Source: Planctomycetaceae bacterium
Lineage (GTDB): Bacteria > Planctomycetota > Phycisphaerae > SM23-33
Length of the DNA stretch: 64,000 nt
Reading direction: 5' to 3'
Assembly: GCA_039680605.1 (NCBI GenBank)
Contig: JBDKTA010000049.1
Location: forward strand, 1-64,000
Every line of letters begins with the position of its first letter. Position 1 is the first letter of the stretch. A program made the position numbers and the translations under genes. This document shows, in pieces, positions 1-64,000 of the stretch. The notes under the pieces are model-generated. The model saw only the letters and a list, made by a program, of their open reading frames with translations. It was not told the origin of the DNA and searched no databases.

Positions 1-124
1 CAAGGCATCTTGCGTCAATCCCCCCGTGGGTGAACCACCAACTGGAGAGCCGGATGCGGGAGACCCGCCCGTCCGGTTCGGAGGGAGGGGGAACCGGTTA
101 ACAACCGGATCTCCCTACCCCTAT
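1..124 (+). mobile_element. Group II intron, 3' end (domains V and VI)
   Basis: Domain V is at 47-79. Its basal stem 47-54 pairs perfectly with 72-79 (GAGCCGGA with TCCGGTTC) and carries the catalytic AGC. The upper stem 56-60/64-68 closes a short AGA loop, and 69-71 is bulged. Domain VI follows at 83-120: 83-85 pair with 118-120, 86-92 with 110-116, 94-99 with 103-108. A117 is left bulged, as the branch-point adenosine should be, 7 nt before a 3' end of AT (123-124). The rest of the intron, including any reverse transcriptase, lies before the window. The intron ends about 15 bp from the ahcY terminator and points toward it. Class was not assigned. Confidence 0.85.
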
Positions 125-139
125 ACACTGCAAGAAAGA

Positions 140-179
140 AAACCGGGCGGCGGGAAGTTCGTTCCGCGCCGCCCGGTTT
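140..179 (-). terminator. Rho-independent terminator of ahcY
   Basis: Perfect 13-bp inverted repeat (140-152 with 167-179, AAACCGGGCGGCG and its complement) with a 14-nt loop, 38 bp past the ahcY stop. On the minus strand it is followed by a T-rich run. The stem begins with A and ends with T residues on both strands, so it could act in both directions. Confidence 0.85.
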
Positions 180-216
180 GTTGTTCAATCGGAAATTGAA
201 AATTGTAAATTGGAAA

Positions 217-1644
<1,428 letters not shown>

Positions 1645-1677
1645 AGTGCTCTCCTGAAGCCGGGGTTCGAATGGGGC

Positions 1678-1705
1678 ATTATAATCAGGGCGGTGCGATT
1701 TCCAA
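1678..1705 (-). promoter_or_regulatory. Sigma-70-type promoter of ahcY
   Basis: On the minus strand, TTGGAA (1700-1705), a 16-bp spacer and a perfect TATAAT (1678-1683), giving a leader of roughly 25-30 nt to the ahcY start. I looked for an SAH riboswitch in this interval and did not find one; the leader is too short for it. Confidence 0.7.
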
Positions 1706-1764
1706 CCGCAATTGTCTGCAGGGCCTTGGCCGTTCTGCTGGGCATGGGTCGGGGAAGCTACGTC

Positions 1765-1790
1765 CACGAATGTCACGAATGACACGAATG
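1765..1790. repeat. Three tandem CACGAATG units
   Basis: CACGAATG occurs at 1765-1772, 1774-1781 and 1783-1790, a 9-bp period. It lies in the divergent gap between ahcY and the first UroD-like gene. No pairing arm is visible nearby. It could be an operator or a remnant of another dispersed repeat. Confidence 0.5.
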
Positions 1791-1844
1791 GGAAGAAGCG
1801 GAAACGCCGCCATGCATCCGACGCGAAGTCGCATCCATCATTTC

Positions 1845-1874
1845 TAGACAGGCGTTCGTCTTGGCGGTTACGAT
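1845..1874 (+). promoter_or_regulatory. Possible promoter of the 1881 UroD-like gene
   Basis: TAGACA (1845-1850), an 18-bp spacer and TACGAT (1869-1874). The -10 box lies only 6 bp before the ATG at 1881, so a transcript from it would be essentially leaderless. This matches the absence of a Shine-Dalgarno sequence there. Confidence 0.4.
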
Positions 1875-1880
1875 GGCGCC

Positions 1881-3005
1881 ATGCACACTGCACGCGACAC
1901 CATGACGCCGCGCGAACGATGGCTGGCGGCGCTGGACATGGAGGCGGTGGACCGCCTGCCGTTCTGGCCGAAGCTGGGGGGCAACTACTCCGCGGCCCAG
2001 AAGGCGCCTTTCCGCGACATGAGCTTGGCGCAGATCCACCAGTGGATCGGCTCGGACTGTCATGAGGGGGTGGGCTTGGGCATCAAGACATCCTTCGACG
2101 GCTGGAACGTCCGTGCCGAGGCGGTTGAGCCCGGACCGGATCGCATCGTTCGCCGCAGCTATGGCGGCCCCGGGGGCGTAGAGTTGACGTCGGCGGACCG
2201 GTTCGACGAGGCCTCGGGGGCGTGGCACCCGGTCGAGTTTCCCGTCAAGACGCCCGATGACATCGACGCGATGCGAGATTTCTATCTCGCCCATCGTCTC
2301 GAGCTGGACGCGCCTTCGGTGGAGATGGCACGCAAGCGCCAGCAGGAAATCGGTCCGGCGGCCAGCACGATGGCCTGCGTCGGCACCAGCGCGTTGATGG
2401 AATGGGTGCAGCACCTGGCCGGGGTCGAGAACGCGCACTTCTTTCTGGCCGACTGTCCCGGGCGGGTCGAGGCCTTGTTCGAGGCGATGCAGACCCGTCT
2501 CGAAAACGCCATGGAACTGGCTGCCCGCCATTGCCCGGCCGACACGCTGTACCTGATCGAGAACACCTCGACGACGCTGATCTCGCCCGCCCAGTACCGG
2601 CGGTACTGCGCCGGGCACATCGGCCGCTGCGCCAGGATCGCCCGTGCCCATGGCAGGCGCCTGGTGCTGCACATGTGCGGGCATTTGAGAGACCTGCTGG
2701 ACCAGTTGTCCGGCGTAGGGGCGCGGGCGTTCGAGGCGTATAGCCGTCCGCCGCTGGGATCGGCCACGCTGGCGCAGGGGCGTGCGGCGTGTCCGGACGT
2801 GTGTTTCATCGGGGGCACCGGCGCGGGGCTGTGGTTGCGCCCGGCCGAGGATATCATCGCCGCGCTGGAGAGCGACCTGGCGGCGCTGCCGCATCATCGC
2901 GGGTTGGTGATCACATCGGCCGGCGTTATGCCCCCGGCGGCGACGCCGGAAAAGATCCGCCAGGTGTGCCAGTGGGTGCAGAATTATCCGGCGCGGATGA
3001 CGTGA
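1881..3005 (+). CDS. Uroporphyrinogen decarboxylase (UroD)-like family protein
   Basis: 374-residue protein of the UroD/corrinoid-methyltransferase superfamily. It opens with the typical [11 protein letters not shown] helix and has HMCGHL near residue 263, which corresponds to the metal- or thiol-binding strand of MtaA-like members. True HemE enzymes act in haem synthesis, but planctomycete paralogues sit in catabolic clusters and their substrates are mostly unknown. A second UroD-like gene follows at 3532 and a third at 62557. An alternative start is the ATG at 1902, which matches the usual family N-terminus. I kept 1881 because the candidate -10 box fits it. The specific reaction is not known. 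Confidence 0.8.
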
Positions 3006-3032
3006 GCATCCAGCGGTGGGTGGCTTTTGGCT

Positions 3033-3157
3033 GGGTGGCATGGCGACACCAGTTTCATCGGGGTCGCCATGGGGCATGGAACGATCATGGCGACCCGCAT
3101 AAAACAAAAACGCGTGTCGCCATGCCACCCAGGAATGCGCGTGTCGCCATGCCACCC
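3033..3157. repeat. Palindromic repeat family I, copy 1
   Basis: The arm GGGTGGCATGGCGACAC (3033-3049) is complemented by two copies of GTGTCGCCATGCCACCC (3114-3130 and 3141-3157). An inner pair, GGTCGCCATGG and CATGGCGACC, lies within the loop. It fills the gap between the first UroD-like gene and the rhamnose mutarotase gene. A partial copy with the same inner segment is at 48926-48976. Confidence 0.85.
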
Positions 3158-3196
3158 CGGTGCGGGTGGCCATACTATCGCCAAAGGAGCCAAGCG

Positions 3197-3535
3197 ATGC
3201 AGCGATACGGTTCAGTAATCGGCGTTAAGGAAGATCAGATCGCCCAGTACAAGAAGCTCCACGCGGCGGTCTGGCCGGACGTGCTGGCGATGATCACCGC
3301 CTGCAACATCCGCAACTACTCGATCTACCTGCGTAAGCTGCCCGACGGCAAGCACTACCTGTTTGCGTACTTCGAGTATGTCGGCAGCGACTTCAAGGCC
3401 GACATGGCCCGGATGGCGGCAGACGCCACCACGCAAAAATGGTGGAGCGTCTGCATGCCCTGCCAGGAACCCCTGGGCGACCGCGGCGAGGGCAACTGGT
3501 GGGCGGACATGGAGGAGGTTTTCCATTGCCCATGA
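3197..3535 (+). CDS. rhaM: L-rhamnose mutarotase (DUF718 family)
   Basis: Cytoplasmic enzyme that interconverts the alpha and beta anomers of L-rhamnose and so feeds rhamnose isomerase. At 112 residues it has the family length. Visible signatures are the N-terminal HAAVWPDV segment carrying the active-site histidine, NYSIYLR in the middle, and WWADMEEVFH at the C-terminus. The start is preceded by AAAGGAG (3183-3189) at ideal spacing. Its TGA overlaps the ATG of the next gene (ATGA, 3532-3535), so the two are probably translationally coupled. With the GH106-like gene at 17203 it points to rhamnose use. Related mutarotases for fucose have a similar fold, so substrate identity is probable rather than certain. 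Confidence 0.88.
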   Translation: MQRYGSVIGVKEDQIAQYKKLHAAVWPDVLAMITACNIRNYSIYLRKLPDGKHYLFAYFEYVGSDFKADMARMAADATTQKWWSVCMPCQEPLGDRGEGNWWADMEEVFHCP

Positions 3536-4584
3536 CCTCGCGACAGCGCGTGCTGGCGGTTTTCGAGCACCAATTGCCCGATCGCGTGCCGATGTGGTGC
3601 GGCGCGTCGCAGGAGTTCTGGGACAAGTGCAAAACCCAGCTCCAACTCGACGACGAGGGCTTGCGACGGCGGTTCCACGACGACTTTCGCCGTGTGCTGG
3701 CCCGGTATGCCGGGCCGCCCATGGTGCTCCAGCACAAAGACGCCGTCAGCCGCACCATCTTCGGCGTCGAGCGGCACGGAATGGGCTATGGCCAGCCGCT
3801 CGATCATCCCCTGGCCGGGGCGTCGCTGCAGCAGGTGCATGACTATCCCTGGCCGGACCCGGACTGGATGGACATCTCGCACATTCGCAGCGAGGCGGCC
3901 GCCTGGGCGGGGCAGTACGCCATCCTCGGCGGCGACTGGTCGCCGTTTTTCCATGACGCCATCGACCTGATGGGCATGGAGGGACTGTACCTGGCGATGT
4001 TCGACCACCCGGAAGTGGTCGACGCGATGATGACGCACATGGTCGACTACTATGCCGCCGTCTCGCGGCGCGTCTTTGATGCGGCCGCCGACGTGATCGA
4101 CGTGTTCTTTATCGCCAACGACCTGGGCAGCATGACCGGCCCGCTGCTGAGCGCGGAGATGTTCAAGCGGTTCATCCTGCCGCACACACGGCGGCTGATC
4201 GAGCTGGGGCACGACTACGGCTTGTACGTGCAGATGCACTGCTGCGGGGGGTTCGCCGAGTTGATCCCGCTGCTGGTCGAGGCCGGGCTCGACGCGCTGC
4301 ATTCAGTCCAGCCCTCGTGCCGCGGTATGGACCTGCGGGCGCTCAAGACCCTCTTCGGCGACAGGATCGTCTTCAACGGGGCGATCGATTCGCACCGGGT
4401 GCTGATCGACGGGACGCCCGAGACGGTCATCCGCGACACGCGCGAGGTGCTGGACATCATGATGGGCGGCGGCGGATACATCGGCGGGGCCAGCCACGAC
4501 ACGATCCTGGAACAAACGCCCGTGGAAAACGTCCTGGCGATGTTCGACACCCTCGAAGACTATGGGGTCTACGAGAAAGCGTAG
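3532..4584 (+). CDS. UroD-like family protein, coupled to rhaM
   Basis: 350-residue member of the uroporphyrinogen decarboxylase-like superfamily. It starts MTSRQRVLAVFEHQ, the usual family opening, carries HCCGG on the strand where MtaA-type proteins bind metal, and ends with the conserved GGGGYIGGASHDT segment. The start overlaps the rhaM stop by the ATGA tetranucleotide. An upstream in-frame extension to 3439 lies wholly within rhaM and was rejected. Coupling with a rhamnose mutarotase suggests a role in sugar or demethylation metabolism rather than haem synthesis, which is inference. It converges with the RNase HII-like gene, 18 bp away, with no clear terminator between. Confidence 0.85.
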   Translation: MTSRQRVLAVFEHQLPDRVPMWCGASQEFWDKCKTQLQLDDEGLRRRFHDDFRRVLARYAGPPMVLQHKDAVSRTIFGVERHGMGYGQPLDHPLAGASLQQVHDYPWPDPDWMDISHIRSEAAAWAGQYAILGGDWSPFFHDAIDLMGMEGLYLAMFDHPEVVDAMMTHMVDYYAAVSRRVFDAAADVIDVFFIANDLGSMTGPLLSAEMFKRFILPHTRRLIELGHDYGLYVQMHCCGGFAELIPLLVEAGLDALHSVQPSCRGMDLRALKTLFGDRIVFNGAIDSHRVLIDGTPETVIRDTREVLDIMMGGGGYIGGASHDTILEQTPVENVLAMFDTLEDYGVYEKA

Positions 4585-4602
4585 AGGCGCAAAGGCCGGC
4601 GC

Positions 4603-5721
4603 TCAGACGCACCGGTAGACCAGATCGGTGTCGATCCCCATCGCCTTGATCTCGGGCACGATCTGCTGGTAGAAGCGGTTGCCGTCAACGTAATAGCCGG
4701 CCGTGGGCTCAAGACCGGCGATGCGCGCGGTCCAGAAGCGGTTGAACAGTTCCATCATGCACTCGCGGATGTACTTGCACAGCATCGACGCCAGCGCCAC
4801 GCACAGGTGCTGGTCTTCGGCTTCGACCTGGTAGCGGATCTCCGCCACCCGGCCTGACATGGGCGCCCCGTTGTGTGGCATGGGCGTCTCGCCCATGCTC
4901 TTGCTTTGTGGCACGGGCGTCCCGCCCGTGCTCCCCGAATCGCGACCATCATGGACACGCACAACGGAGTTGTGCGTGGCACCCGTCTGGCCCTTAATGG
5001 GCGAGGCTTCCGTAATTCGGTACGCGCTGAACGTCTCGCTCTCATCGATGACCTTGAACTGCGCCTCGGGGAAAATGCGCTGCAGGCCCTCCAGGTACGA
5101 CCGCCGCCCGCCCTGGCGGTCGACGTCGATCTGCACCCGCTTGCCGGCTGAAAGCTCCCACACGTGCGCCAACAGCCGCGCCACCAGGTCGCCTACCGTG
5201 GTGGCTTTGCTCCGCGTCGCCCGAACCAGGCGATTGTACTGCCCGGCCTCGAGCACCTCGCTGCGCATGCAGAGGCATTTCACCCCCGCCCGCTGCATCG
5301 CCGTGCGAAGGGCGGCCGCGGGCAGATCCACGGCCGTCGGCGTCAGGCAGGTCGGCAGGGGCAGGTCCTGCCCGGCGTACCAGGGGTACTCGTCCATGAC
5401 CTTGAGCATGGCCGGGCAGACAAACGCCAGCAGCCCGCGCAGCGACTGGGGTCTCTGATCCAGCGAGCCAAGGAACGCCAGAGCGCCCAGTTCCAGGTGG
5501 TCCAGCGCGCCGGGGCGCTGGCGGTGGTAGAGCTTCTTGCTGTCGCTGACGACGATGCGCTTGCGCGTTCGCGAGACCTTGCGCGACACCGCCAGCGCCA
5601 GCGTCTGCCAGAGCGACTTGTCCAGCAGGTCGTCGGGTACCTCAAAGGCCGTCGCCGAGACTACCAGCGGTCCGAGGACCGGTCCCAGCCCCGCCTCGTC
5701 TATGCCCGCAATGATTGCCAT
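4603..5721 (-). CDS. RNase HII-like protein with in-frame repeat insertion
   Basis: Probable RNase H-fold nuclease related to RNase HII, which removes ribonucleotides from RNA/DNA hybrids. At 372 residues it is much longer than standard RnhB (about 200). Motifs in order are GIDEAGLGPVLGPLV near the start (Asp-Glu pair), SDSKKL, DVDRQGG, then EDQHLCVALASMLCKYIRE, which matches the segment with the last catalytic aspartate, and GYYVDGNRFY. Residues about 246-287 are encoded by the palindromic repeat at 4873-4986, in frame, just before the strand carrying the last aspartate. The start at 5721 follows GGGAGA at good spacing. It could be a long planctomycete-specific RnhB relative rather than the housekeeping enzyme. 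Confidence 0.75.
   Translation of the reverse strand: MAIIAGIDEAGLGPVLGPLVVSATAFEVPDDLLDKSLWQTLALAVSRKVSRTRKRIVVSDSKKLYHRQRPGALDHLELGALAFLGSLDQRPQSLRGLLAFVCPAMLKVMDEYPWYAGQDLPLPTCLTPTAVDLPAAALRTAMQRAGVKCLCMRSEVLEAGQYNRLVRATRSKATTVGDLVARLLAHVWELSAGKRVQIDVDRQGGRRSYLEGLQRIFPEAQFKVIDESETFSAYRITEASPIKGQTGATHNSVVRVHDGRDSGSTGGTPVPQSKSMGETPMPHNGAPMSGRVAEIRYQVEAEDQHLCVALASMLCKYIRECMMELFNRFWTARIAGLEPTAGYYVDGNRFYQQIVPEIKAMGIDTDLVYRCV
4873..4986. repeat. Palindromic repeat family A, copy 1 (inside the RNase HII-like gene)
   Basis: Three short palindromes in a row: 4878-4898 (GCATGGGCG and its complement), 4911-4931 (GCACGGGCG and its complement) and 4957-4977 (ACGCACAAC and its complement). Together they give a minus-strand reading with the words TGGTPVPQSKSMGETPMPH, with no frame disruption. 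The same three words recur at 12990-13115, and subsets recur at 20760-20872 and 55834-55900. Confidence 0.9.
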
Positions 5722-5730
5722 GATTCTCCC

Positions 5731-5757
5731 GTAGCATGGGCGAGACGCCCGTGCTAC
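5731..5757. repeat. Palindromic repeat family A, copy 2 (minimal unit)
   Basis: A single GTAGCATGGGCG...CGCCCGTGCTAC hairpin. It fills the gap between the glycosyltransferase stop and the RNase HII-like start. Read on the minus strand, its edge supplies the TAG stop codon of the glycosyltransferase (5754-5756). Confidence 0.85.
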
Positions 5758-6854
5758 TCCTGCATCGCCAGGTCTCGGTAGACCGCGGCGGTGCGGTCGG
5801 CGGCAGCTTCGATGCTGTGGTTCATCCGCACGTACTCCAATCCGCGCGCCGCCTGGGCCTTGGCCGTGGCGGCTGTGCATAACAGCGTGCCCAGCTTGCT
5901 ATCAAGTTCGTCGCTGTTGCCGGGACGAAAGAGCGAGGCCGTCACGCCGTCGATCAGGAAGTCGCACGCCGGCTGGCGGACGCTCAGGACCGGTGCGGCG
6001 GCGGCCAGGGCCTGGAGGCAGTTGAGGTCGACCCCTCCGGGCGAGACGGGGGCGACGTAGAGATCGGCGCTGCTCATGATTCGCCCGATGTACTGCGAGG
6101 GCTGCTCGGGCACCATGGTAACCTGGGGCGCCAGGCCCCGCCGCGCCACCGCCCGCCGCAACCTCCGCTGGGCCGCTCCGCCACCGAGCACGAAACAGTG
6201 CCACCGTGGACCGTCCTTGAGCACCCGCACAAGACTCTCGATCACGCTCTCGAACGGCTCGCTCTCTTCCATCGGACCCCCGAGCACGATCGCCCGCGGG
6301 CGCAGGGCATCGTCGGGACCGTCATCGGCGCGTCCGACCGCCTCGACGCCCGGCCGCGAGAGCACCGCCTGCACGTGCTCGCCCAGCTTTGCGCGCAGGG
6401 CGTCGCAAAGCGGCTGCGAGGCGGTCAGCACCGCCGCCAGCGGCAGATTCGCCGGAACCTTCGGGGCCGCCAGGTCGTCGGCTCGGTAGATCGAGACCGC
6501 AACCGGTCGCGTCAACCGCCGCCCCAACCGCGTGCTGACGTCGATCGTCGCGCCGTCCAGGCCATGCACGACCTCCACCTTGCAGCGGGCCAGTTGCGTG
6601 GCGGCCGCTTCGATCGCGGCCGCGTGCAGCCACCAGACCTTGCGCCATCGCAGCGGGACCAGCGGCAGCGTGGTCGCCAGGGCGCCGGAGGCTGCGGGGT
6701 CCTGGCCCAGCAGGGCGATCTCGATGCCCCGCTCGCGCAGGGCGCCGGCCAGCGGGGCCAGGAACGCCCCGAGGCGCACCAGCGTCTGCGGGGCGGCGAC
6801 CCACACCACGCGCAGGGCTCGCGGGGGATGCTCGATCTGTTCGGGCGGATTCAC
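5754..6854 (-). CDS. Glycosyltransferase, GT-B fold (GT1/GT4-like)
   Basis: 366-residue protein with two Rossmann-like halves. The N-terminal half opens with RVVWVAAPQTLVRLGAFLAPLA and the C-terminal donor-binding half includes PGGVDLNCLQALAAAAPVL, the place where GT4 enzymes carry the E-x7-E-type acceptor/donor motif (degenerate here). Such enzymes transfer a sugar from an NDP-sugar to a glycan or lipid at the cytoplasmic face. The substrate cannot be told. The start codon is GTG (6854). The stop codon lies in the edge of a family A repeat. The next gene in the same direction is the RNase HII-like gene, 32 bp on, so they may share a transcript. Confidence 0.75.
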   Translation of the reverse strand: MNPPEQIEHPPRALRVVWVAAPQTLVRLGAFLAPLAGALRERGIEIALLGQDPAASGALATTLPLVPLRWRKVWWLHAAAIEAAATQLARCKVEVVHGLDGATIDVSTRLGRRLTRPVAVSIYRADDLAAPKVPANLPLAAVLTASQPLCDALRAKLGEHVQAVLSRPGVEAVGRADDGPDDALRPRAIVLGGPMEESEPFESVIESLVRVLKDGPRWHCFVLGGGAAQRRLRRAVARRGLAPQVTMVPEQPSQYIGRIMSSADLYVAPVSPGGVDLNCLQALAAAAPVLSVRQPACDFLIDGVTASLFRPGNSDELDSKLGTLLCTAATAKAQAARGLEYVRMNHSIEAAADRTAAVYRDLAMQE

Positions 6855-6929
6855 AGGGGACTATTTAACCACAGCGGGCGGCTTTGAGCTATGCGCTTTC
6901 AGCGTTACGCGTATCCCCCAGTTACCAGC

Positions 6930-7089
6930 GGGGGAAAAGTCGCGGCGGAGGCACTAAATGAAGAAGCAATTCGTTGTGTGAATTACTTCTTCATTTGGTG
7001 CCGTGTACCCGTGCCCAGCGCAAGTATTCATCAAAGCCAAACAACGGCTTTGATAAATACTTGGTGCCTCCGCCGCGACTTTTCCCCCG
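6930..7089. repeat. Three-stem palindromic element, family D, copy 1
   Basis: An outer stem of more than 20 bp (GGGGGAAAAGTCGCGGCGG and its complement near 7069-7089) encloses two independent hairpins. One has arms AAATGAAGAAG and CTTCTTCATTT, the other has arms TCATCAAAGCC and GGCTTTGATAA. The copy at 42145-42289 has the same architecture in the opposite orientation. It is the main content of the 6855-7110 gap. No ORF in it is credible. Confidence 0.9.
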
Positions 7090-7110
7090 CGGCGGACCGA
7101 TAACAGAGGT

Positions 7111-7782
7111 ATGCCTACGACCATGCCATCGGCGCCGGATTTCCACCAGATGCTCCAATCGCAATTCGCCGGCGGCGGACCGGGGATGGTGATGCTGGTC
7201 CTCTGGGGATTGCTGCTGTGCTTTCTGGGATATCCGCTGCTGAGGATCCAACTGGTGATGGCGGGCCTGGTCGGGGGAATCCTGCTGGGAGCGATTTCCG
7301 CCGCGGCCCTGTACACCCAACCGACCGGGACTGACTACCTGATCTTCTGCCTGGCCGGGGCGATCCTGCTGGGACTGTTGAGCTGGTTCCTTTACCGCCT
7401 GGTGCTGGGGCTGGCGGTGCTGGCCGGCGCCACCGCACTGACGGCGACGCTGATGAACTACACGCACACATCCTGGATCGTCGGGGGGTTGATCGGACTG
7501 GTGTTGGCGCTGCTGGTGTTTGTCTACACGCGGCCGCTCGTGATCGTGCTGACGGGCGTCAGCGGCAGCGTCAACGCGGTGTTGGCCGCGACGCTTCTGG
7601 CGGTGGGCGCCGCGGGGCCGGAGGACTTGTGGCAGGTCTTTCGCGGCAACGTGTTGACGGGCATTATCGCCGCCGGGGCGGCTTTCGTTCTGGCGGCTTT
7701 GGGGTTATACTGCCAGTTCCGCCTGGCGCGAAAGTATCGGATGTGGATGGCCCCCGAGAAGGAGACCCAGGCCGCAGGATAG
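7111..7782 (+). CDS. Multi-pass membrane protein, DUF4203/TMEM198-like
   Basis: 223 residues, mostly hydrophobic, with about seven predicted membrane segments (roughly 25-45, 47-68, 75-97, 99-120, 125-145, 150-172, 178-200) and glycine-rich helix contacts. It ends in a basic, Pro/Glu-containing cytoplasmic tail. The pattern resembles DUF4203 (TM7S3/TMEM198-like) proteins, whose bacterial function is unknown. The start may be 7111 or the second ATG at 7123; AGAGG at 7105-7109 is too close to the first and a little far from the second. It stands alone between two palindromic repeats. Confidence 0.65.
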   Translation: MPTTMPSAPDFHQMLQSQFAGGGPGMVMLVLWGLLLCFLGYPLLRIQLVMAGLVGGILLGAISAAALYTQPTGTDYLIFCLAGAILLGLLSWFLYRLVLGLAVLAGATALTATLMNYTHTSWIVGGLIGLVLALLVFVYTRPLVIVLTGVSGSVNAVLAATLLAVGAAGPEDLWQVFRGNVLTGIIAAGAAFVLAALGLYCQFRLARKYRMWMAPEKETQAAG

Positions 7783-7784
7783 AG

Positions 7785-7866
7785 AATTGCAGATTTCTGA
7801 TTTGGGATTGCGGATTGATACGGCAGGCGCCAATCCGAAATCCGAAATCCCAAATCCGCAATTGAG
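7785..7866. repeat. AT-rich palindromic repeat family K, copy 1
   Basis: Imperfect inverted repeat with arms of the type GATTTGGGATTGCGGATTG and CAATCCGAAATCC...CAAATCCGCAATT. It lies between the membrane-protein stop and prfB. The same words (AAATCCGAAATCC) form the arms at 62395-62551. Its AT content stands out against the GC-rich genes. Confidence 0.8.
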
Positions 7867-7910
7867 GGAACCAAACGCCCTTCCGGGCGTCCTACGTACA
7901 GGAGTTGTAA

Positions 7911-9027
7911 ATGGCCGAACGAACCGAGAATCTGCGAGATTCGATCGAAACCCTCAGGGCCCGGATCAAATCCATCCGGGACTCTCTTTGACTTTGCAGG
8001 CAAGAAGTCGCGGTTGGGAGAACTTGAGACGCAGATGTCGGCGCAGGGATTCTGGGACAACGCCGAGGCCGCCAAGATCGTCGTCGCCGAGCTCAAGGCC
8101 GCCAAGGCCGTCGTCGACCCGATCGCGGCGATGACCAAGCGCGTCGAGGACGCCGCGGCGCTGGAAGAACTGGCACGCGAGGAAGGCTGCGACGAGACGA
8201 TGGCCGAAGCGTCCGGCGAGGTCGACAAGATCGCCGCCTCGCTGGAGCGACTGGAACTGGCGACGCTGCTGTCGGGCGAACATGACGCCGGATCGTGCTA
8301 CTTCTCGATTCATGCCGGCGCCGGCGGCACGGAAAGCTGCGACTGGGCGGAGATGCTCATGCGAATGTACATCCGATATTTCCAGCGCAGCGGGTACGCC
8401 ACCGACGAGATCGACCGCGTCGACGGCGAAGAGGCCGGAATCCGCTCGGTGACCTTCAATGTCCGCGGGCCTTACGCGTACGGGTACCTCTCGGCCGAGC
8501 GGGGCGTGCATCGTCTGGTGCGCGTCAGCCCGTTCGATTCGCAGAACCGCCGCCACACGAGCTTCGCCTCGGTGGACGTTCTGCCGGAGCTGGACGACGT
8601 GGTGCTGGATATCGACTGGGCCAAGGAAGTGCGCGAAGACATTTTCCGCTCCAGCGGCCCGGGCGGGCAGAACGTCAACAAGGTTTCCAGCGCCATCCGC
8701 CTGACGCACCTGGAGACGGGCATCGTCGTGCAGTGCCAGAACGACCGCTCCCAGCACAAGAATCGAGCCGAGGCCCGCAAGATGCTCTCGGCCAAGCTGT
8801 ACCAGCGCGAGCAGGCCAAGCGCGACGCCGAGTTGAGCAAGCTTTACGGCGAGAAGGGCGAGATCGCCTTCGGCAACCAGATCCGCTCGTACGTGCTGTA
8901 CCCCTACCAGCTCGTGCGGGACGAGCGGACGGACCTCAAGAGCCCCCACACCGACCGCGTGCTCGACGGCGACATCCAGGAGTTCATCGACGCGGCCCTG
9001 CGGCTTCGCGCCGAAAAGGGCCAGTAG
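7911..9027 (+). CDS. prfB: Peptide chain release factor 2 (programmed +1 frameshift)
   Basis: Recognises UGA and UAA in the ribosome and triggers peptide release. The zero frame starts at 7911, after AGGAG (7900-7904), and runs 26 codons to an in-frame TGA at 7989. A +1 shift at CTT-TGA-C continues into GAC TTT GCA GGC and on to 9027, giving 371 residues. The downstream part carries the anticodon-like RVSPFDSQNRRHTSF (SPF) and the catalytic SSGPGGQNVNKVSS (GGQ). Without the shift one would annotate only 8014-9027 and lose the N-terminal domain. RF2 normally controls its own level this way. Confidence 0.95.
7986..7992 (+). other. Programmed +1 ribosomal frameshift site of prfB
   Basis: CTT TGA C: leucine codon, in-frame UGA and a following C, the standard RF2 autoregulatory slip. 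After slippage the frame reads GAC TTT GCA GGC, the conserved D-F-A-G. The upstream stimulatory Shine-Dalgarno-like element is weak here (GGGA, about 4 nt before CTT) compared with the canonical AGGGGG. Confidence 0.95.
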
Positions 9028-9040
9028 CGAAAAAATATTG

Positions 9041-9144
9041 GGCCACAGAAACACAGAGAACACCGAGAAGAAGTGAATAGTGGAAAGACGAGTTCTTCTT
9101 CCACTGAGTTTCTTCCTCTCTGTGAGCTCCGTGCCTCTGTGGCC
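9041..9144. repeat. Palindromic repeat family B, copy 1
   Basis: Long imperfect hairpin just after prfB: GGCCACAGAAACACAGAG at one end and CTCCGTGCCTCTGTGGCC at the other. An inner pair GAAGAAGTGAATAGTGGAA / TTCTTCTTCCACT adds a second stem. It may serve as a transcription end for prfB. A single unpaired arm of the same type is at about 32785-32822. Confidence 0.85.
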
Positions 9145-9177
9145 CAGCCGAGCTGCGAAAAGGACCGGACCGATTAC

Positions 9178-9206
9178 TTGAAAGGATCGGGCAAACCTGA
9201 CATAAT
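9178..9206 (+). promoter_or_regulatory. Sigma-70-type promoter of the toroid/DUF4159 gene
   Basis: TTGAAA (9178-9183), a 17-bp spacer and CATAAT (9201-9206). This predicts a leader of about 100 nt before the ATG at 9312. Confidence 0.65.
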
Positions 9207-9311
9207 TCGATAAGCGGCTGCTGCGACCGTCGGGGGGGAACCGCCCCGGAGCCGGAGGCAGGCGATGCGGTGCCCACGGCAGTCAAACCGTCGAGGACTC
9301 AAGGTGATACC

Positions 9312-11618
9312 ATGCGACGATTAGCCCTGATTCTCCTGTGCGTGACGCTGCTCTTTTCTCTTCTGGCCGCATCCGCCGACGCCAAGCCGCGGCGCAAGGC
9401 ACGCAAGGGCGCCGAGCCCGCCGCCGAGTTCTCCGACGAGAACGTCGCCAAGGCGATCAAGTCCGCCATCGATTTCCTCTACTCCGCCCAGAACGCCGAC
9501 GGTAGTTGGCCCGCCCACGGGCAGTTCAAGACCGGCCCGACCGCCATGGCCACCTACGCCTTGCTCTCTGCCGGAATCAACCCCCAGGAAGAGCGGCTCA
9601 AGAAGGCCCTGGAGTGGCTCAAGGCCAACGACTCCACGCACACCTACGACCTCGGGCTGCGATGTTACGCCTGGCACCTGGCCAACAACTCCACGCTGGG
9701 TCGCTATCGCGAGCAACTGATGAAGGAAGCCGCCCTGCTCGTGGCCTCCACCGCCACCGGCTCGTACGGGTACACCTCCGACGGTAAGCCCGCCGGCGGC
9801 GACCACTCCAACAGCCAGTACGGTCTGCTGGGCGTGTGGGCGGCGGCCGCCGACGGCATCGACATCTCCCCGGATTATTGGAACAAGGTCCTCAAGCACT
9901 GGGTTGGCGCCCAGTGCGACGACGGTGGATGGCAGTACAGCGGCAAGGCTGCTGTCGGCAAAAACACCATGACCGTCGCGGGCATCGCGACGCTCTACAT
10001 CTGTTACGACTACTCCGGTCTGGCCGACGCCAATCCCGGAAAGCGGTTCGACGCCATCCAGAAGGGGCTGGACTGGTTGGACAAGAACTTCGCTCCCGGT
10101 GGCGACGGATACTACAACTACGGCGTCGAGCGCGTGGGCGTGGCCGCCGGGTACAAGTGGTTCGGCGAGCATGACTGGTACAAGGAAATCGCCAGCACCC
10201 TGCTGCGGACACAGGCGCCCAACGGCGCCTGGCCCGGTGGATGGGGCGACGTCCCCAACACCTCGTTCGGTCTGTTGTTCCTCATTCGCGGGCGACAGCC
10301 CATCCTCTTCAACAAGCTCCAGCACGGCGGCGACTGGGACCGCCGCAGCCGCGACCTGGCGGCCGTGACGCGCTGGGTGAGCCTGAACCTCGAGTCGGAA
10401 GTGAACTGGCAGATCGTGGATTTCAAGCACCCCGTCGACGAGTGGCACGATGCGTCGATTCTGTACATTACCGGCACGAGCGACCCGAAACTGACGCCAG
10501 AGCACCTGGAGATGCTCAAGAAATTCGTCGAGGACGGCGGGACGATCTTCACCGTGGTGCAGCAGGGGGGCTCGGCGTTCAACACGGCCATGCAGTACGC
10601 CTACAAGATGATGTTCCCGGATTACCCGATCCAGCCGGTTGACGCAAAGGGCGCTTTGTATAGCTCGTACTTCGACATCAAGAAGGCCAGCATGTTCAGC
10701 GAAGTCACCAACGGCGCCCGTCCGCTGGTGGTGCATTGCGACGAAGACCTCGCCGCCCGATGGACGTCCAACCGCGCTTTGACCGATCCGAAGAACCGCG
10801 AATACCAGTTGGCGTACAATGTGGCCCGCTACGCCTTGGACAAGACCAGCGACCTGCCCGCCCGCGGGCACGTGTTCTGGCCTAAAGACGCCAAGGCCGC
10901 CGCCAACGCCAAGAGCATCGAAGTCTACCGCATCAAGTACAAGGGGCGGTGGAATCCCGAGCCCCGCGCCTGGGCCCGCTTCAAGGACATGATGGCCCAG
11001 GATGAGAACATCGTCATTACCCTGCCCGAGGCGGTGACGCTGGGCGATCTGCCCGCCGGCGCCAAAGTCGCCCACATGACCGGGTCAGGCGACGGCGAGT
11101 TTTCCGACGAAGAGGCCAAGAAGCTCGCCGCCTTCGTCAACGGCGGCGGAACGCTCATCATCGACTCTGCCGGCGGAAACCCCGCCTTCACCGCTTGCGT
11201 CGAAAGCCTCCTGCGGCGAGCCTTCCCCGAACCCCGCAACAGCCTGACCTCCCTCTCTGCCGTGGCGCCGATGTTCCTCCTGCCTGACAGGGTGATCGAG
11301 AAATGCGGGTTCCGCATGCAGACCTCCGTCAAGGTCGCCGACCGCTCCCCGCAGTTCAAGTGCGTCACCGTCGCCGGCGGGCGCGCGGGCGTCATCTTCA
11401 GCCCGCTGGACCTGACCTGCGGGCTCATCGCCTGCCGCGCCGGCACCATCAACGGCTACGACATCGACACCGCCTTCGATCTGATGCGCAACCTGGTGAT
11501 CTACGCCGACACCGTGCAGGCCGTGCCCGGTTCGGCCGCGTCCCAGCCGGCCGCGCCCGCCGCGCCCGCCGCCAAGCCGGTCGTCCCCGACACCAGCGGC
11601 GTCGGCGGAGCATATTGA
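9312..11618 (+). CDS. Exported alpha-alpha toroid (squalene cyclase-like) and DUF4159 protein
   Basis: 768 residues. The N-terminus MRRLALILLCVTLLFSLLAA is a signal peptide ending near ADA. Residues about 35-340 carry repeats of the prenyltransferase/squalene-oxidase type (QNADGSWPAHGQFKTGPTA, GYTSDGKPAGGDHSNSQYG, QCDDGGWQYS, NGAWPGGWGDV). From about 360 on there are DUF4159-like, flavodoxin/GATase-like segments, each with a GGTI/GGTL turn (EDGGTIFTVV, NGGGTLIIDSAGG). The tail is Ala/Pro-rich. The start follows AAGGTGA. Such proteins are common in planctomycetes and their role is unknown. Toroid domains related to its N-terminal half occur twice in the giant protein at 37423. It is probably periplasmic and is transcribed alone. 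Confidence 0.85.
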   Translation: MRRLALILLCVTLLFSLLAASADAKPRRKARKGAEPAAEFSDENVAKAIKSAIDFLYSAQNADGSWPAHGQFKTGPTAMATYALLSAGINPQEERLKKALEWLKANDSTHTYDLGLRCYAWHLANNSTLGRYREQLMKEAALLVASTATGSYGYTSDGKPAGGDHSNSQYGLLGVWAAAADGIDISPDYWNKVLKHWVGAQCDDGGWQYSGKAAVGKNTMTVAGIATLYICYDYSGLADANPGKRFDAIQKGLDWLDKNFAPGGDGYYNYGVERVGVAAGYKWFGEHDWYKEIASTLLRTQAPNGAWPGGWGDVPNTSFGLLFLIRGRQPILFNKLQHGGDWDRRSRDLAAVTRWVSLNLESEVNWQIVDFKHPVDEWHDASILYITGTSDPKLTPEHLEMLKKFVEDGGTIFTVVQQGGSAFNTAMQYAYKMMFPDYPIQPVDAKGALYSSYFDIKKASMFSEVTNGARPLVVHCDEDLAARWTSNRALTDPKNREYQLAYNVARYALDKTSDLPARGHVFWPKDAKAAANAKSIEVYRIKYKGRWNPEPRAWARFKDMMAQDENIVITLPEAVTLGDLPAGAKVAHMTGSGDGEFSDEEAKKLAAFVNGGGTLIIDSAGGNPAFTACVESLLRRAFPEPRNSLTSLSAVAPMFLLPDRVIEKCGFRMQTSVKVADRSPQFKCVTVAGGRAGVIFSPLDLTCGLIACRAGTINGYDIDTAFDLMRNLVIYADTVQAVPGSAASQPAAPAAPAAKPVVPDTSGVGGAY

Positions 11619-11735
11619 CAGCAGTGGTGTGTTGTGAGTGGTCAGTGGTGAGAAGAACGGGATGCAGTTCCCATGGCCCGACCCCGCTTGCGGTTTGGCG
11701 TTTCTTCTTGAATCTCAGATCTCAGATTCAGATTC

Positions 11736-12914
11736 TCAGACCCGGCGAATCGATGGTTCTGTCCCCCGGCGCATGGTCCTGCCCAGCCACACCGCCCCCG
11801 CGGCGCACGCCGCCATCCCCGCCACCCGGAATGTCCGCAGTTGCCACGGTTCCATCGCCCCGGCGCCCGTCGAGGGTTGGCTGGCCGCCAGGTGCTGCAT
11901 CCCCGCCGCGGCTGTCAGCCCCAGCGCCATCAGACACATGATGAACCACACGCCCAGGGCGGCGCCGTTGCGGGCGTTGCCACGGGCCGCGCGGGCCATG
12001 GCGATCTGCGCCAGTCCCGTCACCGCCAGCAACACCAGCATGTGCATCCAGTACCCGCCCAGGTGGAACGGGAAGAAACTCTGTCGCCAAGCCGTCGTCA
12101 ACGCCAGCGCCGCCGGAAGTAACGCCACGGCCACCACACTGCGCCCCGTCCCGGACAGGAACAGACCGCCGGCCAGCACCGCCGCCACCGGAACGCGCAA
12201 GTCGCCCACCACCCGCGTCGGAAGCGGCGCCTGACCGTGACTGAGCACCCACGCCACGCCTCCGCAGGCCGCCAGCGTCCCTGAAATCGCCAGGACCGCC
12301 AGAAGGCTCCACCGCCCCGCGACGGCCTTGTCGAGCGGGAGCATACCGTTGAGCAGCAGCGCCAGGACTGCCAGAAAGCATCCGCTGACCAGCACGCGAC
12401 GCAGACCGTCGCTGTCGAAGCCCGCCGAATGAATCCCGTCCATCGCGCTGGTCTGCACCGCCAGTTCGCGGCCCTGGCCCAGCCACCACGCCGCCAGCAC
12501 GATCAGCAGGCCCACCAGCAGCGTGATTGCCGGAACCGGACGACGCAGCAGCACCGACATAAGGCCGTTGAAGCCGCCTATTGCCGTCCCGGCCGCCGCC
12601 CCCGTCGCAATCACCGCCCAGGCCGCCCATCCGGCGTTCAACGCCGCCGCGGCGACGAGCCCTCCCACGGCCGCCACGGCCCAGACGCTCATGTCGATGG
12701 CTCCGCGCCGCATCGCCAGCAGCATCGCCATCGCCGGCGGCAGATACGGCGACGTTGCGCGGTCGGCCAACCAGATCATCGTCTGCAGCGACGACCCCTG
12801 CCACCACGGCAGCGTCACCGCCAGCGCCGACAGCGTCAGCAGGCAGTACAGATCCCGCCATACCGGCTTGGGGACCGTGGGGTGGGGCGTGAGTTTGTCT
12901 TCCAGCCAGGACAA
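11736..12914 (-). CDS. ABC transporter permease, RbsC/BPD_transp_2-like, orphan
   Basis: About ten hydrophobic segments over 392 residues. The stretch RRGAIDMSVWAVAAVGGLVA, then GGFNGLMSVLLRRPVPAIT, matches the RbsC-type permease core (GGIDLSVG ... NG ... VPPFIATL) in degenerate form. RbsC-type permeases move ribose and other monosaccharides with a periplasmic binding protein and a double ATPase; neither is encoded nearby. I chose the TTG start at 12914 because AAGGAGA precedes it at 6 nt. A GTG start at 12965 would add 17 residues. It is either part of a transporter encoded elsewhere or a diverged membrane protein. Confidence 0.65.
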   Translation of the reverse strand: MSWLEDKLTPHPTVPKPVWRDLYCLLTLSALAVTLPWWQGSSLQTMIWLADRATSPYLPPAMAMLLAMRRGAIDMSVWAVAAVGGLVAAAALNAGWAAWAVIATGAAAGTAIGGFNGLMSVLLRRPVPAITLLVGLLIVLAAWWLGQGRELAVQTSAMDGIHSAGFDSDGLRRVLVSGCFLAVLALLLNGMLPLDKAVAGRWSLLAVLAISGTLAACGGVAWVLSHGQAPLPTRVVGDLRVPVAAVLAGGLFLSGTGRSVVAVALLPAALALTTAWRQSFFPFHLGGYWMHMLVLLAVTGLAQIAMARAARGNARNGAALGVWFIMCLMALGLTAAAGMQHLAASQPSTGAGAMEPWQLRTFRVAGMAACAAGAVWLGRTMRRGTEPSIRRV

Positions 12915-12989
12915 TTGCCTCTCCTTAAGCTCGACAAGTGTACCCGCCGGAGCGTATCCGAACACGCGGTTTTTGTTTATGGATCCTCA

Positions 12990-13115
12990 CCGGCCTTGGG
13001 CGTCCCGCCCATGCTCCTGCCGTGTGGCATGGGCGTCTCGCCCATGCTCCCTGTTTTTGCGGTCAGGGACACGCACAACGGAGTTGTGCGTGGCACCCAT
13101 CCCGCCCGTGCTCCC
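12990..13115. repeat. Palindromic repeat family A, copy 3
   Basis: Same word set as copy 1: GGGCGTCCCGCCC (about 12998-13010), GCATGGGCG palindrome (13027-13047), ACGCACAAC palindrome (13071-13091), then GGCACCC and CCCGCCCGTGC. It fills most of the divergent gap between the permease and phosphatase genes. Confidence 0.9.
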
Positions 13116-13145
13116 CGTGCCCATGCAACCCGCGCGGCAACTTCC

Positions 13146-13175
13146 TTAGCACCGCCTGCCGCCGCTTGGTACAAT
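13146..13175 (+). promoter_or_regulatory. Possible promoter giving a leaderless phosphatase mRNA
   Basis: TTAGCA (13146-13151), an 18-bp spacer and TACAAT (13170-13175). The -10 box ends 8 bp before the ATG at 13184, so transcription would begin at or next to the start codon. No Shine-Dalgarno sequence is present. Confidence 0.45.
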
Positions 13176-13183
13176 CTCACACT

Positions 13184-13828
13184 ATGGCAAGACAAACCCG
13201 CCGAAGATGGTTCATCGTCGTGCTGCTGCTCGTGCTGGCCGCCGGCGCCGGCGTGCTGGGGCTGCGCGCCTTCGATATCGACCTGCTGGCCCCGCGCAGC
13301 GGCAACGACACCGCCTTCCATGCCACCCTCTCGTCCACGAGACCGTGGGCGGCGACCATGTCCAAGCCGGGCCTGCCCAACCTGCACCAGGTCAGCGAGA
13401 CCCTCTATCGCGGCGCTCAGCCGACCGAGGAGGGCATGAAGCAGCTCAAGGCCATGGGCGTGCGGACGATCGTCAACTTGCGGTCGATGCACAGCGATCG
13501 CGATGAGATCGGACGCACCGGCCTGGCGTACGAGCACATTCGCATGAACGCCTGGCACGCCGAAGACGAAGACATCATCCGCTTCCTGCAGATCGTGACC
13601 GACCCGGCGCGCCAGCCGGTGTTCGTCCACTGCCAGCACGGCTCCGATCGCACCGGCACTATGTGCGCTGTCTACCGCATCGCCGTGCAAGGCTGGACCA
13701 AGGATCAGGCTCTTCAGGAGATGACCGAAGGCGACTTCGGTTTCCACGAAATCTGGCAGAACCTGCTGGTCTACATCAACGCCCTGGACATCGAAAAGAT
13801 CCGTCTTCAAGCCGGAATTGTGCGTTAA
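13184..13828 (+). CDS. Membrane-anchored tyrosine/dual-specificity phosphatase
   Basis: 214 residues: a basic N-terminus and one membrane segment (about 9-30), then a phosphatase domain with LYRGAQPTEEGMKQLKAMGV, a typical opening of the DSP/PTP-like family. The P-loop HCQHGSDRTGT near residue 148 has the C-x5-R signature with catalytic Cys and Arg. An acidic WHAEDED segment near 126 may hold the general acid. The domain probably faces the periplasm. Related proteins dephosphorylate tyrosine or phospholipid head groups; the substrate here is unknown. It is monocistronic. Confidence 0.85.
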   Translation: MARQTRRRWFIVVLLLVLAAGAGVLGLRAFDIDLLAPRSGNDTAFHATLSSTRPWAATMSKPGLPNLHQVSETLYRGAQPTEEGMKQLKAMGVRTIVNLRSMHSDRDEIGRTGLAYEHIRMNAWHAEDEDIIRFLQIVTDPARQPVFVHCQHGSDRTGTMCAVYRIAVQGWTKDQALQEMTEGDFGFHEIWQNLLVYINALDIEKIRLQAGIVR

Positions 13829-13896
13829 CCGGGCATTCCTTTTCCTTGCACTTTGTCCCAGCGAGGACGGCCCCGGTTTTGCCACGGGCGGGCGTT

Positions 13897-15291
13897 CTAT
13901 GGTTTCTTCGGCGGATTGAGAACCCGCGCCGAGAAGACCGGGTCGTCAGCAATCGTCACCGCGACCTTATGGGTCGATATCTCGACCTCACGGTCGCTCT
14001 CATTGGGGCCTCCACGCTTGATGGCCTTCATGCGCAGGAGGAACTCCCACGATCCCGGGCCAATAACGTAGGGTTCCTGCGGATCGGACGTATCCACCAG
14101 GAACGACACCACCAGCATGCCCTCAGCCGTCTTGCGGATCTTGACCTTGTTGCCGTCGGCGTCGTTCTTGTCGCGCGAGGAGTAATTCAGGCCGATGTCC
14201 AGAGCCCTGTACCCGCCAGGGTCCAGCGGCTTGATCCAGAGCGTCTCGTCCTTCATGCGTTTGAAGCGCTCGCGGCTGGCGGCGACGGCGTCCTGGCCGG
14301 GGTTCTTCTCAAAGCCGATGCTGATCTCGTCGAGGTCCTCGGGCAGCTTGTACGCGCAGGTGATGTAGAACTTCTTGCCCAGGCTGACCTGGGCGGCGCG
14401 GCGGTCCTCTTCCGGCGTCTTGCCCAGACTGTCGGCGATCCACCCCTCAAGAAGTCCGACGGCGCCGGCCTCTCCGTCCTTGGCCAACTTTACCTGCGAG
14501 CCGAACCCCTTCTTCGCCAGGAGCGCTGCAGCATTACGGGCGATGGCGATGGCCTGCTCCTGGGTGACGGCGCCATCCTCCAAATGGAGGAAGAGCCTCA
14601 CATGGAACCAGAGCTTGGCGCTGTCGAGCTGGACGTGGACCTGGCAGCCCTTGCCGTTGCTGTTGAGCATGATGAACATGTCGTTGCGGTCGAGTCCGAA
14701 ACCCAGATCCTCGACGTAGCGGTATTTGTAGTAGGGGCTCTTGGGATTCTTGACCTGCTCGCGCCATCCCTTGGCGTCGCGACCCTTCCACTCGGCGATG
14801 GACTTGGCGGTGTACGGGGCGTTGATCGAGGCGAACAGCGTCATGTCCAGCCGCCGCAGGGGGCGGTTGTCCTGGACGGGCTGAGGCTGCTCGGCGTCGG
14901 GCGGGGCGTAGCGGTAGTACGCGCTGACGTGGCAGAAATAGGGAGCGCCTTTCTCCAGCGTCGAGCGCCCGGGGCGGTACGTGAAATCGGTCTTGCCGGT
15001 CTTCCTGTCGGTCTCCCAATGCCCGGAGATGAATGGGCGCCCGTCCGGCCGGGCGCCGTTGATGTTGTGCGAACACGGGACGCGGCAGAATCCGGCGTGG
15101 GGCTGCTTCTTCTGGGGAAACAGGCTACGGAACTCCTCGTCGGTCAGAAACAGCTTGTGTGCCGGCGGGGGGGCGTTTTCCCACGTCAAGTTCTTGTCCA
15201 GTGCGGCCGCCGGAGCGGCTGTCAGCAGAATTACGATAATCAGACAACACATCAGCGTCAGGTGCTCCGCCAATCGTCGAGTGGTAGTCAT
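13897..15291 (-). CDS. Exported protein of unknown function
   Basis: 464 residues. Residues 1-30 form a signal peptide (TLMCCLIIVILLTAAPAAALD). The mature part has no domain I recognise. It contains three early cysteines (CRVPCSH, FCHVSAYYRY), a stretch LGFGLDRNDMFIMLNSNG, and a C-terminal beta-rich section resembling cell-surface sugar-binding or DOMON-like folds (GYRALDIGLNYSSRDKNDAD), a loose impression only. The start at 15291 follows AAGGCGG. Its downstream neighbour is the convergent phosphatase gene. No operon partner is evident. Confidence 0.7.
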   Translation of the reverse strand: MTTTRRLAEHLTLMCCLIIVILLTAAPAAALDKNLTWENAPPPAHKLFLTDEEFRSLFPQKKQPHAGFCRVPCSHNINGARPDGRPFISGHWETDRKTGKTDFTYRPGRSTLEKGAPYFCHVSAYYRYAPPDAEQPQPVQDNRPLRRLDMTLFASINAPYTAKSIAEWKGRDAKGWREQVKNPKSPYYKYRYVEDLGFGLDRNDMFIMLNSNGKGCQVHVQLDSAKLWFHVRLFLHLEDGAVTQEQAIAIARNAAALLAKKGFGSQVKLAKDGEAGAVGLLEGWIADSLGKTPEEDRRAAQVSLGKKFYITCAYKLPEDLDEISIGFEKNPGQDAVAASRERFKRMKDETLWIKPLDPGGYRALDIGLNYSSRDKNDADGNKVKIRKTAEGMLVVSFLVDTSDPQEPYVIGPGSWEFLLRMKAIKRGGPNESDREVEISTHKVAVTIADDPVFSARVLNPPKKP

Positions 15292-15424
15292 GTGTGGCCG
15301 CCTTATAGTCTGTTCATGAAGTGAGTATTGCCTGCTCTGTGTTCAATGCGTCTCTGTGGCCGAAGCAAAAACCGACGACGAGGACGAGGACGACGACGAG
15401 GACGATCCGCCCACGATGGCATAT

Positions 15425-15613
15425 TCAACCTTGTTTGCGTTGAATAACGCGAACAACTTTCTGGATTCTTCCTGTGTCTCCATAGAACTGTCGTCTCAGT
15501 TGCTCAACGGCTGCGATGCGCTCTTCCGGCGGGCGCGACAGCCAGTACGCCAGGTCTCTGGCGGCTTGCGACTTGTCAGTGACATCGTGTTTGGCGACCA
15601 CCCGCTCGATCAT
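15425..15613 (-). CDS. Small protein resembling antitoxin-like partners of nucleotidyltransferases
   Basis: 62 residues from the ATG at 15613 (the open frame extends to 15682). The core DLAYWLSRPPEERIAAVEQL followed by RRQFYGDTGRIQKVVRVIQR resembles a widespread short family often found directly upstream of AbiEii/MNT-type nucleotidyltransferase toxin genes. No nucleotidyltransferase lies downstream here, so it would be an orphan. No good Shine-Dalgarno sequence precedes either start. Just past its stop is an acidic low-complexity stretch (15366-15412, GAC/GAG repeats). Family resemblance is from memory and function is inference. Confidence 0.5.
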   Translation of the reverse strand: MIERVVAKHDVTDKSQAARDLAYWLSRPPEERIAAVEQLRRQFYGDTGRIQKVVRVIQRKQG

Positions 15614-15707
15614 GATGTATATTATCGTCGAAAACGTGGACGCTCGGAAAGAACAAATCGTCAACCATCCCCCCTCTGCCATGGTTTTATTCTGTCCCAG
15701 AATCGCT

Positions 15708-15713
15708 TACACT
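15708..15713 (+). promoter_or_regulatory. -10-like box close to the isomerase start
   Basis: TACACT, 7 bp before the ATG at 15721, with no Shine-Dalgarno sequence between. A -35 match is poor. It fits the leaderless pattern seen at several other genes in the window. Confidence 0.3.
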
Positions 15714-15720
15714 TCGCCGC

Positions 15721-17148
15721 ATGAATATTACTGCCGATCTTAGCGTGCGCAAGGCGCGGCCGCGCATTGGGCTGCTTCCTACGGGGCATTTGATCTATTG
15801 GGACCAGTTCCCCGGGCTCAAGCAGCGGGGGCTGGATATGTATGAGCGGTACCGCCGGCGGCTGGCGGAGATCGGCGACGTGATCTCGCCGGGCCTGGTG
15901 GATACCCCCGAAAAGGCCTGGCAGGCCGGGGCGACGTTCGCGGCCGAAAAGATCGACATCCTGCTGGTGCTGCCGCTGGGGTACACCACGGGCATCGTCG
16001 TGCTGCCGGCAGTGCGGGCCGTTGGCGACCGCCTGCCGCTGCGCATCCTCAACACGCACCTGGACGGCTCGTACGACTACAAGTCGGCCGACACGGCGAC
16101 GTATCTCTATCACGAAGGCCCGTGCTGCATTCCCGAATACGCCGCGGGGCTGGTGAGCATGGGGCGCGAGTTCCGCGTGCGCACCGGGGCGTTTGGCTCG
16201 GGGCGGTTCTGGCAGCAGGTATCGGACGATTGCGTCGGGGCGGCCGCCGCTCGGGCGATGGGCGCGCTGAACGTGGGGCTGCTGGGCAACACGTACACCG
16301 GCATGGTGGACATGCCCACCGACGAGCATCGCTGGCTGCGTGCCAGCGGCCGCATGATCGTCCGCCCGGAGGTCGAGGAAATCGAGGAAGCGTACCATGC
16401 CGTGACGGCCTCGCAGACGCAGGATATGTGCGCCCAGTTCCGCCGCGCGTATGACGTGGACGCGACGGTGAGCGACGAGCACATGGAGTTCTCGGCGCGG
16501 GCGGCAGTGGCATACGAGCAGGTCATCCTTCGCCACGACATTTCGGCATTCGGGTACTACTGGTGGGGGCAGAAAGATCTGATCACGCAGTTGCGGGCTC
16601 AGTCGAACCTGGCCGTCTCGCGCCTGGCGGCGATGGGCCGCCCCGGCGTCACCGAGGGCGACGTGAAGACCGCCATGGCGATGAAGATCCTTGACCTTCT
16701 GGGCGGAGGCGGGATGTTCGTCGAGTTCTTCGCCATCGACTACGATGCGGACTTTCTGCTGATGGGCCACGACGGGCCCAGCAACATCAACATGGCCGCC
16801 GGACGGCCGAAGCTCCAGCACCTCCAGGTGCATCACGGCAAGACCGGCCACGGGTTGGGGATCGACTTCGACGTGCGGCAAGGGCCCGCGACGCTGCTTA
16901 ACGTCAGCCAGTTCGGCACGGGTGAGACGTTCAAGCTGATCGCCGCGCCAGCCGAGGTCGTCGCCGGCGACGTGTTGCAGATCGGCAACCCCAACTGCCG
17001 CATCAAGGTCGAGCGCCCGATCGAAGAGTTCTTCGACGCCTGGTGCCGCCAGGGTCCCGCCCACCACATCGCCCTGGGCAGCGGCGACCATCTGGCCGAA
17101 TTGGAAACCTTCGCCCAGGCGATGGGGTTCGAGTTCGTGAAGATTTGA
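15721..17148 (+). CDS. L-fucose/L-arabinose isomerase-family sugar isomerase
   Basis: 475-residue cytoplasmic protein of the FucI/AraA superfamily, which converts an aldose to a ketose with a divalent metal. Visible are the N-terminal RIGLLPTGHLIYWDQFPGL, the middle VGLLGNTYTGMVDM, the acidic segment GGMFVEFFAIDYDADFLLMG and the C-terminal HHGKTGHGLGIDFDVRQGPA, matching the late H-x-G region of this family. The closest described types are arabinose/fucose isomerase-like proteins of unknown sugar. It is followed 54 bp later by the GH106-like gene, probably on the same transcript, so a deoxy-sugar such as rhamnose or fucose is a likely substrate. Confidence 0.8.
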   Translation: MNITADLSVRKARPRIGLLPTGHLIYWDQFPGLKQRGLDMYERYRRRLAEIGDVISPGLVDTPEKAWQAGATFAAEKIDILLVLPLGYTTGIVVLPAVRAVGDRLPLRILNTHLDGSYDYKSADTATYLYHEGPCCIPEYAAGLVSMGREFRVRTGAFGSGRFWQQVSDDCVGAAAARAMGALNVGLLGNTYTGMVDMPTDEHRWLRASGRMIVRPEVEEIEEAYHAVTASQTQDMCAQFRRAYDVDATVSDEHMEFSARAAVAYEQVILRHDISAFGYYWWGQKDLITQLRAQSNLAVSRLAAMGRPGVTEGDVKTAMAMKILDLLGGGGMFVEFFAIDYDADFLLMGHDGPSNINMAAGRPKLQHLQVHHGKTGHGLGIDFDVRQGPATLLNVSQFGTGETFKLIAAPAEVVAGDVLQIGNPNCRIKVERPIEEFFDAWCRQGPAHHIALGSGDHLAELETFAQAMGFEFVKI

Positions 17149-17202
17149 CGCAGGTGATGCCGTGAGTTTCGCAGAATTGCAGAATGACGAGGCGCCGCAT
17201 TG

Positions 17203-20200
17203 ATGAACCCGGACTACATGCAGTGGGCCTTGGCTGATGGATTGGGGTTTCCCTCCCGCAGCGGCGATCTTGACGTGATGGCCGGATTCCGTGATCCGCC
17301 GGCGGGCTATGGCGAGGTGCCGTTCTGGTGGTGGACCGGCGACGTGCTCGACGCGCCTCGGCTGATCGCCCAGATCGAAGAACTGCACGCCAAGGGCGTC
17401 AGCGGCGTGCAGGTCAACTACTCGCACTACGACACGCCCAACGACTGGCTGACCGAGCAGGACGAGCCTTCCATCTTCTCGCCGCAGTGGTGGAAGGTTT
17501 ACACGCAGGTTTCGCAGGCTTGCGCCAAGCTCGACATGGGCATCGGCATGAGCACCTATACGGTGGACTGGCCCGGACCCAAAAACCTCTTCTACCAATT
17601 GTTCTACTCCAAGGCGGAGCTCAACGCCTTCGAGCTCGAGGCCGGAGAATCTCGCAAGGCCGCCAGCGGCCAGACCGTCACGATTGACTGCCCTGCCGAC
17701 CAGATCGCCGCGCGGGCGTATCCCGTCGTGAACGGTCAGCTCCAACGCGGCGGCGTGGACCTGGCGCCACATATAAAGGATGGCACGCTCACCTGGACCG
17801 CCCCACAGGGCCAGTGGGATGTCCGCACGTTCCGCAGCGTGCGAAAGGCCGGCACGCTCAACCCGATGATGAGCGGTGCGGGCGAGACCGTGATCGCCGG
17901 GTTCTTCCAGAAGTTTCAGGACCACAACGGCGGCTCATCGAAGGGCCTGAACTACTTCTTCAACGACGAGTTGCACGTGGGCATGGGCAAGTTCGCGTGG
18001 AACGGCGACTTCACGGCCGAATTCCGCCGCCGCAAGGGCTACGACCTGCTCGAAGTTCTGCCGGCGATGTGGGAGGACATCGGCCCGCTCACGCCGAAGG
18101 TTCGCATGGACTACGCCGACGTGCGCATGTCGTTGATGGAGGAGCGGTACTTCCGGCCGATCTTCCACTGGCACGCGTCGCGGGGGATGATCTTCGCCTG
18201 CGACAGCGGCGGGCGCGGGCGACATCCCAACGAGTTCGGCGACTACTTCCGCGCCACGCGCTGGTACACCGCGCCCGGACACGACACGCCCGGCGGCAAG
18301 GCCGACTTGATCAAGGGCAAGGTCTCGTCGTCCATCGCCAACCTGTACCAGCGGCCGCGCGTGTGGCTCGAGGGCTATCACAGCCTGGGCTGGGGGGCTG
18401 CGCCGGAGCTGCTGATGCACGCCACGCGCGAGAACTATCTGTACGGCTGCACGCTGCTGAACCTGCACGGGCTGTACTTCACCACGTACGGTTCGCACTG
18501 GGAATGGGCGCCGCCGTGCTATCACTTCCGCATGCCGTACTGGGCGCACATGGGCGTGTTCCTGAAATACTTCGAGCGTCTGTCGTACGTGATGAGCCAG
18601 GGCTGCCTTGCCGCCGACGTGGCGGTGGTCTACCCCGTCGCGCCGTACGAAGCCGAGATCGACGCCGACGCGGCGCGCGACACCGCCTTCGAACTGGCCC
18701 GCCAGCTCATCGCGGCCGGGATCAACTTCGAGTTCATCGACAACGACTCGCTCGCGCGGGCCTGCGTTGAGAACGGCCGCCTGGTCGTCAAAGACGCCGG
18801 CGCGTCATACCAAGCGCTGGTGCTGCCGAACATGAAAGCCGTGCGCTGGGCGACCATCGAGAAAGCGGCCGCATTCGCAGCCGGCGGCGGGAACGTGTAC
18901 TGCGTCGGCTCGCTACCGATGGCGTCCGATCGCGCCGGGCGCGACGACGCGGAACTGGAGCGGATGAACGCCACGGCGTTTGCCCCGCAGCATCGACTGG
19001 CCGATGCAGCGGCGGCCGTCGAGGCCATCCGCGGCACGTTTGTGCAGGACGTGCGAGGCCTCGGCCAAACCGTGCGGGCGATTCACCGCAAGATCGGCCC
19101 GCGCGACGTGTACATGGTTCTGGACGCACAGCCGGGCGCCGTCGTCGAGTTCCGCGCCAAAGGCGCCGTCGAACTGCTCGACCCGTGGACCGGCGCGGCG
19201 GCGCCGCTGCATGTGGTCGCCCAGACGGCAACCGGCACGCAGGTTGAACTGCCGCTGGAACCTTACGAGGCGCAGGTGGTGGCGTTTACGCCAGGCAAGA
19301 AGCACGTGAACCCGGCGGCGAAGGACACCCGCCCCGAAACGGCCAAGCCGCTGCCCCGGACGTGGACCGTCGAGTTCGTGCCCACGATGGACAACGCCAA
19401 CGGCGATTTCCGAATCCCTGTCACGAGCGACAATAAGATGATTGGAGTCGAAGCTCGCCGTTTCGCATGGGCGGGCGAAACCCAGGCATTGGCCAAGACC
19501 GCCATGCTCCCGCAAACCGACGACAGCAGTTGGGCGAGAAATCTGCATGGGTTCGGGACGCAGTTCTACGTGCTGGGCCCGGTGCCTGCCGACGTGGACA
19601 CCTTGCAGCTTGACGCAAAACTCGCCGCCCTGTCGGCAGTCGATCCGCTCGTGCCCTTGGAAATCTCGGGCAAGAGCTTCACCTGGCGGCCCTACGACTT
19701 CTCGTGGCGATATGGCAAGGAAGAGGATCTCGGCCACCAGGGTTATCACGGCCTCAAGCGGACTGTCACCGACGACTTCCTCTGCCTGGGCAAGGCGGTG
19801 GACGGTCTCAACGAGACGCGCCACGAACCAGATGGCGGCCGCTACTACCTCTGGACCTCGGCGACCGTCGCGAAGCCGACGACGGCCGCGATCTGCGTCA
19901 GCCGCGGCGCCCCGGCCGACAAGAGCCACACCTCGCCGGTCATCACGCCGGCGGCGGTGTGCGTCAACGGCGCGGCTGTAGCGGACCTCGCGCAGGGCGT
20001 GGAACTCAAAGCCGGCGCCAATCCGGTTGTGGTGCGATACGATGCCGGCGGGCGCGGGCACTTCGTGATGCGAGACCAAGCCGTCGCCGTTCCGGCTGTG
20101 CGGCAGAAGCTGGCGATGCGCTGGTATGGCGACGCCGGCGTGATCCGCTTTGACGTGACGGCCGGTCGGCAAGAGACGCAGTGGCTGCGATTCCTCTCCG

Positions 20201-20784
20201 CCCCCGGCACCGCTTCCATCTGCGTGCAGGCGCGGGGCAGCGTCACGGCCTGGATGGACGGGCGGCCGATGCTCGCCAAGGGCGACGGCCGATTCGTGCC
20301 CGGACGGCCTTGCCCCCGCGCGGCCGTGATTGCCCTTCGCATCAAGAGCGAGACGGGCTGCATCGGCGGCGCGACCGTGCCCGAGCCCGTGACGATCCAG
20401 ACCGACGGCCGCGGCGAGATGCCGCTGGGCGACTGGTCCAAGATGGGCGTCCTGAACAACTACTCCGGCGGCGTGCGGTACAGCACCAGCGTTACGTTGA
20501 CTGCCGACGAGGCCCAAGGCGCGATCACGCTGGGCCTGGGCCACGTGGCCGGCACGGCCGAGGTGTACATCAACGGCCAAAGCGCCGGCGTGCGCGTGGC
20601 ACCGCCGTGGAAGGTCGGTGTCAGCGGCCTGTTCAAAGCCGGCCTGAACACGGTCGAGGTGCTGGTGTACAACACGCTGGCCAATCACTACCAGACCATC
20701 CCGTCGCGCTATCGCGGCGAACCGGTCTCAGGCCTGATCGGCCCGGTGCGACTTTTGATCGTAGCACGGGCGTCTCGCCCCTGA
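17203..20784 (+). CDS. Glycoside hydrolase family 106-like (alpha-L-rhamnosidase)
   Basis: 1193 residues. GH106 enzymes cleave terminal alpha-L-rhamnose from pectin or ulvan-type glycans. The N-terminal catalytic part opens with FRDPPAGYGEVPFWWWTGDV and goes on to PRLIAQIEELHAKGVSGVQV, both characteristic, followed by FFNDELHVGMGKFAW with acidic candidates. Beta-rich carbohydrate-binding-like regions follow, including FGTQFYVLGPVPADVDTLQL and a jelly-roll C-terminus with GLGHVAGTAEVYINGQ. There is no signal peptide, which suggests cytoplasmic action on imported oligosaccharide. The last residues VARASRP are encoded by a family A repeat that also supplies the stop. The start is the ATG at 17203, with GAGG upstream; a TTG at 17200 is possible. 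Confidence 0.82.
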   Translation: MNPDYMQWALADGLGFPSRSGDLDVMAGFRDPPAGYGEVPFWWWTGDVLDAPRLIAQIEELHAKGVSGVQVNYSHYDTPNDWLTEQDEPSIFSPQWWKVYTQVSQACAKLDMGIGMSTYTVDWPGPKNLFYQLFYSKAELNAFELEAGESRKAASGQTVTIDCPADQIAARAYPVVNGQLQRGGVDLAPHIKDGTLTWTAPQGQWDVRTFRSVRKAGTLNPMMSGAGETVIAGFFQKFQDHNGGSSKGLNYFFNDELHVGMGKFAWNGDFTAEFRRRKGYDLLEVLPAMWEDIGPLTPKVRMDYADVRMSLMEERYFRPIFHWHASRGMIFACDSGGRGRHPNEFGDYFRATRWYTAPGHDTPGGKADLIKGKVSSSIANLYQRPRVWLEGYHSLGWGAAPELLMHATRENYLYGCTLLNLHGLYFTTYGSHWEWAPPCYHFRMPYWAHMGVFLKYFERLSYVMSQGCLAADVAVVYPVAPYEAEIDADAARDTAFELARQLIAAGINFEFIDNDSLARACVENGRLVVKDAGASYQALVLPNMKAVRWATIEKAAAFAAGGGNVYCVGSLPMASDRAGRDDAELERMNATAFAPQHRLADAAAAVEAIRGTFVQDVRGLGQTVRAIHRKIGPRDVYMVLDAQPGAVVEFRAKGAVELLDPWTGAAAPLHVVAQTATGTQVELPLEPYEAQVVAFTPGKKHVNPAAKDTRPETAKPLPRTWTVEFVPTMDNANGDFRIPVTSDNKMIGVEARRFAWAGETQALAKTAMLPQTDDSSWARNLHGFGTQFYVLGPVPADVDTLQLDAKLAALSAVDPLVPLEISGKSFTWRPYDFSWRYGKEEDLGHQGYHGLKRTVTDDFLCLGKAVDGLNETRHEPDGGRYYLWTSATVAKPTTAAICVSRGAPADKSHTSPVITPAAVCVNGAAVADLAQGVELKAGANPVVVRYDAGGRGHFVMRDQAVAVPAVRQKLAMRWYGDAGVIRFDVTAGRQETQWLRFLSAPGTASICVQARGSVTAWMDGRPMLAKGDGRFVPGRPCPRAAVIALRIKSETGCIGGATVPEPVTIQTDGRGEMPLGDWSKMGVLNNYSGGVRYSTSVTLTADEAQGAITLGLGHVAGTAEVYINGQSAGVRVAPPWKVGVSGLFKAGLNTVEVLVYNTLANHYQTIPSRYRGEPVSGLIGPVRLLIVARASRP

Positions 20785-20872
20785 GTAGCATGGCCGTCTC
20801 GGCCATGTCCTTGCTTTGCACGGGCAAGATGCCCGTGCGACTCATGGGCGAGACGCCCATGCTACTGAGGAG
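20760..20872. repeat. Palindromic repeat family A, copy 4
   Basis: Four short palindromes in a row: GCACGGGCGTCTCGCCCC, AGCATGGCCGTCTCGGCCATG, GCACGGGCAAGATGCCCGTGC and CATGGGCGAGACGCCCATG. The left edge is read through by the GH106-like gene, adding VARASRP. The right edge ends directly at the GAGGAG ribosome site of the SGNH gene. Confidence 0.9.
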
Positions 20873-20877
20873 AACAG

Positions 20878-21564
20878 ATGCCCGACTTGGGATACAACTA
20901 CCGCCTGCCGGAGTTCGCTGCCGGTAGCCGCCTGCTCTTTCAGGGCGACTCGATCACGGATATGCAGTGGGGGCGCAATGAGGCCGACCGCAATCACTAC
21001 CTCGGCCACAGCTATGTGTTTCTGATCGCGGCGCGGCTGGGGGTGGACATGCCGGCGGCCAAGCTCGAGTTCTTCAACCGCGGCGTCAGCGGCAACACGT
21101 TGGGCGACTTGAAGAACCGCTGGCAGAGCGACGCCATCGACATGAAGCCTGACCTGCTGAGCATTCTCGTGGGCGTCAACGACGTCCACCGCGCCGGCGG
21201 GGCGGTGGCCTTGCCCGCGTGGGAGGCCGACTACCGCTGCATCCTCCACGCCAGCCGCAAGGCCAATCCCGCCCTGCGGCTGGTCCTGCTGGACCCCTTC
21301 GTTCTGCCTTCGGGCAAGCTGGCCGACAAGGACCAGTGGCAGCAATGGCGCGGGCAGGTGGACGCGCTCTGCACCATCGTCGAGCGACTGGCTGTCGACT
21401 ACCAGGCCGTCCATATCCGCACGCAGGAAATCTTCGACGCCGCCGCGGCCGCCGTCGAGCCCGCGCATTGGATGTGGGACGGCGTCCATCCACTGCCCCA
21501 AGGCCACGAATTGATCGCGCGGTATTGGCTGCAGGAAGTCAGTGCCCGCTGGAGCGGGCGGTAG
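20878..21564 (+). CDS. SGNH/GDSL-family esterase
   Basis: 228-residue hydrolase. Block I is LFQGDSITD (nucleophile Ser), block II NRGVSGNTLGDL (Gly), block III LVGVNDVHR (Asn) and block V MWDGVHPLPQGHEL (Asp/His pair), so the catalytic set is complete. Members include rhamnogalacturonan and xylan acetylesterases; removal of acetyl groups from rhamnose-rich glycan would fit its position behind the GH106-like gene. There is no signal peptide. The start follows GAGGAGA at 6 nt. It probably belongs to the same transcript as 15721 and 17203, although the family A repeat lies between. Confidence 0.87.
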   Translation: MPDLGYNYRLPEFAAGSRLLFQGDSITDMQWGRNEADRNHYLGHSYVFLIAARLGVDMPAAKLEFFNRGVSGNTLGDLKNRWQSDAIDMKPDLLSILVGVNDVHRAGGAVALPAWEADYRCILHASRKANPALRLVLLDPFVLPSGKLADKDQWQQWRGQVDALCTIVERLAVDYQAVHIRTQEIFDAAAAAVEPAHWMWDGVHPLPQGHELIARYWLQEVSARWSGR

Positions 21565-21570
21565 ACCGTG

Positions 21571-22794
21571 CTACTTCAGCAGTTGCCTGCCGATGTTCTG
21601 ACAGGCCGTAATGAAGCCTCTGAGGCCGGCGGGGGCTTTGTCTTTGGCGGCTTCGCCGCCGTATTCCACCAGGACGGCGGTGAGGAATCCGGTGTCGCTG
21701 AAGAGCGGTTCGGCGTCGCCCTTCTTGTCGCGCACGTGGCGGGCGCGGGCGGCTAGCTTCTGGGCGAGCCATTCGTGCTCGGCGCCGCTGGCCGATTTTT
21801 CCAGCGACTCGGCGGCCTGCTCGTATTTCCCGTCGGCGGCCAGTCGCTCGCCGGTGAGGAAGACGCTGATCGGGTTATCCGGCCAGGCTCGCATGGCACG
21901 GACCACTTCCAGGTCGGCGGACCGCAGGTCGCGTTTAGTGCAGTGATCGTACGCCAGGATCAGGTGGATGGTGCTGAGCAGTTGCGGACCGGTCATGGCG
22001 GGATTGGCGTCGCCCGTTGCGGCGCAGTGTTCAACCTCCTGCGCCCCCAGAATCGGCATGCCGTTGGCCGAGAGCGCCACGCCCCGCAACAGGTGATATC
22101 CGCACTTGAGCTGAGGGGAGGTTGGATTCGGGTTAAGCATTTCCACCTCGTACAGTGCGGCGTTCATGCTGCCGCTGGAGAGGTGCCCCACGGCCAGAAC
22201 CACGCCGGTCATGGGCGGTGGCGTGTCGGCCATGGCGTTCATGTCGGTCTCGATGCCTTTCCAGTCGGGCTTGCCCTCTGCCAGCGGTTGGCGCCCGGTC
22301 GCCAGTGTGGCCAGTTCGGCGGCGGCATTGGCCAAGTCGCGCACCAGATCGCTCAGGGTGGCGGGATCCTGTTTCCCCGCCTGGGCTGCCGCCAGCGCCA
22401 AGCCCTTGAACGTGCTCGTGACGAGCGTGCGGCGCGTGGCCCGGTAGGCCCTGGCCTTCCAGGAGTCAAGCAACGCGATGAGGCGCGCTTCCTCGGCGGC
22501 CAGGTCCGCTTCGCGCCGAGCCGCCGCGGCGGCCGCGGCGGTGGCGTCATATGCTGCCGCGTCGGAGGGGGCGGTGGTGGGCTGGGCCAGGAGTTCCTTT
22601 GCTGCGTCGGCGGCTTCTGATGCGCGGTTGGCGGCCGCGGCGGCGGCTTTGGGATCTTTAGCTGCGCGTGCGGCGATGGCTTGGGCCAAGGCCTGTGCGG
22701 CGACGGCCTGAGCTTCGGCGGTGGTCTTGGGTTTTGAGCTGGAGCAACCGGCCAAAGCAATCGCCGCGGCCAGAACTAGCACGTTTATCTTCAT
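21571..22794 (-). CDS. Alanine-rich lipoprotein of unknown function
   Basis: 407 residues. MKINVLVLAAAIALAGC is a lipoprotein signal with lipobox LAGC, so the mature protein should be lipidated. An Ala-rich helical, probably coiled-coil region follows (about 25-130), and the rest looks like a helical-repeat (TPR/SEL1-like) fold with LRSADLEVVRAMRAWPDNP and KYEQAAESLEKSA. The start at 22794 is the methionine of the signal; an upstream in-frame ATG at 22809 would spoil it. It converges with the SGNH gene, leaving 6 bp. Its upstream neighbour in the same direction is the KaiC/PPDK-like gene. Confidence 0.75.
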   Translation of the reverse strand: MKINVLVLAAAIALAGCSSSKPKTTAEAQAVAAQALAQAIAARAAKDPKAAAAAANRASEAADAAKELLAQPTTAPSDAAAYDATAAAAAAARREADLAAEEARLIALLDSWKARAYRATRRTLVTSTFKGLALAAAQAGKQDPATLSDLVRDLANAAAELATLATGRQPLAEGKPDWKGIETDMNAMADTPPPMTGVVLAVGHLSSGSMNAALYEVEMLNPNPTSPQLKCGYHLLRGVALSANGMPILGAQEVEHCAATGDANPAMTGPQLLSTIHLILAYDHCTKRDLRSADLEVVRAMRAWPDNPISVFLTGERLAADGKYEQAAESLEKSASGAEHEWLAQKLAARARHVRDKKGDAEPLFSDTGFLTAVLVEYGGEAAKDKAPAGLRGFITACQNIGRQLLK

Positions 22795-22846
22795 GGTGGC
22801 GTACCCCATGTGCCTTTTCCCATCCTCTTAATCCGTTTCCAATCCG

Positions 22847-25456
22847 TTAATCCCGCACTCCCCGTCCCTGGGCGCGCGGGCTGCGGTGGCAGACGACCTG
22901 CTGCTTGAGGTTGTTGGCGTAGAGCAGGATGTCGTTGTCGGGGAAGTCGATCACGCGGACGATCTCGCCCAGCGGGCCGCAGTTGGGCACGATCTGTTCC
23001 AGAGCGTTGGGGCACGAGCGAAGGAAGGTCTCGTTGAGCACGTTGCCGTCCTGGTTGGGCAGCAGGGTGAAGTAGAGGATGTCATTCTCCACCAGGTCGC
23101 TGAAGTAATGCGTGCCCAGCGAGGCGCTGGGGATCAGGTCCTCGCGCATCGCCACGACCTCGCACAGGGCGGCGGCGTTGTTGATGTCGGCGAAGGCCGT
23201 CGGGATCCCCAGCGAGGGCGTGGTGGTTCCCCACCGCCCCGGGCCGATCAACAGGTCGCTGGTGTGGTGCGGGCGGTCGCCGGCGTGCATCACCTTGCCG
23301 ATCAGCCGCGCGACGCTGTGGCGGTCTGCGATGGGCAGGCGGCCGTACTCGAAGGGGCATATGAAGATGATGCGGCTGACGGACAGGAGGCGGCTGGGGC
23401 CGATGACGGCGCCCTTGGTGCGCAGCACGAGTTGCTCGTCGGGAATGTGATCGGGCGGGGCGACGATGGTTCCGGCGCCTTGAACCTGGAGGGGGCGGCA
23501 CTGCACGAGGTTGATCTTGTAGTGCTCGGGGTCGATGAAGTTTGCGGTGAACTCAACGTCGACCGGGTACGCGTAGGCGCGGTGGAGCACCTGGAAAAGG
23601 TTTCGCATGTCGTCGACGAAATCCGTTGCCGACAGCAGCTTCTCGAACGTCAGCACCCAGTCCGGCGGCGCATCGGGCGCGGGCGAGGCCGCGGCGCTGG
23701 CGACGGTCTCGATCGGCAGCGAGACGCCCTGGGCGACCACCTGCGGGAAACTGCTGGAGATGAGCTGGTTGGACTGCAGGTTCAGCACATCGACGCGGCG
23801 CTGGGCGTACTGGCGCACCTCGTCGAAGGTGCCCTCGGGGCGCATCTGTGGGGCGTTGAGGGCTACCACGCGCGTGTAATCGTCGTCGACGCGGTCGACG
23901 GCGCGCGTGCCCAAGCCGAACACCAGGCGCAGCATGCCCGCGTTGGGGTCGATCTCCTCGTTCCAGACGTACGGGTTGATGGAGAAGCCCACGCCGGCCA
24001 CGTGCGGGTAGAAAAGTTGCCCGTTGAGCGAGCCCGATACGCGCTGCACCAGCAGGGCCATCTGCTCGTCGCTGTCCAGCAGCCCGCGCTGGGCGCGGTA
24101 GCGCAGGGCCTTCTCGCTCATGGTGCTGGCGTAGATGGTGCGGACGGCCGACATGAAATCTTCCAGCCGCTTGTCGCGAGAGCCCTGGTTGACGCAGAAG
24201 ACGCTTTCGTACTTTCCGGCGAAGGCGTTGCCGAAGCTGTCCTCCTGAAGGCTCGACGAGCGGACGATGATGGGGCTTTGGCCGAAGTAGTCGAGCATGT
24301 CGCTGAACTGCTTCTGCGTCTCGGGTCCGAAGCTGCCGCGGATGATGCTCTGGCGGGCGCGCTCGGCGCCGTCCAGGAAGCTCTGCGGGTCTTTCTGGCG
24401 CTGGCGGATCCACCAGATGCCGTTGCGCACCAGGAAGGTGTAGAACACGTCCGAGCCGATGTAGAACGAATCGTGCGGCTCCAGCAGCGCCGCAAGGTGC
24501 GGCGTCGAGCGGCGCAGCACCGCGCGGGCGATCAGCATGCCCACGCTCTTGCCGCCGATGAGCCCCGTGCCCAGCATGCGCCCGCCCAGGCGGATGATCT
24601 CGGCCAGCGTCATGTATTTCTCGACCAGGTCGAACAGGCGGTCGTTGCGCGTGACCATCATGTAGACCAGGCGGCGGAAGATCTCGCGCTCGCGCTCGGG
24701 CGGGGCCTCGCCCTTGGCGACGGCTTCCATTGTCTCGGCGGCCTCGCGAAAGCTGCGACCCCACAGTCCGCTGCCCTCGGCCGACGACGCCAGTCGCCGC
24801 CAGGGCACGGCGGTGAGGATCTCCGAGATCACCGCACTTTGTGTCACCGGTAAAAAGTCGTCGCCGTGCCAGACGTGCAGGAAGTACATCGTCGGCGAGA
24901 ACCGCTGCTGCACCTTCTGGGGGTGAATGTACAGTTCGCCGTTGTGGCGGTAGATGTTGATGACGACCTGGGCGGTTTCGGCGATGGTGGCCGTCGTCTC
25001 GGCGGCGTGACAATTTCGCAGCAGGCCGAAGTACGCGATGGCCTCGACGTCATAGAGGTACGGGCAGGTCAGCAGGAAGAAGTTGCCCAGCATCTGGTCG
25101 CTGTACCAGTCGGCGGCAAGGTCCGAGAGGCAGTCGAAGATGAAATATGAGCCGTGGCCGTGCTGCTCGACGACGCGGTGGATCGCCGCCAGGAACGCCT
25201 CGAAGCCTTCCTCGGGCTTGAGTTCGTAGACGTCGGCCCCGGCGTCGTCGCCCAGCAGCGGCGGGTGCTTGGCGAAGCGGAAGTAGATGAGCTTTCGCCC
25301 GCTGCGATGGGCGGCTTGGCAGCAGGGGGCGATGAACGGGCGGTAGTTCTCGACGGTATCGACGTGGAAGACGATGTTGTCGCCGGGAATCAGTCCGCCC
25401 AGCACTTTGTCAAAGCCGGCCAAGCCTGTTCCGAGATTCGCGTCGGTTTGTGGCAT
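22847..25456 (-). CDS. Fusion of KaiC-like domain and PEP/pyruvate-binding (PPDK-N) domain
   Basis: 869 residues. The N-terminal 220 residues resemble a KaiC/RadA-type ATPase (GLAGFDKVLGGLIPGDNIVF, later SYFIFDCLSDLAADW), but the P-loop Gly-Lys-Thr is missing: the position reads HVDTVENYRP. From about 270 the protein has GTGLIGGKSVGMLIARAVL, then PIIVRSSSLQEDSFGNAFAG with the conserved R of the PPDK/PEP-synthase ATP-grasp domain, and SLNGQLFYPHVAGVGFS. No phosphohistidine swivel domain was seen, so it cannot be a complete PEP synthase. Such fusions may act as kinase-like regulators; function unknown. The start at 25456 follows AGGAAG. Confidence 0.75.
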   Translation of the reverse strand: MPQTDANLGTGLAGFDKVLGGLIPGDNIVFHVDTVENYRPFIAPCCQAAHRSGRKLIYFRFAKHPPLLGDDAGADVYELKPEEGFEAFLAAIHRVVEQHGHGSYFIFDCLSDLAADWYSDQMLGNFFLLTCPYLYDVEAIAYFGLLRNCHAAETTATIAETAQVVINIYRHNGELYIHPQKVQQRFSPTMYFLHVWHGDDFLPVTQSAVISEILTAVPWRRLASSAEGSGLWGRSFREAAETMEAVAKGEAPPEREREIFRRLVYMMVTRNDRLFDLVEKYMTLAEIIRLGGRMLGTGLIGGKSVGMLIARAVLRRSTPHLAALLEPHDSFYIGSDVFYTFLVRNGIWWIRQRQKDPQSFLDGAERARQSIIRGSFGPETQKQFSDMLDYFGQSPIIVRSSSLQEDSFGNAFAGKYESVFCVNQGSRDKRLEDFMSAVRTIYASTMSEKALRYRAQRGLLDSDEQMALLVQRVSGSLNGQLFYPHVAGVGFSINPYVWNEEIDPNAGMLRLVFGLGTRAVDRVDDDYTRVVALNAPQMRPEGTFDEVRQYAQRRVDVLNLQSNQLISSSFPQVVAQGVSLPIETVASAAASPAPDAPPDWVLTFEKLLSATDFVDDMRNLFQVLHRAYAYPVDVEFTANFIDPEHYKINLVQCRPLQVQGAGTIVAPPDHIPDEQLVLRTKGAVIGPSRLLSVSRIIFICPFEYGRLPIADRHSVARLIGKVMHAGDRPHHTSDLLIGPGRWGTTTPSLGIPTAFADINNAAALCEVVAMREDLIPSASLGTHYFSDLVENDILYFTLLPNQDGNVLNETFLRSCPNALEQIVPNCGPLGEIVRVIDFPDNDILLYANNLKQQVVCHRSPRAQGRGVRD

Positions 25457-25483
25457 ACCAGTCACTTCCTATGCAGTGCCCTA

Positions 25484-25570
25484 TGGAGTGCGGCAGCCGT
25501 AGCTGCCGCTTTTGAAGTTGTTCGGCATCCGAAAAACTGCCAAAGCGGCGGCTGCTGCCGCCGCACTCCA
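25484..25570. repeat. Palindromic repeat family J
   Basis: TGGAGTGCGGCAGC at the left end and GCTGCTGCCGCCGCACTCCA at the right, with inner AGCTGCCGCTTT and AAAGCGGCGGCTGC. It occupies most of the gap between the PQQ gene and the KaiC/PPDK-like gene. Only one copy is in the window. Confidence 0.8.
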
Positions 25571-25577
25571 CATGCGG

Positions 25578-28500
25578 CTAATTAGCGGTCATGGTGATCC
25601 CGCAAAGGATCGGCATTTGCGCCTGGGAAGGCTTTTCATGCGGACTTACCAGCTCCACTGTCAGCTTGTCGGCCACGCTGACAGCGGGGAACTCCAGGAC
25701 CAGCGCTTTTGCGGGGGCGCCCGCTTCTTTTACGATGTCCAGCGCCGCTCGGACCGTCTTGCCCTGGATCTTCACGTCGAAGAGGCGCGAACCGGCCTTG
25801 TCTGCCGCCGGGGCGGCAAAATGCAGGGCTATCTTATATACGGCCGGTCCGTCGCCTGCCGCACGGGCGGGGATCGTCAACTTCCTGAGCCCATGGCCGC
25901 GGGAGTTGTAGATCCAGGGCTGATCCGTCGCGGCGACGGGATTATGAAACGCGTTGCGCCGCTGCCAGGCGCCGCCTTCGTAGAACTCGGCCTCGAGCGG
26001 CAGGGCGATGCCGCCCTCGCGGAAGTTCTCCTCGACGGGGCGCGGATACGCCAGCCACAGCAGCGACTTGTCATCGCGCAGGTCGCCCATCGCGCCGAGG
26101 TTCACCGCCAGGTTCCGCACCGGCGTGATGCCCCCGCCGCGCACGTACAGAGCGAAGTTGTTGGGGGCGTCATCATGCACCATCGCCACGCTGCACTGGA
26201 TCGGCAGGGCACACTGGCAGCCGGCCCCGCCGATGGGCCACAGGGCAACGCCGTCCGCCGAGATCGACGTCACCCAGCAGTTGGCGCGCTTGGCGGAAAG
26301 GTGCTCCGTTCCCTGGTCGCGCAGCAGGTCGATGTAGCCCATGCCCTCCGACCGCCCGACGATGATGCATCCCGACGCGCTGGAGATGCCGCAGTGCTTG
26401 TACGGGCGTTGGATCTCCAAAGGCACCGCGTGGCCTGTGGTGGGATGGGGCACCATCTTCTGCTTACCGGTCTTGAGATCGAACGCCCACGGTTCGCCGT
26501 AGAGCCCGTCGCCGATGATCATCGGGCGGTGGGCGTTGCTGATCGACGAGAGCCACTTCAGGTCGCCGGTGGCCGCGTCGCGCCCGGCAGCGCCGTGATT
26601 GGGATACTTGCCCACCGGCGCTGCGCCGCCTTTGTGACCCGAGACCGGCGCCTGCACCAGGATGCCATTGTGAACCATCAGCAGGCCTTGCGCCCAAGAT
26701 TTGGATCGCCGGGCGCTGACGCCGCCGCAGGCGGTCCAGTCCACCGCCCGCTTCCACCGCACTTTGCCGCTGCGCACCTCCAGCGCGGCCAGCATGCAGA
26801 CCAGCCGGTCTTCCGGGTCCTTGGACAGAGCGGCCTTGGCCGACTCCGGCAGACGTGCGATGAACGGGTTCATCTCCTCGATGGCCTGCTCGTGCTGCTC
26901 GGCCGTTGCCCCGTCGTGGCCGATGAAAACCAGCCCACCGCCGGCGACGACGTTCCAGTGCAGGAACAGCCCGGGCTCGTAGGTCCAGAGCAGCTTGCCG
27001 GTGGCGGCGTCGATGCCGAAGAGCAGGTCGCTGACGCGGGCGTCGTTGTAATTCTCGACGGTCATGTGCGTCCACTTGTTGTTCTCCAGGGCGGCAAAGC
27101 CGACCGTGCGCGACCCCACCAGCACGCCCTCGACGAGCATCAGCGGGCCCCACATGCGGCGCTTGCCGTCGGGGGCGGCTGGGACTTTATATTCGCCCAG
27201 CTTGCGGCCGGTGGCGGCGTCGAGGCGAATGCATGTGTCGTGAACGACAACGAAGTATCCCTGCGGGCCGACCGCTGCGTTGCCGCCGAGGCTGTCGGCG
27301 TCGCAACGCCAGGCGGCCTGCAGCGGAACCTCCCACAGCTTGCTGCCGTTGAAGGAGTCATACGCCGACACGCCTCGCTCGGAGCAGTGGAACATCCGCC
27401 CCTGGTAGGCCAGCGGCGGCGAGGCGCCCATGTGGCGGTTGGGGCCGTCGGTCGGCCCGGGCAGGCCGAACCACTGCAGGCGCAGCGGCCCGCGAACCTG
27501 CTGGTCCTGGCTGCAGTTGGTTGCCCCCGCGCTGCCGTGGGCGTGCGTCCATGCCCCGGCGCCTTCAAGGGCGGGGCGGTTGAAGACCGCCCATTTGCCG
27601 TCGGCCTTGGCTGACGCCAGCGGCGTCTGGCCCGCCCATGCCGTGAAGCCTTCGCCCTGGGGCAGCACCACCCAGCCGCGAATCGGCGCGACGATGCGGT
27701 GCATTTCTTCGGCGCTGCCGGGCAACTTTCCGCTCAACACGGCGGTTTCAGACACCACGAGGTTGGCGAAGTACTTTGTGTACGGCAGACGCTCCAGCGG
27801 CCATTGCTCTACCACGACGCGACCTCCCCAGAGGCCTGCAGTCTCTAGCATCTTTCGTGCGGCCGCCACTTTGGCTGCGTCGGGTGAGACGCCGTAGATC
27901 TTCAGTTGCGTCCGTCGCGCCAACTCCAGCGCCAGTTCGCCCGTCTCGACGCCGTAGATCACAGCGTAGCCCTTGGTCGCCTCGGGGGCCAACTGGAGGA
28001 CGCGATCGGCGGCGGACTTGATCGCCGGAGAGACCGGCGGGGTGAATAGTGGGACGGGGACGAAGCCGGCGTTTTTGCTCGGCGGCGAGCCAAAGCAATA
28101 GATGCGGCCGCTGTCGGTCGAGACAAGCAGCTTGCCGTCGGCAACGGCCAGGCTCAGGGCCGAGCCTTCCACCGCGACCTTCCAGAGCTCTTTGCCATCG
28201 GCGGCATTGAGGCCGACGACGGCGTTGAGCGCGCCGACGATGAGCGTCTTGCCGGCGAGGATCACGCTCTGAGGCCCGTTGATGGCGTATTCCCAGGCCA
28301 CGGTGGGCTCGGAAGGCGCGGCGCCGCCGCGGCGGGCGGCGGCTTCATCCTGCCCGCGCGGCGCGGGCACGCGCCAGGCCTGCACCTTGTCCATCAGCTC
28401 CTGCCCCTGTTTGACGCTGACGCCGCAGCTATAGATGATGCCCTCGCGCACGACGATCTGCCCGCCGGTGGGCAACCCTTTGACCTTGGGGTTGCTCCAG

Positions 28501-29429
28501 GAGCTGATCGCCTCGGGCAGGGCGCCATCGATGGCGAAGGTGTTGGTGCTCTCCCACCCGGCGTACAACAGCCCGCCAAAGAGCGTGTTGAACGACCCGC
28601 CGCCGGCATGGATATGCGTGCGGCAGAGCAGATCGCCGCTGCGGCGGTCGAACAGCGCCGGCGCCAGGCGGCCGCGAGGCATGACCAGCAGGCGCGCATC
28701 GGCCAGCAGGTAGCCCAGCGGCACGATCTGGGCCATCGGCTTTTCGCCCTCGCGGTCGTTCTTCCAGATCACGCGACCGCTCTTGGCGTCGACGGCGTAG
28801 AGGAAGATGCCGCTGTTGGGAAAGATGCCGGCCGCGAAGTACGCCACGCCGTCCTGCACCAGCACGCCCGTGCGCACCGGCCAGAGGGAGATGAGGTTGC
28901 CGTCGCCGGGGATCCGCAAGTCCGACGGCGCCGCTCGCAGCGACCAGACCTTGGATCCATCGGCCGCATTGAGGCAGTGCACCCAGCCGTCGTCGCCGCC
29001 GAAGTAGACTTTGCCGTCGGCCACGCCCGGCGCTAGGCGCACCGGTCCACCGGTGGGGAATGTCCAGAGCGTTTTTCCGCTGGCGGCGTCGAGGCAGCGG
29101 ACCACGCCGTCGCCGACGGAACCGAAGAACACGCGCCCGCCGGCAGCGACCGCGCTGTCGCAGCGGTCGAAGTCGATCCGGCGGCGCTCGATGCGCCCGC
29201 CGAATCCGTTGGTGCCGTAGGTGAGCCCAGGCCCGAAAGCCGGCTGGGGCGCGAAGGGCGCTCGGTACTCCCACATGCTCACCGTCGGCGCGGCGGCGAA
29301 GTCTTCATCGGTGACGCCGCTTCGCGCTGCGTCGCGGCGGAAGGTCGGCCAGTCGGCCGCCTGTGCGGCAGTGGCGAAAGCGAGCACCAACATGACCAGA
29401 TACACCGGCAGACGCAAAGAACTCAGCAT
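25578..29429 (-). CDS. Exported PQQ-type beta-propeller protein with embedded methyltransferase-like domain
   Basis: 1283 residues. MLSSLRLPVYLVMLVLAFAT is a signal peptide ending near AQA. PQQ-like propeller blades fill about 30-450 (LDAASGKTLWTFPTGGP, LNAADGSKVWSL, VDAKSGRVIWKND). Residues about 466-600 read as a class I SAM methyltransferase-like Rossmann fold (VIYGVETGELALELARR, IYGVSPDAAKVAAARKML). More blades follow to about 1040 (IDAATGKLLWTYEPG, LEVRSGKVRWKRAVD), then a beta-sandwich C-terminus. The start at 29429 is preceded by GGAGAGAGG. Such proteins are frequent in planctomycetes. Whether the Rossmann part binds SAM in the periplasm is unclear, since SAM should be absent there. 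Function unknown. Confidence 0.8.
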   Translation of the reverse strand: MLSSLRLPVYLVMLVLAFATAAQAADWPTFRRDAARSGVTDEDFAAAPTVSMWEYRAPFAPQPAFGPGLTYGTNGFGGRIERRRIDFDRCDSAVAAGGRVFFGSVGDGVVRCLDAASGKTLWTFPTGGPVRLAPGVADGKVYFGGDDGWVHCLNAADGSKVWSLRAAPSDLRIPGDGNLISLWPVRTGVLVQDGVAYFAAGIFPNSGIFLYAVDAKSGRVIWKNDREGEKPMAQIVPLGYLLADARLLVMPRGRLAPALFDRRSGDLLCRTHIHAGGGSFNTLFGGLLYAGWESTNTFAIDGALPEAISSWSNPKVKGLPTGGQIVVREGIIYSCGVSVKQGQELMDKVQAWRVPAPRGQDEAAARRGGAAPSEPTVAWEYAINGPQSVILAGKTLIVGALNAVVGLNAADGKELWKVAVEGSALSLAVADGKLLVSTDSGRIYCFGSPPSKNAGFVPVPLFTPPVSPAIKSAADRVLQLAPEATKGYAVIYGVETGELALELARRTQLKIYGVSPDAAKVAAARKMLETAGLWGGRVVVEQWPLERLPYTKYFANLVVSETAVLSGKLPGSAEEMHRIVAPIRGWVVLPQGEGFTAWAGQTPLASAKADGKWAVFNRPALEGAGAWTHAHGSAGATNCSQDQQVRGPLRLQWFGLPGPTDGPNRHMGASPPLAYQGRMFHCSERGVSAYDSFNGSKLWEVPLQAAWRCDADSLGGNAAVGPQGYFVVVHDTCIRLDAATGRKLGEYKVPAAPDGKRRMWGPLMLVEGVLVGSRTVGFAALENNKWTHMTVENYNDARVSDLLFGIDAATGKLLWTYEPGLFLHWNVVAGGGLVFIGHDGATAEQHEQAIEEMNPFIARLPESAKAALSKDPEDRLVCMLAALEVRSGKVRWKRAVDWTACGGVSARRSKSWAQGLLMVHNGILVQAPVSGHKGGAAPVGKYPNHGAAGRDAATGDLKWLSSISNAHRPMIIGDGLYGEPWAFDLKTGKQKMVPHPTTGHAVPLEIQRPYKHCGISSASGCIIVGRSEGMGYIDLLRDQGTEHLSAKRANCWVTSISADGVALWPIGGAGCQCALPIQCSVAMVHDDAPNNFALYVRGGGITPVRNLAVNLGAMGDLRDDKSLLWLAYPRPVEENFREGGIALPLEAEFYEGGAWQRRNAFHNPVAATDQPWIYNSRGHGLRKLTIPARAAGDGPAVYKIALHFAAPAADKAGSRLFDVKIQGKTVRAALDIVKEAGAPAKALVLEFPAVSVADKLTVELVSPHEKPSQAQMPILCGITMTAN

Positions 29430-29517
29430 ATCCTCTCTCCGGGGTGCGATATTGCACGGACTCATTATGCGCGATCTAACGGCTGTGGCATAAAACTAAA
29501 CGTCCTGCGCCTTGGAT

Positions 29518-29624
29518 GGGTGTCGTGGCGGGAGGGCTGCGAAAGAAGCCCGACAGCCACGACGGGCCTGGGGCAGTCGTGGCTCTGGGGGCCTTCGGCC
29601 CTGCGCGCCACGGCACCCCGGACC
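29518..29624. repeat. Palindromic repeat family G, copy 1
   Basis: The outer arm GGGTGTCGTGGCGGGAGGG is matched by GCGCGCCACGGCACCCC. Inside are CGACAGCCACGACGG against CAGTCGTGGCTCTGG, and a GGGGGCCTTCGGCCC hairpin. The copy at 43468-43572 has the same layout with substitutions in both arms. Confidence 0.85.
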
Positions 29625-29646
29625 GGTTCGCGGTTCCCAACTCACC

Positions 29647-29689
29647 AAAAAAACACCGGGAACCGGGCAAGTCTTACCCGGTTCCCGGT
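29647..29689 (-). terminator. Rho-independent terminator of gdhA
   Basis: Perfect 13-bp stem ACCGGGAACCGGG (29655-29667) with its complement (29677-29689), 9-nt loop. On the minus strand it is followed by a G and a run of seven T (29647-29653). It lies 24 bp past the gdhA stop. Confidence 0.9.
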
Positions 29690-29712
29690 TCCGTTGTTCC
29701 CGGTTCCTGCTG

Positions 29713-31119
<1,407 letters not shown>

Positions 31120-31235
31120 TTAGCAATAAGTTGTTTTGGCGTCCAATTACTTGATCTAATACCCCGTAGACCAGATTCTAATAGCATTCAGGATGGCGCG
31201 GCGGTAGAACAGCGGATGGACGATTAGCGGCAGTA

Positions 31236-31560
31236 ATGCCGAAAAGCTTACCACAGAGGCACAGAGGGCTCTGAGTGAACAACAAAGCAGAAACAGGAAC
31301 AAAGAGAGATAAATAAAAGACCCAGTTCGGGTGGTCGCCATATGTGCGATGAGCACGAAGAAGTTTGAGCCGCTGAGGTCGCTGAGGACGCAGAGGAAGA
31401 AGAAAGCATGGAATGATGGAATGAGGACAAGGGCAATGGTTCCGGCTTCGTTTCCATTATTCCATTATTCCAGTATTCCACCATTCCTCTTCGTTCCCTT
31501 CTCCCTCAGCGACCTCAGCGACCTCAGCGGCTAATGCCGCCGCGGTAAGTTTTCCGGAGA
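31236..31560. repeat. Triple-nested palindrome (families B/C), copy C1
   Basis: Outer pair: CCGAAAAGCTTACC (from about 31238) against GGTAAGTTTTCCGG (to about 31559). Middle pair: GAGCCGCTGAGGTCGCTGAGG (31367 on) against CCTCAGCGACCTCAGCGGC (to 31532). Inner pair: GGAATGATGGAATGA against CCATTATTCCATTATTCC. A family B arm (ACCACAGAGGCACAGAGGG) without partner sits between the outer and middle layers. It makes up most of the 31051-31564 gap. The right end merges into the ribosome site of the LysR gene. Confidence 0.85.
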
Positions 31561-31564
31561 CGCC

Positions 31565-32455
31565 ATGGACATCGCCGCATTGAAAGTGTTCTGCGACCTG
31601 GTCGAGACCGGCAGCTTCACACGCTCTGCCGAGGCCGGGGGCATTTCGCAGTCGGCGGTATCGCAGCGTTTGGCGCGGCTCGAGGCGGCGCTGGGGACGC
31701 AACTGCTCTCGCGCAGCGGGGCGGTGATCGCCCCGACGGAGGCTGGGCAGTCGCTCTATCGCGGGGCCAAGGACATCGTCCGCCGCTACGAGCAGATGCT
31801 CGGCGAGATCACCACCGTCCGCGACAGCGCTGTGGGCGTCCTGCGCGTGGGCACCATCTACTCGGTGGGCTTCTACCTGCTCGACGGTTACATCCGGCGC
31901 TTCCTCACCGAGCGCCCCGGCGTCAAGCTGCAGGTCGAGTACACCGACGCCACGCGCATCACCGAATCGCTGCTCAACGCGCAGATGGACCTGGGCGTCG
32001 TCGCCGAACCGGCCCGCCACCGCTCCCTCGAAGCCGTGCCGCTGATGTCCGAGCCGCTGGTGATGGTCTGTTCGCCCGACCACCGCCTGGCCCTGCGCCG
32101 AAGCATCGTGCCCGCCGAACTGGGCGGCGAGCGGTTCGTGGCGTTCGCCGAAGGGCTGCCCACGCGGCGGTTGATCGACCGGATCCTCGGGCGCTACCAG
32201 GTCAAGGTCAACGTCGTGCTGGAGTTCGACAACATCGACACGCTCAAGCGGGCCGTCGAGGTCAACGCCGGGCTGAGCATCCTGCCCGAAGCCTCCGTCC
32301 AGCGAGAACGCACCGACGGGCACTTGTGCACCGTGCCCGTCAAGGCCGCCACTCAGTGGGTTCGCCGAATCGACATTGTCCGCCGCCGCGGTAAGGCCCC
32401 CAGCCGCGCCGAACAGGACTTCATGACCATGCTTCGTTCGCCCCAACTACCTTGA
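31565..32455 (+). CDS. LysR-family transcriptional regulator
   Basis: 296 residues. The N-terminal winged helix-turn-helix is MDIAALKVFCDLVETGSFTR then AEAGGISQSAVSQRLARLEA. The C-terminal two-lobed effector domain runs from about 90 (GVLRVGTIYSVGFYLL) to the end, with AGLSILPEASV near the second hinge, as in CysB/CbbR types. It should bind DNA as a tetramer; the ligand and targets are unknown. The neighbouring gene gdhA is divergent across the nested repeat, so it could be a target, but no T-N11-A operator stands out. The start follows GGAG (31555-31558). Confidence 0.92.
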   Translation: MDIAALKVFCDLVETGSFTRSAEAGGISQSAVSQRLARLEAALGTQLLSRSGAVIAPTEAGQSLYRGAKDIVRRYEQMLGEITTVRDSAVGVLRVGTIYSVGFYLLDGYIRRFLTERPGVKLQVEYTDATRITESLLNAQMDLGVVAEPARHRSLEAVPLMSEPLVMVCSPDHRLALRRSIVPAELGGERFVAFAEGLPTRRLIDRILGRYQVKVNVVLEFDNIDTLKRAVEVNAGLSILPEASVQRERTDGHLCTVPVKAATQWVRRIDIVRRRGKAPSRAEQDFMTMLRSPQLP

Positions 32456-32931
32456 TTATAGTCACTGGACAGGTCTGGACAGGCGGGCAAAGATTTGCCG
32501 TGTCAAAACACCGGGGAAAACTGCAATTTCAAAATATTCCTTCGCGCAGTGGACAGGTGGTTTCTGCAACTCGGGAACAGTATTGTGCTGTCGGATGTCG
32601 CTGCCGGACGGGATTGTCTGCCTGGCCCCAAGTCCGGCCTGGAAATGTCCATAACATGCTTATAGATAATGTGTTACATTAACAGCCAGGATATGCAAAA
32701 CGCCTGAAACAGACAAGAAAGAACAACAGGCAGACAACGGATCTTCTTCTTGCTGCGGTGACAAACCAAATGCTGCACTTGAGGTCTACCGCCTCTGTGA
32801 GCTCTGTGTCTCTGTGCCCATAGCACAAAGGATACGGCCGCGCAGGTTGTAGGAAAAATCGCAGAACCCCTGCGGTCATGTCCGGTTCAATGGGACTGGC
32901 AGGCATAGTCTGCGCGGGACGGGGCGGGGGG
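32456..32931. other. Gene-free stretch with repeat fragments
   Basis: No credible coding region. It holds three short direct TGGACAGG copies (about 32465, 32473 and 32552), an AT-rich patch at 32650-32690 (TTATAGATAATGTGTTACATTAA) unlike the surrounding base composition, and a lone family B arm at about 32785-32822. It looks like a graveyard of palindromic repeats in front of the TPR-ExbB-ExbD operon. A small RNA cannot be excluded. Confidence 0.5.
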
Positions 32932-32960
32932 TTGAGTCTTGCGCCAGGGTCAGCTATGGT
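32932..32960 (+). promoter_or_regulatory. Candidate promoter of the TPR-ExbB-ExbD operon
   Basis: TTGAGT (32932-32937), a 17-bp spacer and TATGGT (32955-32960), leaving a 5' leader of about 25 nt that includes the GAGGTGA ribosome site (32980-32986). Confidence 0.5.
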
Positions 32961-32993
32961 GTTGGGTCCTTTTTCGCACGAGGTGATGCTGTG

Positions 32994-35900
32994 ATGAAAG
33001 ACATCGCTGAAAACAGATGGTCGCTGGTTTTGACATGGGCGATTGTGGCTGCGGCCATCGCTGCCGCGCCGGTCGTTGCGACGGCGCAAGACGCCCAACC
33101 GTCGGACCCGGCGCTCGATCAGTACTACAACGCCAACGCCCTGTACAACCGCAAGCTCTTCAAGCTCGCCGTCGACGAATATGAGAAGTTCCTGCAGGCG
33201 TATCCCCAGCACGCCAAGGCCGGCATGGCGCGCTATGGGTTGGGGCTGAGCTACTACTTTATGAAGGACTGGGCCAAGGCCGCTGGGCTGCTGGACCAGT
33301 CGATGCAGGACGCCGCCGTGCCCGACAAGGACGCCGTCAGCAACAAGCTCGGGTCGGCGTACCTGGCGCTGGACAAGAACGAGCTGGCCGAGAAGGCCTT
33401 CACCTACAGCGCCGGCAACGCCAAGGATGAGAATCGCAAGATCGAGGGGCTCGTGGGCCTGACCGAATCGCGCTTCCGCCAGGAGAAGTGGGATTTGACG
33501 ATCGCCGCGGCTGACCAGTTCATGGCCGTCGGCGCCAAGTCGTCTTTCGCCCCGCACGTGCAGTTCCTGGGCGCCATCGCCCGCTTCCGCACCGCCAAGT
33601 ACGAAGAAGCGGCCAAGGTCTTCGCCGCGATCGTCGCCGACCAAGCGCCATCCTCTTATAAGCATCCGGCGACGTACCTGCTGGCCGAGTGCAAGCGCGA
33701 GGCCGGGGCGCTGGAGGAATCGATCCCGCTGTACACGCAGGCGGCTGTCAAGGACAGCGGCGCCTACGCTGAAGAGGCTCACTACCGCCTGGGGTACGTG
33801 TGCTTCATGCTCAAGAAGTACGATCAGTCCATCGCCCAGTTCACCACGTTCCTGGCGGCGTATCCCAAGAGCACGCAGGCGCCCAAGGCCTCGCTGTACC
33901 TGGGCCGCTCGCAGTTCGAGGCCAAGCAGTTTCCCCAGGCTGTCGCGACCCTCACCCCGCTGACGACCCTGCCCGACGTGGGGCCCGATGCCACCTTGTG
34001 GCTGGCCAAGAGCAATGCCGCCCAGAAGCAGTTCGCCCAGATCGAAACCGCATTGACCGCCGCGATGCCCGCGCTCAAGGCCTCGCCCCTGGCGGCGGAG
34101 TTGTACTTCGAACTCGGCGACGCCCAGCGCGAACTGGCCAAGTATAAGGAAGGCGCCGCCTCCTTCGCCCTGGCCGTCACGGCGGGAGGCGACAAGCCTC
34201 TGGCCGCCGTGGCCTTGTACCTCCAGGCGTTCTGCCTGCACAAGGCCGCCGACTATCCCACCAGCCTGGCCCTGTGCCAGGCGTACCTGGCCAAGTATCC
34301 CAAGGGCGCTCAGGCCGAAGACGCCGCCTTCCTGCAGGCCGAGAACCTGATGCTCACCGCCAAGATCGACGAGGCCCTGGCCGCCTACGGCGCCTACCTC
34401 GGGGCGTATCCCAAAGGACAGTACCTCGCCACCGCCCAGATGCGAACGGGCGAAGGGCTCTACCAGAAGCAGGACTGGGCCAAGATGCTCGCTGCCGTCG
34501 AACCGCTGGCGGCGGCGGCCGTCAAGGAAGAGGGTATCTTCTCGCGGTTGTGGTTCATCATTGGCGAGGGGCACTTCCGCCTCAAGGCCGACGCCAAGGC
34601 GGTCGAGGCGTACCAGAAGTTCATCGCCGGACACGCCCAGCACGACAACGCCGACGCGGCGTTGTTCAACCAGGCGATGGCGTACAAGAACCTCGCGCAG
34701 GACGACCAGTCGGCGGCCTCGCTCAACAAGCTGCTGGCGGGTTATCCCAAGAGCAAGCTGCTGATCGAGGCGGGCGTGGCGCTGGGTCGCATCCACTATA
34801 TCGCCAAGCGCTATGACCAGGCGCGGGCGGCTTTGACGGCGCCGGCTGCGGCCGGCGACGCCGACGGGCAGTACCTGATGGGATGGGTCGCCCTGGCGGA
34901 GAAGAAGGACGACGAGGCGCTGGCGTCGTTCAACGCCCTGCTGGCCAAGAACCCCCAGCACGCCCTGTCGTTCGACGCGGCGCTGCAGGTGGCGGCGATC
35001 CAGGTCCGCAAGGAGCAGTTCGCCCAGGCCCAGCAGTCGCTGACGGCGCTGATCGGCGCTCAGCCCAAACACGAGAAGATTGACCAGGCGGTGTTCTACC
35101 TCGGTCGATGCATGTGGCAGCTCAAGCAGTTCGACGGGGCGGCCCAGCAGTTCACCCGCGTGTTGACTGAGTTCCCCAAGTCGACCGTCGCCGACCAGGC
35201 AATGTACGGTCTGGCCTGGTGCCAGAAGGACCTCAAGCAGGCCCCGGCCGCAATGGCCACCTATGAGAAGTTCTTGACCGCCTATCCGACCAGCGCCTGG
35301 GCGCAGGACGTGGCGCTGGAACTGGCGGAGCTGGAGTTCGAGGCCAAGGCGTACGACAAGGCCGTCACGCGCCTGACCGCCCTGGCCAAGGAGCCCCGCA
35401 AGGACCTGGTCTCCAAGATCTACTACCGCCTGGGCTGGTGCTACTATAACACGGAAGAGATGGCCAAGGCCGCCCAGAGCTTTGAGACGGCTTTGAAGGA
35501 AACGACAATCGAGCCGACGGCCAAGGCCATCGCGCTGTACCAGGCCGGCGAATCGGCGCTGAAGCTCAAGGAGTTCGAGCGGGCCAACGGCCACTTCGCC
35601 GCCGCGGTGGCGCTGAACAATCCCAAGATCGACGAACCAGCCCTGCTGCGCCTGGGCGAATGCCAGGCCCTGGTCAACCAGTGGGCCCCCAGCCAGCAGA
35701 GCTACACGCAGTTCCTGGCCAAGTATCCCAAGAGCGACCTGACACTGCAGGCGCTGTTCGGGCAGGCCTGGGCGATGGAAAACCAGAAGCTCTACCCCCA
35801 GGCGATCGAGACCTACCGCAAGGTGGTCGCCGCCGGGCGGCGAGACGCCACCAGCGCCCGCAGCCAGTTCCAGATCGGCGAGTGCCTGCTGGCGGGCAAC

Positions 35901-36116
35901 CAGCTCGACGAGGCCATCAAGGAGCTGACGCTGGTGGATGTCAAGTACGGGCTGCCCCAGTGGAGCTCCAAGGCGATCCTCGAGATGGGTCGCATTCTGA
36001 AGATGCAGAAGAAAGACGATCAGGCCGCCGAACGGTTCCAGGAAGTCGTGACCAAGTTTGCCGATACCGACGCGGCGACGGTGGCCAAGAAGATGCTCGA
36101 AGGTAAACCACAATAA
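32994..36116 (+). CDS. Large exported TPR-repeat protein
   Basis: 1040 residues. An N-terminal signal or anchor (about 9-33, VLTWAIVAAAIAAAPVVATA) precedes nearly continuous tetratricopeptide repeats to the C-terminus, each carrying an A-x-Y-P-K/Q turn (LQAYPQHAKAG, LAAYPKSTQAP, LAKYPKGAQAE, LTAYPTSAWAQ), as in YfiO/BamD and TolA-associated CpoB/YbgF. It is likely a periplasmic scaffold for protein contacts. It is the first gene of an operon with exbB (13 bp on), exbD and the giant propeller/toroid protein. In Tol and TonB systems TPR proteins often accompany the proton channel. GTG at 32991 is an alternative start. Confidence 0.85.
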   Translation: MKDIAENRWSLVLTWAIVAAAIAAAPVVATAQDAQPSDPALDQYYNANALYNRKLFKLAVDEYEKFLQAYPQHAKAGMARYGLGLSYYFMKDWAKAAGLLDQSMQDAAVPDKDAVSNKLGSAYLALDKNELAEKAFTYSAGNAKDENRKIEGLVGLTESRFRQEKWDLTIAAADQFMAVGAKSSFAPHVQFLGAIARFRTAKYEEAAKVFAAIVADQAPSSYKHPATYLLAECKREAGALEESIPLYTQAAVKDSGAYAEEAHYRLGYVCFMLKKYDQSIAQFTTFLAAYPKSTQAPKASLYLGRSQFEAKQFPQAVATLTPLTTLPDVGPDATLWLAKSNAAQKQFAQIETALTAAMPALKASPLAAELYFELGDAQRELAKYKEGAASFALAVTAGGDKPLAAVALYLQAFCLHKAADYPTSLALCQAYLAKYPKGAQAEDAAFLQAENLMLTAKIDEALAAYGAYLGAYPKGQYLATAQMRTGEGLYQKQDWAKMLAAVEPLAAAAVKEEGIFSRLWFIIGEGHFRLKADAKAVEAYQKFIAGHAQHDNADAALFNQAMAYKNLAQDDQSAASLNKLLAGYPKSKLLIEAGVALGRIHYIAKRYDQARAALTAPAAAGDADGQYLMGWVALAEKKDDEALASFNALLAKNPQHALSFDAALQVAAIQVRKEQFAQAQQSLTALIGAQPKHEKIDQAVFYLGRCMWQLKQFDGAAQQFTRVLTEFPKSTVADQAMYGLAWCQKDLKQAPAAMATYEKFLTAYPTSAWAQDVALELAELEFEAKAYDKAVTRLTALAKEPRKDLVSKIYYRLGWCYYNTEEMAKAAQSFETALKETTIEPTAKAIALYQAGESALKLKEFERANGHFAAAVALNNPKIDEPALLRLGECQALVNQWAPSQQSYTQFLAKYPKSDLTLQALFGQAWAMENQKLYPQAIETYRKVVAAGRRDATSARSQFQIGECLLAGNQLDEAIKELTLVDVKYGLPQWSSKAILEMGRILKMQKKDDQAAERFQEVVTKFADTDAATVAKKMLEGKPQ

Positions 36117-36129
36117 GGAAGAGCGGACT

Positions 36130-36936
36130 ATGTCTCGATTCATGAAGTCCATATTCAGGCTGACGGTAATGATGCTGGTGCTGGGCGTGATCGCCTCGGC
36201 CACCCAGGTTCTGGCGCAACCCAAAGACGCGCCGGCCAAAGTAGGCGAGAAGGCTCTGGCCGCGGCCGCCAAGGATAAGCCAGCCGAACCCCAGGGCGAG
36301 ACGCTGCTGTCGCTGGTGAAAAAGGGCGGCGTGGTCATGATCCCGATCTTTCTGGTCTCGATCGTGGCCGTCGGCGTGGCGGTGGAGCGGTTCCTGTCGC
36401 TGCGGCGCGACAAGGTCATTCCGCCGACGTTCATCGAGGGGCTCAAGGCCGTCTTCAACGGCGACCCCTCTCGCGTGAATGAGGCCATGACCTACTGCGA
36501 GGAGAATCCCTGCCCGCTGAGCGAAGTGATCAAGGCCGGCATCCGGCGCCTGAGTCACGGCTACGACGCGGTCGAAAAAGGCATTGAAGACGCCGGCGGT
36601 CGCGAGGTCTACAAGATGAAGCGCAGCCTCCGCCCGCTGATCTCGATGGCCAGCATCGAGCCGCTGCTGGGCCTGCTGGGCACCGTGTACGGTCTGATCA
36701 CCTGCTTCGAGTCGGCGTCGAAGGCGACGGCCAACCAGTCGGCCGATCTGGCCAAGGGAATTTATGAAGCCATGGTGACCACGGCTGCGGGGCTGACCAT
36801 CGCCATCCCGATCCTGATCGTCGTGCAGATTCTGGCCAGCAAGGTCGACTCGCTGGTGGACAACATGGACGATCAGGCGATCGACTTCCTGGAGTACTCG
36901 CTCCAGCAGAAGAGCGCCAAGTCGCCCGTAGCGTGA
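36130..36936 (+). CDS. ExbB/TolQ/MotA-family proton channel protein
   Basis: 268 residues. An N-terminal signal-like segment (about 7-30) and a long charged linker precede the three membrane helices typical of ExbB: VVMIPIFLVSIVAVGVAVERF (about 70-90), SIEPLLGLLGTVYGLITCF (about 178-196, with the conserved LLGTVxG) and MVTTAAGLTIAIPILIVVQIL (about 217-237). ExbB forms a pentamer that uses the proton gradient with an ExbD dimer to drive envelope work. The N-terminal extension is typical of exported-signal ExbB variants. Start after AAGGAAGAG. It is part of the four-gene operon 32994-42114. Confidence 0.92.
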   Translation: MSRFMKSIFRLTVMMLVLGVIASATQVLAQPKDAPAKVGEKALAAAAKDKPAEPQGETLLSLVKKGGVVMIPIFLVSIVAVGVAVERFLSLRRDKVIPPTFIEGLKAVFNGDPSRVNEAMTYCEENPCPLSEVIKAGIRRLSHGYDAVEKGIEDAGGREVYKMKRSLRPLISMASIEPLLGLLGTVYGLITCFESASKATANQSADLAKGIYEAMVTTAAGLTIAIPILIVVQILASKVDSLVDNMDDQAIDFLEYSLQQKSAKSPVA

Positions 36937-36946
36937 GGGAACTGCC

Positions 36947-37405
36947 ATGAAAATCCCGCGCACCGAAGAAATGGATGACAATCCCGTTCAGATGACCAGC
37001 CTGATGGACCTGATGTTCATCCTGCTGATCTTCTACGTGGCGACGACGACCTTCAAGAAAGAGGAAGCGGACCCGCAGGTTCAACTGCCCCAGACCAGCC
37101 TGCAGAGCACGATCTCCGCGGCCAGCAAGCTGCTGATCATCAATGTCCGCACGGCAGACTCTTCGCAGACCGGCGACTACTACGTGGTTTCCGGGCGGGC
37201 GATGAACCTGGCGAAGCTCTCGGCTTTGGTCACCGACGAGGTGAAGAAGGATTCCAAGCAGAAGGTGCTGATCCGCGGCGACCGCAGCGCGTTCCACGGC
37301 CAGGTGGCCGCGGCGCTGGCGGCGTGCAAACGCGCCGGGGTGGATCATGCCAATATCGCCTATGACGTGATACCGCTGGGCCAGGCCGGACAGGCCGTCC
37401 AGTAA
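36947..37405 (+). CDS. ExbD/TolR-family protein
   Basis: 152 residues. One membrane helix near the start, with the channel aspartate in QMTSLMDLMFILLIFYVATT (D21), followed by a periplasmic domain of the ExbD/TolR fold ending with KQKVLIRGDRSAFHGQVAAA and AGVDHANIAYD. It pairs with the ExbB 10 bp upstream to form the energy-converting motor. No TonB or TolA gene follows; instead the next gene encodes a giant membrane protein, which may be the element moved by the motor. Start after GAGGGA. Confidence 0.92.
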   Translation: MKIPRTEEMDDNPVQMTSLMDLMFILLIFYVATTTFKKEEADPQVQLPQTSLQSTISAASKLLIINVRTADSSQTGDYYVVSGRAMNLAKLSALVTDEVKKDSKQKVLIRGDRSAFHGQVAAALAACKRAGVDHANIAYDVIPLGQAGQAVQ

Positions 37406-37422
37406 GAAGAAAGCCGCACCCA

Positions 37423-40400
37423 ATGCCGTCCAACAGCCAAACCAGTGCCCGCCGCCCACATGGCAAGTGGCGCCTTACCAAGATCGTCGCCCTGTCCTTG
37501 CTGGCGGTGATCGTGCTCGGGGCTGCGGCCTTGCTGGCTTTCGCGCCGGGTCTGATCCGCAAGTACAGCAATGGCATGGGCGTCGAGCAGCGATACGGCG
37601 CGGGACTGGTGCGCGACGTGATCTGGGAGGCCCCCAAGCCCGCCTCGGGCCAGGTCAACGCCGAGGGCGTCAACGTCGAGCCGGGCGTCTCGGCGCGGGG
37701 CGAGGTGATGATCTTCGTCCGCAAGAGCGAAGACAACCAGGGCGACCTGTACGCCAGCTATTGGCGCGACGATCGGTGGAGCACGCCTGAGCCCGTCGCC
37801 GAACTCAACAGCCAGTATTGCGAGGGAGGCCCGGAACTCTCGCGCAACGGCAAGATGCTGTACTTCTACAGCGACCGCCCCGGCGGCTACGGCGGGTACG
37901 ACGTCTGGGCCAGCTTCCTCCAGAACGGGCGCTGGAGCAAACCGTTCAACCTCGGCAAAGAGGTCAACAGCGAGTTCGACGAGATCGACCCGGCGTTGAA
38001 CCACGACGGATCAAAGCTGTATTTCTCGTCCAACCGCCCGCACGAGGCCGTCACGCCCGAGCAGCGCAGGGACCTCTGGGTCAAAGCCCTCAAGGACCGC
38101 GCCAACAGCGACCACGACATCTTCTGTGCCGACGCGGTCGGCGCCCCCAAAGGCGAGAACCCCTTCGCCGACGTGAACTATCGCGAGAAGATCATCACCG
38201 CCCTGGGCGGCAGTCCGGAAACGGAAAAGGCCGTCAAGGACGCGCTGGACTGGCTGACGCGCAACCAGGAGCCCGCGGGCAACTGGTCTGCCGCCAAGCA
38301 CGGCGGCGGCTGCTCCGACGACGCGGTGACGGCGTTTGCGACCCTGTGCTACATGGGCTGGGGCGCCAAGCATAACGAGGACGGCCCGTACCGAGCGCCG
38401 CTGGAAAAGGCCATCAAGTGGATGCTGGCCAATCAGCCGGCAAACGGCGACTGGACGCGCGGCACGGGCAGCGGCAACGGCATGTACTGCCACGGCGTGG
38501 TGACCACCGCTCTGGCCGAAGCGTCCACCGTCAGCAAAGACCCCGCCGTGTTCGAGGCGCTCAAGAAGGCCGTCGCCGTCATCCTCAAGGCGCAGAGCCC
38601 CAGCGGCGGATGGCGCTACACCTCGGCGCCGGCCGACTCGGACACTTCCGTCGTCGGATGGCAGGTGATGGCGCTCAAGAGCGCGGAGATGGCCGGCGTG
38701 GCGATCCCCGAGACGGTTTTTGCCGGCGCGCGGAGATGGCTCGACACCGCCGGCGGCGGCCCGCACAAGGGCCTGTACGGTTATGCCAGTCCCGGTCCGC
38801 AGGGGGCACTGGTTCCCGAGGGCATGTTCTGTCAGCAGTTGCTGGGGCTGGCGGGAACGGATCCTCGTGCGGGCGAGTCGGCTAATTTCGTGATGACGCA
38901 GCTCGCGCCGGGCCCCAACGACTACGCGACGTATTACGGTACGCTGGCGGCGTTCCAGCACGGCGGCGATCTGTGGGAAAAGTGGAACCCGGCCATGAAG
39001 ACGTACGTGCTGGGCGACCAGGTGAAGACCGGCCCGCAGGCGGGTAGTTGGGAGCCGTCGGGCAAGACCTACGGCGCCAACGGCGGGCGGGTATACACCA
39101 CGGCGATGTACACGCTGTGCCTGGAGGTCTACTACCGCCTGCTTCCGATGTACAACATCAAGGGCGCCGCCGGCCCGCCGGTGGCCAAGACCACCACCAA
39201 GACGGTCCAGGAACGCATCGAGCCAACGCCCGACACCGCCCCCAAGGCCCCGCCGGAACTGACTGCCGAGTGGGTCGAAGCCCTCAGCAGCAAAGGCTCG
39301 AACGACCTGGGCCTCTCGCTGACTCGCGAGGGCGACCTGGCGTACTTCAGCTCGAACCGCTCGGGCGGCCTGGGCGGCTACGACATCTACCGCGCGCGGA
39401 TCATCAACGGGCAATTCCAGAAGGTCGTCAACGTCGGCTCACCGATCAACACGCGCGCCAACGAGCGCGACCCGTCGCTGCACAGCCACGGGTTCGCGAT
39501 GGCGCTGGTCAGCGACCGCGGCCCGGACATCCGCGGCCTGGGCGTGTACGAGAGCATCTCCCGCGACGTCGAGGCGACGACGGACCTGTCGTGGCTCTGG
39601 ACCGCCCTGCAGAAATCCTGGATGTGGCTGCTGCTGGCGATTTTGGCTCTGGCGGCGCTGATCTGGATGCTGTGGATGCTCTTTGGCCCCAAGCGCGACA
39701 AGATGGGGCTGCTGGCCAAGTGCATCCTGGCGTCGCTGGCGGCGCACTTGCTGCTGCTGCTGATCATGGGCGTGTACAACATGAGCGTCACGCTCGCTGA
39801 AGAGGCGGGGCTTGACGCCATGGAGGTCGCCGTCGACGCCGACGCCCTGGCCAGCGAGAAGCTCTCGACGAACCTCCGCGAGAACGTCACCGACATCAAG
39901 AATCCCGACGCTGAATCTAATGTCAACATGCAGACCCTGCCCACGCCCGTCGACAACCCGATGGCCATGCAGCCGGTCTCGCCGGCAGAGGCCGCCCTGC
40001 AGGTCAACCAGGCCAACATCGACGTGCGGATCCCCGTTCAGGACCAGGCCCAGCGCGAGTCGCTCAAGAGCTCGCAGGTCGTCCAGAATGTCATTGCCAA
40101 GGTGGAACTGGGAAGCGAGCAGATCAAAATCGAAGAGGCCCCCGCGACCCCGGCAGCGGCCGCTAAAGAAACGGCTGTCCCAAGGGCCGACGCCTCGGCG
40201 GTAGCCAACCAGGCCGCCACGCATGAAAGCGCCTTCTCAGACAAACCGTTGGCCGCCGCTCCGGCCGCCGCGGCCGCCCAGGCGTCATCGGCCGCCCAGG
40301 CGATGGAGTCGGCGGCAGTGCCCGCCACGGCTATCGGCGCCCCCGGCGAGCAGAAGCTCGCAGCCGCCCAGGCCAAACCCAGCGACATCAGCACTCAAGC

Positions 40401-42114
40401 CCCGGCGCTCGGCGGCGACAGCGGCGATCCGCTCGAGACGCCGCAGGTGAAGGGTCCCGTCGGCGGGGATAAGGCGCCGGCGGTTTCCGATGAAGCCATC
40501 GGCAGCGGCGCGCCGGTGACCCGCGGCGGCGTCGCCGCGGCGGCGCCTCAGGGCGGCGGCGCCAAGGCTGCCCCGGTGGCCGCCGGCGGAGCGACCGAAC
40601 AGACCGTCGCCAGCGGCGGCGGAATCGCCTCCACCATTGGCAGCAGGGGCGCAGAACCGCTGGGTCCGGCCCAGCCCATCGGCAAGACCGCCATCGGCGG
40701 CGTGCCCGTCGACGTCGGCGGCGCCGGATCGGTAATGGAGAGCGGGCCGCAGCGGCGAGCCAGCGCCCAGCCTGAAGCCCAGCCGGGCCTGGGCGGCGTC
40801 GGATCGGTGAGCGGTCGCGTCGAAGGGCCCAAAGCTGGCGAGATGGGGTCGGGTGGCCCGCTGGGTCGTCCGGACGTGACGGCCCGGGCCGGCATGGCCG
40901 GTTCACTTAAGCCCAGCGACGCCGCCAGCGGCGGCGTGGGCCAGCAGGCCAACGTTCCGCAGCTTGCCCGCCTCGAGGGCGCCGGCGAGGCGGTCGCCCG
41001 GGCCATTCCAAAATATATGATCGGCGGCGGTCCGCGCCTCGAGGAGCGAAGCCGCAACATCGCCCCGACCATGCTGCGAGACCCCAAACTGCGAGCGGGG
41101 ATGCTCAAGGGCCTCGGCGGCAGCGACAAGACCGAAGCGGCCGTCGCGCGGGCGCTGAACTGGTTCACCGCCCACCAGGAACCTGAGGGCAACTGGTCGG
41201 TCAAGAAGCACGGCGGCCAATCCAGCGACGACGCGGGCACGGCCTTCGCCACCCTGTGCTACCTCGGGTGGGGCGCCAAGCACACTGAACCGGGGCGGCA
41301 TCAGAAGCCCCTGGCCAAGGCCATCGCCTGGATGATCAAGAACCAGCCCGAAAACGGCGACTGGACGCGAGGCACCGCCCACGGCAACGGCATGTACACG
41401 CACGGCGTGGTGACCGTGGCTCTGGCCGAAGCGTACGGCCTGACCAAGGACCCGGCGTTGCGGGAACCGCTCAGGAAAGCCATCGCCGTGATCCTGAAGG
41501 CCCAGCACAAGGCCACCGGCGGGTGGCGGTATACGTCAACGCCTTCCGACTCGGACACCTCCGTCGTCGGTTGGCAGGTGATGGCCCTCAAGAGCGCCCG
41601 CCTGGCGGGGCTGGAGATCGAGGAAGAGCCCTTCGAGTTGGCTCGGGGCTGGCTGGAGCGCGTCGGCGGGGGCACGCACGGCGGGCTCTACGGGTACTCG
41701 GGTAAAGGCGCCAGCAGCCCGGCGATGGTGGCCGAGGGCATGTTCTGCCAGCAGCTCATGGGCCTGCCCCCGACGCTGCCGCGGATGGAAGAGTCTGCCA
41801 AATACCTCGGCGAGAACCTTCCCAGCAAAGGCCCGCGCAACTTCTATTACTGGTACTACGCCTGCCTGGCGATGTATCAGCACAAGGGCGAAGGCTGGGA
41901 CACGTGGAACGACGATATCCAGAAAGTGTTGCTGAGTTCGCAGATCATGCAGGGCGACCCGGCCGGCAGCTGGGACCCCAACGACGCCTACGGCAGCTAC
42001 TGCGGACGCGTCATCACCACCGCGATGGCCACGCTGTCGCTGGAAGTGTACTACCGCTACCTGCCCATGTACGTCGACATGGCCAAGCCCAAGGACGCCC
42101 CGGCCAAACCGTAA
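37423..42114 (+). CDS. Giant membrane protein with PD40 propellers and two squalene cyclase-like toroids
   Basis: 1563 residues. Order: an N-terminal membrane helix (about 19-44); PD40/TolB-type blades (about 75-235, LSRNGKMLYFYSDRPGGYGGYD); toroid 1 (about 256-580, QEPAGNWSAAKHGGG); further PD40 (about 625-715, TREGDLAYFSSNRSGGLGGYD); two membrane helices (about 730-751 and 766-787); a 400-residue Ala/Gly/Pro-rich linker; toroid 2 (about 1226-1556, QEPEGNWSVKKHGGQ). The two toroids are closely similar. It lies 17 bp after exbD, in one operon with ExbB and the TPR protein. It is probably the effector of the motor; no enzymatic residues of true squalene cyclases (DxDD) were seen, so toroids may bind protein or lipid. 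Confidence 0.8.
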   Translation: MPSNSQTSARRPHGKWRLTKIVALSLLAVIVLGAAALLAFAPGLIRKYSNGMGVEQRYGAGLVRDVIWEAPKPASGQVNAEGVNVEPGVSARGEVMIFVRKSEDNQGDLYASYWRDDRWSTPEPVAELNSQYCEGGPELSRNGKMLYFYSDRPGGYGGYDVWASFLQNGRWSKPFNLGKEVNSEFDEIDPALNHDGSKLYFSSNRPHEAVTPEQRRDLWVKALKDRANSDHDIFCADAVGAPKGENPFADVNYREKIITALGGSPETEKAVKDALDWLTRNQEPAGNWSAAKHGGGCSDDAVTAFATLCYMGWGAKHNEDGPYRAPLEKAIKWMLANQPANGDWTRGTGSGNGMYCHGVVTTALAEASTVSKDPAVFEALKKAVAVILKAQSPSGGWRYTSAPADSDTSVVGWQVMALKSAEMAGVAIPETVFAGARRWLDTAGGGPHKGLYGYASPGPQGALVPEGMFCQQLLGLAGTDPRAGESANFVMTQLAPGPNDYATYYGTLAAFQHGGDLWEKWNPAMKTYVLGDQVKTGPQAGSWEPSGKTYGANGGRVYTTAMYTLCLEVYYRLLPMYNIKGAAGPPVAKTTTKTVQERIEPTPDTAPKAPPELTAEWVEALSSKGSNDLGLSLTREGDLAYFSSNRSGGLGGYDIYRARIINGQFQKVVNVGSPINTRANERDPSLHSHGFAMALVSDRGPDIRGLGVYESISRDVEATTDLSWLWTALQKSWMWLLLAILALAALIWMLWMLFGPKRDKMGLLAKCILASLAAHLLLLLIMGVYNMSVTLAEEAGLDAMEVAVDADALASEKLSTNLRENVTDIKNPDAESNVNMQTLPTPVDNPMAMQPVSPAEAALQVNQANIDVRIPVQDQAQRESLKSSQVVQNVIAKVELGSEQIKIEEAPATPAAAAKETAVPRADASAVANQAATHESAFSDKPLAAAPAAAAAQASSAAQAMESAAVPATAIGAPGEQKLAAAQAKPSDISTQAPALGGDSGDPLETPQVKGPVGGDKAPAVSDEAIGSGAPVTRGGVAAAAPQGGGAKAAPVAAGGATEQTVASGGGIASTIGSRGAEPLGPAQPIGKTAIGGVPVDVGGAGSVMESGPQRRASAQPEAQPGLGGVGSVSGRVEGPKAGEMGSGGPLGRPDVTARAGMAGSLKPSDAASGGVGQQANVPQLARLEGAGEAVARAIPKYMIGGGPRLEERSRNIAPTMLRDPKLRAGMLKGLGGSDKTEAAVARALNWFTAHQEPEGNWSVKKHGGQSSDDAGTAFATLCYLGWGAKHTEPGRHQKPLAKAIAWMIKNQPENGDWTRGTAHGNGMYTHGVVTVALAEAYGLTKDPALREPLRKAIAVILKAQHKATGGWRYTSTPSDSDTSVVGWQVMALKSARLAGLEIEEEPFELARGWLERVGGGTHGGLYGYSGKGASSPAMVAEGMFCQQLMGLPPTLPRMEESAKYLGENLPSKGPRNFYYWYYACLAMYQHKGEGWDTWNDDIQKVLLSSQIMQGDPAGSWDPNDAYGSYCGRVITTAMATLSLEVYYRYLPMYVDMAKPKDAPAKP

Positions 42115-42144
42115 GCGGTCCTCGGGTACGATGCCTCCGCCATG

Positions 42145-42289
42145 CGGGAAAAGTCGCGGCGGAGGCACCAGGTATTTATCAAAGCCGTTGTGTGGCTTTG
42201 ATGAATAGCAGCATACGGCCCCAAATGAAGAAGTAAGTTCAGACAGCGAATTACTTCTTCATTAAGTGCCTCCGCCGCGACTTTTCCCC
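42145..42289. repeat. Three-stem palindromic element, family D, copy 2
   Basis: The outer stem GCGGGAAAAGTCGCGGCGG pairs with the end near 42267-42289. It encloses the TTTATCAAAGCC/GGCTTTGATGAA hairpin and the AATGAAGAAGTAA/TTACTTCTTCATT hairpin. Relative to copy 1 (6930-7089) the whole element is inverted: the order of the two inner hairpins is swapped and the outer arms are exchanged. It lies 31 bp after the giant gene and may terminate the operon. Confidence 0.9.
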
Positions 42290-42306
42290 TCCTGCGCCAA
42301 TTCTGG

Positions 42307-42312
42307 TACAAT
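42307..42312 (+). promoter_or_regulatory. -10-like box of murG (leaderless pattern)
   Basis: TACAAT, 8 bp before the ATG at 42321, with no Shine-Dalgarno sequence. The -35 region overlaps the end of the family D repeat and matches poorly. Confidence 0.35.
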
Positions 42313-42320
42313 CCTGCTCG

Positions 42321-43430
42321 ATGAGCAGCAGGATGTACATCTTCGCCGGCGGCGGGACTGGCGGGCACATATATCCCGGCCTGGCAGTGGCCGATGAACT
42401 GTTGCGCCTCGACAGCGGCGCCAAGATCGTCTTCGCGTGCTCCAACCGCGATATCGACCGGCGAATCCTCGACGCCCTCCCTCACGCCATCGTCCCCCAG
42501 CCGGTGCTGCCGCTGCCCAACTGCCCCCTGCAGGTGCTGCCGTTCCTGCGGGCCTGGTGGCGCAGCGGCCGCTTGGCCCGGCGGCTCCTGGACGACCTCA
42601 AACCCGCCGCCGTCCTCGGGCTGGGCGGTTTCGCGGCCGCTCCGCTGGTGGTAGCCGCGGCCAGAAAAGGCGTTCGCTGCGCGATGCTCAACCCCGATGG
42701 CGTCCCCGGTCGCGCCAACCGCGCGCTGGCGCGGCGCGCCGAGATTATCTTCACGCAGTTCGAAGAGACGACCGGTTCGTTCGCGGCGGCGCTGCGCCCC
42801 AAGGTGCAGGCGGTCGGTTGCCCGATCCGCCGCGTCGCCGGCGCGTCGCGGCAGGAGGCGGTGGGGCACTTTGATTTGGCTGCGGCCCGCAAGACGCTGC
42901 TGGTGCTGGGAGGCAGCCTGGGCGCCAGCAACATCAACGCGGCGGTGGAAGCGATTCTGGACGACATCGCGGCGCTCGACGATCAATGGCAGGTGCTGCA
43001 TGTGACCGGTTCAGCCGCCCAGGAGGAACAGCCAAGCCGCAAGCGGCAGGGGACGACGCCGCCGGTGCGGCGCGTGGCATATTGCCAGCGCGTGGACCTG
43101 GCGTATGCGGCCGCCGATTTGGCCCTGTGCCGCGCGGGCGCCTCGACAGTGGCGGAACTGGCTGCGGCGTCAGTGCCGGCGGTCTTCATGCCCTACCCGT
43201 ATCATCGAGACGCTCACCAGGCCGCCAACGCTGCCGCGATGGTGCGATGCGGCGGGGCGGTGATCTGTCCCGACGACAAAGACGCCGCCGCCAATGCCGC
43301 AAACCTGCGCCGCTGCCTGCTGCCGTTGATGGCCGACGCGGCGAAACTTGACGAGATGCGCCGCGCCGCCGCTCAAGTGGCCAAGCCCCACGCGGCGGCC
43401 GCCGTGGCGCAGTGGTTGGTGCGGTCGTAG
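42321..43430 (+). CDS. murG: MurG, UDP-GlcNAc transferase of lipid II synthesis
   Basis: Transfers GlcNAc from UDP-GlcNAc to lipid I on the inner leaflet of the cytoplasmic membrane, making lipid II. 369 residues, GT28 family. N-terminal glycine loop GGGTGGHIYPGLAVA, second glycine loop LGLGGFAAAP, C-terminal donor domain with VLGGSLGASNINAAV and CRAGASTVAELAAASVPAVFMPYPYHRDAHQAANA. The first of several wall genes in the same direction. The start may be 42321 or the ATG at 42333. This indicates that the organism makes peptidoglycan. Confidence 0.95.
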   Translation: MSSRMYIFAGGGTGGHIYPGLAVADELLRLDSGAKIVFACSNRDIDRRILDALPHAIVPQPVLPLPNCPLQVLPFLRAWWRSGRLARRLLDDLKPAAVLGLGGFAAAPLVVAAARKGVRCAMLNPDGVPGRANRALARRAEIIFTQFEETTGSFAAALRPKVQAVGCPIRRVAGASRQEAVGHFDLAAARKTLLVLGGSLGASNINAAVEAILDDIAALDDQWQVLHVTGSAAQEEQPSRKRQGTTPPVRRVAYCQRVDLAYAAADLALCRAGASTVAELAAASVPAVFMPYPYHRDAHQAANAAAMVRCGGAVICPDDKDAAANAANLRRCLLPLMADAAKLDEMRRAAAQVAKPHAAAAVAQWLVRS

Positions 43431-43467
43431 AACGTGTCGCGGACGTCTCGCCCGCGCGTGGCAATTG

Positions 43468-43572
43468 GGTGCCGTGGCGGGGAGCCCCGAAGGGGCGGAC
43501 AGCCACGACGGACGCGCGCCAAGAACAGGGGATCGTGGCTGTCGGGCTGCGCCCTCCCGCCACGGCACCCTT
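43468..43572. repeat. Palindromic repeat family G, copy 2
   Basis: GGGTGCCGTGGCGGGGAGC at one end and CCCTCCCGCCACGGCACCC at the other. Within are GCCCCGAAGGGGC, GACAGCCACGACGG against TCGTGGCTGTCGGG, and GGGCTGCGCCC. Compared with copy 1 the arms carry paired changes (GTGCCGTGG/CCACGGCAC against GTGTCGTGG/CCACGGCAC). It lies in the murG-murC gap. Confidence 0.85.
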
Positions 43573-43665
43573 GGGTGCCTCCGGGGACGGCAGAGTCGAT
43601 TGCATGGCTAAAGAAAAGTCGACGCCCCGGGCGATAAGAACAGTAGGAATTGTCTGAGCTTCACT

Positions 43666-43744
43666 GGTGGCACAGCCTTTCCAGGCTGTGACAAGGTTGC
43701 TGTTGCCATGCAGCGAAGACACAGGCTGGAAAGCCTGTGCCACC
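43666..43744. repeat. Palindromic repeat family E, copy 1
   Basis: GTGGCACAGCCTTTCCAGG near the left end and CTGGAAAGCCTGTGCCAC at the right, separated by about 30 nt. Each arm can also fold alone (CACAGCC/GGCTGTG and CACAGGC/GCCTGTG). A second copy with the loop reduced to CATG lies inside hisD (55164-55215). It precedes murC by 20 bp; together with family G it fills the 334-bp murG-murC gap. Confidence 0.9.
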
Positions 43745-43764
43745 GATGGATGGATGTTGTCTTT

Positions 43765-45186
43765 ATGACGCAAACGAATAACCAACCCGCCGCTGAGAGT
43801 TTCGTCGGCAAGAGCGTTCACCTGATCGGCATGGGCGGGTGCGGGATGGGCGCCATCGCCGGGGTGCTGCTGGCGCAGGGGGCGCGGGTGAGCGGGTCGG
43901 ACTCGGGGGCCTCGGAGTTGCTCGACCGCCTGGCCCGCCAGGGCGCGACGGTACACGTGGGACAGCGCGGGGGCAATATTCCCGCCGATTGCGAACTTGT
44001 CGCCTACTCGGCGGCGATCCACAACGAGAACCCCGAGTTGGTTGCCGCACGGCAGCGGGGGCTGGAGGTCGTGCGTTACAGCGCGATGCTCGGGCGGTTG
44101 ATGGCCCAGCGGCAGGGTATCGCCATCGCCGGAACGCATGGCAAGAGCACCACCACGGCGATGGTGGCGTACGCGCTCAAGACGGCAGGGCTGGATCCCA
44201 GCTTTGTCGTCGGCGCCATGGTCGATCAGCTCGGCGGGCCCAGCGGCGTGGGAAGCGGTCCGCATTTTGTGGCCGAGGCGTGCGAGTTCGACCGCAACTT
44301 TCTGGACCTTCGCCCGCGGTACGCGGCGATCCTCAACGTCGAGGAAGACCACCTCGACTGCTATCGCGACCTGTCGGCGATCATCGAGGCGTTCCGCGCC
44401 TTCGGCGACCTGGTGACCCCGGGCGGGGTGCTGGTGGTCAACGGCGAAGACCGCAACGCCGCTTCGGCGGTCTCCCGCGCACGCTGCGCCGTCGAGACCT
44501 TCGGCCTGACCAGCTCATGCACCTGGCGGGGCGTCAACGCCAGCGCGCAGCAGGGCATCGTCTCGATGGACGTGCAGCATGGCGGTCAACCGTACTGCCG
44601 CATCACCGTGCCGCTGCCGGGCCTGCACAACGCGTACAACACGCTGGCGGCCGTGGCGCTGCTGCACCACGCGGGCGTTCCGGCCGACCGGATGGCGGCG
44701 CTGTTGGCGGGGTTCACCGGCGCGCGGCGGCGGATGACGTTCAAGGGCGACGCCGGCGGCGTGACGGTGCTGGACGACTACGCGCACCATCCCACCGAGA
44801 TCGCCGTGACGCTGCGGGCCATCCGCGAGCACTACCGCCCGCAGCGCCTAGTGTGCATCTTCCAGCCGCACCAGCACAGCCGCACGCGGTTTCTGCTTAA
44901 GGACTTCGCCCGCTCGTTCAGTTCGGCCGATGAAGTGATCGTTCCGGACATTTACTTTGTTCGCGACAGCGACCTTGAAAAAGATTACATTTCATCCGAG
45001 GATCTGGTGTCGCAGATCCGCCTGCACGGCGGGTCGGCTCGATATATTGAGGCGTTCGATCAGATTGTCGAGCAACTCGCTCTACAGTTGCACAGCGGCG
45101 ACCTGGTGGTGACCATGGGCGCCGGCAACATCTGGGAAGTGGCCGATGAAATTGTTCGCAGGTTTGGAAGAAATCGTCAGGGTTGA
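43765..45186 (+). CDS. murC: UDP-N-acetylmuramate-L-alanine ligase
   Basis: ATP-dependent addition of L-alanine to UDP-MurNAc, the first peptide step of peptidoglycan synthesis, in the cytoplasm. 473 residues. N-terminal Rossmann domain HLIGMGGCGMGAIAGVLL, central ATP loop GTHGKSTTTAMVA, NVEEDHLDCY, and C-terminal DDYAHHPTEIAVTLRAI and QPHQHSRTR, all typical of MurC. The start is the ATG at 43765; the frame is open to 43708, but that part is encoded by the family E repeat. The end overlaps murB by 41 bp, so the two are coupled. Confidence 0.95.
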   Translation: MTQTNNQPAAESFVGKSVHLIGMGGCGMGAIAGVLLAQGARVSGSDSGASELLDRLARQGATVHVGQRGGNIPADCELVAYSAAIHNENPELVAARQRGLEVVRYSAMLGRLMAQRQGIAIAGTHGKSTTTAMVAYALKTAGLDPSFVVGAMVDQLGGPSGVGSGPHFVAEACEFDRNFLDLRPRYAAILNVEEDHLDCYRDLSAIIEAFRAFGDLVTPGGVLVVNGEDRNAASAVSRARCAVETFGLTSSCTWRGVNASAQQGIVSMDVQHGGQPYCRITVPLPGLHNAYNTLAAVALLHHAGVPADRMAALLAGFTGARRRMTFKGDAGGVTVLDDYAHHPTEIAVTLRAIREHYRPQRLVCIFQPHQHSRTRFLLKDFARSFSSADEVIVPDIYFVRDSDLEKDYISSEDLVSQIRLHGGSARYIEAFDQIVEQLALQLHSGDLVVTMGAGNIWEVADEIVRRFGRNRQG

Positions 45187-46021
45187 TGAACCGCTGGCCG
45201 GGCACACGTGGCTGAATATCGGCGGCCCGGCCATGTACTTCGTGCTCCCTCGCAACGTCGAGGAGCTGGCGGAGGTGGTGCGCCGCTGCCGCGAGAACGA
45301 AGTGCCCATGTACGTCCTGGGCAGCGGGGCCAACGTGCTCATCGACGATGCCGGCGTCAAGGGCGCCGTCATTCATCTGCACAAGGCGTTCCAGGAAGTC
45401 TCGGTTACCGACAACGGGCTGCGCGCCGGCGCCGGGGCCGACCTGGGCAAGCTGGTGCTGCGCTGCGTGCGCGGCGGCCTGTCGGGCCTGGAGTGCCTGA
45501 CGGGAATTCCCGGAAGCATCGGCGGCAGCGTGAAGATGAACGCCGGCGGAACCTTCGGCGACATCGGCAACGTGATCGACTCGGTCGATGTGATGACGGC
45601 CGAGGGCGAGGTCTTCACCCGCTACCGCGGCGACCTGGCCTTTGCCTACCGCTCGACGAACATCACCGCCAAGTTCATTCTTTCGGCCGAGTTTCGCCTC
45701 GTCGAGGACGACCCGCACCGCATTCTCAAGCAGGTCAAGCAGATCTGGATGTACAAGAAGAACTCTCAGCCGCTGGCCAAGCGCAACGCCGGGTGCATTT
45801 TCAAGAATCCGCGCGGGCTCTCGGCCGGGGCCCTGATCGACCGCTCGGGACTCAAGAACAAGCGCGTGGGCGGAGCGTACGTTTCGCCCAAGCACGCCAA
45901 CTTCATTCTGGCCGACCAGGGCACCACGGCCTCGGACATCCTCAAGCTGATCAACATCATTCGCGAGACGGTGTACAAGCAGCACGAGGTGTACCTGGAG
46001 CTGGAAATCGACGTCTGGTGA
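45146..46021 (+). CDS. murB: UDP-N-acetylenolpyruvoylglucosamine reductase
   Basis: FAD- and NADPH-dependent reduction of the enolpyruvyl group to make UDP-MurNAc. 291 residues, the length of type II MurB. FAD-binding segments TWLNIGGPAMYF, YVLGSGANVLI and GIPGSIGGSVKMNAGG are clear. The active-site region reads FKNPRGLSAGALIDRSGLK, with the conserved Ser-Ala-Gly, and the C-terminus has the KHANFI signature. It starts inside the end of murC (41-bp overlap). The step precedes MurC in the pathway although it follows in gene order, which is common in dcw clusters. Confidence 0.95.
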   Translation: MKLFAGLEEIVRVDEPLAGHTWLNIGGPAMYFVLPRNVEELAEVVRRCRENEVPMYVLGSGANVLIDDAGVKGAVIHLHKAFQEVSVTDNGLRAGAGADLGKLVLRCVRGGLSGLECLTGIPGSIGGSVKMNAGGTFGDIGNVIDSVDVMTAEGEVFTRYRGDLAFAYRSTNITAKFILSAEFRLVEDDPHRILKQVKQIWMYKKNSQPLAKRNAGCIFKNPRGLSAGALIDRSGLKNKRVGGAYVSPKHANFILADQGTTASDILKLINIIRETVYKQHEVYLELEIDVW

Positions 46022-46039
46022 GGTTGGGCGAGTGACGCT

Positions 46040-46126
46040 GGGTGCCATGGCGGCCGTTGTTCCGCCGCCATGCTGGTGGATCGTTCAGGGACATGGCGGC
46101 TGAGGAACGGCCGCCATGGCACCCGG
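46040..46126. repeat. Palindromic repeat family F, copy 1
   Basis: GGGTGCCATGGCGGCCGTTG at the left and AACGGCCGCCATGGCACCC at the right. Inner arms GCCGCCATG and CATGGCGGC. The same unit is at 63612-63687. It occupies the murB-ddl gap. Confidence 0.9.
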
Positions 46127-46152
46127 GGCATTAGGGATAGCAGGGACAACGC

Positions 46153-47073
46153 ATGGATGCGCTGGACATAACCGTTCTGTTGGGTGGGCCTTCGCCGGAG
46201 CGCGAGGTCTCACTGCTCAGCGGCGCCGCCGTGGCCGACGCGCTGGAGCGCCTGGGCCATCGCGTGACCCGCGCCGACATCAGTCTGCGCGACACTTCCG
46301 CCCTCGATCGAAAAGGCATAGACCTGGTTTTCAACGTTCTGCACGGCGAGTTCGGCGAGGACGGACAGGTCCAGACCCTCTGCGAGCAGCGAGGCCTGCG
46401 GTACACCTTTTCCGGTCCCCACGCCAGCCGCCTGGCGATGGACAAGGCCGCCTCCAAGCAGGCCTTCCTCCGCGCGGGCCTGGCCACGCCGGCCTGGATG
46501 GTCATCGAGGACTTCCACGACCCGGCCAAGGTGCAGAAGTGGCTGACCGAACTGCCCCCGCCGGTGGTGGTCAAGCCCGTCGGCGGCGGATCGAGCGTCG
46601 ACGTGATCATCGCCCGCACGCCCGCCCAGCGGGACGACGCGATGGCCGCCCTGCTGGACAAGAACGGCCGCGTCATGCTCGAACGCTACGTCGCGGGGCG
46701 CGAGTTCACCGTCGGCGTGCTGGGCGAGCAGGCCCTGCCGGTGCTCGAGATCATTCCCGACGGCGAGTTCTACGACTACCGCTCCAAGTACTCCGACGAG
46801 GCCAAAACGCAATACGTTTTTGACTCAGACATTCCGCCCGCAACAGCCGAAAAGATGCAGCAGTGGGCACTGGCCGCCCACGCCGCTCTGGGCTGCCGCG
46901 ACCTGTCGCGCGTCGACTTCATGCTCGGGACCGACGCCGTGCCGCAGGTCATGGAGGTCAACACCATCCCCGGGTTCACCAGCCACTCGCTGGTGCCCAT
47001 GGCGGCGCGGCGGATCGGGATGTCGTTCGACCAGCTTGTCGAAAAAATCGTGGCCCTGGCCATGCAGCGCTGA
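46153..47073 (+). CDS. ddl: D-alanine-D-alanine ligase
   Basis: ATP-grasp enzyme that joins two D-alanines for the peptidoglycan stem. 306 residues. N-terminal LLGGPSPEREVSLLSG, VFNVLHGEFGEDGQVQ, ATP-binding PVVVKPVGGGSSVDVI, metal site MEVNTIPGFTSHSLVP near the end. The start at 46153 has a modest AGGGA upstream; its end is 12 bp before the FtsQ-like gene, whose GAGGAA ribosome site overlaps the ddl stop codon. The order ddl then ftsQ is the usual dcw order. Confidence 0.95.
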   Translation: MDALDITVLLGGPSPEREVSLLSGAAVADALERLGHRVTRADISLRDTSALDRKGIDLVFNVLHGEFGEDGQVQTLCEQRGLRYTFSGPHASRLAMDKAASKQAFLRAGLATPAWMVIEDFHDPAKVQKWLTELPPPVVVKPVGGGSSVDVIIARTPAQRDDAMAALLDKNGRVMLERYVAGREFTVGVLGEQALPVLEIIPDGEFYDYRSKYSDEAKTQYVFDSDIPPATAEKMQQWALAAHAALGCRDLSRVDFMLGTDAVPQVMEVNTIPGFTSHSLVPMAARRIGMSFDQLVEKIVALAMQR

Positions 47074-47085
47074 GGAACACCGGCC

Positions 47086-48252
47086 ATGAAACGAAAAGAA
47101 AAACCCAAGATTGCCAAGCCGCCCCGGCCGCCGCGACCGCCGCGGCAGATGAGCGTCACCGGCCGGGTCGTGTTCTACGCGGTCTGCGGGGTCGTGTCGG
47201 CCGCTGCTATGGCGGCGGGCATGCGCCTATTAGAAGAGCACGTGCAGCGGCAGGATGTTGTGCGGACGCAGGAGGGGCAGATCGCCCTGGCCGACAAACC
47301 GCAGTGGATGCCTCGCCTCCTGGCCGACCAGATTTCGTCGCAGTTGTTGCCCGATTACTATTCAGAACTGAGTGTGCCGCGGGGGGCCACGAGGGAACAG
47401 ATCGAGGCCGCTTACCAGAAGCTGGCTCGTTTGCTGGACCCGAAAGTCAACAAGAGCTCCGACGCCGCGCGCAAGCTGATCGAAGTCGACGAAGCGTACG
47501 CCGTGCTTTCTAACAACGCACGGCGCCGGAAGTACGATATGGGCTGGGCCAACTCCGAACTGGCCGACATCATCTATCACCGGGCGAAGAGAAATCCCTG
47601 GGTGCGCACGATCAGTCACGTTGTCGCCCGCCCCCCGACCGACGCAAAGACCTGCCAGATCGAAGTGGTCGCAACGTACCATCAGCCCAAAGCCCGCGTG
47701 CAGATGGAGCGGGATTACGCCTTTGTCTCGGCGGACGGCACGCGCCTGCCGCCACAGCAGGTGCCGCGGTACGTTGTCTCGCGGCCGATGCCTAACGGCA
47801 AAATGCAGGTGGAGTCCTACATCGGACTCAGCGATGTGCCGCCGCACGTCGAGCCCAAGCCGATTCATTACATCACGATCTACGGCTGCAAGATGCCCGC
47901 CCCGGCGATAGGGCAGAAGTGGCTCGGGCAGGACCTCGCCGACGGTCTGCGGCTGGTCGAGCTGGTCGAGAACCGCCCGTACGCGCCGCAGATCACCGTG
48001 GTCGACTTGCGCAACCACGGCGGCAGCAGCCCCTCGGGACCTCGCCTGCGCATGTGGGCGCAGGTGGGCAGGGGCAAGGCGACCGATATCCGCTTTGGCC
48101 AGTTCCCCCGATACGAGGGCGACTACCTCGTGCCTCCCGAGCGAAAGCTCGCCCAGCTTGACCAGTTCGTCCGCATACACGGCGGGCAGCTTGGCAGCAC
48201 GAAAGACTGGTTAGACGTGCGATACGATCGACTCCATGCCAGCCCCAACTGA
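47086..48252 (+). CDS. FtsQ-like division protein with a degenerate J-domain
   Basis: 388 residues. Basic, proline-rich N-terminus, one membrane helix (27-47), then residues 89-151 that match a DnaJ-type J-domain in outline (YYSELSVPRGATREQIEAAY, VDEAYAVLSNNARRRKYD), but the HPD tripeptide is replaced by LDPK, so Hsp70 stimulation is unlikely. Residues about 190-385 resemble the FtsQ/DivIB beta-domain: ATYHQPKARVQMERDYAFVS followed by ADGTRLP, LADGLRLVELVENRPYAPQI, and the end LAQLDQFVRIHGG...WLDVRYDRL. Its place after ddl supports FtsQ identity. The J-like part sits where a POTRA domain would be. Start after GAGGAA. Confidence 0.65.
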   Translation: MKRKEKPKIAKPPRPPRPPRQMSVTGRVVFYAVCGVVSAAAMAAGMRLLEEHVQRQDVVRTQEGQIALADKPQWMPRLLADQISSQLLPDYYSELSVPRGATREQIEAAYQKLARLLDPKVNKSSDAARKLIEVDEAYAVLSNNARRRKYDMGWANSELADIIYHRAKRNPWVRTISHVVARPPTDAKTCQIEVVATYHQPKARVQMERDYAFVSADGTRLPPQQVPRYVVSRPMPNGKMQVESYIGLSDVPPHVEPKPIHYITIYGCKMPAPAIGQKWLGQDLADGLRLVELVENRPYAPQITVVDLRNHGGSSPSGPRLRMWAQVGRGKATDIRFGQFPRYEGDYLVPPERKLAQLDQFVRIHGGQLGSTKDWLDVRYDRLHASPN

Positions 48253-48913
48253 CAGCCCGAGCCCCGCCGCGGCTGCCTGGACCCCCGCGACGCTGCTGTA
48301 TCTGCTCGTGCTCCTGGCGGGCCTGGCGGTGGGTTTGTGGCCGCGATGGCTGTATATCCCCCTGGAAGCCTCCGCCGGACCGCTGCCGACGCTTCACGTC
48401 CTGGCCGTCGCGCAGGCGCTGTGGCTGGTGCTGATGTGGCCGCTGGTGCTGATGCGCTCCGGGCGCTCGGGAGTCAGCTTTGTTCTGGCGGCACTGGCGG
48501 CGCTGGCGGTGCAGCTAGTTGTGGCTGCCCCGTTCTATGTGGCCGCCGCCTGGCTCAGCGACGCGACCTGGCTTGACGTGCTGCGCCTGATCATCTTCCT
48601 GCTGTGCCTGGCCCCGCTGGCAATAGCGGCTGCGGCGCTGATGGCCAAGAATGCCACCGCCGCCGCCTGGACGCTGCTGGCGCTGATGCTCCTGTCGCTG
48701 GGCCTGCCGGCGCTGTACTACCTGGGTCTGGAGTTCTGGACGTACGGCGGCGGCTCTGTCGAATGGCTGTGGAACCTTGGCCCCCTCACCGCCGCCTGGT
48801 CGGTCGCAACCGCCCGCGGTACCTCCATTCTGCCCCACCCCCTGTGGTCGCCAGGCGTGCTGCTGACGATGGGCGCCATCGCCGCAACGTTGACCTTGTT
48901 GCGCCCTCGTTAG
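48236..48913 (+). CDS. Polytopic membrane protein of unknown function
   Basis: 225 residues with about six membrane helices (about 18-36, 53-72, 80-104, 112-136, 143-163, 190-222) and short loops. No recognised domain. It overlaps the end of the FtsQ-like gene by 17 bp, which suggests translational coupling and a link to envelope or division functions. Composition (Leu/Ala-rich) is in line with neighbouring genes. It could alternatively begin a little later, but no better start is seen. Confidence 0.65.
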   Translation: MPAPTDSPSPAAAAWTPATLLYLLVLLAGLAVGLWPRWLYIPLEASAGPLPTLHVLAVAQALWLVLMWPLVLMRSGRSGVSFVLAALAALAVQLVVAAPFYVAAAWLSDATWLDVLRLIIFLLCLAPLAIAAAALMAKNATAAAWTLLALMLLSLGLPALYYLGLEFWTYGGGSVEWLWNLGPLTAAWSVATARGTSILPHPLWSPGVLLTMGAIAATLTLLRPR

Positions 48914-48925
48914 CGGTGGGTCTTG

Positions 48926-48976
48926 GTCCCGTGGCGACCCGCACAAAACAACAACGTGTCGCCATGCCACCCACTC
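48926..48976. repeat. Palindromic repeat family I, copy 2 (partial)
   Basis: Carries GTGGCGACCCGCACAAAAC, then CAACGTGTCGCCATGCCACC, the same string as 3098-3130 in copy 1 with few changes. The complementary left arm is shortened to about GTGGCGAC. It is followed by a run of ATCCAATC units to 49010. Confidence 0.8.
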
Positions 48977-49024
48977 ATTCATCTACCCAATCATCCAATC
49001 ATCCAATCACGCCGCTGTCCCCGC

Positions 49025-49030
49025 TACAAT
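49025..49030 (+). promoter_or_regulatory. -10-like box of the copper ATPase gene (leaderless pattern)
   Basis: TACAAT, 6 bp before the ATG at 49037. No Shine-Dalgarno sequence and no clear -35 box, since the region upstream is repeat. Confidence 0.3.
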
Positions 49031-49036
49031 TCGTTC

Positions 49037-51349
49037 ATGAACCGAGGGGGCAAGGCATCTTCTACTTTGGAGAAGGATCCCGTCTGCGGGATGGACGTCG
49101 ATCCTGACGACGCGGCCGCTACAGTCGAACGCGACGGACAGACGTTCTACTTCTGCAGCAAAAGCTGCGCGGAACGGTTTGACCGCAATCCGTCGGCGTA
49201 TACCGGCGGGCGGCAGGCGAAGGGCGAACCGCCAGCCCAAGAGCAGGCGGTCTATACCTGTCCGATGCATCCGGAGGTGCGGCAGATGAAACCGGGTTCA
49301 TGCCCGGTGTGCGGTATGAGCCTCGAGCCGATGATGCCCGCGGCGGCTGCGGAAGAGGATACCTCCGAGCTTCGCGACATGACGCGGCGGTTCTGGATCG
49401 CCGCGGCACTGTCGGCGCCGCTGCTGGTGGCGGCGATGGGGCACATGGTCGTCGCGCTGGGCATCTCCGGCCGGGCGCGAGGGTGGGTCGAGATGGCGCT
49501 GGCCACGCCGGTGGTGTGGTGGTGCGGATGGCCGCTGCTGGTGCGCGGCTGGCGATCGGTCCTGTCGCTGCGGTTCAACATGTTCACGCTGATCGGCCTG
49601 GGCGTGCTGGCGGCGTGGGGGTACAGCCTCGTTGCCGTGCTGGCCCCGGGGGCGTTTCCGGCGTCCATGCGTGAAGACGGGGCCGTGCCGGTGTACTTCG
49701 AGGCCGCCGCGGTCATCACGACGCTGGTGCTGCTGGGGCAGGTGCTCGAGCTGCGGGCGCGGCGGCGCACGGGGGCGGCGATCCGCTCGCTGCTGGACCT
49801 GGCGCCCAAGACTGCGCGGCTGATCGAAACCGACGGGAGCGAACGGGACGTTTCACTGGACGAGGTGCAGGTGGGCGACCGTCTCCGCGTTCGACCCGGG
49901 GAGAAGATTCCCATCGACGCGGCGGTGATCGAGGGCAGCGGCAGCGTCGACGAGTCGATGGTCACCGGCGAGTCGATGCCGGTCGAGAAGCAGCCCGGCG
50001 ACGAGGTGATCGGCGCGTCGGTGAACCTTACCGGCGGGTTCGTGGTGGAAGCGCGGCGCGTCGGGGCCGGCACGCTGTTGGCGCAGATCGTCGAGATGGT
50101 GCGCCATGCCCAGCGCAGCCGTGCGCCCATCCAACGCGTCGCCGACCGCATGGCGCAGTGGTTTGTGCCGGCGGTGCTGGCGGCCGCGGCGATCACCTTT
50201 CTGGTCTGGCTGGTCTGGGGACCGGCGCCGGCGGCGGTACACGCGCTGGTGGCGGCCGTGGCGGTGCTGATCATCGCCTGTCCCTGTGCGTTGGGGTTGG
50301 CGACGCCGATGTCGGTGATGGTCGCGGTGGGGCGCGGGGCCCATGGCGGCGTGCTGGTGAAGGATGCCGCCGCTCTGGAGACGCTCCAGCGCGTCGACAC
50401 GCTGGTGATCGACAAGACCGGCACGCTCACCCAAGGCAAACCTAAGCTCATGAGCGTCGTGCGGCTGGGCGACCTGCACGCCAACGAACTGCTGCGACTG
50501 GCTGCGGCCTTGGAGCGGATGAGCGAACACCCGCTGGCGGCGGCAGTGGTCGAGGCCGCCCGCGAGCGGGGCATCGAGCTGCCGGCGGCTGAGGATTTCA
50601 TCGTCTACGGCGGCAAGGGGGTCAGCGGGCGGGTCGCAGAACACAGCGTCGCCATCGGAAACGTCAAGCTGATGGCCGATTGCGGCCTGGATGTCGAGCG
50701 CTTCGGTGGAACCGCCGACGAACTGGCCGAGCAGGGGCAGACGGTGATGTACGTGGCGGTGGACAACCAGATCGAGGGCTTGCTGGGCCTTGCCGACACG
50801 ATCAAGGAGACCACGCCCCAGGCCGTAACTATGCTGCATGCGCAGGGCCTGCGCCTGGTGATGGTTACCGGCGACACGCAGGCCACCGCCCGTGCGGTGG
50901 GGCGGCAGCTTGGGATCGACCGCGTCGAAGCAGGCGTGCTGCCCAAGCGAAAGAACGAGATCGTCGGGCAACTTCAGGACGAAGGGCACGTCGTGGCGAT
51001 GGCCGGCGACGGGATCAATGACGCCGCCGCCCTGGCGCAGGCCCATGTGGGCATTGCCATGGGCACCGGCACGGACGTGGCGATCCACAGCGCCGGTCTG
51101 ACGCTGGTCAAGGGCGACCTGCGCGGGATCGTGAGGGCGCGGCGACTGTCGCAGGCGACGATGAAGAACATCCGCCAGAACCTGTTCTTCGCCGTGATCT
51201 ACAACGCGGTGGGCATTCCCATCGCGGCGGGGGTGCTGTACCCCTTCCTGGGCGTGCTGCTGAGCCCGATGATCGCGGCGGCGGCCATGACGTTCAGCTC
51301 GGTTTCAGTGATCGCCAACGCTCTGCGCCTGCGGCGCGTTGAACTGTGA
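49037..51349 (+). CDS. copA: P1B-1-type copper-exporting ATPase with YHS and metal-binding N-terminus
   Basis: ATP-driven export of Cu(I) across the cytoplasmic membrane. 770 residues. The N-terminus has a YHS domain (about 12-52, DPVCGMDV ... [10 protein letters not shown]) and then a heavy-metal-binding CPMHPEV ... PGSCPVCGM motif (about 77-102) in place of the usual HMA domain. Further on: TGES (actuator), CPCALGL near 414, DKTGT near 459, MVTGD and [11 protein letters not shown]. The helix motifs N-x6-YN-x4-P and M-x2-SS near the C-terminus mark Cu(I) specificity. The start at 49037 was chosen because upstream codons read through repeat DNA. It overlaps the convergent rsmE by 45 bp. Confidence 0.95.
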
Positions 51350-52090
51350 CGAAGGGCTCTGACAGAGAGCGATGGTACCCGCCAGCAGCGCGATCGCGGC
51401 TGTCTCCACGCGCATGATCGTGTGCCCCAGGCGGGCGGGGGAAAACCCCGCCTCGGCCAGCGCCGCCTTCTCCGCGGCCGTCAGATCGCCCTCGGGTCCG
51501 ATGACGATGCCGATATCCCTCCCGGCGGTCCAGGCGCCCATGACCTCCCGCAGCGACGGGGCCGCGGGGTCGATCTCGCCCAGGACGTTCAGGCATCCCT
51601 GCCACGCTCGCGGCAGTTGCAGGGCGGGCAGGGGCTGATGAATCTCCGGCAGGTGCTCCAGGCCGCACTGCTTTGCTGCCGCGATGCAGTGGCCCAGCCA
51701 CCGCTGGCGCGTGTTTTCCGAAAGCGTCTCGCCGCCGGCGACGCTGCGCTCGAACAGGACCGGTTGCAGTGACGCGGCGCCCAGTTCAGTGACCTTTTCC
51801 AGCAGCCAGTCCAGGCGCTTGCCCTTGGGCACGGCGAAGCCGACGTGGACCCGGGGCTCGGGGCGCACGTGACGCTGCAGGTCGTCCACGGCCACCTCGG
51901 CGGAAGTCTTGCCCAGGGTGACGATGCGCCCGTGGGCGACGACGCCCTTGCCGTCAAAAAGTTCGACCGGATCGCCGGCCCCCAGACGCAGCACGTGCCG
52001 CGCATGATGCGACTCGTCGGCCGGCAGCGCCGCCGAAATGCCCGACAGGTCCGGGCAGTAAAAACGCGGGCTTTTGGCGGGGCCGGACAC
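51305..52090 (-). CDS. rsmE: 16S rRNA (uracil-1498-N3)-methyltransferase
   Basis: SPOUT-family methyltransferase that modifies U1498 of 16S rRNA. 261 residues. N-terminal PUA-like part with [20 protein letters not shown] then [13 protein letters not shown]. The knotted C-terminal domain has [20 protein letters not shown] and [18 protein letters not shown], the SAM-binding signature. The start is GTG at 52090, 5 bp after the hisB stop; an ATG-initiated longer frame to 52408 runs through hisB and was rejected. It is the last gene of the his run and overlaps copA tail-to-tail. Confidence 0.93.
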
Positions 52091-52095
52091 GGCCG

Positions 52096-52689
52096 TTACA
52101 GTTTGCCCTTGGTGCTGGGCAGTTCGCGGCCGCGCGCGGCGTCGGGCTCTTTGGCCGCTCGCAGGGCGATGGCCAGGGCCTTGAAGATCGCCTCGGCGAT
52201 GTGATGGTCGTTGCTGCCGTAGGGCACGCTGACGTGCAGATTGATGCCCGCCGCTGCGGCCATCCGGCGCAGGAACTCCTCGACGAGCTGGGTGTCGAAC
52301 GTGCCGATCTTGTCGCCGGTGAAGGCGACCTGGAACACCGTGGCCGCACGCCCGGACAGATCCATCGCGACTTCGGCCAGCGACTCGTCCATGGGAACGC
52401 GCGCCCATCCGAAGCGGCGGATTCCCGCCTTGGTGCCCAGCGCCTTGGCCAGCGCCTCGCCCAGGCAGATGGCGACATCCTCGGCCGTGTGGTGATCGTC
52501 AACCTGCAGGTCGCCGTCGGCCTTGACCGTGATGTCCGTGAGACTGTGCTTGCCGAGATGATCGAGCATGTGATCGAGAAACCCGATGCCCGTCCCAGCG
52601 GCCACCTTGCCCGCGCCGTCCAGGTCGAGGCTCAGCTCGATGTTCGTTTCGTTGGTCTTGCGTTTGACTGTAGCTTTGCGATTGGGCAT
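52096..52689 (-). CDS. hisB: Imidazoleglycerol-phosphate dehydratase
   Basis: Mn-dependent dehydration of imidazole-glycerol phosphate in histidine synthesis. 197 residues, the length of monofunctional HisB. Both metal-binding repeats are present: DDHHTAEDVAICLGEAL and NDHHIAEAIFKALAIAL, with FLDHMLDHLGKHSL and DLSGRAATVF between or before. Its start is 24 bp from the family H repeat that separates it from the S23-like gene. It is followed directly by rsmE. Confidence 0.96.
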   Translation of the reverse strand: MPNRKATVKRKTNETNIELSLDLDGAGKVAAGTGIGFLDHMLDHLGKHSLTDITVKADGDLQVDDHHTAEDVAICLGEALAKALGTKAGIRRFGWARVPMDESLAEVAMDLSGRAATVFQVAFTGDKIGTFDTQLVEEFLRRMAAAAGINLHVSVPYGSNDHHIAEAIFKALAIALRAAKEPDAARGRELPSTKGKL

Positions 52690-52690
52690 G

Positions 52691-52725
52691 AACTAGATCC
52701 TCGATCCTAGGTCCTAGATCCTCGG
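52691..52725. repeat. Family H repeat, copy 1 (left bracket of the S23 gene)
   Basis: ACTAGATCCTCGATCCTAGG then TCCTAGATCCTCGG, made of TCCTAG/GATCCT units. It overlaps the 3' end of the S23 gene, whose last residues R-I and TAG stop are read from it. It is complementary to the copy at 53208-53240. Confidence 0.9.
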
Positions 52726-53130
52726 GTTCGCTCTGACGGCCGGCTGATATTTTATGGTTCGATTGCCGCTGGCAGTCAGGCTCTTGATCAGAGCTCGCAG
52801 CAGCCGCTGCACATCTTTGCACAAGCCCAGCAGGCGAGCTATTGCCTTGTCTGTTGTATATCTTAGCCGAAGGGAAAGCAAAGCTTGAGTCTCAACCTCG
52901 TTGCAGGACCCTGCGGCCATAGCGAGAAAACGCACGTAATCATCGCGAGTCATTCTGCCGTTGCCTTCGGCGATGTTGCTGGGAATGCTCACTGCGGCCC
53001 GCCGCAGTTGATTTCGCAGCCCAAACATCTCTTCCTTAGGAAACTGCATACTGACTCTATAAGCTTCTTCGACAAGTTCCATCGCCTTTTGCCAGACAAT
53101 CAGGTCCTTGTAATCTCTAATCTTGTCCAT
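52714..53130 (-). CDS. Four-helix bundle protein of the S23/IVP family
   Basis: 138 residues. The start is the ATG at 53130 (MDKIRDYKDLIVWQKAMELV), the typical family opening, followed by LRNQLRRAAVSIPSNIAEG and FLAMAAGSCNEVETQALLSL, all signatures of the 23S rRNA intervening-sequence protein family. These small proteins are encoded within intervening sequences of 23S rRNA in some bacteria and at diverse sites in others; molecular function is not established. Here it interrupts the his operon between hisC and hisB and is bracketed by inverted family H repeats. It is slightly less GC-rich than its neighbours. The first 21 residues of the longest frame were rejected. Confidence 0.9.
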   Translation of the reverse strand: MDKIRDYKDLIVWQKAMELVEEAYRVSMQFPKEEMFGLRNQLRRAAVSIPSNIAEGNGRMTRDDYVRFLAMAAGSCNEVETQALLSLRLRYTTDKAIARLLGLCKDVQRLLRALIKSLTASGNRTIKYQPAVRANPRI

Positions 53131-53207
53131 AATCGTTCGTTTCTCTGTGAAAATGAATACCCGCGTAACAGGAGTAATGCGCCGAGAGCACAATCTTGTA
53201 TCCCTGC

Positions 53208-53240
53208 CCCTGGGATCTAGGATCTAGGATCTAGGATCTT
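53208..53240. repeat. Family H repeat, copy 2 (right bracket of the S23 gene)
   Basis: CCCTGGGATCTAGGATCTAG continuing as GATCTAGGATCTT. It is complementary to 52691-52725 across the S23 gene. It overlaps the 3' end of hisC and encodes its last residues D-P-R-S and TAG. Confidence 0.9.
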
Positions 53241-54275
53241 CTTTATTGCCCCAATCAGTTCCGCGTTCTGCTCTTCCGTTCCGATACTGATACGCAGCTT
53301 GTCATCCAGGCGAGGCTGGTTGAAATACCTGACCAGAATCCCGGCGGCCTTAAGAGCCTGGTAGATCTCCGAGGCGTTGCCTCGTGGCGGGCGGGCCAGG
53401 ACGAAATTGGACTGGCTGGGCCAGACTTTAAAGCCCATGGCGGCCAGATCGGCTGAGAGTTTGGCGCGAGAGGCTTTGACTTTCTCTGCGTTGGCGTTCT
53501 TCCAGGGCTGGTCCTTCATGGCCGCGGCGGCTGCGGCGCAGGCGATGGCATCTACGTTGTAGCTGTCTTTGACTTTGTTGAGGCCGTCGAGCAGCGTCGG
53601 TTGGGCGAAGGCGAAGCCCATACGCAGGCCAGCCAGCGAATAGCCTTTGCTCAGCGTTCGCAGAACGACCACGTTGGGGAACTTGGCCACCAGCGACAGG
53701 GCGTTGCCTTCGGCGAAGTCGGCGTAGGCTTCATCGATCACCAGCACGCCGGCCACCGCCGCGGCGAGCTTCTCCATCTGCTCCAGCGGCACCAGCGTGC
53801 CCGAGGGGCTGTTGGGGTTGGCGACGATCGTGACAGCCGCCCGCACGCCGCGCAGGGCGTCGAAGGGCAGGGCGTAATCTTCCGGGTAGGGCACCTCGAC
53901 GAACGGGGCGTTCTGGATCTTGGCCAGCGTCTGATAGAGCACATACGTCGGCGTGGGGTAGGTGACGATGCGTCCCTCGCCCAGGCACGCGCGGAACACG
54001 ATGGTCAACAGATCATCGCTGCCGTTGCCCGCCAGCACGCAGTCGGCCGGCACGCCCAGCGCTTCCGCGGCCGCCCTGCAGGCCGCGCGGGCCATCGGGT
54101 CGGGATACCGCCGCAGCAGCTCCGGATCGAATGCATGCACCGCCCGCACCACCGCCGGCGACGGCGGGTACGGGTTCTCATTCGTATTGAGCTTGATGAC
54201 CTTGACACCGGCAGCGGGCTGCTCGCCAGGCTCATAGCCGGTCATTGCGTCGATGTTGTTGCGGAAGAAGGTCAT
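53217..54275 (-). CDS. hisC: Histidinol-phosphate aminotransferase
   Basis: PLP-dependent transamination of imidazole-acetol phosphate in histidine synthesis. 352 residues, fold type I. Visible are KLNTNENPYPPSPAVV, AGNGSDDLL, NPNSPSGTL, VIDEAYADFAEGNAL and the PLP-lysine segment RTLSKGYSLAGLRMGFA. The C-terminus ends with the family's usual IKKIL and is then extended by D-P-R-S encoded in the family H repeat, which supplies the stop codon. The frame is otherwise complete. Its neighbours are hisD upstream and the S23 gene downstream. Confidence 0.96.
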   Translation of the reverse strand: MTFFRNNIDAMTGYEPGEQPAAGVKVIKLNTNENPYPPSPAVVRAVHAFDPELLRRYPDPMARAACRAAAEALGVPADCVLAGNGSDDLLTIVFRACLGEGRIVTYPTPTYVLYQTLAKIQNAPFVEVPYPEDYALPFDALRGVRAAVTIVANPNSPSGTLVPLEQMEKLAAAVAGVLVIDEAYADFAEGNALSLVAKFPNVVVLRTLSKGYSLAGLRMGFAFAQPTLLDGLNKVKDSYNVDAIACAAAAAAMKDQPWKNANAEKVKASRAKLSADLAAMGFKVWPSQSNFVLARPPRGNASEIYQALKAAGILVRYFNQPRLDDKLRISIGTEEQNAELIGAIKKILDPRS

Positions 54276-54280
54276 AAAAC

Positions 54281-54367
54281 AGATCCTAGATCCTAGGTCC
54301 TAGGTCCTCGATCCTCGGGGTCCGACGGTCATGCTTCCTAGGATCGAGGATCTAGGACCTAGGATCT
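54281..54367. repeat. Family H palindrome, copy 3 (empty form)
   Basis: A full palindrome of TCCTAGG/GATCCT units: left arm from AGATCCTAGATCCTAGG, right arm CCTAGGATCGAGGATCTAGG then ACCTAGGATCT, with a loop of about 20 nt. It separates hisC from hisD and encodes the last residues D-P-R-S and TAG of hisD. It is equivalent to the pair that brackets the S23 gene, but without cargo. Confidence 0.95.
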
Positions 54368-55749
54368 TTTCGCCTGCGAACGGCCGCCGCATGGGCAGTT
54401 AAGCCTTCACTCGTCGCGATATCTATGATATCGCCGGCATCGGCACTGAGCGACGCTTCGTCGTATCGCACCATACTGGAGGCTTTCAAAAAGTCGTTCA
54501 CGCTTAGCGGTCCGGCGAATCGGGCCGTGCCGGCCGTCGGCAGGACGTGTGACGGACCGGCGTAGTAGTCGCCCACCGGCACCGGCGTGTATGCGCCCAG
54601 GAAAATCGCCCCCGCGTGGCGGATGCGCTTCAAGGCTGCATCGTCGTCGGCTGTGACTATCTGCAGGTGCTCGGGAGCGAAGGCGTTGGCCACGTCGCAC
54701 GCTGAGGCGATGGTCTCGACGACGACGGCCGCACAGTACTCGTCCAGATACGCCCCGATTGCCTGTGAACGTTTCAGCGTGGGCAATTGCCGCTCGATCT
54801 CGTCAGCGACCTGTCCTGCCAGGGTGGCGCTGGTGGTGACCAGGACGGCTGAGCCCGGATCGTGCTCGACTTGTGCGAGCATGTCGGCGGCTACGAAGTC
54901 GGCGCGGGCTGTCTCGTCGGCGACGATCAGCACTTCGCTGGGCCCGGCGATGGAGTCGATGCCGACTTGCCCGAAGAGCTGCCGCTTGGCCTCGGCGATG
55001 TAAGCGTTGCCTGGTCCGACGATCTTGTCGACGGGCCGGATAGTCGGCGTGCCCCAGGCTGCCGCGGCGAGGCCCGCCACGCCGGCGGCGCGGTAGACCT
55101 CCGCCACGCCCAGTTCGCCAGCCAGCGCCAGCACCATCGGGTGGATGTCGCACGTGCAATCAGGTGGCACAGCCTTTCCAGGCTGTGCATGCACAGGCTG
55201 GAAAGCCTGTGCCACAGGGGCCGTGGGGGGCGAGACCATGACGATCTGGCGCACGCCGGCGACTTGCGCCGGCACGACGGTCATCAGAACGGTTGAGGGA
55301 TAGATCGCCTTGCCGCCGGGAACGTACACGCAGACGCGGTCCAGCGGCAGGTATCGCACTGACATCCACCGTCCGCCGCGCCGCAGCGACGGTTCATCCG
55401 CGATTCGGATGGCCTGCTGATAGTCGCGGATATTGTCAGCCGCACGGCGCACGATCTCCATGAATCGTTGCTCATGGGCGCAGTAGTGGTCATGGGCGGC
55501 CTTGATGCATTCTGCGCTGACGCGCAGGTCGGCGGCCTGGAGATTGCCGCCGTGGATCTCGCGCGTGTGGGTGGCGACATATTCATCGCCCTCGCGCCGG
55601 ACGCGGTCGATGATGGTCCGCACCTGGTCGGACATGTTCGAAGCGTTTGCGGCGCCGGCGACGAGTCCGCCCTCATGCAGGCGGCGGCGCAGTTCCGCCA
55701 CGGCAGAGTCGTTGAGCGGATCCGATGCTGTAATGATTCGCAGGCCCAT
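54352..55749 (-). CDS. hisD: Histidinol dehydrogenase with in-frame palindrome
   Basis: NAD- and Zn-dependent oxidation of histidinol to histidine. 465 residues, slightly longer than usual. Visible are MGLRIITASD, PGGKAIYPSTVLMTVVPAQV, VDKIVGPGNAYIAEAKRQLF, GIDSIAGPSEVL, QVEHDPGSAVLVT and FAPEHLQI. Between SPPT and CDIHPM lies a 52-bp palindrome of family E, translated in frame as AQAFQPVHAQPGKAVPPD, at a place where HisD orthologues have a short loop. The usual GGAQAIAAL reads AAGVAGLAAAA. The tail D-P-R-S comes from family H. The ATG at 55749 is preferred over the GTG at 55758. All catalytic segments are present, so activity is likely. Confidence 0.94.
   Translation of the reverse strand: MGLRIITASDPLNDSAVAELRRRLHEGGLVAGAANASNMSDQVRTIIDRVRREGDEYVATHTREIHGGNLQAADLRVSAECIKAAHDHYCAHEQRFMEIVRRAADNIRDYQQAIRIADEPSLRRGGRWMSVRYLPLDRVCVYVPGGKAIYPSTVLMTVVPAQVAGVRQIVMVSPPTAPVAQAFQPVHAQPGKAVPPDCTCDIHPMVLALAGELGVAEVYRAAGVAGLAAAAWGTPTIRPVDKIVGPGNAYIAEAKRQLFGQVGIDSIAGPSEVLIVADETARADFVAADMLAQVEHDPGSAVLVTTSATLAGQVADEIERQLPTLKRSQAIGAYLDEYCAAVVVETIASACDVANAFAPEHLQIVTADDDAALKRIRHAGAIFLGAYTPVPVGDYYAGPSHVLPTAGTARFAGPLSVNDFLKASSMVRYDEASLSADAGDIIDIATSEGLTAHAAAVRRRKDPRS
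55164..55215. repeat. Palindromic repeat family E, copy 2 (inside hisD)
   Basis: Two 24-bp arms (starting GTGGCACAGCC and ending GGCTGTGCCAC-type complement) joined by CATG; 22 of 24 positions pair. Each arm also forms its own 7-bp hairpin. It is in frame within hisD. The intergenic copy is at 43666-43744. Confidence 0.95.
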
Positions 55750-55833
55750 AATGGGCACACTTTAAGCTTGGCGGCAGGGATTTGCAATGAATCGCGCCAG
55801 GACGCTTGTGTGGCGCGAAGGCGAGAGGGTGCT

Positions 55834-55900
55834 ACGCACAACTCCGTTGTGCGTGTCCCTGAATGCAGGTTGCCGGGAGCATGGGCGGGACGCCCATGCT
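55834..55900. repeat. Palindromic repeat family A, copy 5
   Basis: The ACGCACAAC palindrome (55834-55854) and the AGCATGGGCGGGACGCCCATGCT palindrome (55878-55900), 23 bp apart. Its edge gives the TAG stop of the Mpo1-like gene (55899-55901). It fills the gap to hisD. Confidence 0.9.
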
Positions 55901-56162
55901 ACTTGCCGGTCTTCCATTCGTCGGCGGGTTTGCCCATCAGGCGGCGCAGGAGCATCTCCTCGCCGCTGCGGTTGCCCTCGACGAGGTGTCCGATAAACTG
56001 CAGCGCGTAACCGCCGACGAAGCAGCAGGCCGCAAGCAGCCATTGCTCCCAGACCAGCAGCAGCGGTGCGGCCACGAAGCACGCGGGGATGCCCACCATG
56101 TGCAGCCAGAAGCTGGTCGGGTTCTTGTGGCGGTCGAGCCAGTTTTTCAGGGGGTTGCCCAT
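55899..56162 (-). CDS. Mpo1-like/DUF962 small membrane protein
   Basis: 87 residues. WLDRHKNPTSFWLHMVGIPACF followed by a second membrane segment and LQFIGHLVEGNR matches the DUF962/Mpo1 family, with its paired histidines (H-x-N-P ... H and GH) that bind Fe(II) in yeast Mpo1, a 2-hydroxy fatty acid dioxygenase. Bacterial members are mostly uncharacterised. It lies 12 bp after the MlaE-type permease gene, so the two are probably cotranscribed. Together they suggest a lipid-related function. The stop codon TAG comes from the family A repeat. Confidence 0.75.
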   Translation of the reverse strand: MGNPLKNWLDRHKNPTSFWLHMVGIPACFVAAPLLLVWEQWLLAACCFVGGYALQFIGHLVEGNRSGEEMLLRRLMGKPADEWKTGK

Positions 56163-56174
56163 CGCGGCCTTTCT

Positions 56175-56990
56175 TTAGAGCACGATCTCGATCGGATTGA
56201 ACGCGTTGTAGATGGTATTGAGGGCGATGCCGACGAAGAAGTCCAGCGCCAGGATCACCACGCAACTGGCCACGAAGCTCTCGGTGCAGGCCCGCCCGAC
56301 GCCGGCGGCGCCGCTGGTGCAGCGAAAGCCCTTGTAGCAGCCGATGATGCTGATGGCCGCGCCGAAAAACACGCTCTTGATGGGACCGTAGAAGATGTCC
56401 CAGACGTAGACGGCCTGGCTGGCGTATCGCCAGAAGTCCGACGAGTTCACTTCGTAGATCTGGACGCTGACAATGTAGCCGCCCAGGATGCCCATCGCGT
56501 TGGCGTAGAGCACCAGGATGGGGATCAGCAGGATGCACGCCATGACGCGCGGCACCACCAGCACGCGAATGGGGCTCGAGCCCATCGCCCACAGGGCGTC
56601 GATCTGCTCGGTCACCCGCATGGTGCCAAGCTCCGCCGTCATGCCGCCGCCGACGCGACCGGCCAGCAGCACCCCCGCCAGCACCGGCCCCAGCTCGCGC
56701 AGCACCGAAAGGTTCACGATCGTCCCCATGCGCGAGAGCATGCCGATGCCTTTGAACTGCTGCACCGTCTGCACCGCCAGCACCGCCCCGACGAACATCC
56801 CGGTGATCATCACCACCGGAATGCTCAGCACGCCCACGCTGTAAAGCTGGTACATCAGCAGCTTGAGATTGCGCCGCGTCAGCGCCGACGAGACCAGCCA
56901 CCCCAGCGACCGACCGCTGAAGCGGCACAGGTCGCCGAAGGCCTCAATGCGGCCGTACGTCCGCCGCCCGATCTGTCCAATCACATTCAC
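56175..56990 (-). CDS. MlaE-family lipid ABC transporter permease
   Basis: 271 residues. Membrane protein of the MlaE/YrbE family, which moves phospholipid between membranes with an ATPase (MlaF) and an MCE-domain protein (MlaD). Visible: IPVVMITGMFVGAVLAVQ, LRELGPVLAGVLLAGRVGGG, AELGTMRVTEQIDALWAMG and GAAISIIGCYKGFRCTSGA. No MlaF or MlaD gene is adjacent. The start is GTG at 56990, with GGGGG upstream; the frame is open to 57191, but the extra 67 codons translate the nested family C repeat and were rejected. Confidence 0.88.
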   Translation of the reverse strand: MNVIGQIGRRTYGRIEAFGDLCRFSGRSLGWLVSSALTRRNLKLLMYQLYSVGVLSIPVVMITGMFVGAVLAVQTVQQFKGIGMLSRMGTIVNLSVLRELGPVLAGVLLAGRVGGGMTAELGTMRVTEQIDALWAMGSSPIRVLVVPRVMACILLIPILVLYANAMGILGGYIVSVQIYEVNSSDFWRYASQAVYVWDIFYGPIKSVFFGAAISIIGCYKGFRCTSGAAGVGRACTESFVASCVVILALDFFVGIALNTIYNAFNPIEIVL

Positions 56991-57044
56991 GCCCCCATTG
57001 TCACAGCCCCGCCGTCGATGGTCAAGGGCATCGGGGTAGCAGAG

Positions 57045-57252
57045 AGCCGCTGAGGTCGCAGAGGACGCGGAGGAAGAAGGAAGGATGGAAGAACGGAATG
57101 ATGGAAGAAGGGATGGGTGGATGGATGGATGAATGGATGGATGGAATGTTGGGACCGGGATCTGGGCTTGGGGCTGGGTTGCGGTCATCACTGCAATCTT
57201 CCATTATCTCGTTTCCTCAGCGTCCTCAGCGTCCTCAGCGACCTCAGCGGCT
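57045..57252. repeat. Nested palindrome family C, copy 2
   Basis: Outer pair AGCCGCTGAGGTCGCAGAGG and CCTCAGCGACCTCAGCGGCT (to 57252). The inner part has tandem TGGA and ATGGATGG units (57117-57150), GGAATGTTGGGACC and a CAATCTTCCATTAT arm. The inner portion is closely related to that in copy 3 (58891-59062). It makes up most of the 56991-57314 gap. Confidence 0.9.
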
Positions 57253-57314
57253 AATACTTGCACGAGCAGGCGCGGGCCACTACTGTTAGCGCACCAGGCA
57301 AAAGGACGTGACAG

Positions 57315-58892
57315 ATGGGCCGACCGAACATTGTTTTGATCCTCAACGACGACATGGGTTATTCCGACATCGGCTGCTACGGCGGCGAGGTGCGGACGCC
57401 CAATCTCGACCGCCTGGCCGAGCGGGGGCTGCGCCTGACGCAGTTTTACAATACCGCCCGCTGCAGCCCCTCGCGGGCGAGCCTGCTGACGGGGCTGCAC
57501 CCGCACCAGACGGGCATCGGGGTCCTCGTCGAAAACCTCCTGCCCGAGGGCTACGCCGGCAACCTCAACCGCCGCTGCGCGACGATCGCCGAAGTGCTGC
57601 GGCCGGCAGGCTACAACACCTACATGAGCGGCAAGTGGCACATCGCCGGCGACTGGTTCAACGACAAGTCTAACTGGCCCTGCCAACGCGGCTTCGACCG
57701 CTTCTACGGCACGCTGGCCGGGGCGGGCAGCTACTACAACCCCAACACGCTGACGCGCCAGAACGACAATATCGAACACGAGGCCCAGGCGGCAGACTTC
57801 TACTACACCGACGCCATCAGCGACAACGCCGCGGCGTTTGTAGCCGATCATGCCCGCGCCGGCGGCGAGGCTCCGTTCTTCATGTACGTGGCCTACACCG
57901 CCCCGCATTGGCCGCTGCACGCTCCGGCGGAGGATGTGCAGGGCTACGCCGGGCGCTTCGACGAGGGCTGGGACGCTTTGCGCCAGCGGCGGCGGCAGCG
58001 CATGATCGAGATGGGTCTCATCGACCCCTCGTGGGAGTTGACCGAGCGCGACCCTGCCGTGCCGCCCTGGGACGCCGCCCCGGACAAGGCTTGGGAAACG
58101 CGGCGCATGGAGGTCTACGCCGCCCAGATCGACCGGATGGACCAAGGCATCGGGCGCGTTCTCAAGAGCCTGGAAGAGACCGGCCAGCTCGACAACACGC
58201 TGATCATCTTCCTGGCCGACAACGGCGCCTGTGCCGAACTGATCCAGGGCGATTACGACTGGGCGACGCCCGGACACATCGGCCGGGCCAAGACCCGCGA
58301 CGCCCGTCCGGTCAAGTGGGGCAACATGACCGACGTGATGCCCGGGCCGGAAGACACCTACGCCAGCTACGGCGTCGGATGGGCGAACCTCTCCGACACG
58401 CCGTTCCGCAAGTACAAGCACTGGGCGCACGAGGGCGGCATCGCCACGCCCTTTATCGTGCATTGGCCAGCCGGGCTCGACGGCGCGGGCGCTGTTCGCC
58501 ACAGCCCCGCGCAACTGCCCGACGTGATGGCCACAGTGCTGGACGTGAGCGGCGCGGAATATCCCGCCCGCCTGGGCGAGCACGAGATCCTGCCCTGCGA
58601 AGGCGTCAGCCTTATGAGGATCCTGAAGACGGACGCGCCGCGCGGAAAACCGATCTTCGTCGAGCACGAAGGCAACGGCGCCATGCGCGACGGCCGCTGG
58701 AAACTCGTCCGCACCTGGCCCGACGCGTGGGAACTCTACGACATGCAAACCGACCGCACCGAGATGCACAATCTGGCGGCCGAGCAGGGCGACCGCGTGC
58801 GCGAAATGGCGGCGGCCTGGCAAGCCTGGGCCGACCGCTGCGGCGTGATCGACCGGGAGAAAATTCTGGAAATCTTCAAGAAGAAGCATTAA
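57315..58892 (+). CDS. Sulfatase (arylsulfatase type S1), no signal peptide
   Basis: 525 residues, formylglycine-dependent sulfatase that cleaves sulfate esters. Opening RPNIVLILNDDMGYSDIGCY with paired metal-binding Asp; formylglycine motif CSPSRASLLTG near residue 50; YMSGKWHIAGDW, and DNGACAE further on. The start after AAAGGA gives a protein that begins directly at the catalytic domain. Most planctomycete sulfatases are exported, so a cytoplasmic location would be unusual unless an upstream start is missed; none is apparent. It needs a formylglycine-generating enzyme or anSME, not in this window. The stop codon lies within the first bases of the family C repeat. Confidence 0.92.
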   Translation: MGRPNIVLILNDDMGYSDIGCYGGEVRTPNLDRLAERGLRLTQFYNTARCSPSRASLLTGLHPHQTGIGVLVENLLPEGYAGNLNRRCATIAEVLRPAGYNTYMSGKWHIAGDWFNDKSNWPCQRGFDRFYGTLAGAGSYYNPNTLTRQNDNIEHEAQAADFYYTDAISDNAAAFVADHARAGGEAPFFMYVAYTAPHWPLHAPAEDVQGYAGRFDEGWDALRQRRRQRMIEMGLIDPSWELTERDPAVPPWDAAPDKAWETRRMEVYAAQIDRMDQGIGRVLKSLEETGQLDNTLIIFLADNGACAELIQGDYDWATPGHIGRAKTRDARPVKWGNMTDVMPGPEDTYASYGVGWANLSDTPFRKYKHWAHEGGIATPFIVHWPAGLDGAGAVRHSPAQLPDVMATVLDVSGAEYPARLGEHEILPCEGVSLMRILKTDAPRGKPIFVEHEGNGAMRDGRWKLVRTWPDAWELYDMQTDRTEMHNLAAEQGDRVREMAAAWQAWADRCGVIDREKILEIFKKKH

Positions 58893-59062
58893 CCGCAGAG
58901 AACGCAGAGGGCGCAGAGGAAGAGGAGGGAATGGATGAATGGATGAATGGATGGATGGAATATTGGGACCTAGTGTTTGGGCTGCGGTCATCATTCCAAT
59001 CTTCCAACATTCCATCATTCCTCCTCTCCTTCCCTCTGCGCTCTCCGCGATCTCTGCGGTAA
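58891..59062. repeat. Nested palindrome family C, copy 3
   Basis: Outer pair AACCGCAGAGAACGCAGAGG and CTCTGCGCTCTCCGCGATCT (ending TGCGGT, 59062). Inner GGAATGGATGAATGGATG and CCAACATTCCATCATTCC. The right end joins directly to the AAAGGAA ribosome site of the phosphofructokinase gene. Confidence 0.9.
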
Positions 59063-59074
59063 AAGGAACTTTGA

Positions 59075-60361
59075 ATGAAAGCTAACGTACTGGTGGCGCA
59101 ATCGGGCGGGCCTTCGCCGGTGATCAACGCTTCGCTGGCCGGCGTGGTCGAGGCGTGCCGCGACTTTCCGACCCGCGTTGGGCGCGTGCTGGCGGGCTGG
59201 CACGGGGTCGAGGGCATCCTGCTCGAACAGCTTATCGACATGGACGCCCAGGATCCCGCGGAAATCGCGCTGCTGCGGCGCACGCCGGCGGCCGGGGCTA
59301 TCGGCACCTGCCGCTACAAGCTCGGCGCCGGGGCCGAGGAAGATTTCGAACGCATCGTCCAGGTCATGCGGGCGCATGATATCGGATACTTCTTTTACAT
59401 CGGCGGCAACGACTCGATGGACACCGCCGCCAAGGTCGCCAAGCTGGGGCACGAACGCGGGCTGGACCTGGTAGCCGTGGGTGTTCCCAAGACCATCGAC
59501 AATGACGTGGGCGACGACGAGTTCAAGCTCATCGACCACACGCCCGGCTACGGCAGCGCCGCGCGGTACTGGGCTCATATCGTCCAGAACACCAACGAAG
59601 AGAACCGCGGCATGGCGCCCTCGGAGTGCGTGTCGGTGCTGCAGGCGATGGGGCGAAAGGCCGGCTTCATTCCGGCGGCGGCGCGATTGGCCGATCCCAA
59701 TCGCGAGATGCCCCTGCAGATCTACATGGCCGAGGCCAAGCACAATCTCGAATCACTTGCCGAGAACGTCAACCGCCAGCTCCGCCAGAGCGGGCGGTGC
59801 ATCGTCGTCGTCAGCGAGGGCTTTGACGTCGGCGCCATCGGCGAGGCTCGCGACGCCTTCGGGCACATCGAGTACGGCGCGAGCAAGACGACCGCTGCCC
59901 AGGTCGTGGCGAACTATCTCAACGAGCACGGCCTGGCTGCCCGCGGCCAGGCCACGTGGCAGGTGCCGGGGGTGCTGCAGCGGAGCACGTCGATCTTCGC
60001 CTCGCGCGTCGACCAGGACGAGGCATACGAAGTCGGCCGCCACGCGGTCTCGGTGGCGATGAACGAAGGCGGCGGTTACATGGCGACGATCCTGCGCAAG
60101 CCCGGCGCAGGCTACAGCGTCTATTATGACAAGGTGCCGCTGGAGAAGGTGGCCAACTGGGCGCGCCAGATTCCGGCCGCCTGGCTGGCCCCCGGCGGCC
60201 TGGACGTGACGGACGACTTCGTGCGTTACGCCCGCCCGCTGATCGGCGAGGACTGGCCCGACATCCGCGTAGAAAACGGACTCCAGCGATTCGCGCGGCT
60301 GGACGTGAAGCTCGTCCCGGCGAAGCTGCCGGCGTACGTGCCGATTCATTGTAGAAAGTAG
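59075..60361 (+). CDS. Pyrophosphate-dependent 6-phosphofructokinase-like
   Basis: 428-residue PfkA-superfamily enzyme that phosphorylates fructose 6-phosphate. Visible: VLVAQSGGPSPVINASLAGV, YIGGNDSMDTAAKVA near 109 and PKTIDNDVGD near 139. ATP-dependent enzymes have GGDGS at the first site; Asp in place of the second Gly blocks ATP and marks PPi-dependent members, as in spirochaete and plant-type PFPs. The length fits the TP0108-like long group. It would allow reversible glycolysis with low ATP cost. Start after AAAGGAA. It is preceded by a nested repeat and converges with the peptidase gene 25 bp on. Confidence 0.9.
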   Translation: MKANVLVAQSGGPSPVINASLAGVVEACRDFPTRVGRVLAGWHGVEGILLEQLIDMDAQDPAEIALLRRTPAAGAIGTCRYKLGAGAEEDFERIVQVMRAHDIGYFFYIGGNDSMDTAAKVAKLGHERGLDLVAVGVPKTIDNDVGDDEFKLIDHTPGYGSAARYWAHIVQNTNEENRGMAPSECVSVLQAMGRKAGFIPAAARLADPNREMPLQIYMAEAKHNLESLAENVNRQLRQSGRCIVVVSEGFDVGAIGEARDAFGHIEYGASKTTAAQVVANYLNEHGLAARGQATWQVPGVLQRSTSIFASRVDQDEAYEVGRHAVSVAMNEGGGYMATILRKPGAGYSVYYDKVPLEKVANWARQIPAAWLAPGGLDVTDDFVRYARPLIGEDWPDIRVENGLQRFARLDVKLVPAKLPAYVPIHCRK

Positions 60362-60386
60362 AGTTGAGAGTTCGGGGATTCCGGGG

Positions 60387-61553
60387 TCAGTGAACTGACC
60401 CAGCCGGGGGCGATCCCGCTCCGCCGGCGGTGCCCAGCGGTTGGAGGATGGTGAGGGGCTCGTTGTTGCGGAGGATCTGGATGGTGACGGTCTTGAGCTC
60501 GCCCGTGGCGCGGATGGCGGCGGCGAGCTCGGCGGGTTTGCGGACGGGTCTTTCGCTGTAGGCCGTGATCACGTCGCCGACGCGCAGGCGACCGGCCTGC
60601 GCGGCGGCGCCCTGGGGCAGCATCGAGATGATCTTCACCCCGCGCGAGTCGTCGTTCATCTGGATACCCAGCCGCCCGCGGTAATCCTGCCGCAACCCGG
60701 CGGGCACGGCGACTTTCGCGGTCCATTGCTTCCACCGGAGGTCGAGCCCCTCGATCGCCTGCCCGAGGATGCTCTCGAGCGCCGCCTGTCCGGTGGCGTT
60801 GCGGGGGAAGCTTTGCTTGAAGGCTGCGTACCAGGCTTCGAGTTGGCCTTGCTGATGGAGGTAGAACATCACATAACGCGCCTGCGCGTACGTCAGCGAG
60901 GGGTCCTTCATGAACAGTTCGGCGTTGCATCCGAGCAGCCACTTCAGCGGCGGGCAGCTTCCGGTGTGGATCGCCCGCTGAATGGCGCCCAGGCGGTTGT
61001 CCACCACGGGATTGAGACCCTCGGGCGTGATCTCGGCCGCCTCGAACAGCGTCGCCAGCCCTTCGGTGACCCAGATCGGGTGGACCTGCCCGGCGGCGGC
61101 CTGGTCGGCGTGATGCAGGGCGTGGGTGTATTCGTGGAGGAGGGTGCGGCCGCGGTCGATGCTGATCAGCGTGCGTTTGGCGGGGTGGTAGAAGCCCACG
61201 GCGGTGGTCCTGGGGGCGAGTTTGCGGTAGTGCTCGACGGTGGGCAGGATGACCGTGACGTACCAGAGCAGCGGCTGTTTGAAAAGGGTCTTTCGCTGGG
61301 CGTCGGTGTAGTCGGCCAGCAGGGCGACGGTGTCGTCGAGGTTCTGCTTGTCCAGGGCGCTGATGTAGATCAGGCGGCGGTCGCGGTCGATGTGCGAGAC
61401 GTAGCCTTGCCCGAACTCCTTGAGGCGGGCCGCGGCGATGGCGTCGGGATCTTCCTCGCGGGCGGCGGCGGTGTCGGCAGTCGCTGGGGGCAGCGCGGCT
61501 GTCAGGGCGACAGCGGCGGCGATTGCGGCCAGGAATGTTCGGTGGCGAAGCAT
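60387..61553 (-). CDS. Exported gluzincin-type peptidase with PDZ domain
   Basis: 388 residues. A signal peptide (MLRHRTFLAAIAAAVALTAA) is followed by a metallopeptidase-like domain with HEYTHALHH near residue 135 (HExxH) and WVTEGLATLFEAAE about 25 residues further, supplying the third zinc ligand, as in the MA clan (DUF1570-like). The C-terminal PDZ domain (about 285-375) has RLGIQMNDDSRGVKIISMLP and AAAQAGRLRVGDVITAYS. Start after GGGAG. A 7-bp hairpin (60384-60401) overlaps the stop, without a T-run. It is possibly periplasmic quality control; substrate unknown. Confidence 0.83.
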   Translation of the reverse strand: MLRHRTFLAAIAAAVALTAALPPATADTAAAREEDPDAIAAARLKEFGQGYVSHIDRDRRLIYISALDKQNLDDTVALLADYTDAQRKTLFKQPLLWYVTVILPTVEHYRKLAPRTTAVGFYHPAKRTLISIDRGRTLLHEYTHALHHADQAAAGQVHPIWVTEGLATLFEAAEITPEGLNPVVDNRLGAIQRAIHTGSCPPLKWLLGCNAELFMKDPSLTYAQARYVMFYLHQQGQLEAWYAAFKQSFPRNATGQAALESILGQAIEGLDLRWKQWTAKVAVPAGLRQDYRGRLGIQMNDDSRGVKIISMLPQGAAAQAGRLRVGDVITAYSERPVRKPAELAAAIRATGELKTVTIQILRNNEPLTILQPLGTAGGAGSPPAGSVH

Positions 61554-61642
61554 CGGCAAAGGCTCCCACAAGCGGCGCAGATCGAATGCGCTAATAAGGA
61601 TATCGGCTGGAGGCGGGGCGGGGTTCAGTTGCGGTCGGGCGG

Positions 61643-62359
61643 CTACTTCACGTCCAGGCGGATGATGTCGGGCAGTTCGCTCTCGATGGCCAGAAGGTCG
61701 CTGATGCGGGCGCTGGCGGCCATGGATACCCGCATGTGGACGGTCTGCTTAAGGGCCTTGTGGTCGCGGTCGATCTGCACGTAGCTGACCTTCACGCGGC
61801 GCGATTCGAGCAGGGACTGGATGCGGGCGATGGGGCTGTCCGGCGTCAGCGGCAGCGTAACGCTGACGTTCATCGAGCGGCGCGAGGGGATGTATTTCTC
61901 CAGCCGGTCCAGCACCAGCAGCGCGAACAGCACCAGCAACGTCGAGTAGAGGGCAACGCTATACATGCCGAATCCGCACGCCAGGCCCAGCGCGGCAGTA
62001 CACCACAGGCTGGCGGCCGTGGTCATGCCGCGGATGTGCATGCGGTCCTGGATCATCGCCCCGGCGCCGAGAAAGCCGATGCCGCCCATGACGCCGTACG
62101 CCATGCGGGCCGGATCGATGCGCAGAGTGCTGTCGGAGGTAGGGAATCTGAACACCTCGCCGAAGTGCAGGCTCACGACCATCGCCAGGGCCGAGCCGAA
62201 GGCCACCAGCAATTGCGTGCGGAACCCGGCGCTGCGCCCATGGTGCTGGCGCTCAGCCCCGATGACGGATCCCATGACCGCAGCGGCGCCCAATCGCAGC
62301 AGATACTGCACGGCAGGATCGAGCCCGGCGTCGGTAAGATGTAGAAGGTCCATATCCAT
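61643..62359 (-). CDS. MgtC/SapB-family membrane protein
   Basis: 238 residues. Four to five membrane helices in the N-terminal half with the family signature AAVMGSVIGAERQHHGRSAG, FRTQLLVAFGSALAMVVS, GGIGFLGAGAMI and GMTTAASLWCTAALGLACG. The C-terminal 80 residues form a cytoplasmic ACT-like domain (VTLPLTPDSPIARIQSLLES). MgtC members inhibit F-type ATP synthase or help in low Mg2+ in some pathogens; in environmental bacteria the role is open. Monocistronic. Confidence 0.9.
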   Translation of the reverse strand: MDMDLLHLTDAGLDPAVQYLLRLGAAAVMGSVIGAERQHHGRSAGFRTQLLVAFGSALAMVVSLHFGEVFRFPTSDSTLRIDPARMAYGVMGGIGFLGAGAMIQDRMHIRGMTTAASLWCTAALGLACGFGMYSVALYSTLLVLFALLVLDRLEKYIPSRRSMNVSVTLPLTPDSPIARIQSLLESRRVKVSYVQIDRDHKALKQTVHMRVSMAASARISDLLAIESELPDIIRLDVK

Positions 62360-62394
62360 TACCTATCGGCAGGGAGGGCGGGAGGGGTTACAGA

Positions 62395-62551
62395 AACAAA
62401 TCCGAAATCCGAAAACACGAAATCCGAAACAAAAAGCAAACAGAAGCAAACAGAAATAAAAAGAAACAAAAGAAGAACGGGAGAGTGTCCGTTTGTTGCC
62501 TTTGTTGTTTGTTCCTTTGTTTCGGATTTGTCGTTTCGGATTTCGGATTTA
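62395..62551. repeat. AT-rich palindromic repeat family K, copy 2
   Basis: Long imperfect hairpin: left arm with AAATCCGAAATCCGAAAACAC and AAACAAAAAGCAAACAG..., right arm TTTGTTGTTTGTTCCTTTG and CGGATTTCGGATTT. Strongly AT-rich compared with genes. It shares the AAATCCGAAATCC word with copy 1 (7785-7866). It lies between the UroD-like gene and mgtC. Confidence 0.85.
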
Positions 62552-62556
62552 TTGGG

Positions 62557-63594
62557 CTATCGCCCGACCCAGTATGTGCGGTACTTCTCCAGGGCGGTAC
62601 AGAGGGCCTCGATGTTGGCCATCGGCGTGGGGTGGTAGAGGCCGACGATGAACTCCAGCCCGCCGGCGGGGCTGCCGAGTTTCATGACTTCTTCCTTGAT
62701 CAGCTCATGCACGTCGGCAGGCGAGCCGTAGGGCAGCACGCTCTGGCGGTCGATGTCGCACTGGATGCACACGCGCCCCTTGAAGACCTTCGCCAGATTG
62801 TCTATCCCGTTGACCAGGTCCTGCGGGTTGACGATGCTCAGCCCGCAGGCCAGCAGGTCCTCGGCGATGTCCATGATGTACCCGTCGGTGTGCATGTACA
62901 CGTGAGCGCCGCTCTTGCGGGCGGGTTGGAACAGCCGCTGGTACGTCGGCATCAGGTAGCGCCGGAAGTACTTGGGCCCCAGCATGTGCGCCCGCTGCGT
63001 GCCCTGGTCGTCGGCGGCGCTGACCAGGTCGACGCCCTCGGCGATGTGCCCCGCTCCGGACGCTTCCCAGTACGAGGCCAGGATCTCGATGAGCTCGTCG
63101 AGGCGTGGTTCCTCGGTCGCCACGTCCATCATGAAGTTCTCGAACCCGCGCAGGTAGTAAAGCTGCATGAAGAAGAATCCGTGCGGACCGTACCCGTAGC
63201 CGGTCATGTCGCCCTTGGCCTTGGCCTCGGCGATGCGCTTGCGGTCGTCGTCGGTGAACGACGGCGGCTTGGGCGTGGTCTTCTTCCACTCGTCGAAGGC
63301 GTCCCAACGGGCCAGCGGGTGCTCGATGACCTGCCCGTCGAGGCCGCCCAGTTCATAGCGCCATTTGCAGCCCCACATGTCGTATCGGTCAGGCGCTTGC
63401 TTGCCGTACTCCTTGAATGGGGTCTGGCCCTTCTTGAAGTTCGGCCACAGCACCGGGTGGCGCAGGCAGAGATCCTCCAGTTCCTCGCCCATGTGGTACC
63501 AGAGATTGCCCGAGATATAGACTCCCATGGGGATCCACTCGTGGCCCTGCATCGAAGCGTTGCGCAAAAAATTCTCGCGGTGGGTCAGTGGCAT
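62557..63594 (-). CDS. UroD-like family protein, third paralogue
   Basis: 345 residues of the uroporphyrinogen decarboxylase-like superfamily. Start MPLTHRENFLRNASMQG, HTDGYIMDIAEDLLACGLSI in the position of the metal-binding strand, and GRVCIQCDIDRQSVLPYGSP later. It is diverged from the paralogues at 1881 and 3532. It is transcribed in the same direction as the sugar-phosphate isomerase/epimerase-like gene, which lies upstream across a family F repeat, so a carbohydrate-related role is possible. The in-frame extension to 63684 translates that repeat and was rejected. Confidence 0.82.
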   Translation of the reverse strand: MPLTHRENFLRNASMQGHEWIPMGVYISGNLWYHMGEELEDLCLRHPVLWPNFKKGQTPFKEYGKQAPDRYDMWGCKWRYELGGLDGQVIEHPLARWDAFDEWKKTTPKPPSFTDDDRKRIAEAKAKGDMTGYGYGPHGFFFMQLYYLRGFENFMMDVATEEPRLDELIEILASYWEASGAGHIAEGVDLVSAADDQGTQRAHMLGPKYFRRYLMPTYQRLFQPARKSGAHVYMHTDGYIMDIAEDLLACGLSIVNPQDLVNGIDNLAKVFKGRVCIQCDIDRQSVLPYGSPADVHELIKEEVMKLGSPAGGLEFIVGLYHPTPMANIEALCTALEKYRTYWVGR

Positions 63595-63611
63595 CGGTGT
63601 TTCCGTTTCTT

Positions 63612-63687
63612 GGGTGCCATGGCGGCCGTTTCTCAGCCGCCATGCGTCGGGGACATGGCGGCTTGACAACGGCCGCCATGGCACCCG
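63612..63687. repeat. Palindromic repeat family F, copy 2
   Basis: GGGTGCCATGGCGGCCGTT at the left and AACGGCCGCCATGGCACCC at the right, inner GCCGCCATG and CATGGCGGC. Same unit as 46040-46126. It sits between the partial isomerase gene and the UroD-like gene. Confidence 0.9.
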
Positions 63688-63699
63688 CTCTATACTGAT

Positions 63700-63999
63700 C
63701 TACATTGTGCGGAGAAACTCGACGGCCTTGATGATATCGGCGGCGGGGTTCTCTCCGACTTCGCGCTCGATCGTCAGGAAGCCGTCGTAGCCGATGGCGT
63801 CCAGGGCCGCCAGGTATTTCGGGAAGTCCACGCCGCCCTCGCCCAGGGGCACTTCCTTGAGCACGCCCTTGAGCCCGTCCTTGGCGTGCGTGTGGGCGAT
63901 GTACTTCTTGCCCAGGGCGGCCACGCCGCTGATGGGGTCGAATCCGAACATGCACAGGTTGGCCGGGTCGTAGTTGGCCTTGACGTAATCGCCGCCGAC
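63700..63999 (-). CDS. Sugar phosphate isomerase/epimerase (TIM barrel), 3' part only
   Basis: C-terminal ~100 residues of a xylose isomerase-like TIM-barrel (AP_endonuc_2) protein; the start lies beyond the window. Visible: NYDPANLCMFGFDPI, KYIAHTHAKDGLKG (the metal-binding H-x-H/KD), GEGGVDFPKYLAALDAIGYD, FLTIEREVG. The GEG and D/E motifs are typical of sugar or inositol isomerases and epimerases. The UroD-like gene follows in the same direction 105 bp on. Confidence 0.85.
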   Translation of the reverse strand, partial: VGGDYVKANYDPANLCMFGFDPISGVAALGKKYIAHTHAKDGLKGVLKEVPLGEGGVDFPKYLAALDAIGYDGFLTIEREVGENPAADIIKAVEFLRTM

Positions 64000-64000
64000 G

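What the first reader, a model, noticed from the sequence alone, without database searches (positions are those of the whole stretch)
52691..53240. S23/IVP gene bracketed by inverted repeats inside the his operon, with an empty repeat one gene away
Between hisB and hisC, the two halves of a family H palindrome enclose an S23-type four-helix-bundle gene. Between hisC and hisD the same palindrome is closed and carries no gene (54281-54367). S23 genes are known from intervening sequences of 23S rRNA, where inverted ends also bracket the gene. The pair here looks like loaded and empty forms of one element.
Basis: partly seen in the sequence, partly recalled or inferred. Interest (0 to 1): 0.65.

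Follow-up and report, generated by a model that had tools for sequence, protein, structure and literature searches.

The report
Jumping S23 gene with heptamer arms
A small gene of unknown function in the middle of a bacterial histidine operon looks like one copy of a miniature mobile element: the gene travels together with mirror-image arrays of 7-letter repeats, and elements of the same kind are scattered through many bacterial phyla.

Summary
An S23/IVP gene (52714-53130, minus strand) lies between hisC and hisB, bracketed by inverted heptamer arrays (AGATCCT); a gene-less palindrome of the same unit lies between hisD and hisC. Eight of the 13 S23 genes score clearly as bracketed by inverted short-period repeats, nearly every one with its own unit. 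Across phyla 44 of 78 S23 loci are bracketed, against 0.8% of mismatched flank pairs; 1 of 294 control genes is. Arms mostly have period 7 (51 of 62), unit AGNNNNN read inward; close S23 relatives share arms. Nostocales plasmids give five sites with S23 plus arms in one plasmid and repeat-free DNA in a relative, so gene and arms move together; two of these sites also show gene-less palindromes, one a truncated remnant. S23 is under purifying selection (dN/dS 0.10-0.15). Best reading: a widespread S23 mobile element, of which 23S rRNA intervening sequences are one case. How it moves is unknown; S23 matches no transposase, nuclease or reverse transcriptase family. GxxExxY genes have comparable brackets with 9-mer arms.

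The parts
52714..53130 (-). S23/IVP gene, 138 aa plus stop (stop codon lies in the downstream arm)
   Evidence: PF05635 1.4e-37, TIGR02436 121.6 bits
52688..52726 (.). arm downstream of the S23 gene, heptamers CTAGGAT/CGAGGAT on the gene's strand; reaches to the hisB start
   Evidence: inverted repeat I1, 82% over 39 nt
53208..53246 (.). arm upstream of the S23 gene, heptamers AGATCCT on the gene's strand; holds the hisC stop codon
   Evidence: inverted repeat I1; hisC end
54281..54367 (.). closed gene-less palindrome of the same heptamer between hisD and hisC; holds the hisD stop codon
   Evidence: inverted repeats I3, I5, I10; fold z -7.15
52096..52689 (-). hisB, host operon gene downstream of the element
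   Evidence: PF00475 5.8e-64
53217..54275 (-). hisC, host operon gene upstream of the element; ends DPRS* inside the arm
   Evidence: PF00155 2.2e-61; C-terminus
54352..55758 (-). hisD, ends DPRS* inside the closed palindrome
   Evidence: PF00815 2.6e-135; C-terminus

Best explanation
The S23 gene and its two inverted heptamer arrays are one small mobile element of about 550 bp. It inserts as a unit into gaps of operons, mostly in sense orientation, and is expressed from the host transcript. The arms can pair into a long stem in RNA, and possibly in single-stranded DNA. Because the unit is 7 nt long and often carries a stop codon, the arms close upstream reading frames and also end the S23 gene. 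The S23 protein, an Avd-like four-helix bundle, most likely recognises the heptamer stem of its own lineage and is needed for spread. Closed palindromes without the gene are non-autonomous or decayed forms. Shown: arms and gene travel together, arms follow the S23 lineage, the protein is under purifying selection, gene-less forms occur at the same sites. Inferred: that S23 acts on the stem, that the transcript is processed by RNase III as in rRNA intervening sequences, that palindromes move in trans. Unknown: the chemistry of insertion.
For: IR bracketing of S23: 44/78 loci over many phyla against 0.8% of mismatched pairs, 33/74 against 1/294 control genes, 21/29 in the own family. Period 7 in 51/62 arms, unit AGNNNNN, excess of stop codons. 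Own-genome arms have 4-29 sites each in 1.25 Mb while 40 of 44 foreign arms have none. Arm similarity follows S23 identity: 5/5 pairs above 0.85, 6/10 at 0.7-0.85, 0.9% at 0.4-0.5. Five plasmid sites with loaded and repeat-free versions, two also with a gene-less palindrome, one with a truncated remnant; the same element type at unrelated sites. dN/dS 0.10-0.15 between copies at different sites. Sense to the upstream gene in 52/58. S23 in both his gaps of two relatives.
Against: S23 matches no known transposase, nuclease or reverse transcriptase family. A clear target duplication (4-5 bp) is seen at only one of five sites. No transposition has been observed. About 40% of S23 loci outside the family score below threshold, some with visibly short heptamers, some with none. 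Loops of H palindromes are not conserved, so movement of H palindromes as units is not shown. In Coxiella the S23 protein is probably not made (PMC4990558). The window's own genus has no second genome for an empty-site test.
Confidence: 0.72

Rival explanations
1. The element is a passive RNA-level intervening sequence: the arms matter because RNase III trims the stem out of the transcript, and mobility depends on a host or other element's enzyme acting in trans; S23 has some other role.
For: Coxiella IVS: S23p ORF, terminal stem, heptamers, RNase III excision, protein probably not expressed (PMC4990558). Strong sense orientation. S23 has no recognised catalytic domain.
Against: Purifying selection on S23 between copies at different sites and arms that follow the S23 lineage suggest that the protein works on or for its own arms.
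Confidence: 0.2
2. S23 genes are cargo that inserts into the loops of pre-existing genomic palindromes, so that the arms belong to the host genome.
For: Gene-less palindromes of the same unit are common in this genome, and palindromes do nest in loops of other palindromes.
Against: At five plasmid sites the version without S23 has no repeats at all, so arms and gene arrived together. Arms follow the S23 lineage across genomes.
Confidence: 0.06
3. The arms are ordinary regulatory hairpins or slippage products beside vertically inherited S23 genes.
For: Heptamer simple repeats are known to be common in bacterial intergenic DNA (PMC4692102).
Against: 1 of 294 control genes; paired inverted units with locus-specific sequence; presence and absence at plasmid sites; copies at unrelated sites.
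Confidence: 0.02

Closest known systems
23S rRNA intervening sequences (IVS) with an S23p ORF, as in Coxiella burnetii and Leptospira
   Same: S23-family ORF inside a terminal inverted repeat that forms a long stem; similar size (428-444 nt in Coxiella); tandem heptamers GACAGAT before the ORF in Coxiella (PMC4990558)
   Different: Here in gaps of protein-coding operons, not in 23S rRNA; many copies and units per genome; gene-less palindromes with the same unit; insertion seen against repeat-free sites
REPIN/RAYT (TnpA-REP) systems
   Same: A gene flanked by inverted repeats plus dispersed gene-less palindromes of its own sequence in the same genome; each lineage with its own repeat (PMC3116915, PMC8266576 listed; details from general knowledge)
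   Different: S23 is not a Y1/HUH transposase; arms are tandem heptamers rather than REPs with a tagged end
Heptamer repeats of bacteria (cyanobacterial STRRs, Xanthomonas GGGAATC)
   Same: Seven-base units, intergenic, often as convergent inverted pairs (PMC4692102)
   Different: Described without any associated gene; here tied to S23 genes
Avd of diversity-generating retroelements
   Same: Same four-helix-bundle superfamily; PF05635 is noted as Avd-like (PMC10053308)
   Different: Far below the Avd model cut-off (21 against 80 bits); no reverse transcriptase or template repeat seen among the his genes around it

Membership tests
23S rRNA IVS | S23-family ORF in the element | tested here: met
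   PF05635 1.4e-37
23S rRNA IVS | terminal inverted repeat that forms a stem around the ORF | tested here: met
23S rRNA IVS | location inside a 23S rRNA gene | tested here: not met
   lies between hisC and hisB
23S rRNA IVS | excision from the transcript by RNase III | not testable with these tools
   needs RNA data
REPIN/RAYT | gene-less palindromes of the same repeat dispersed in the genome | tested here: met
REPIN/RAYT | flanked gene encodes a Y1/HUH transposase | tested here: not met
   only PF05635 and a sub-threshold bAvd match
Insertion sequence or MITE | moves as a unit into sites that lack it | tested here: met
   plasmid relatives of the element, five sites; not testable for the window copy itself
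Insertion sequence or MITE | target-site duplication | tested here: inconclusive
   4-5 bp (G)TAAT at site T only; unclear at the other sites
Insertion sequence or MITE | encodes a known transposase | tested here: not met
Heptamer repeat arrays (STRR type) | tandem 7-nt units in intergenic DNA | tested here: met
   period 7
DGR Avd | score above the Avd model cut-off | tested here: not met
   NF033474 21.1 bits against 80

The most novel reading that the evidence does not exclude
S23 proteins define a new, pan-bacterial class of mobile element without any known transposase: each S23 lineage recognises its own inward-reading heptamer hairpin and spreads both itself and gene-less palindromes through operons. 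Bacterial heptamer repeats and rRNA intervening sequences are its footprints, and GxxExxY proteins run a parallel class with 9-mer arms.
Probability: 0.4. Interest if true: 0.9.

Novelty: new variant of a known kind. Interest (0 to 1): 0.78.

Why it matters
It would join three loose ends that the held literature treats apart: the unexplained S23 protein of rRNA intervening sequences, the unexplained abundance of heptamer tandem repeats in bacteria, and the many 'four helix bundle protein' and 'GxxExxY protein' annotations. It also makes the old question whether intervening sequences are mobile directly testable, because defined loaded and empty sites exist in plasmids of cyanobacterial culture-collection strains.

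Tried and rejected
Family H as a general S23 signature: rejected, none near the other 12 S23 genes. A broad S23 alignment could not seed the collection scan; a closer one worked. The window's genus has no second genome. No S23 relative in the phage collection. The Calothrix plasmid copies H1/H2 are not independent insertions, since they share neighbouring genes. Plasmid GxxExxY hits were too few and too diverse for an empty-site test. One search was a mistaken call without result, and a malformed submission. Paper searches found no report linking heptamer arrays with S23 genes beyond the Coxiella IVS; only open-licence papers were searched, so prior work may exist.

Full report
Observation. 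The arms score 21 in local alignment, above all 2000 dinucleotide shuffles, whose maximum was 17; if the downstream flank is cut at the stop codon the score is 15, because that arm overlaps the gene end. The palindrome folds with z -7.15 and the whole element with z -5.07. hisC and hisD both end in DPRS*, read from the heptamers GATCCTAGATCCTAG, where relatives end without these residues.

Own genome. PF05635 finds 13 S23 genes. None of the other 12 has family H nearby, so the stated refutation criterion is met for H. But their flanks hold inverted short-period repeats of other units. Scoring the upstream flank against the reverse-complemented downstream flank gives 21-34 for eight genes; mismatched pairs reach at most 13, except for two closely related genes (L005, L006) that share a unit. 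For these eight genes, the arm unit occurs at 4-29 sites in 1.25 Mb of this genome, the gene's own site included; of 44 arms from other genomes 40 have none.

Other bacteria. A scan of GTDB species genomes brought 80 S23 loci, from Planctomycetota, Acidobacteria, Verrucomicrobia, Clostridia, Proteobacteria, Bacteroidetes, Chloroflexi, candidate phyla and others. 44 of 78 usable loci score 16 or more, against 0.8% of mismatched pairs. Of other genes called in the same contigs 1 of 294 does, against 33 of 74 S23 genes under the same calling. These gene calls were simple longest-ORF calls. In genomes of the window's own family 21 of 29 S23 loci pass. The sets overlap slightly, since a few named records are the same genomes.

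Arm anatomy. The best period is 7 in 51 of 62 arms, and the unit is AGNNNNN when read towards the gene: A in 49 and G in 52 of 53. The phase was chosen to favour AG, but a random heptamer would hold AG in only about a third of cases. Stop codons are enriched over arms whose units were shuffled: 0.059 against 0.029 (sd 0.005) in the downstream arm and 0.073 against 0.056 (sd 0.006) in the upstream arm. S23 is in the same direction as the upstream gene in 52 of 58 cases.

Gene and arms as one unit. Pairs of S23 proteins above 85% identity share arms in 5 of 5 cases, at 70-85% in 6 of 10, at 40-50% in 0.9%; some of the closest pairs are the same locus or the same site, but others lie at different sites or in different phyla. 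In his operons of relatives the hisC-hisB gap is mostly short, but two genomes carry S23 genes in both the hisD-hisC and hisC-hisB gaps, each with its own heptamer arms, and others carry gene-less palindromes there.

Insertion polymorphism. Nostocales plasmids give five sites. At site T, Trichormus and Scytonema carry arms plus S23; four plasmids with about 98% identical flanks read straight through AAAAAGTAATTAACAAAT without any repeat. A (G)TAAT duplication flanks the insert. At the same site Nostoc C052 has a truncated remnant and Brasilonema a gene-less heptamer palindrome. Site N (after a traM-like gene) shows loaded, repeat-free and gene-less palindrome forms. Sites A, B and C show loaded and repeat-free forms. 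Elements of the site-T type also sit at two further, unrelated sites, the homology ending at the arms. S23 copies at different sites have dN/dS 0.10-0.15.

A parallel class. A census of the own genome turned up a GxxExxY gene inside 9-mer inverted arms (TIGR04256). In the family 24 of 29 PF13366 loci are bracketed (6.8% of mismatched pairs, since these arms resemble one another), with best period 9 in 16 of 24. Several gene-less 9-mer palindromes share a loop sequence, which suggests copying as units. H palindrome loops are not conserved, so for H this is open.

What is known. The Coxiella 23S IVS has an S23p ORF, a 28-bp terminal stem cut by RNase III, and tandem heptamers GACAGAT of variable number before the ORF (PMC4990558). 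Rehm et al. describe GGGAATC heptamer arrays in Xanthomonas, with 70 and 75 convergent pairs in two genomes, and generally no association with mobile elements (PMC4692102). REPIN/RAYT is the closest working analogy, but S23 is not a Y1 transposase. I found no paper that ties heptamer arrays to S23 genes in general; the held library is only part of the literature.

Mechanism. Shown: unit insertion in relatives of the element, co-inheritance of arms and protein, selection on the protein, gene-less forms at shared sites. Inferred: recognition of the stem by S23, processing of the transcript, movement of palindromes in trans. Not known: the chemistry of insertion, and whether the two his-gap features of the window arose from one another.

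Noticed in passing
G000:C22:261357-261885 (L266) and L263-L292: GxxExxY (PF13366/TIGR04256) genes are bracketed by inverted 8-9-mer arrays in 24 of 29 loci of the family.
   Followed up: partly
window 57045-57252, 58892-59060, 31368-31532: 9-mer palindromes carry a second array of another unit (GGATGGATG, GGAATGATGG) in their loops; similar nests occur elsewhere in the genome, which suggests that palindromes insert into loops of other palindromes. The first two lie on either side of a sulfatase gene.
   Followed up: partly
window 55164-55215: A 26-nt-arm palindrome GTGGCACAGCC... lies in frame inside hisD and adds about 21 residues that five relatives lack.
   Followed up: yes
L229, L236 and L261 regions: G000:C48:15975, 18366, 54165 and C65:8012: Gene-less 9-mer palindromes share a nearly identical loop (gaagaagtwgttttgt...), as if copied as units.
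   Followed up: no
G000:C22:134958-135337 and C45:37983-38405: Heptamer arms about 340-380 bp apart enclose DNA without a recognisable gene.
   Followed up: no
L313 1470-1800 (Nostoc N6 plasmid pNPM1): An S23 element at site C is interrupted by a further insertion with a palindromic repeat.
   Followed up: no
L316 820-1370 (Nostoc ATCC 53789 pNsp_c): A different S23 gene with AGGGGAAA-type arms sits one gene further along from the empty site C.
   Followed up: no
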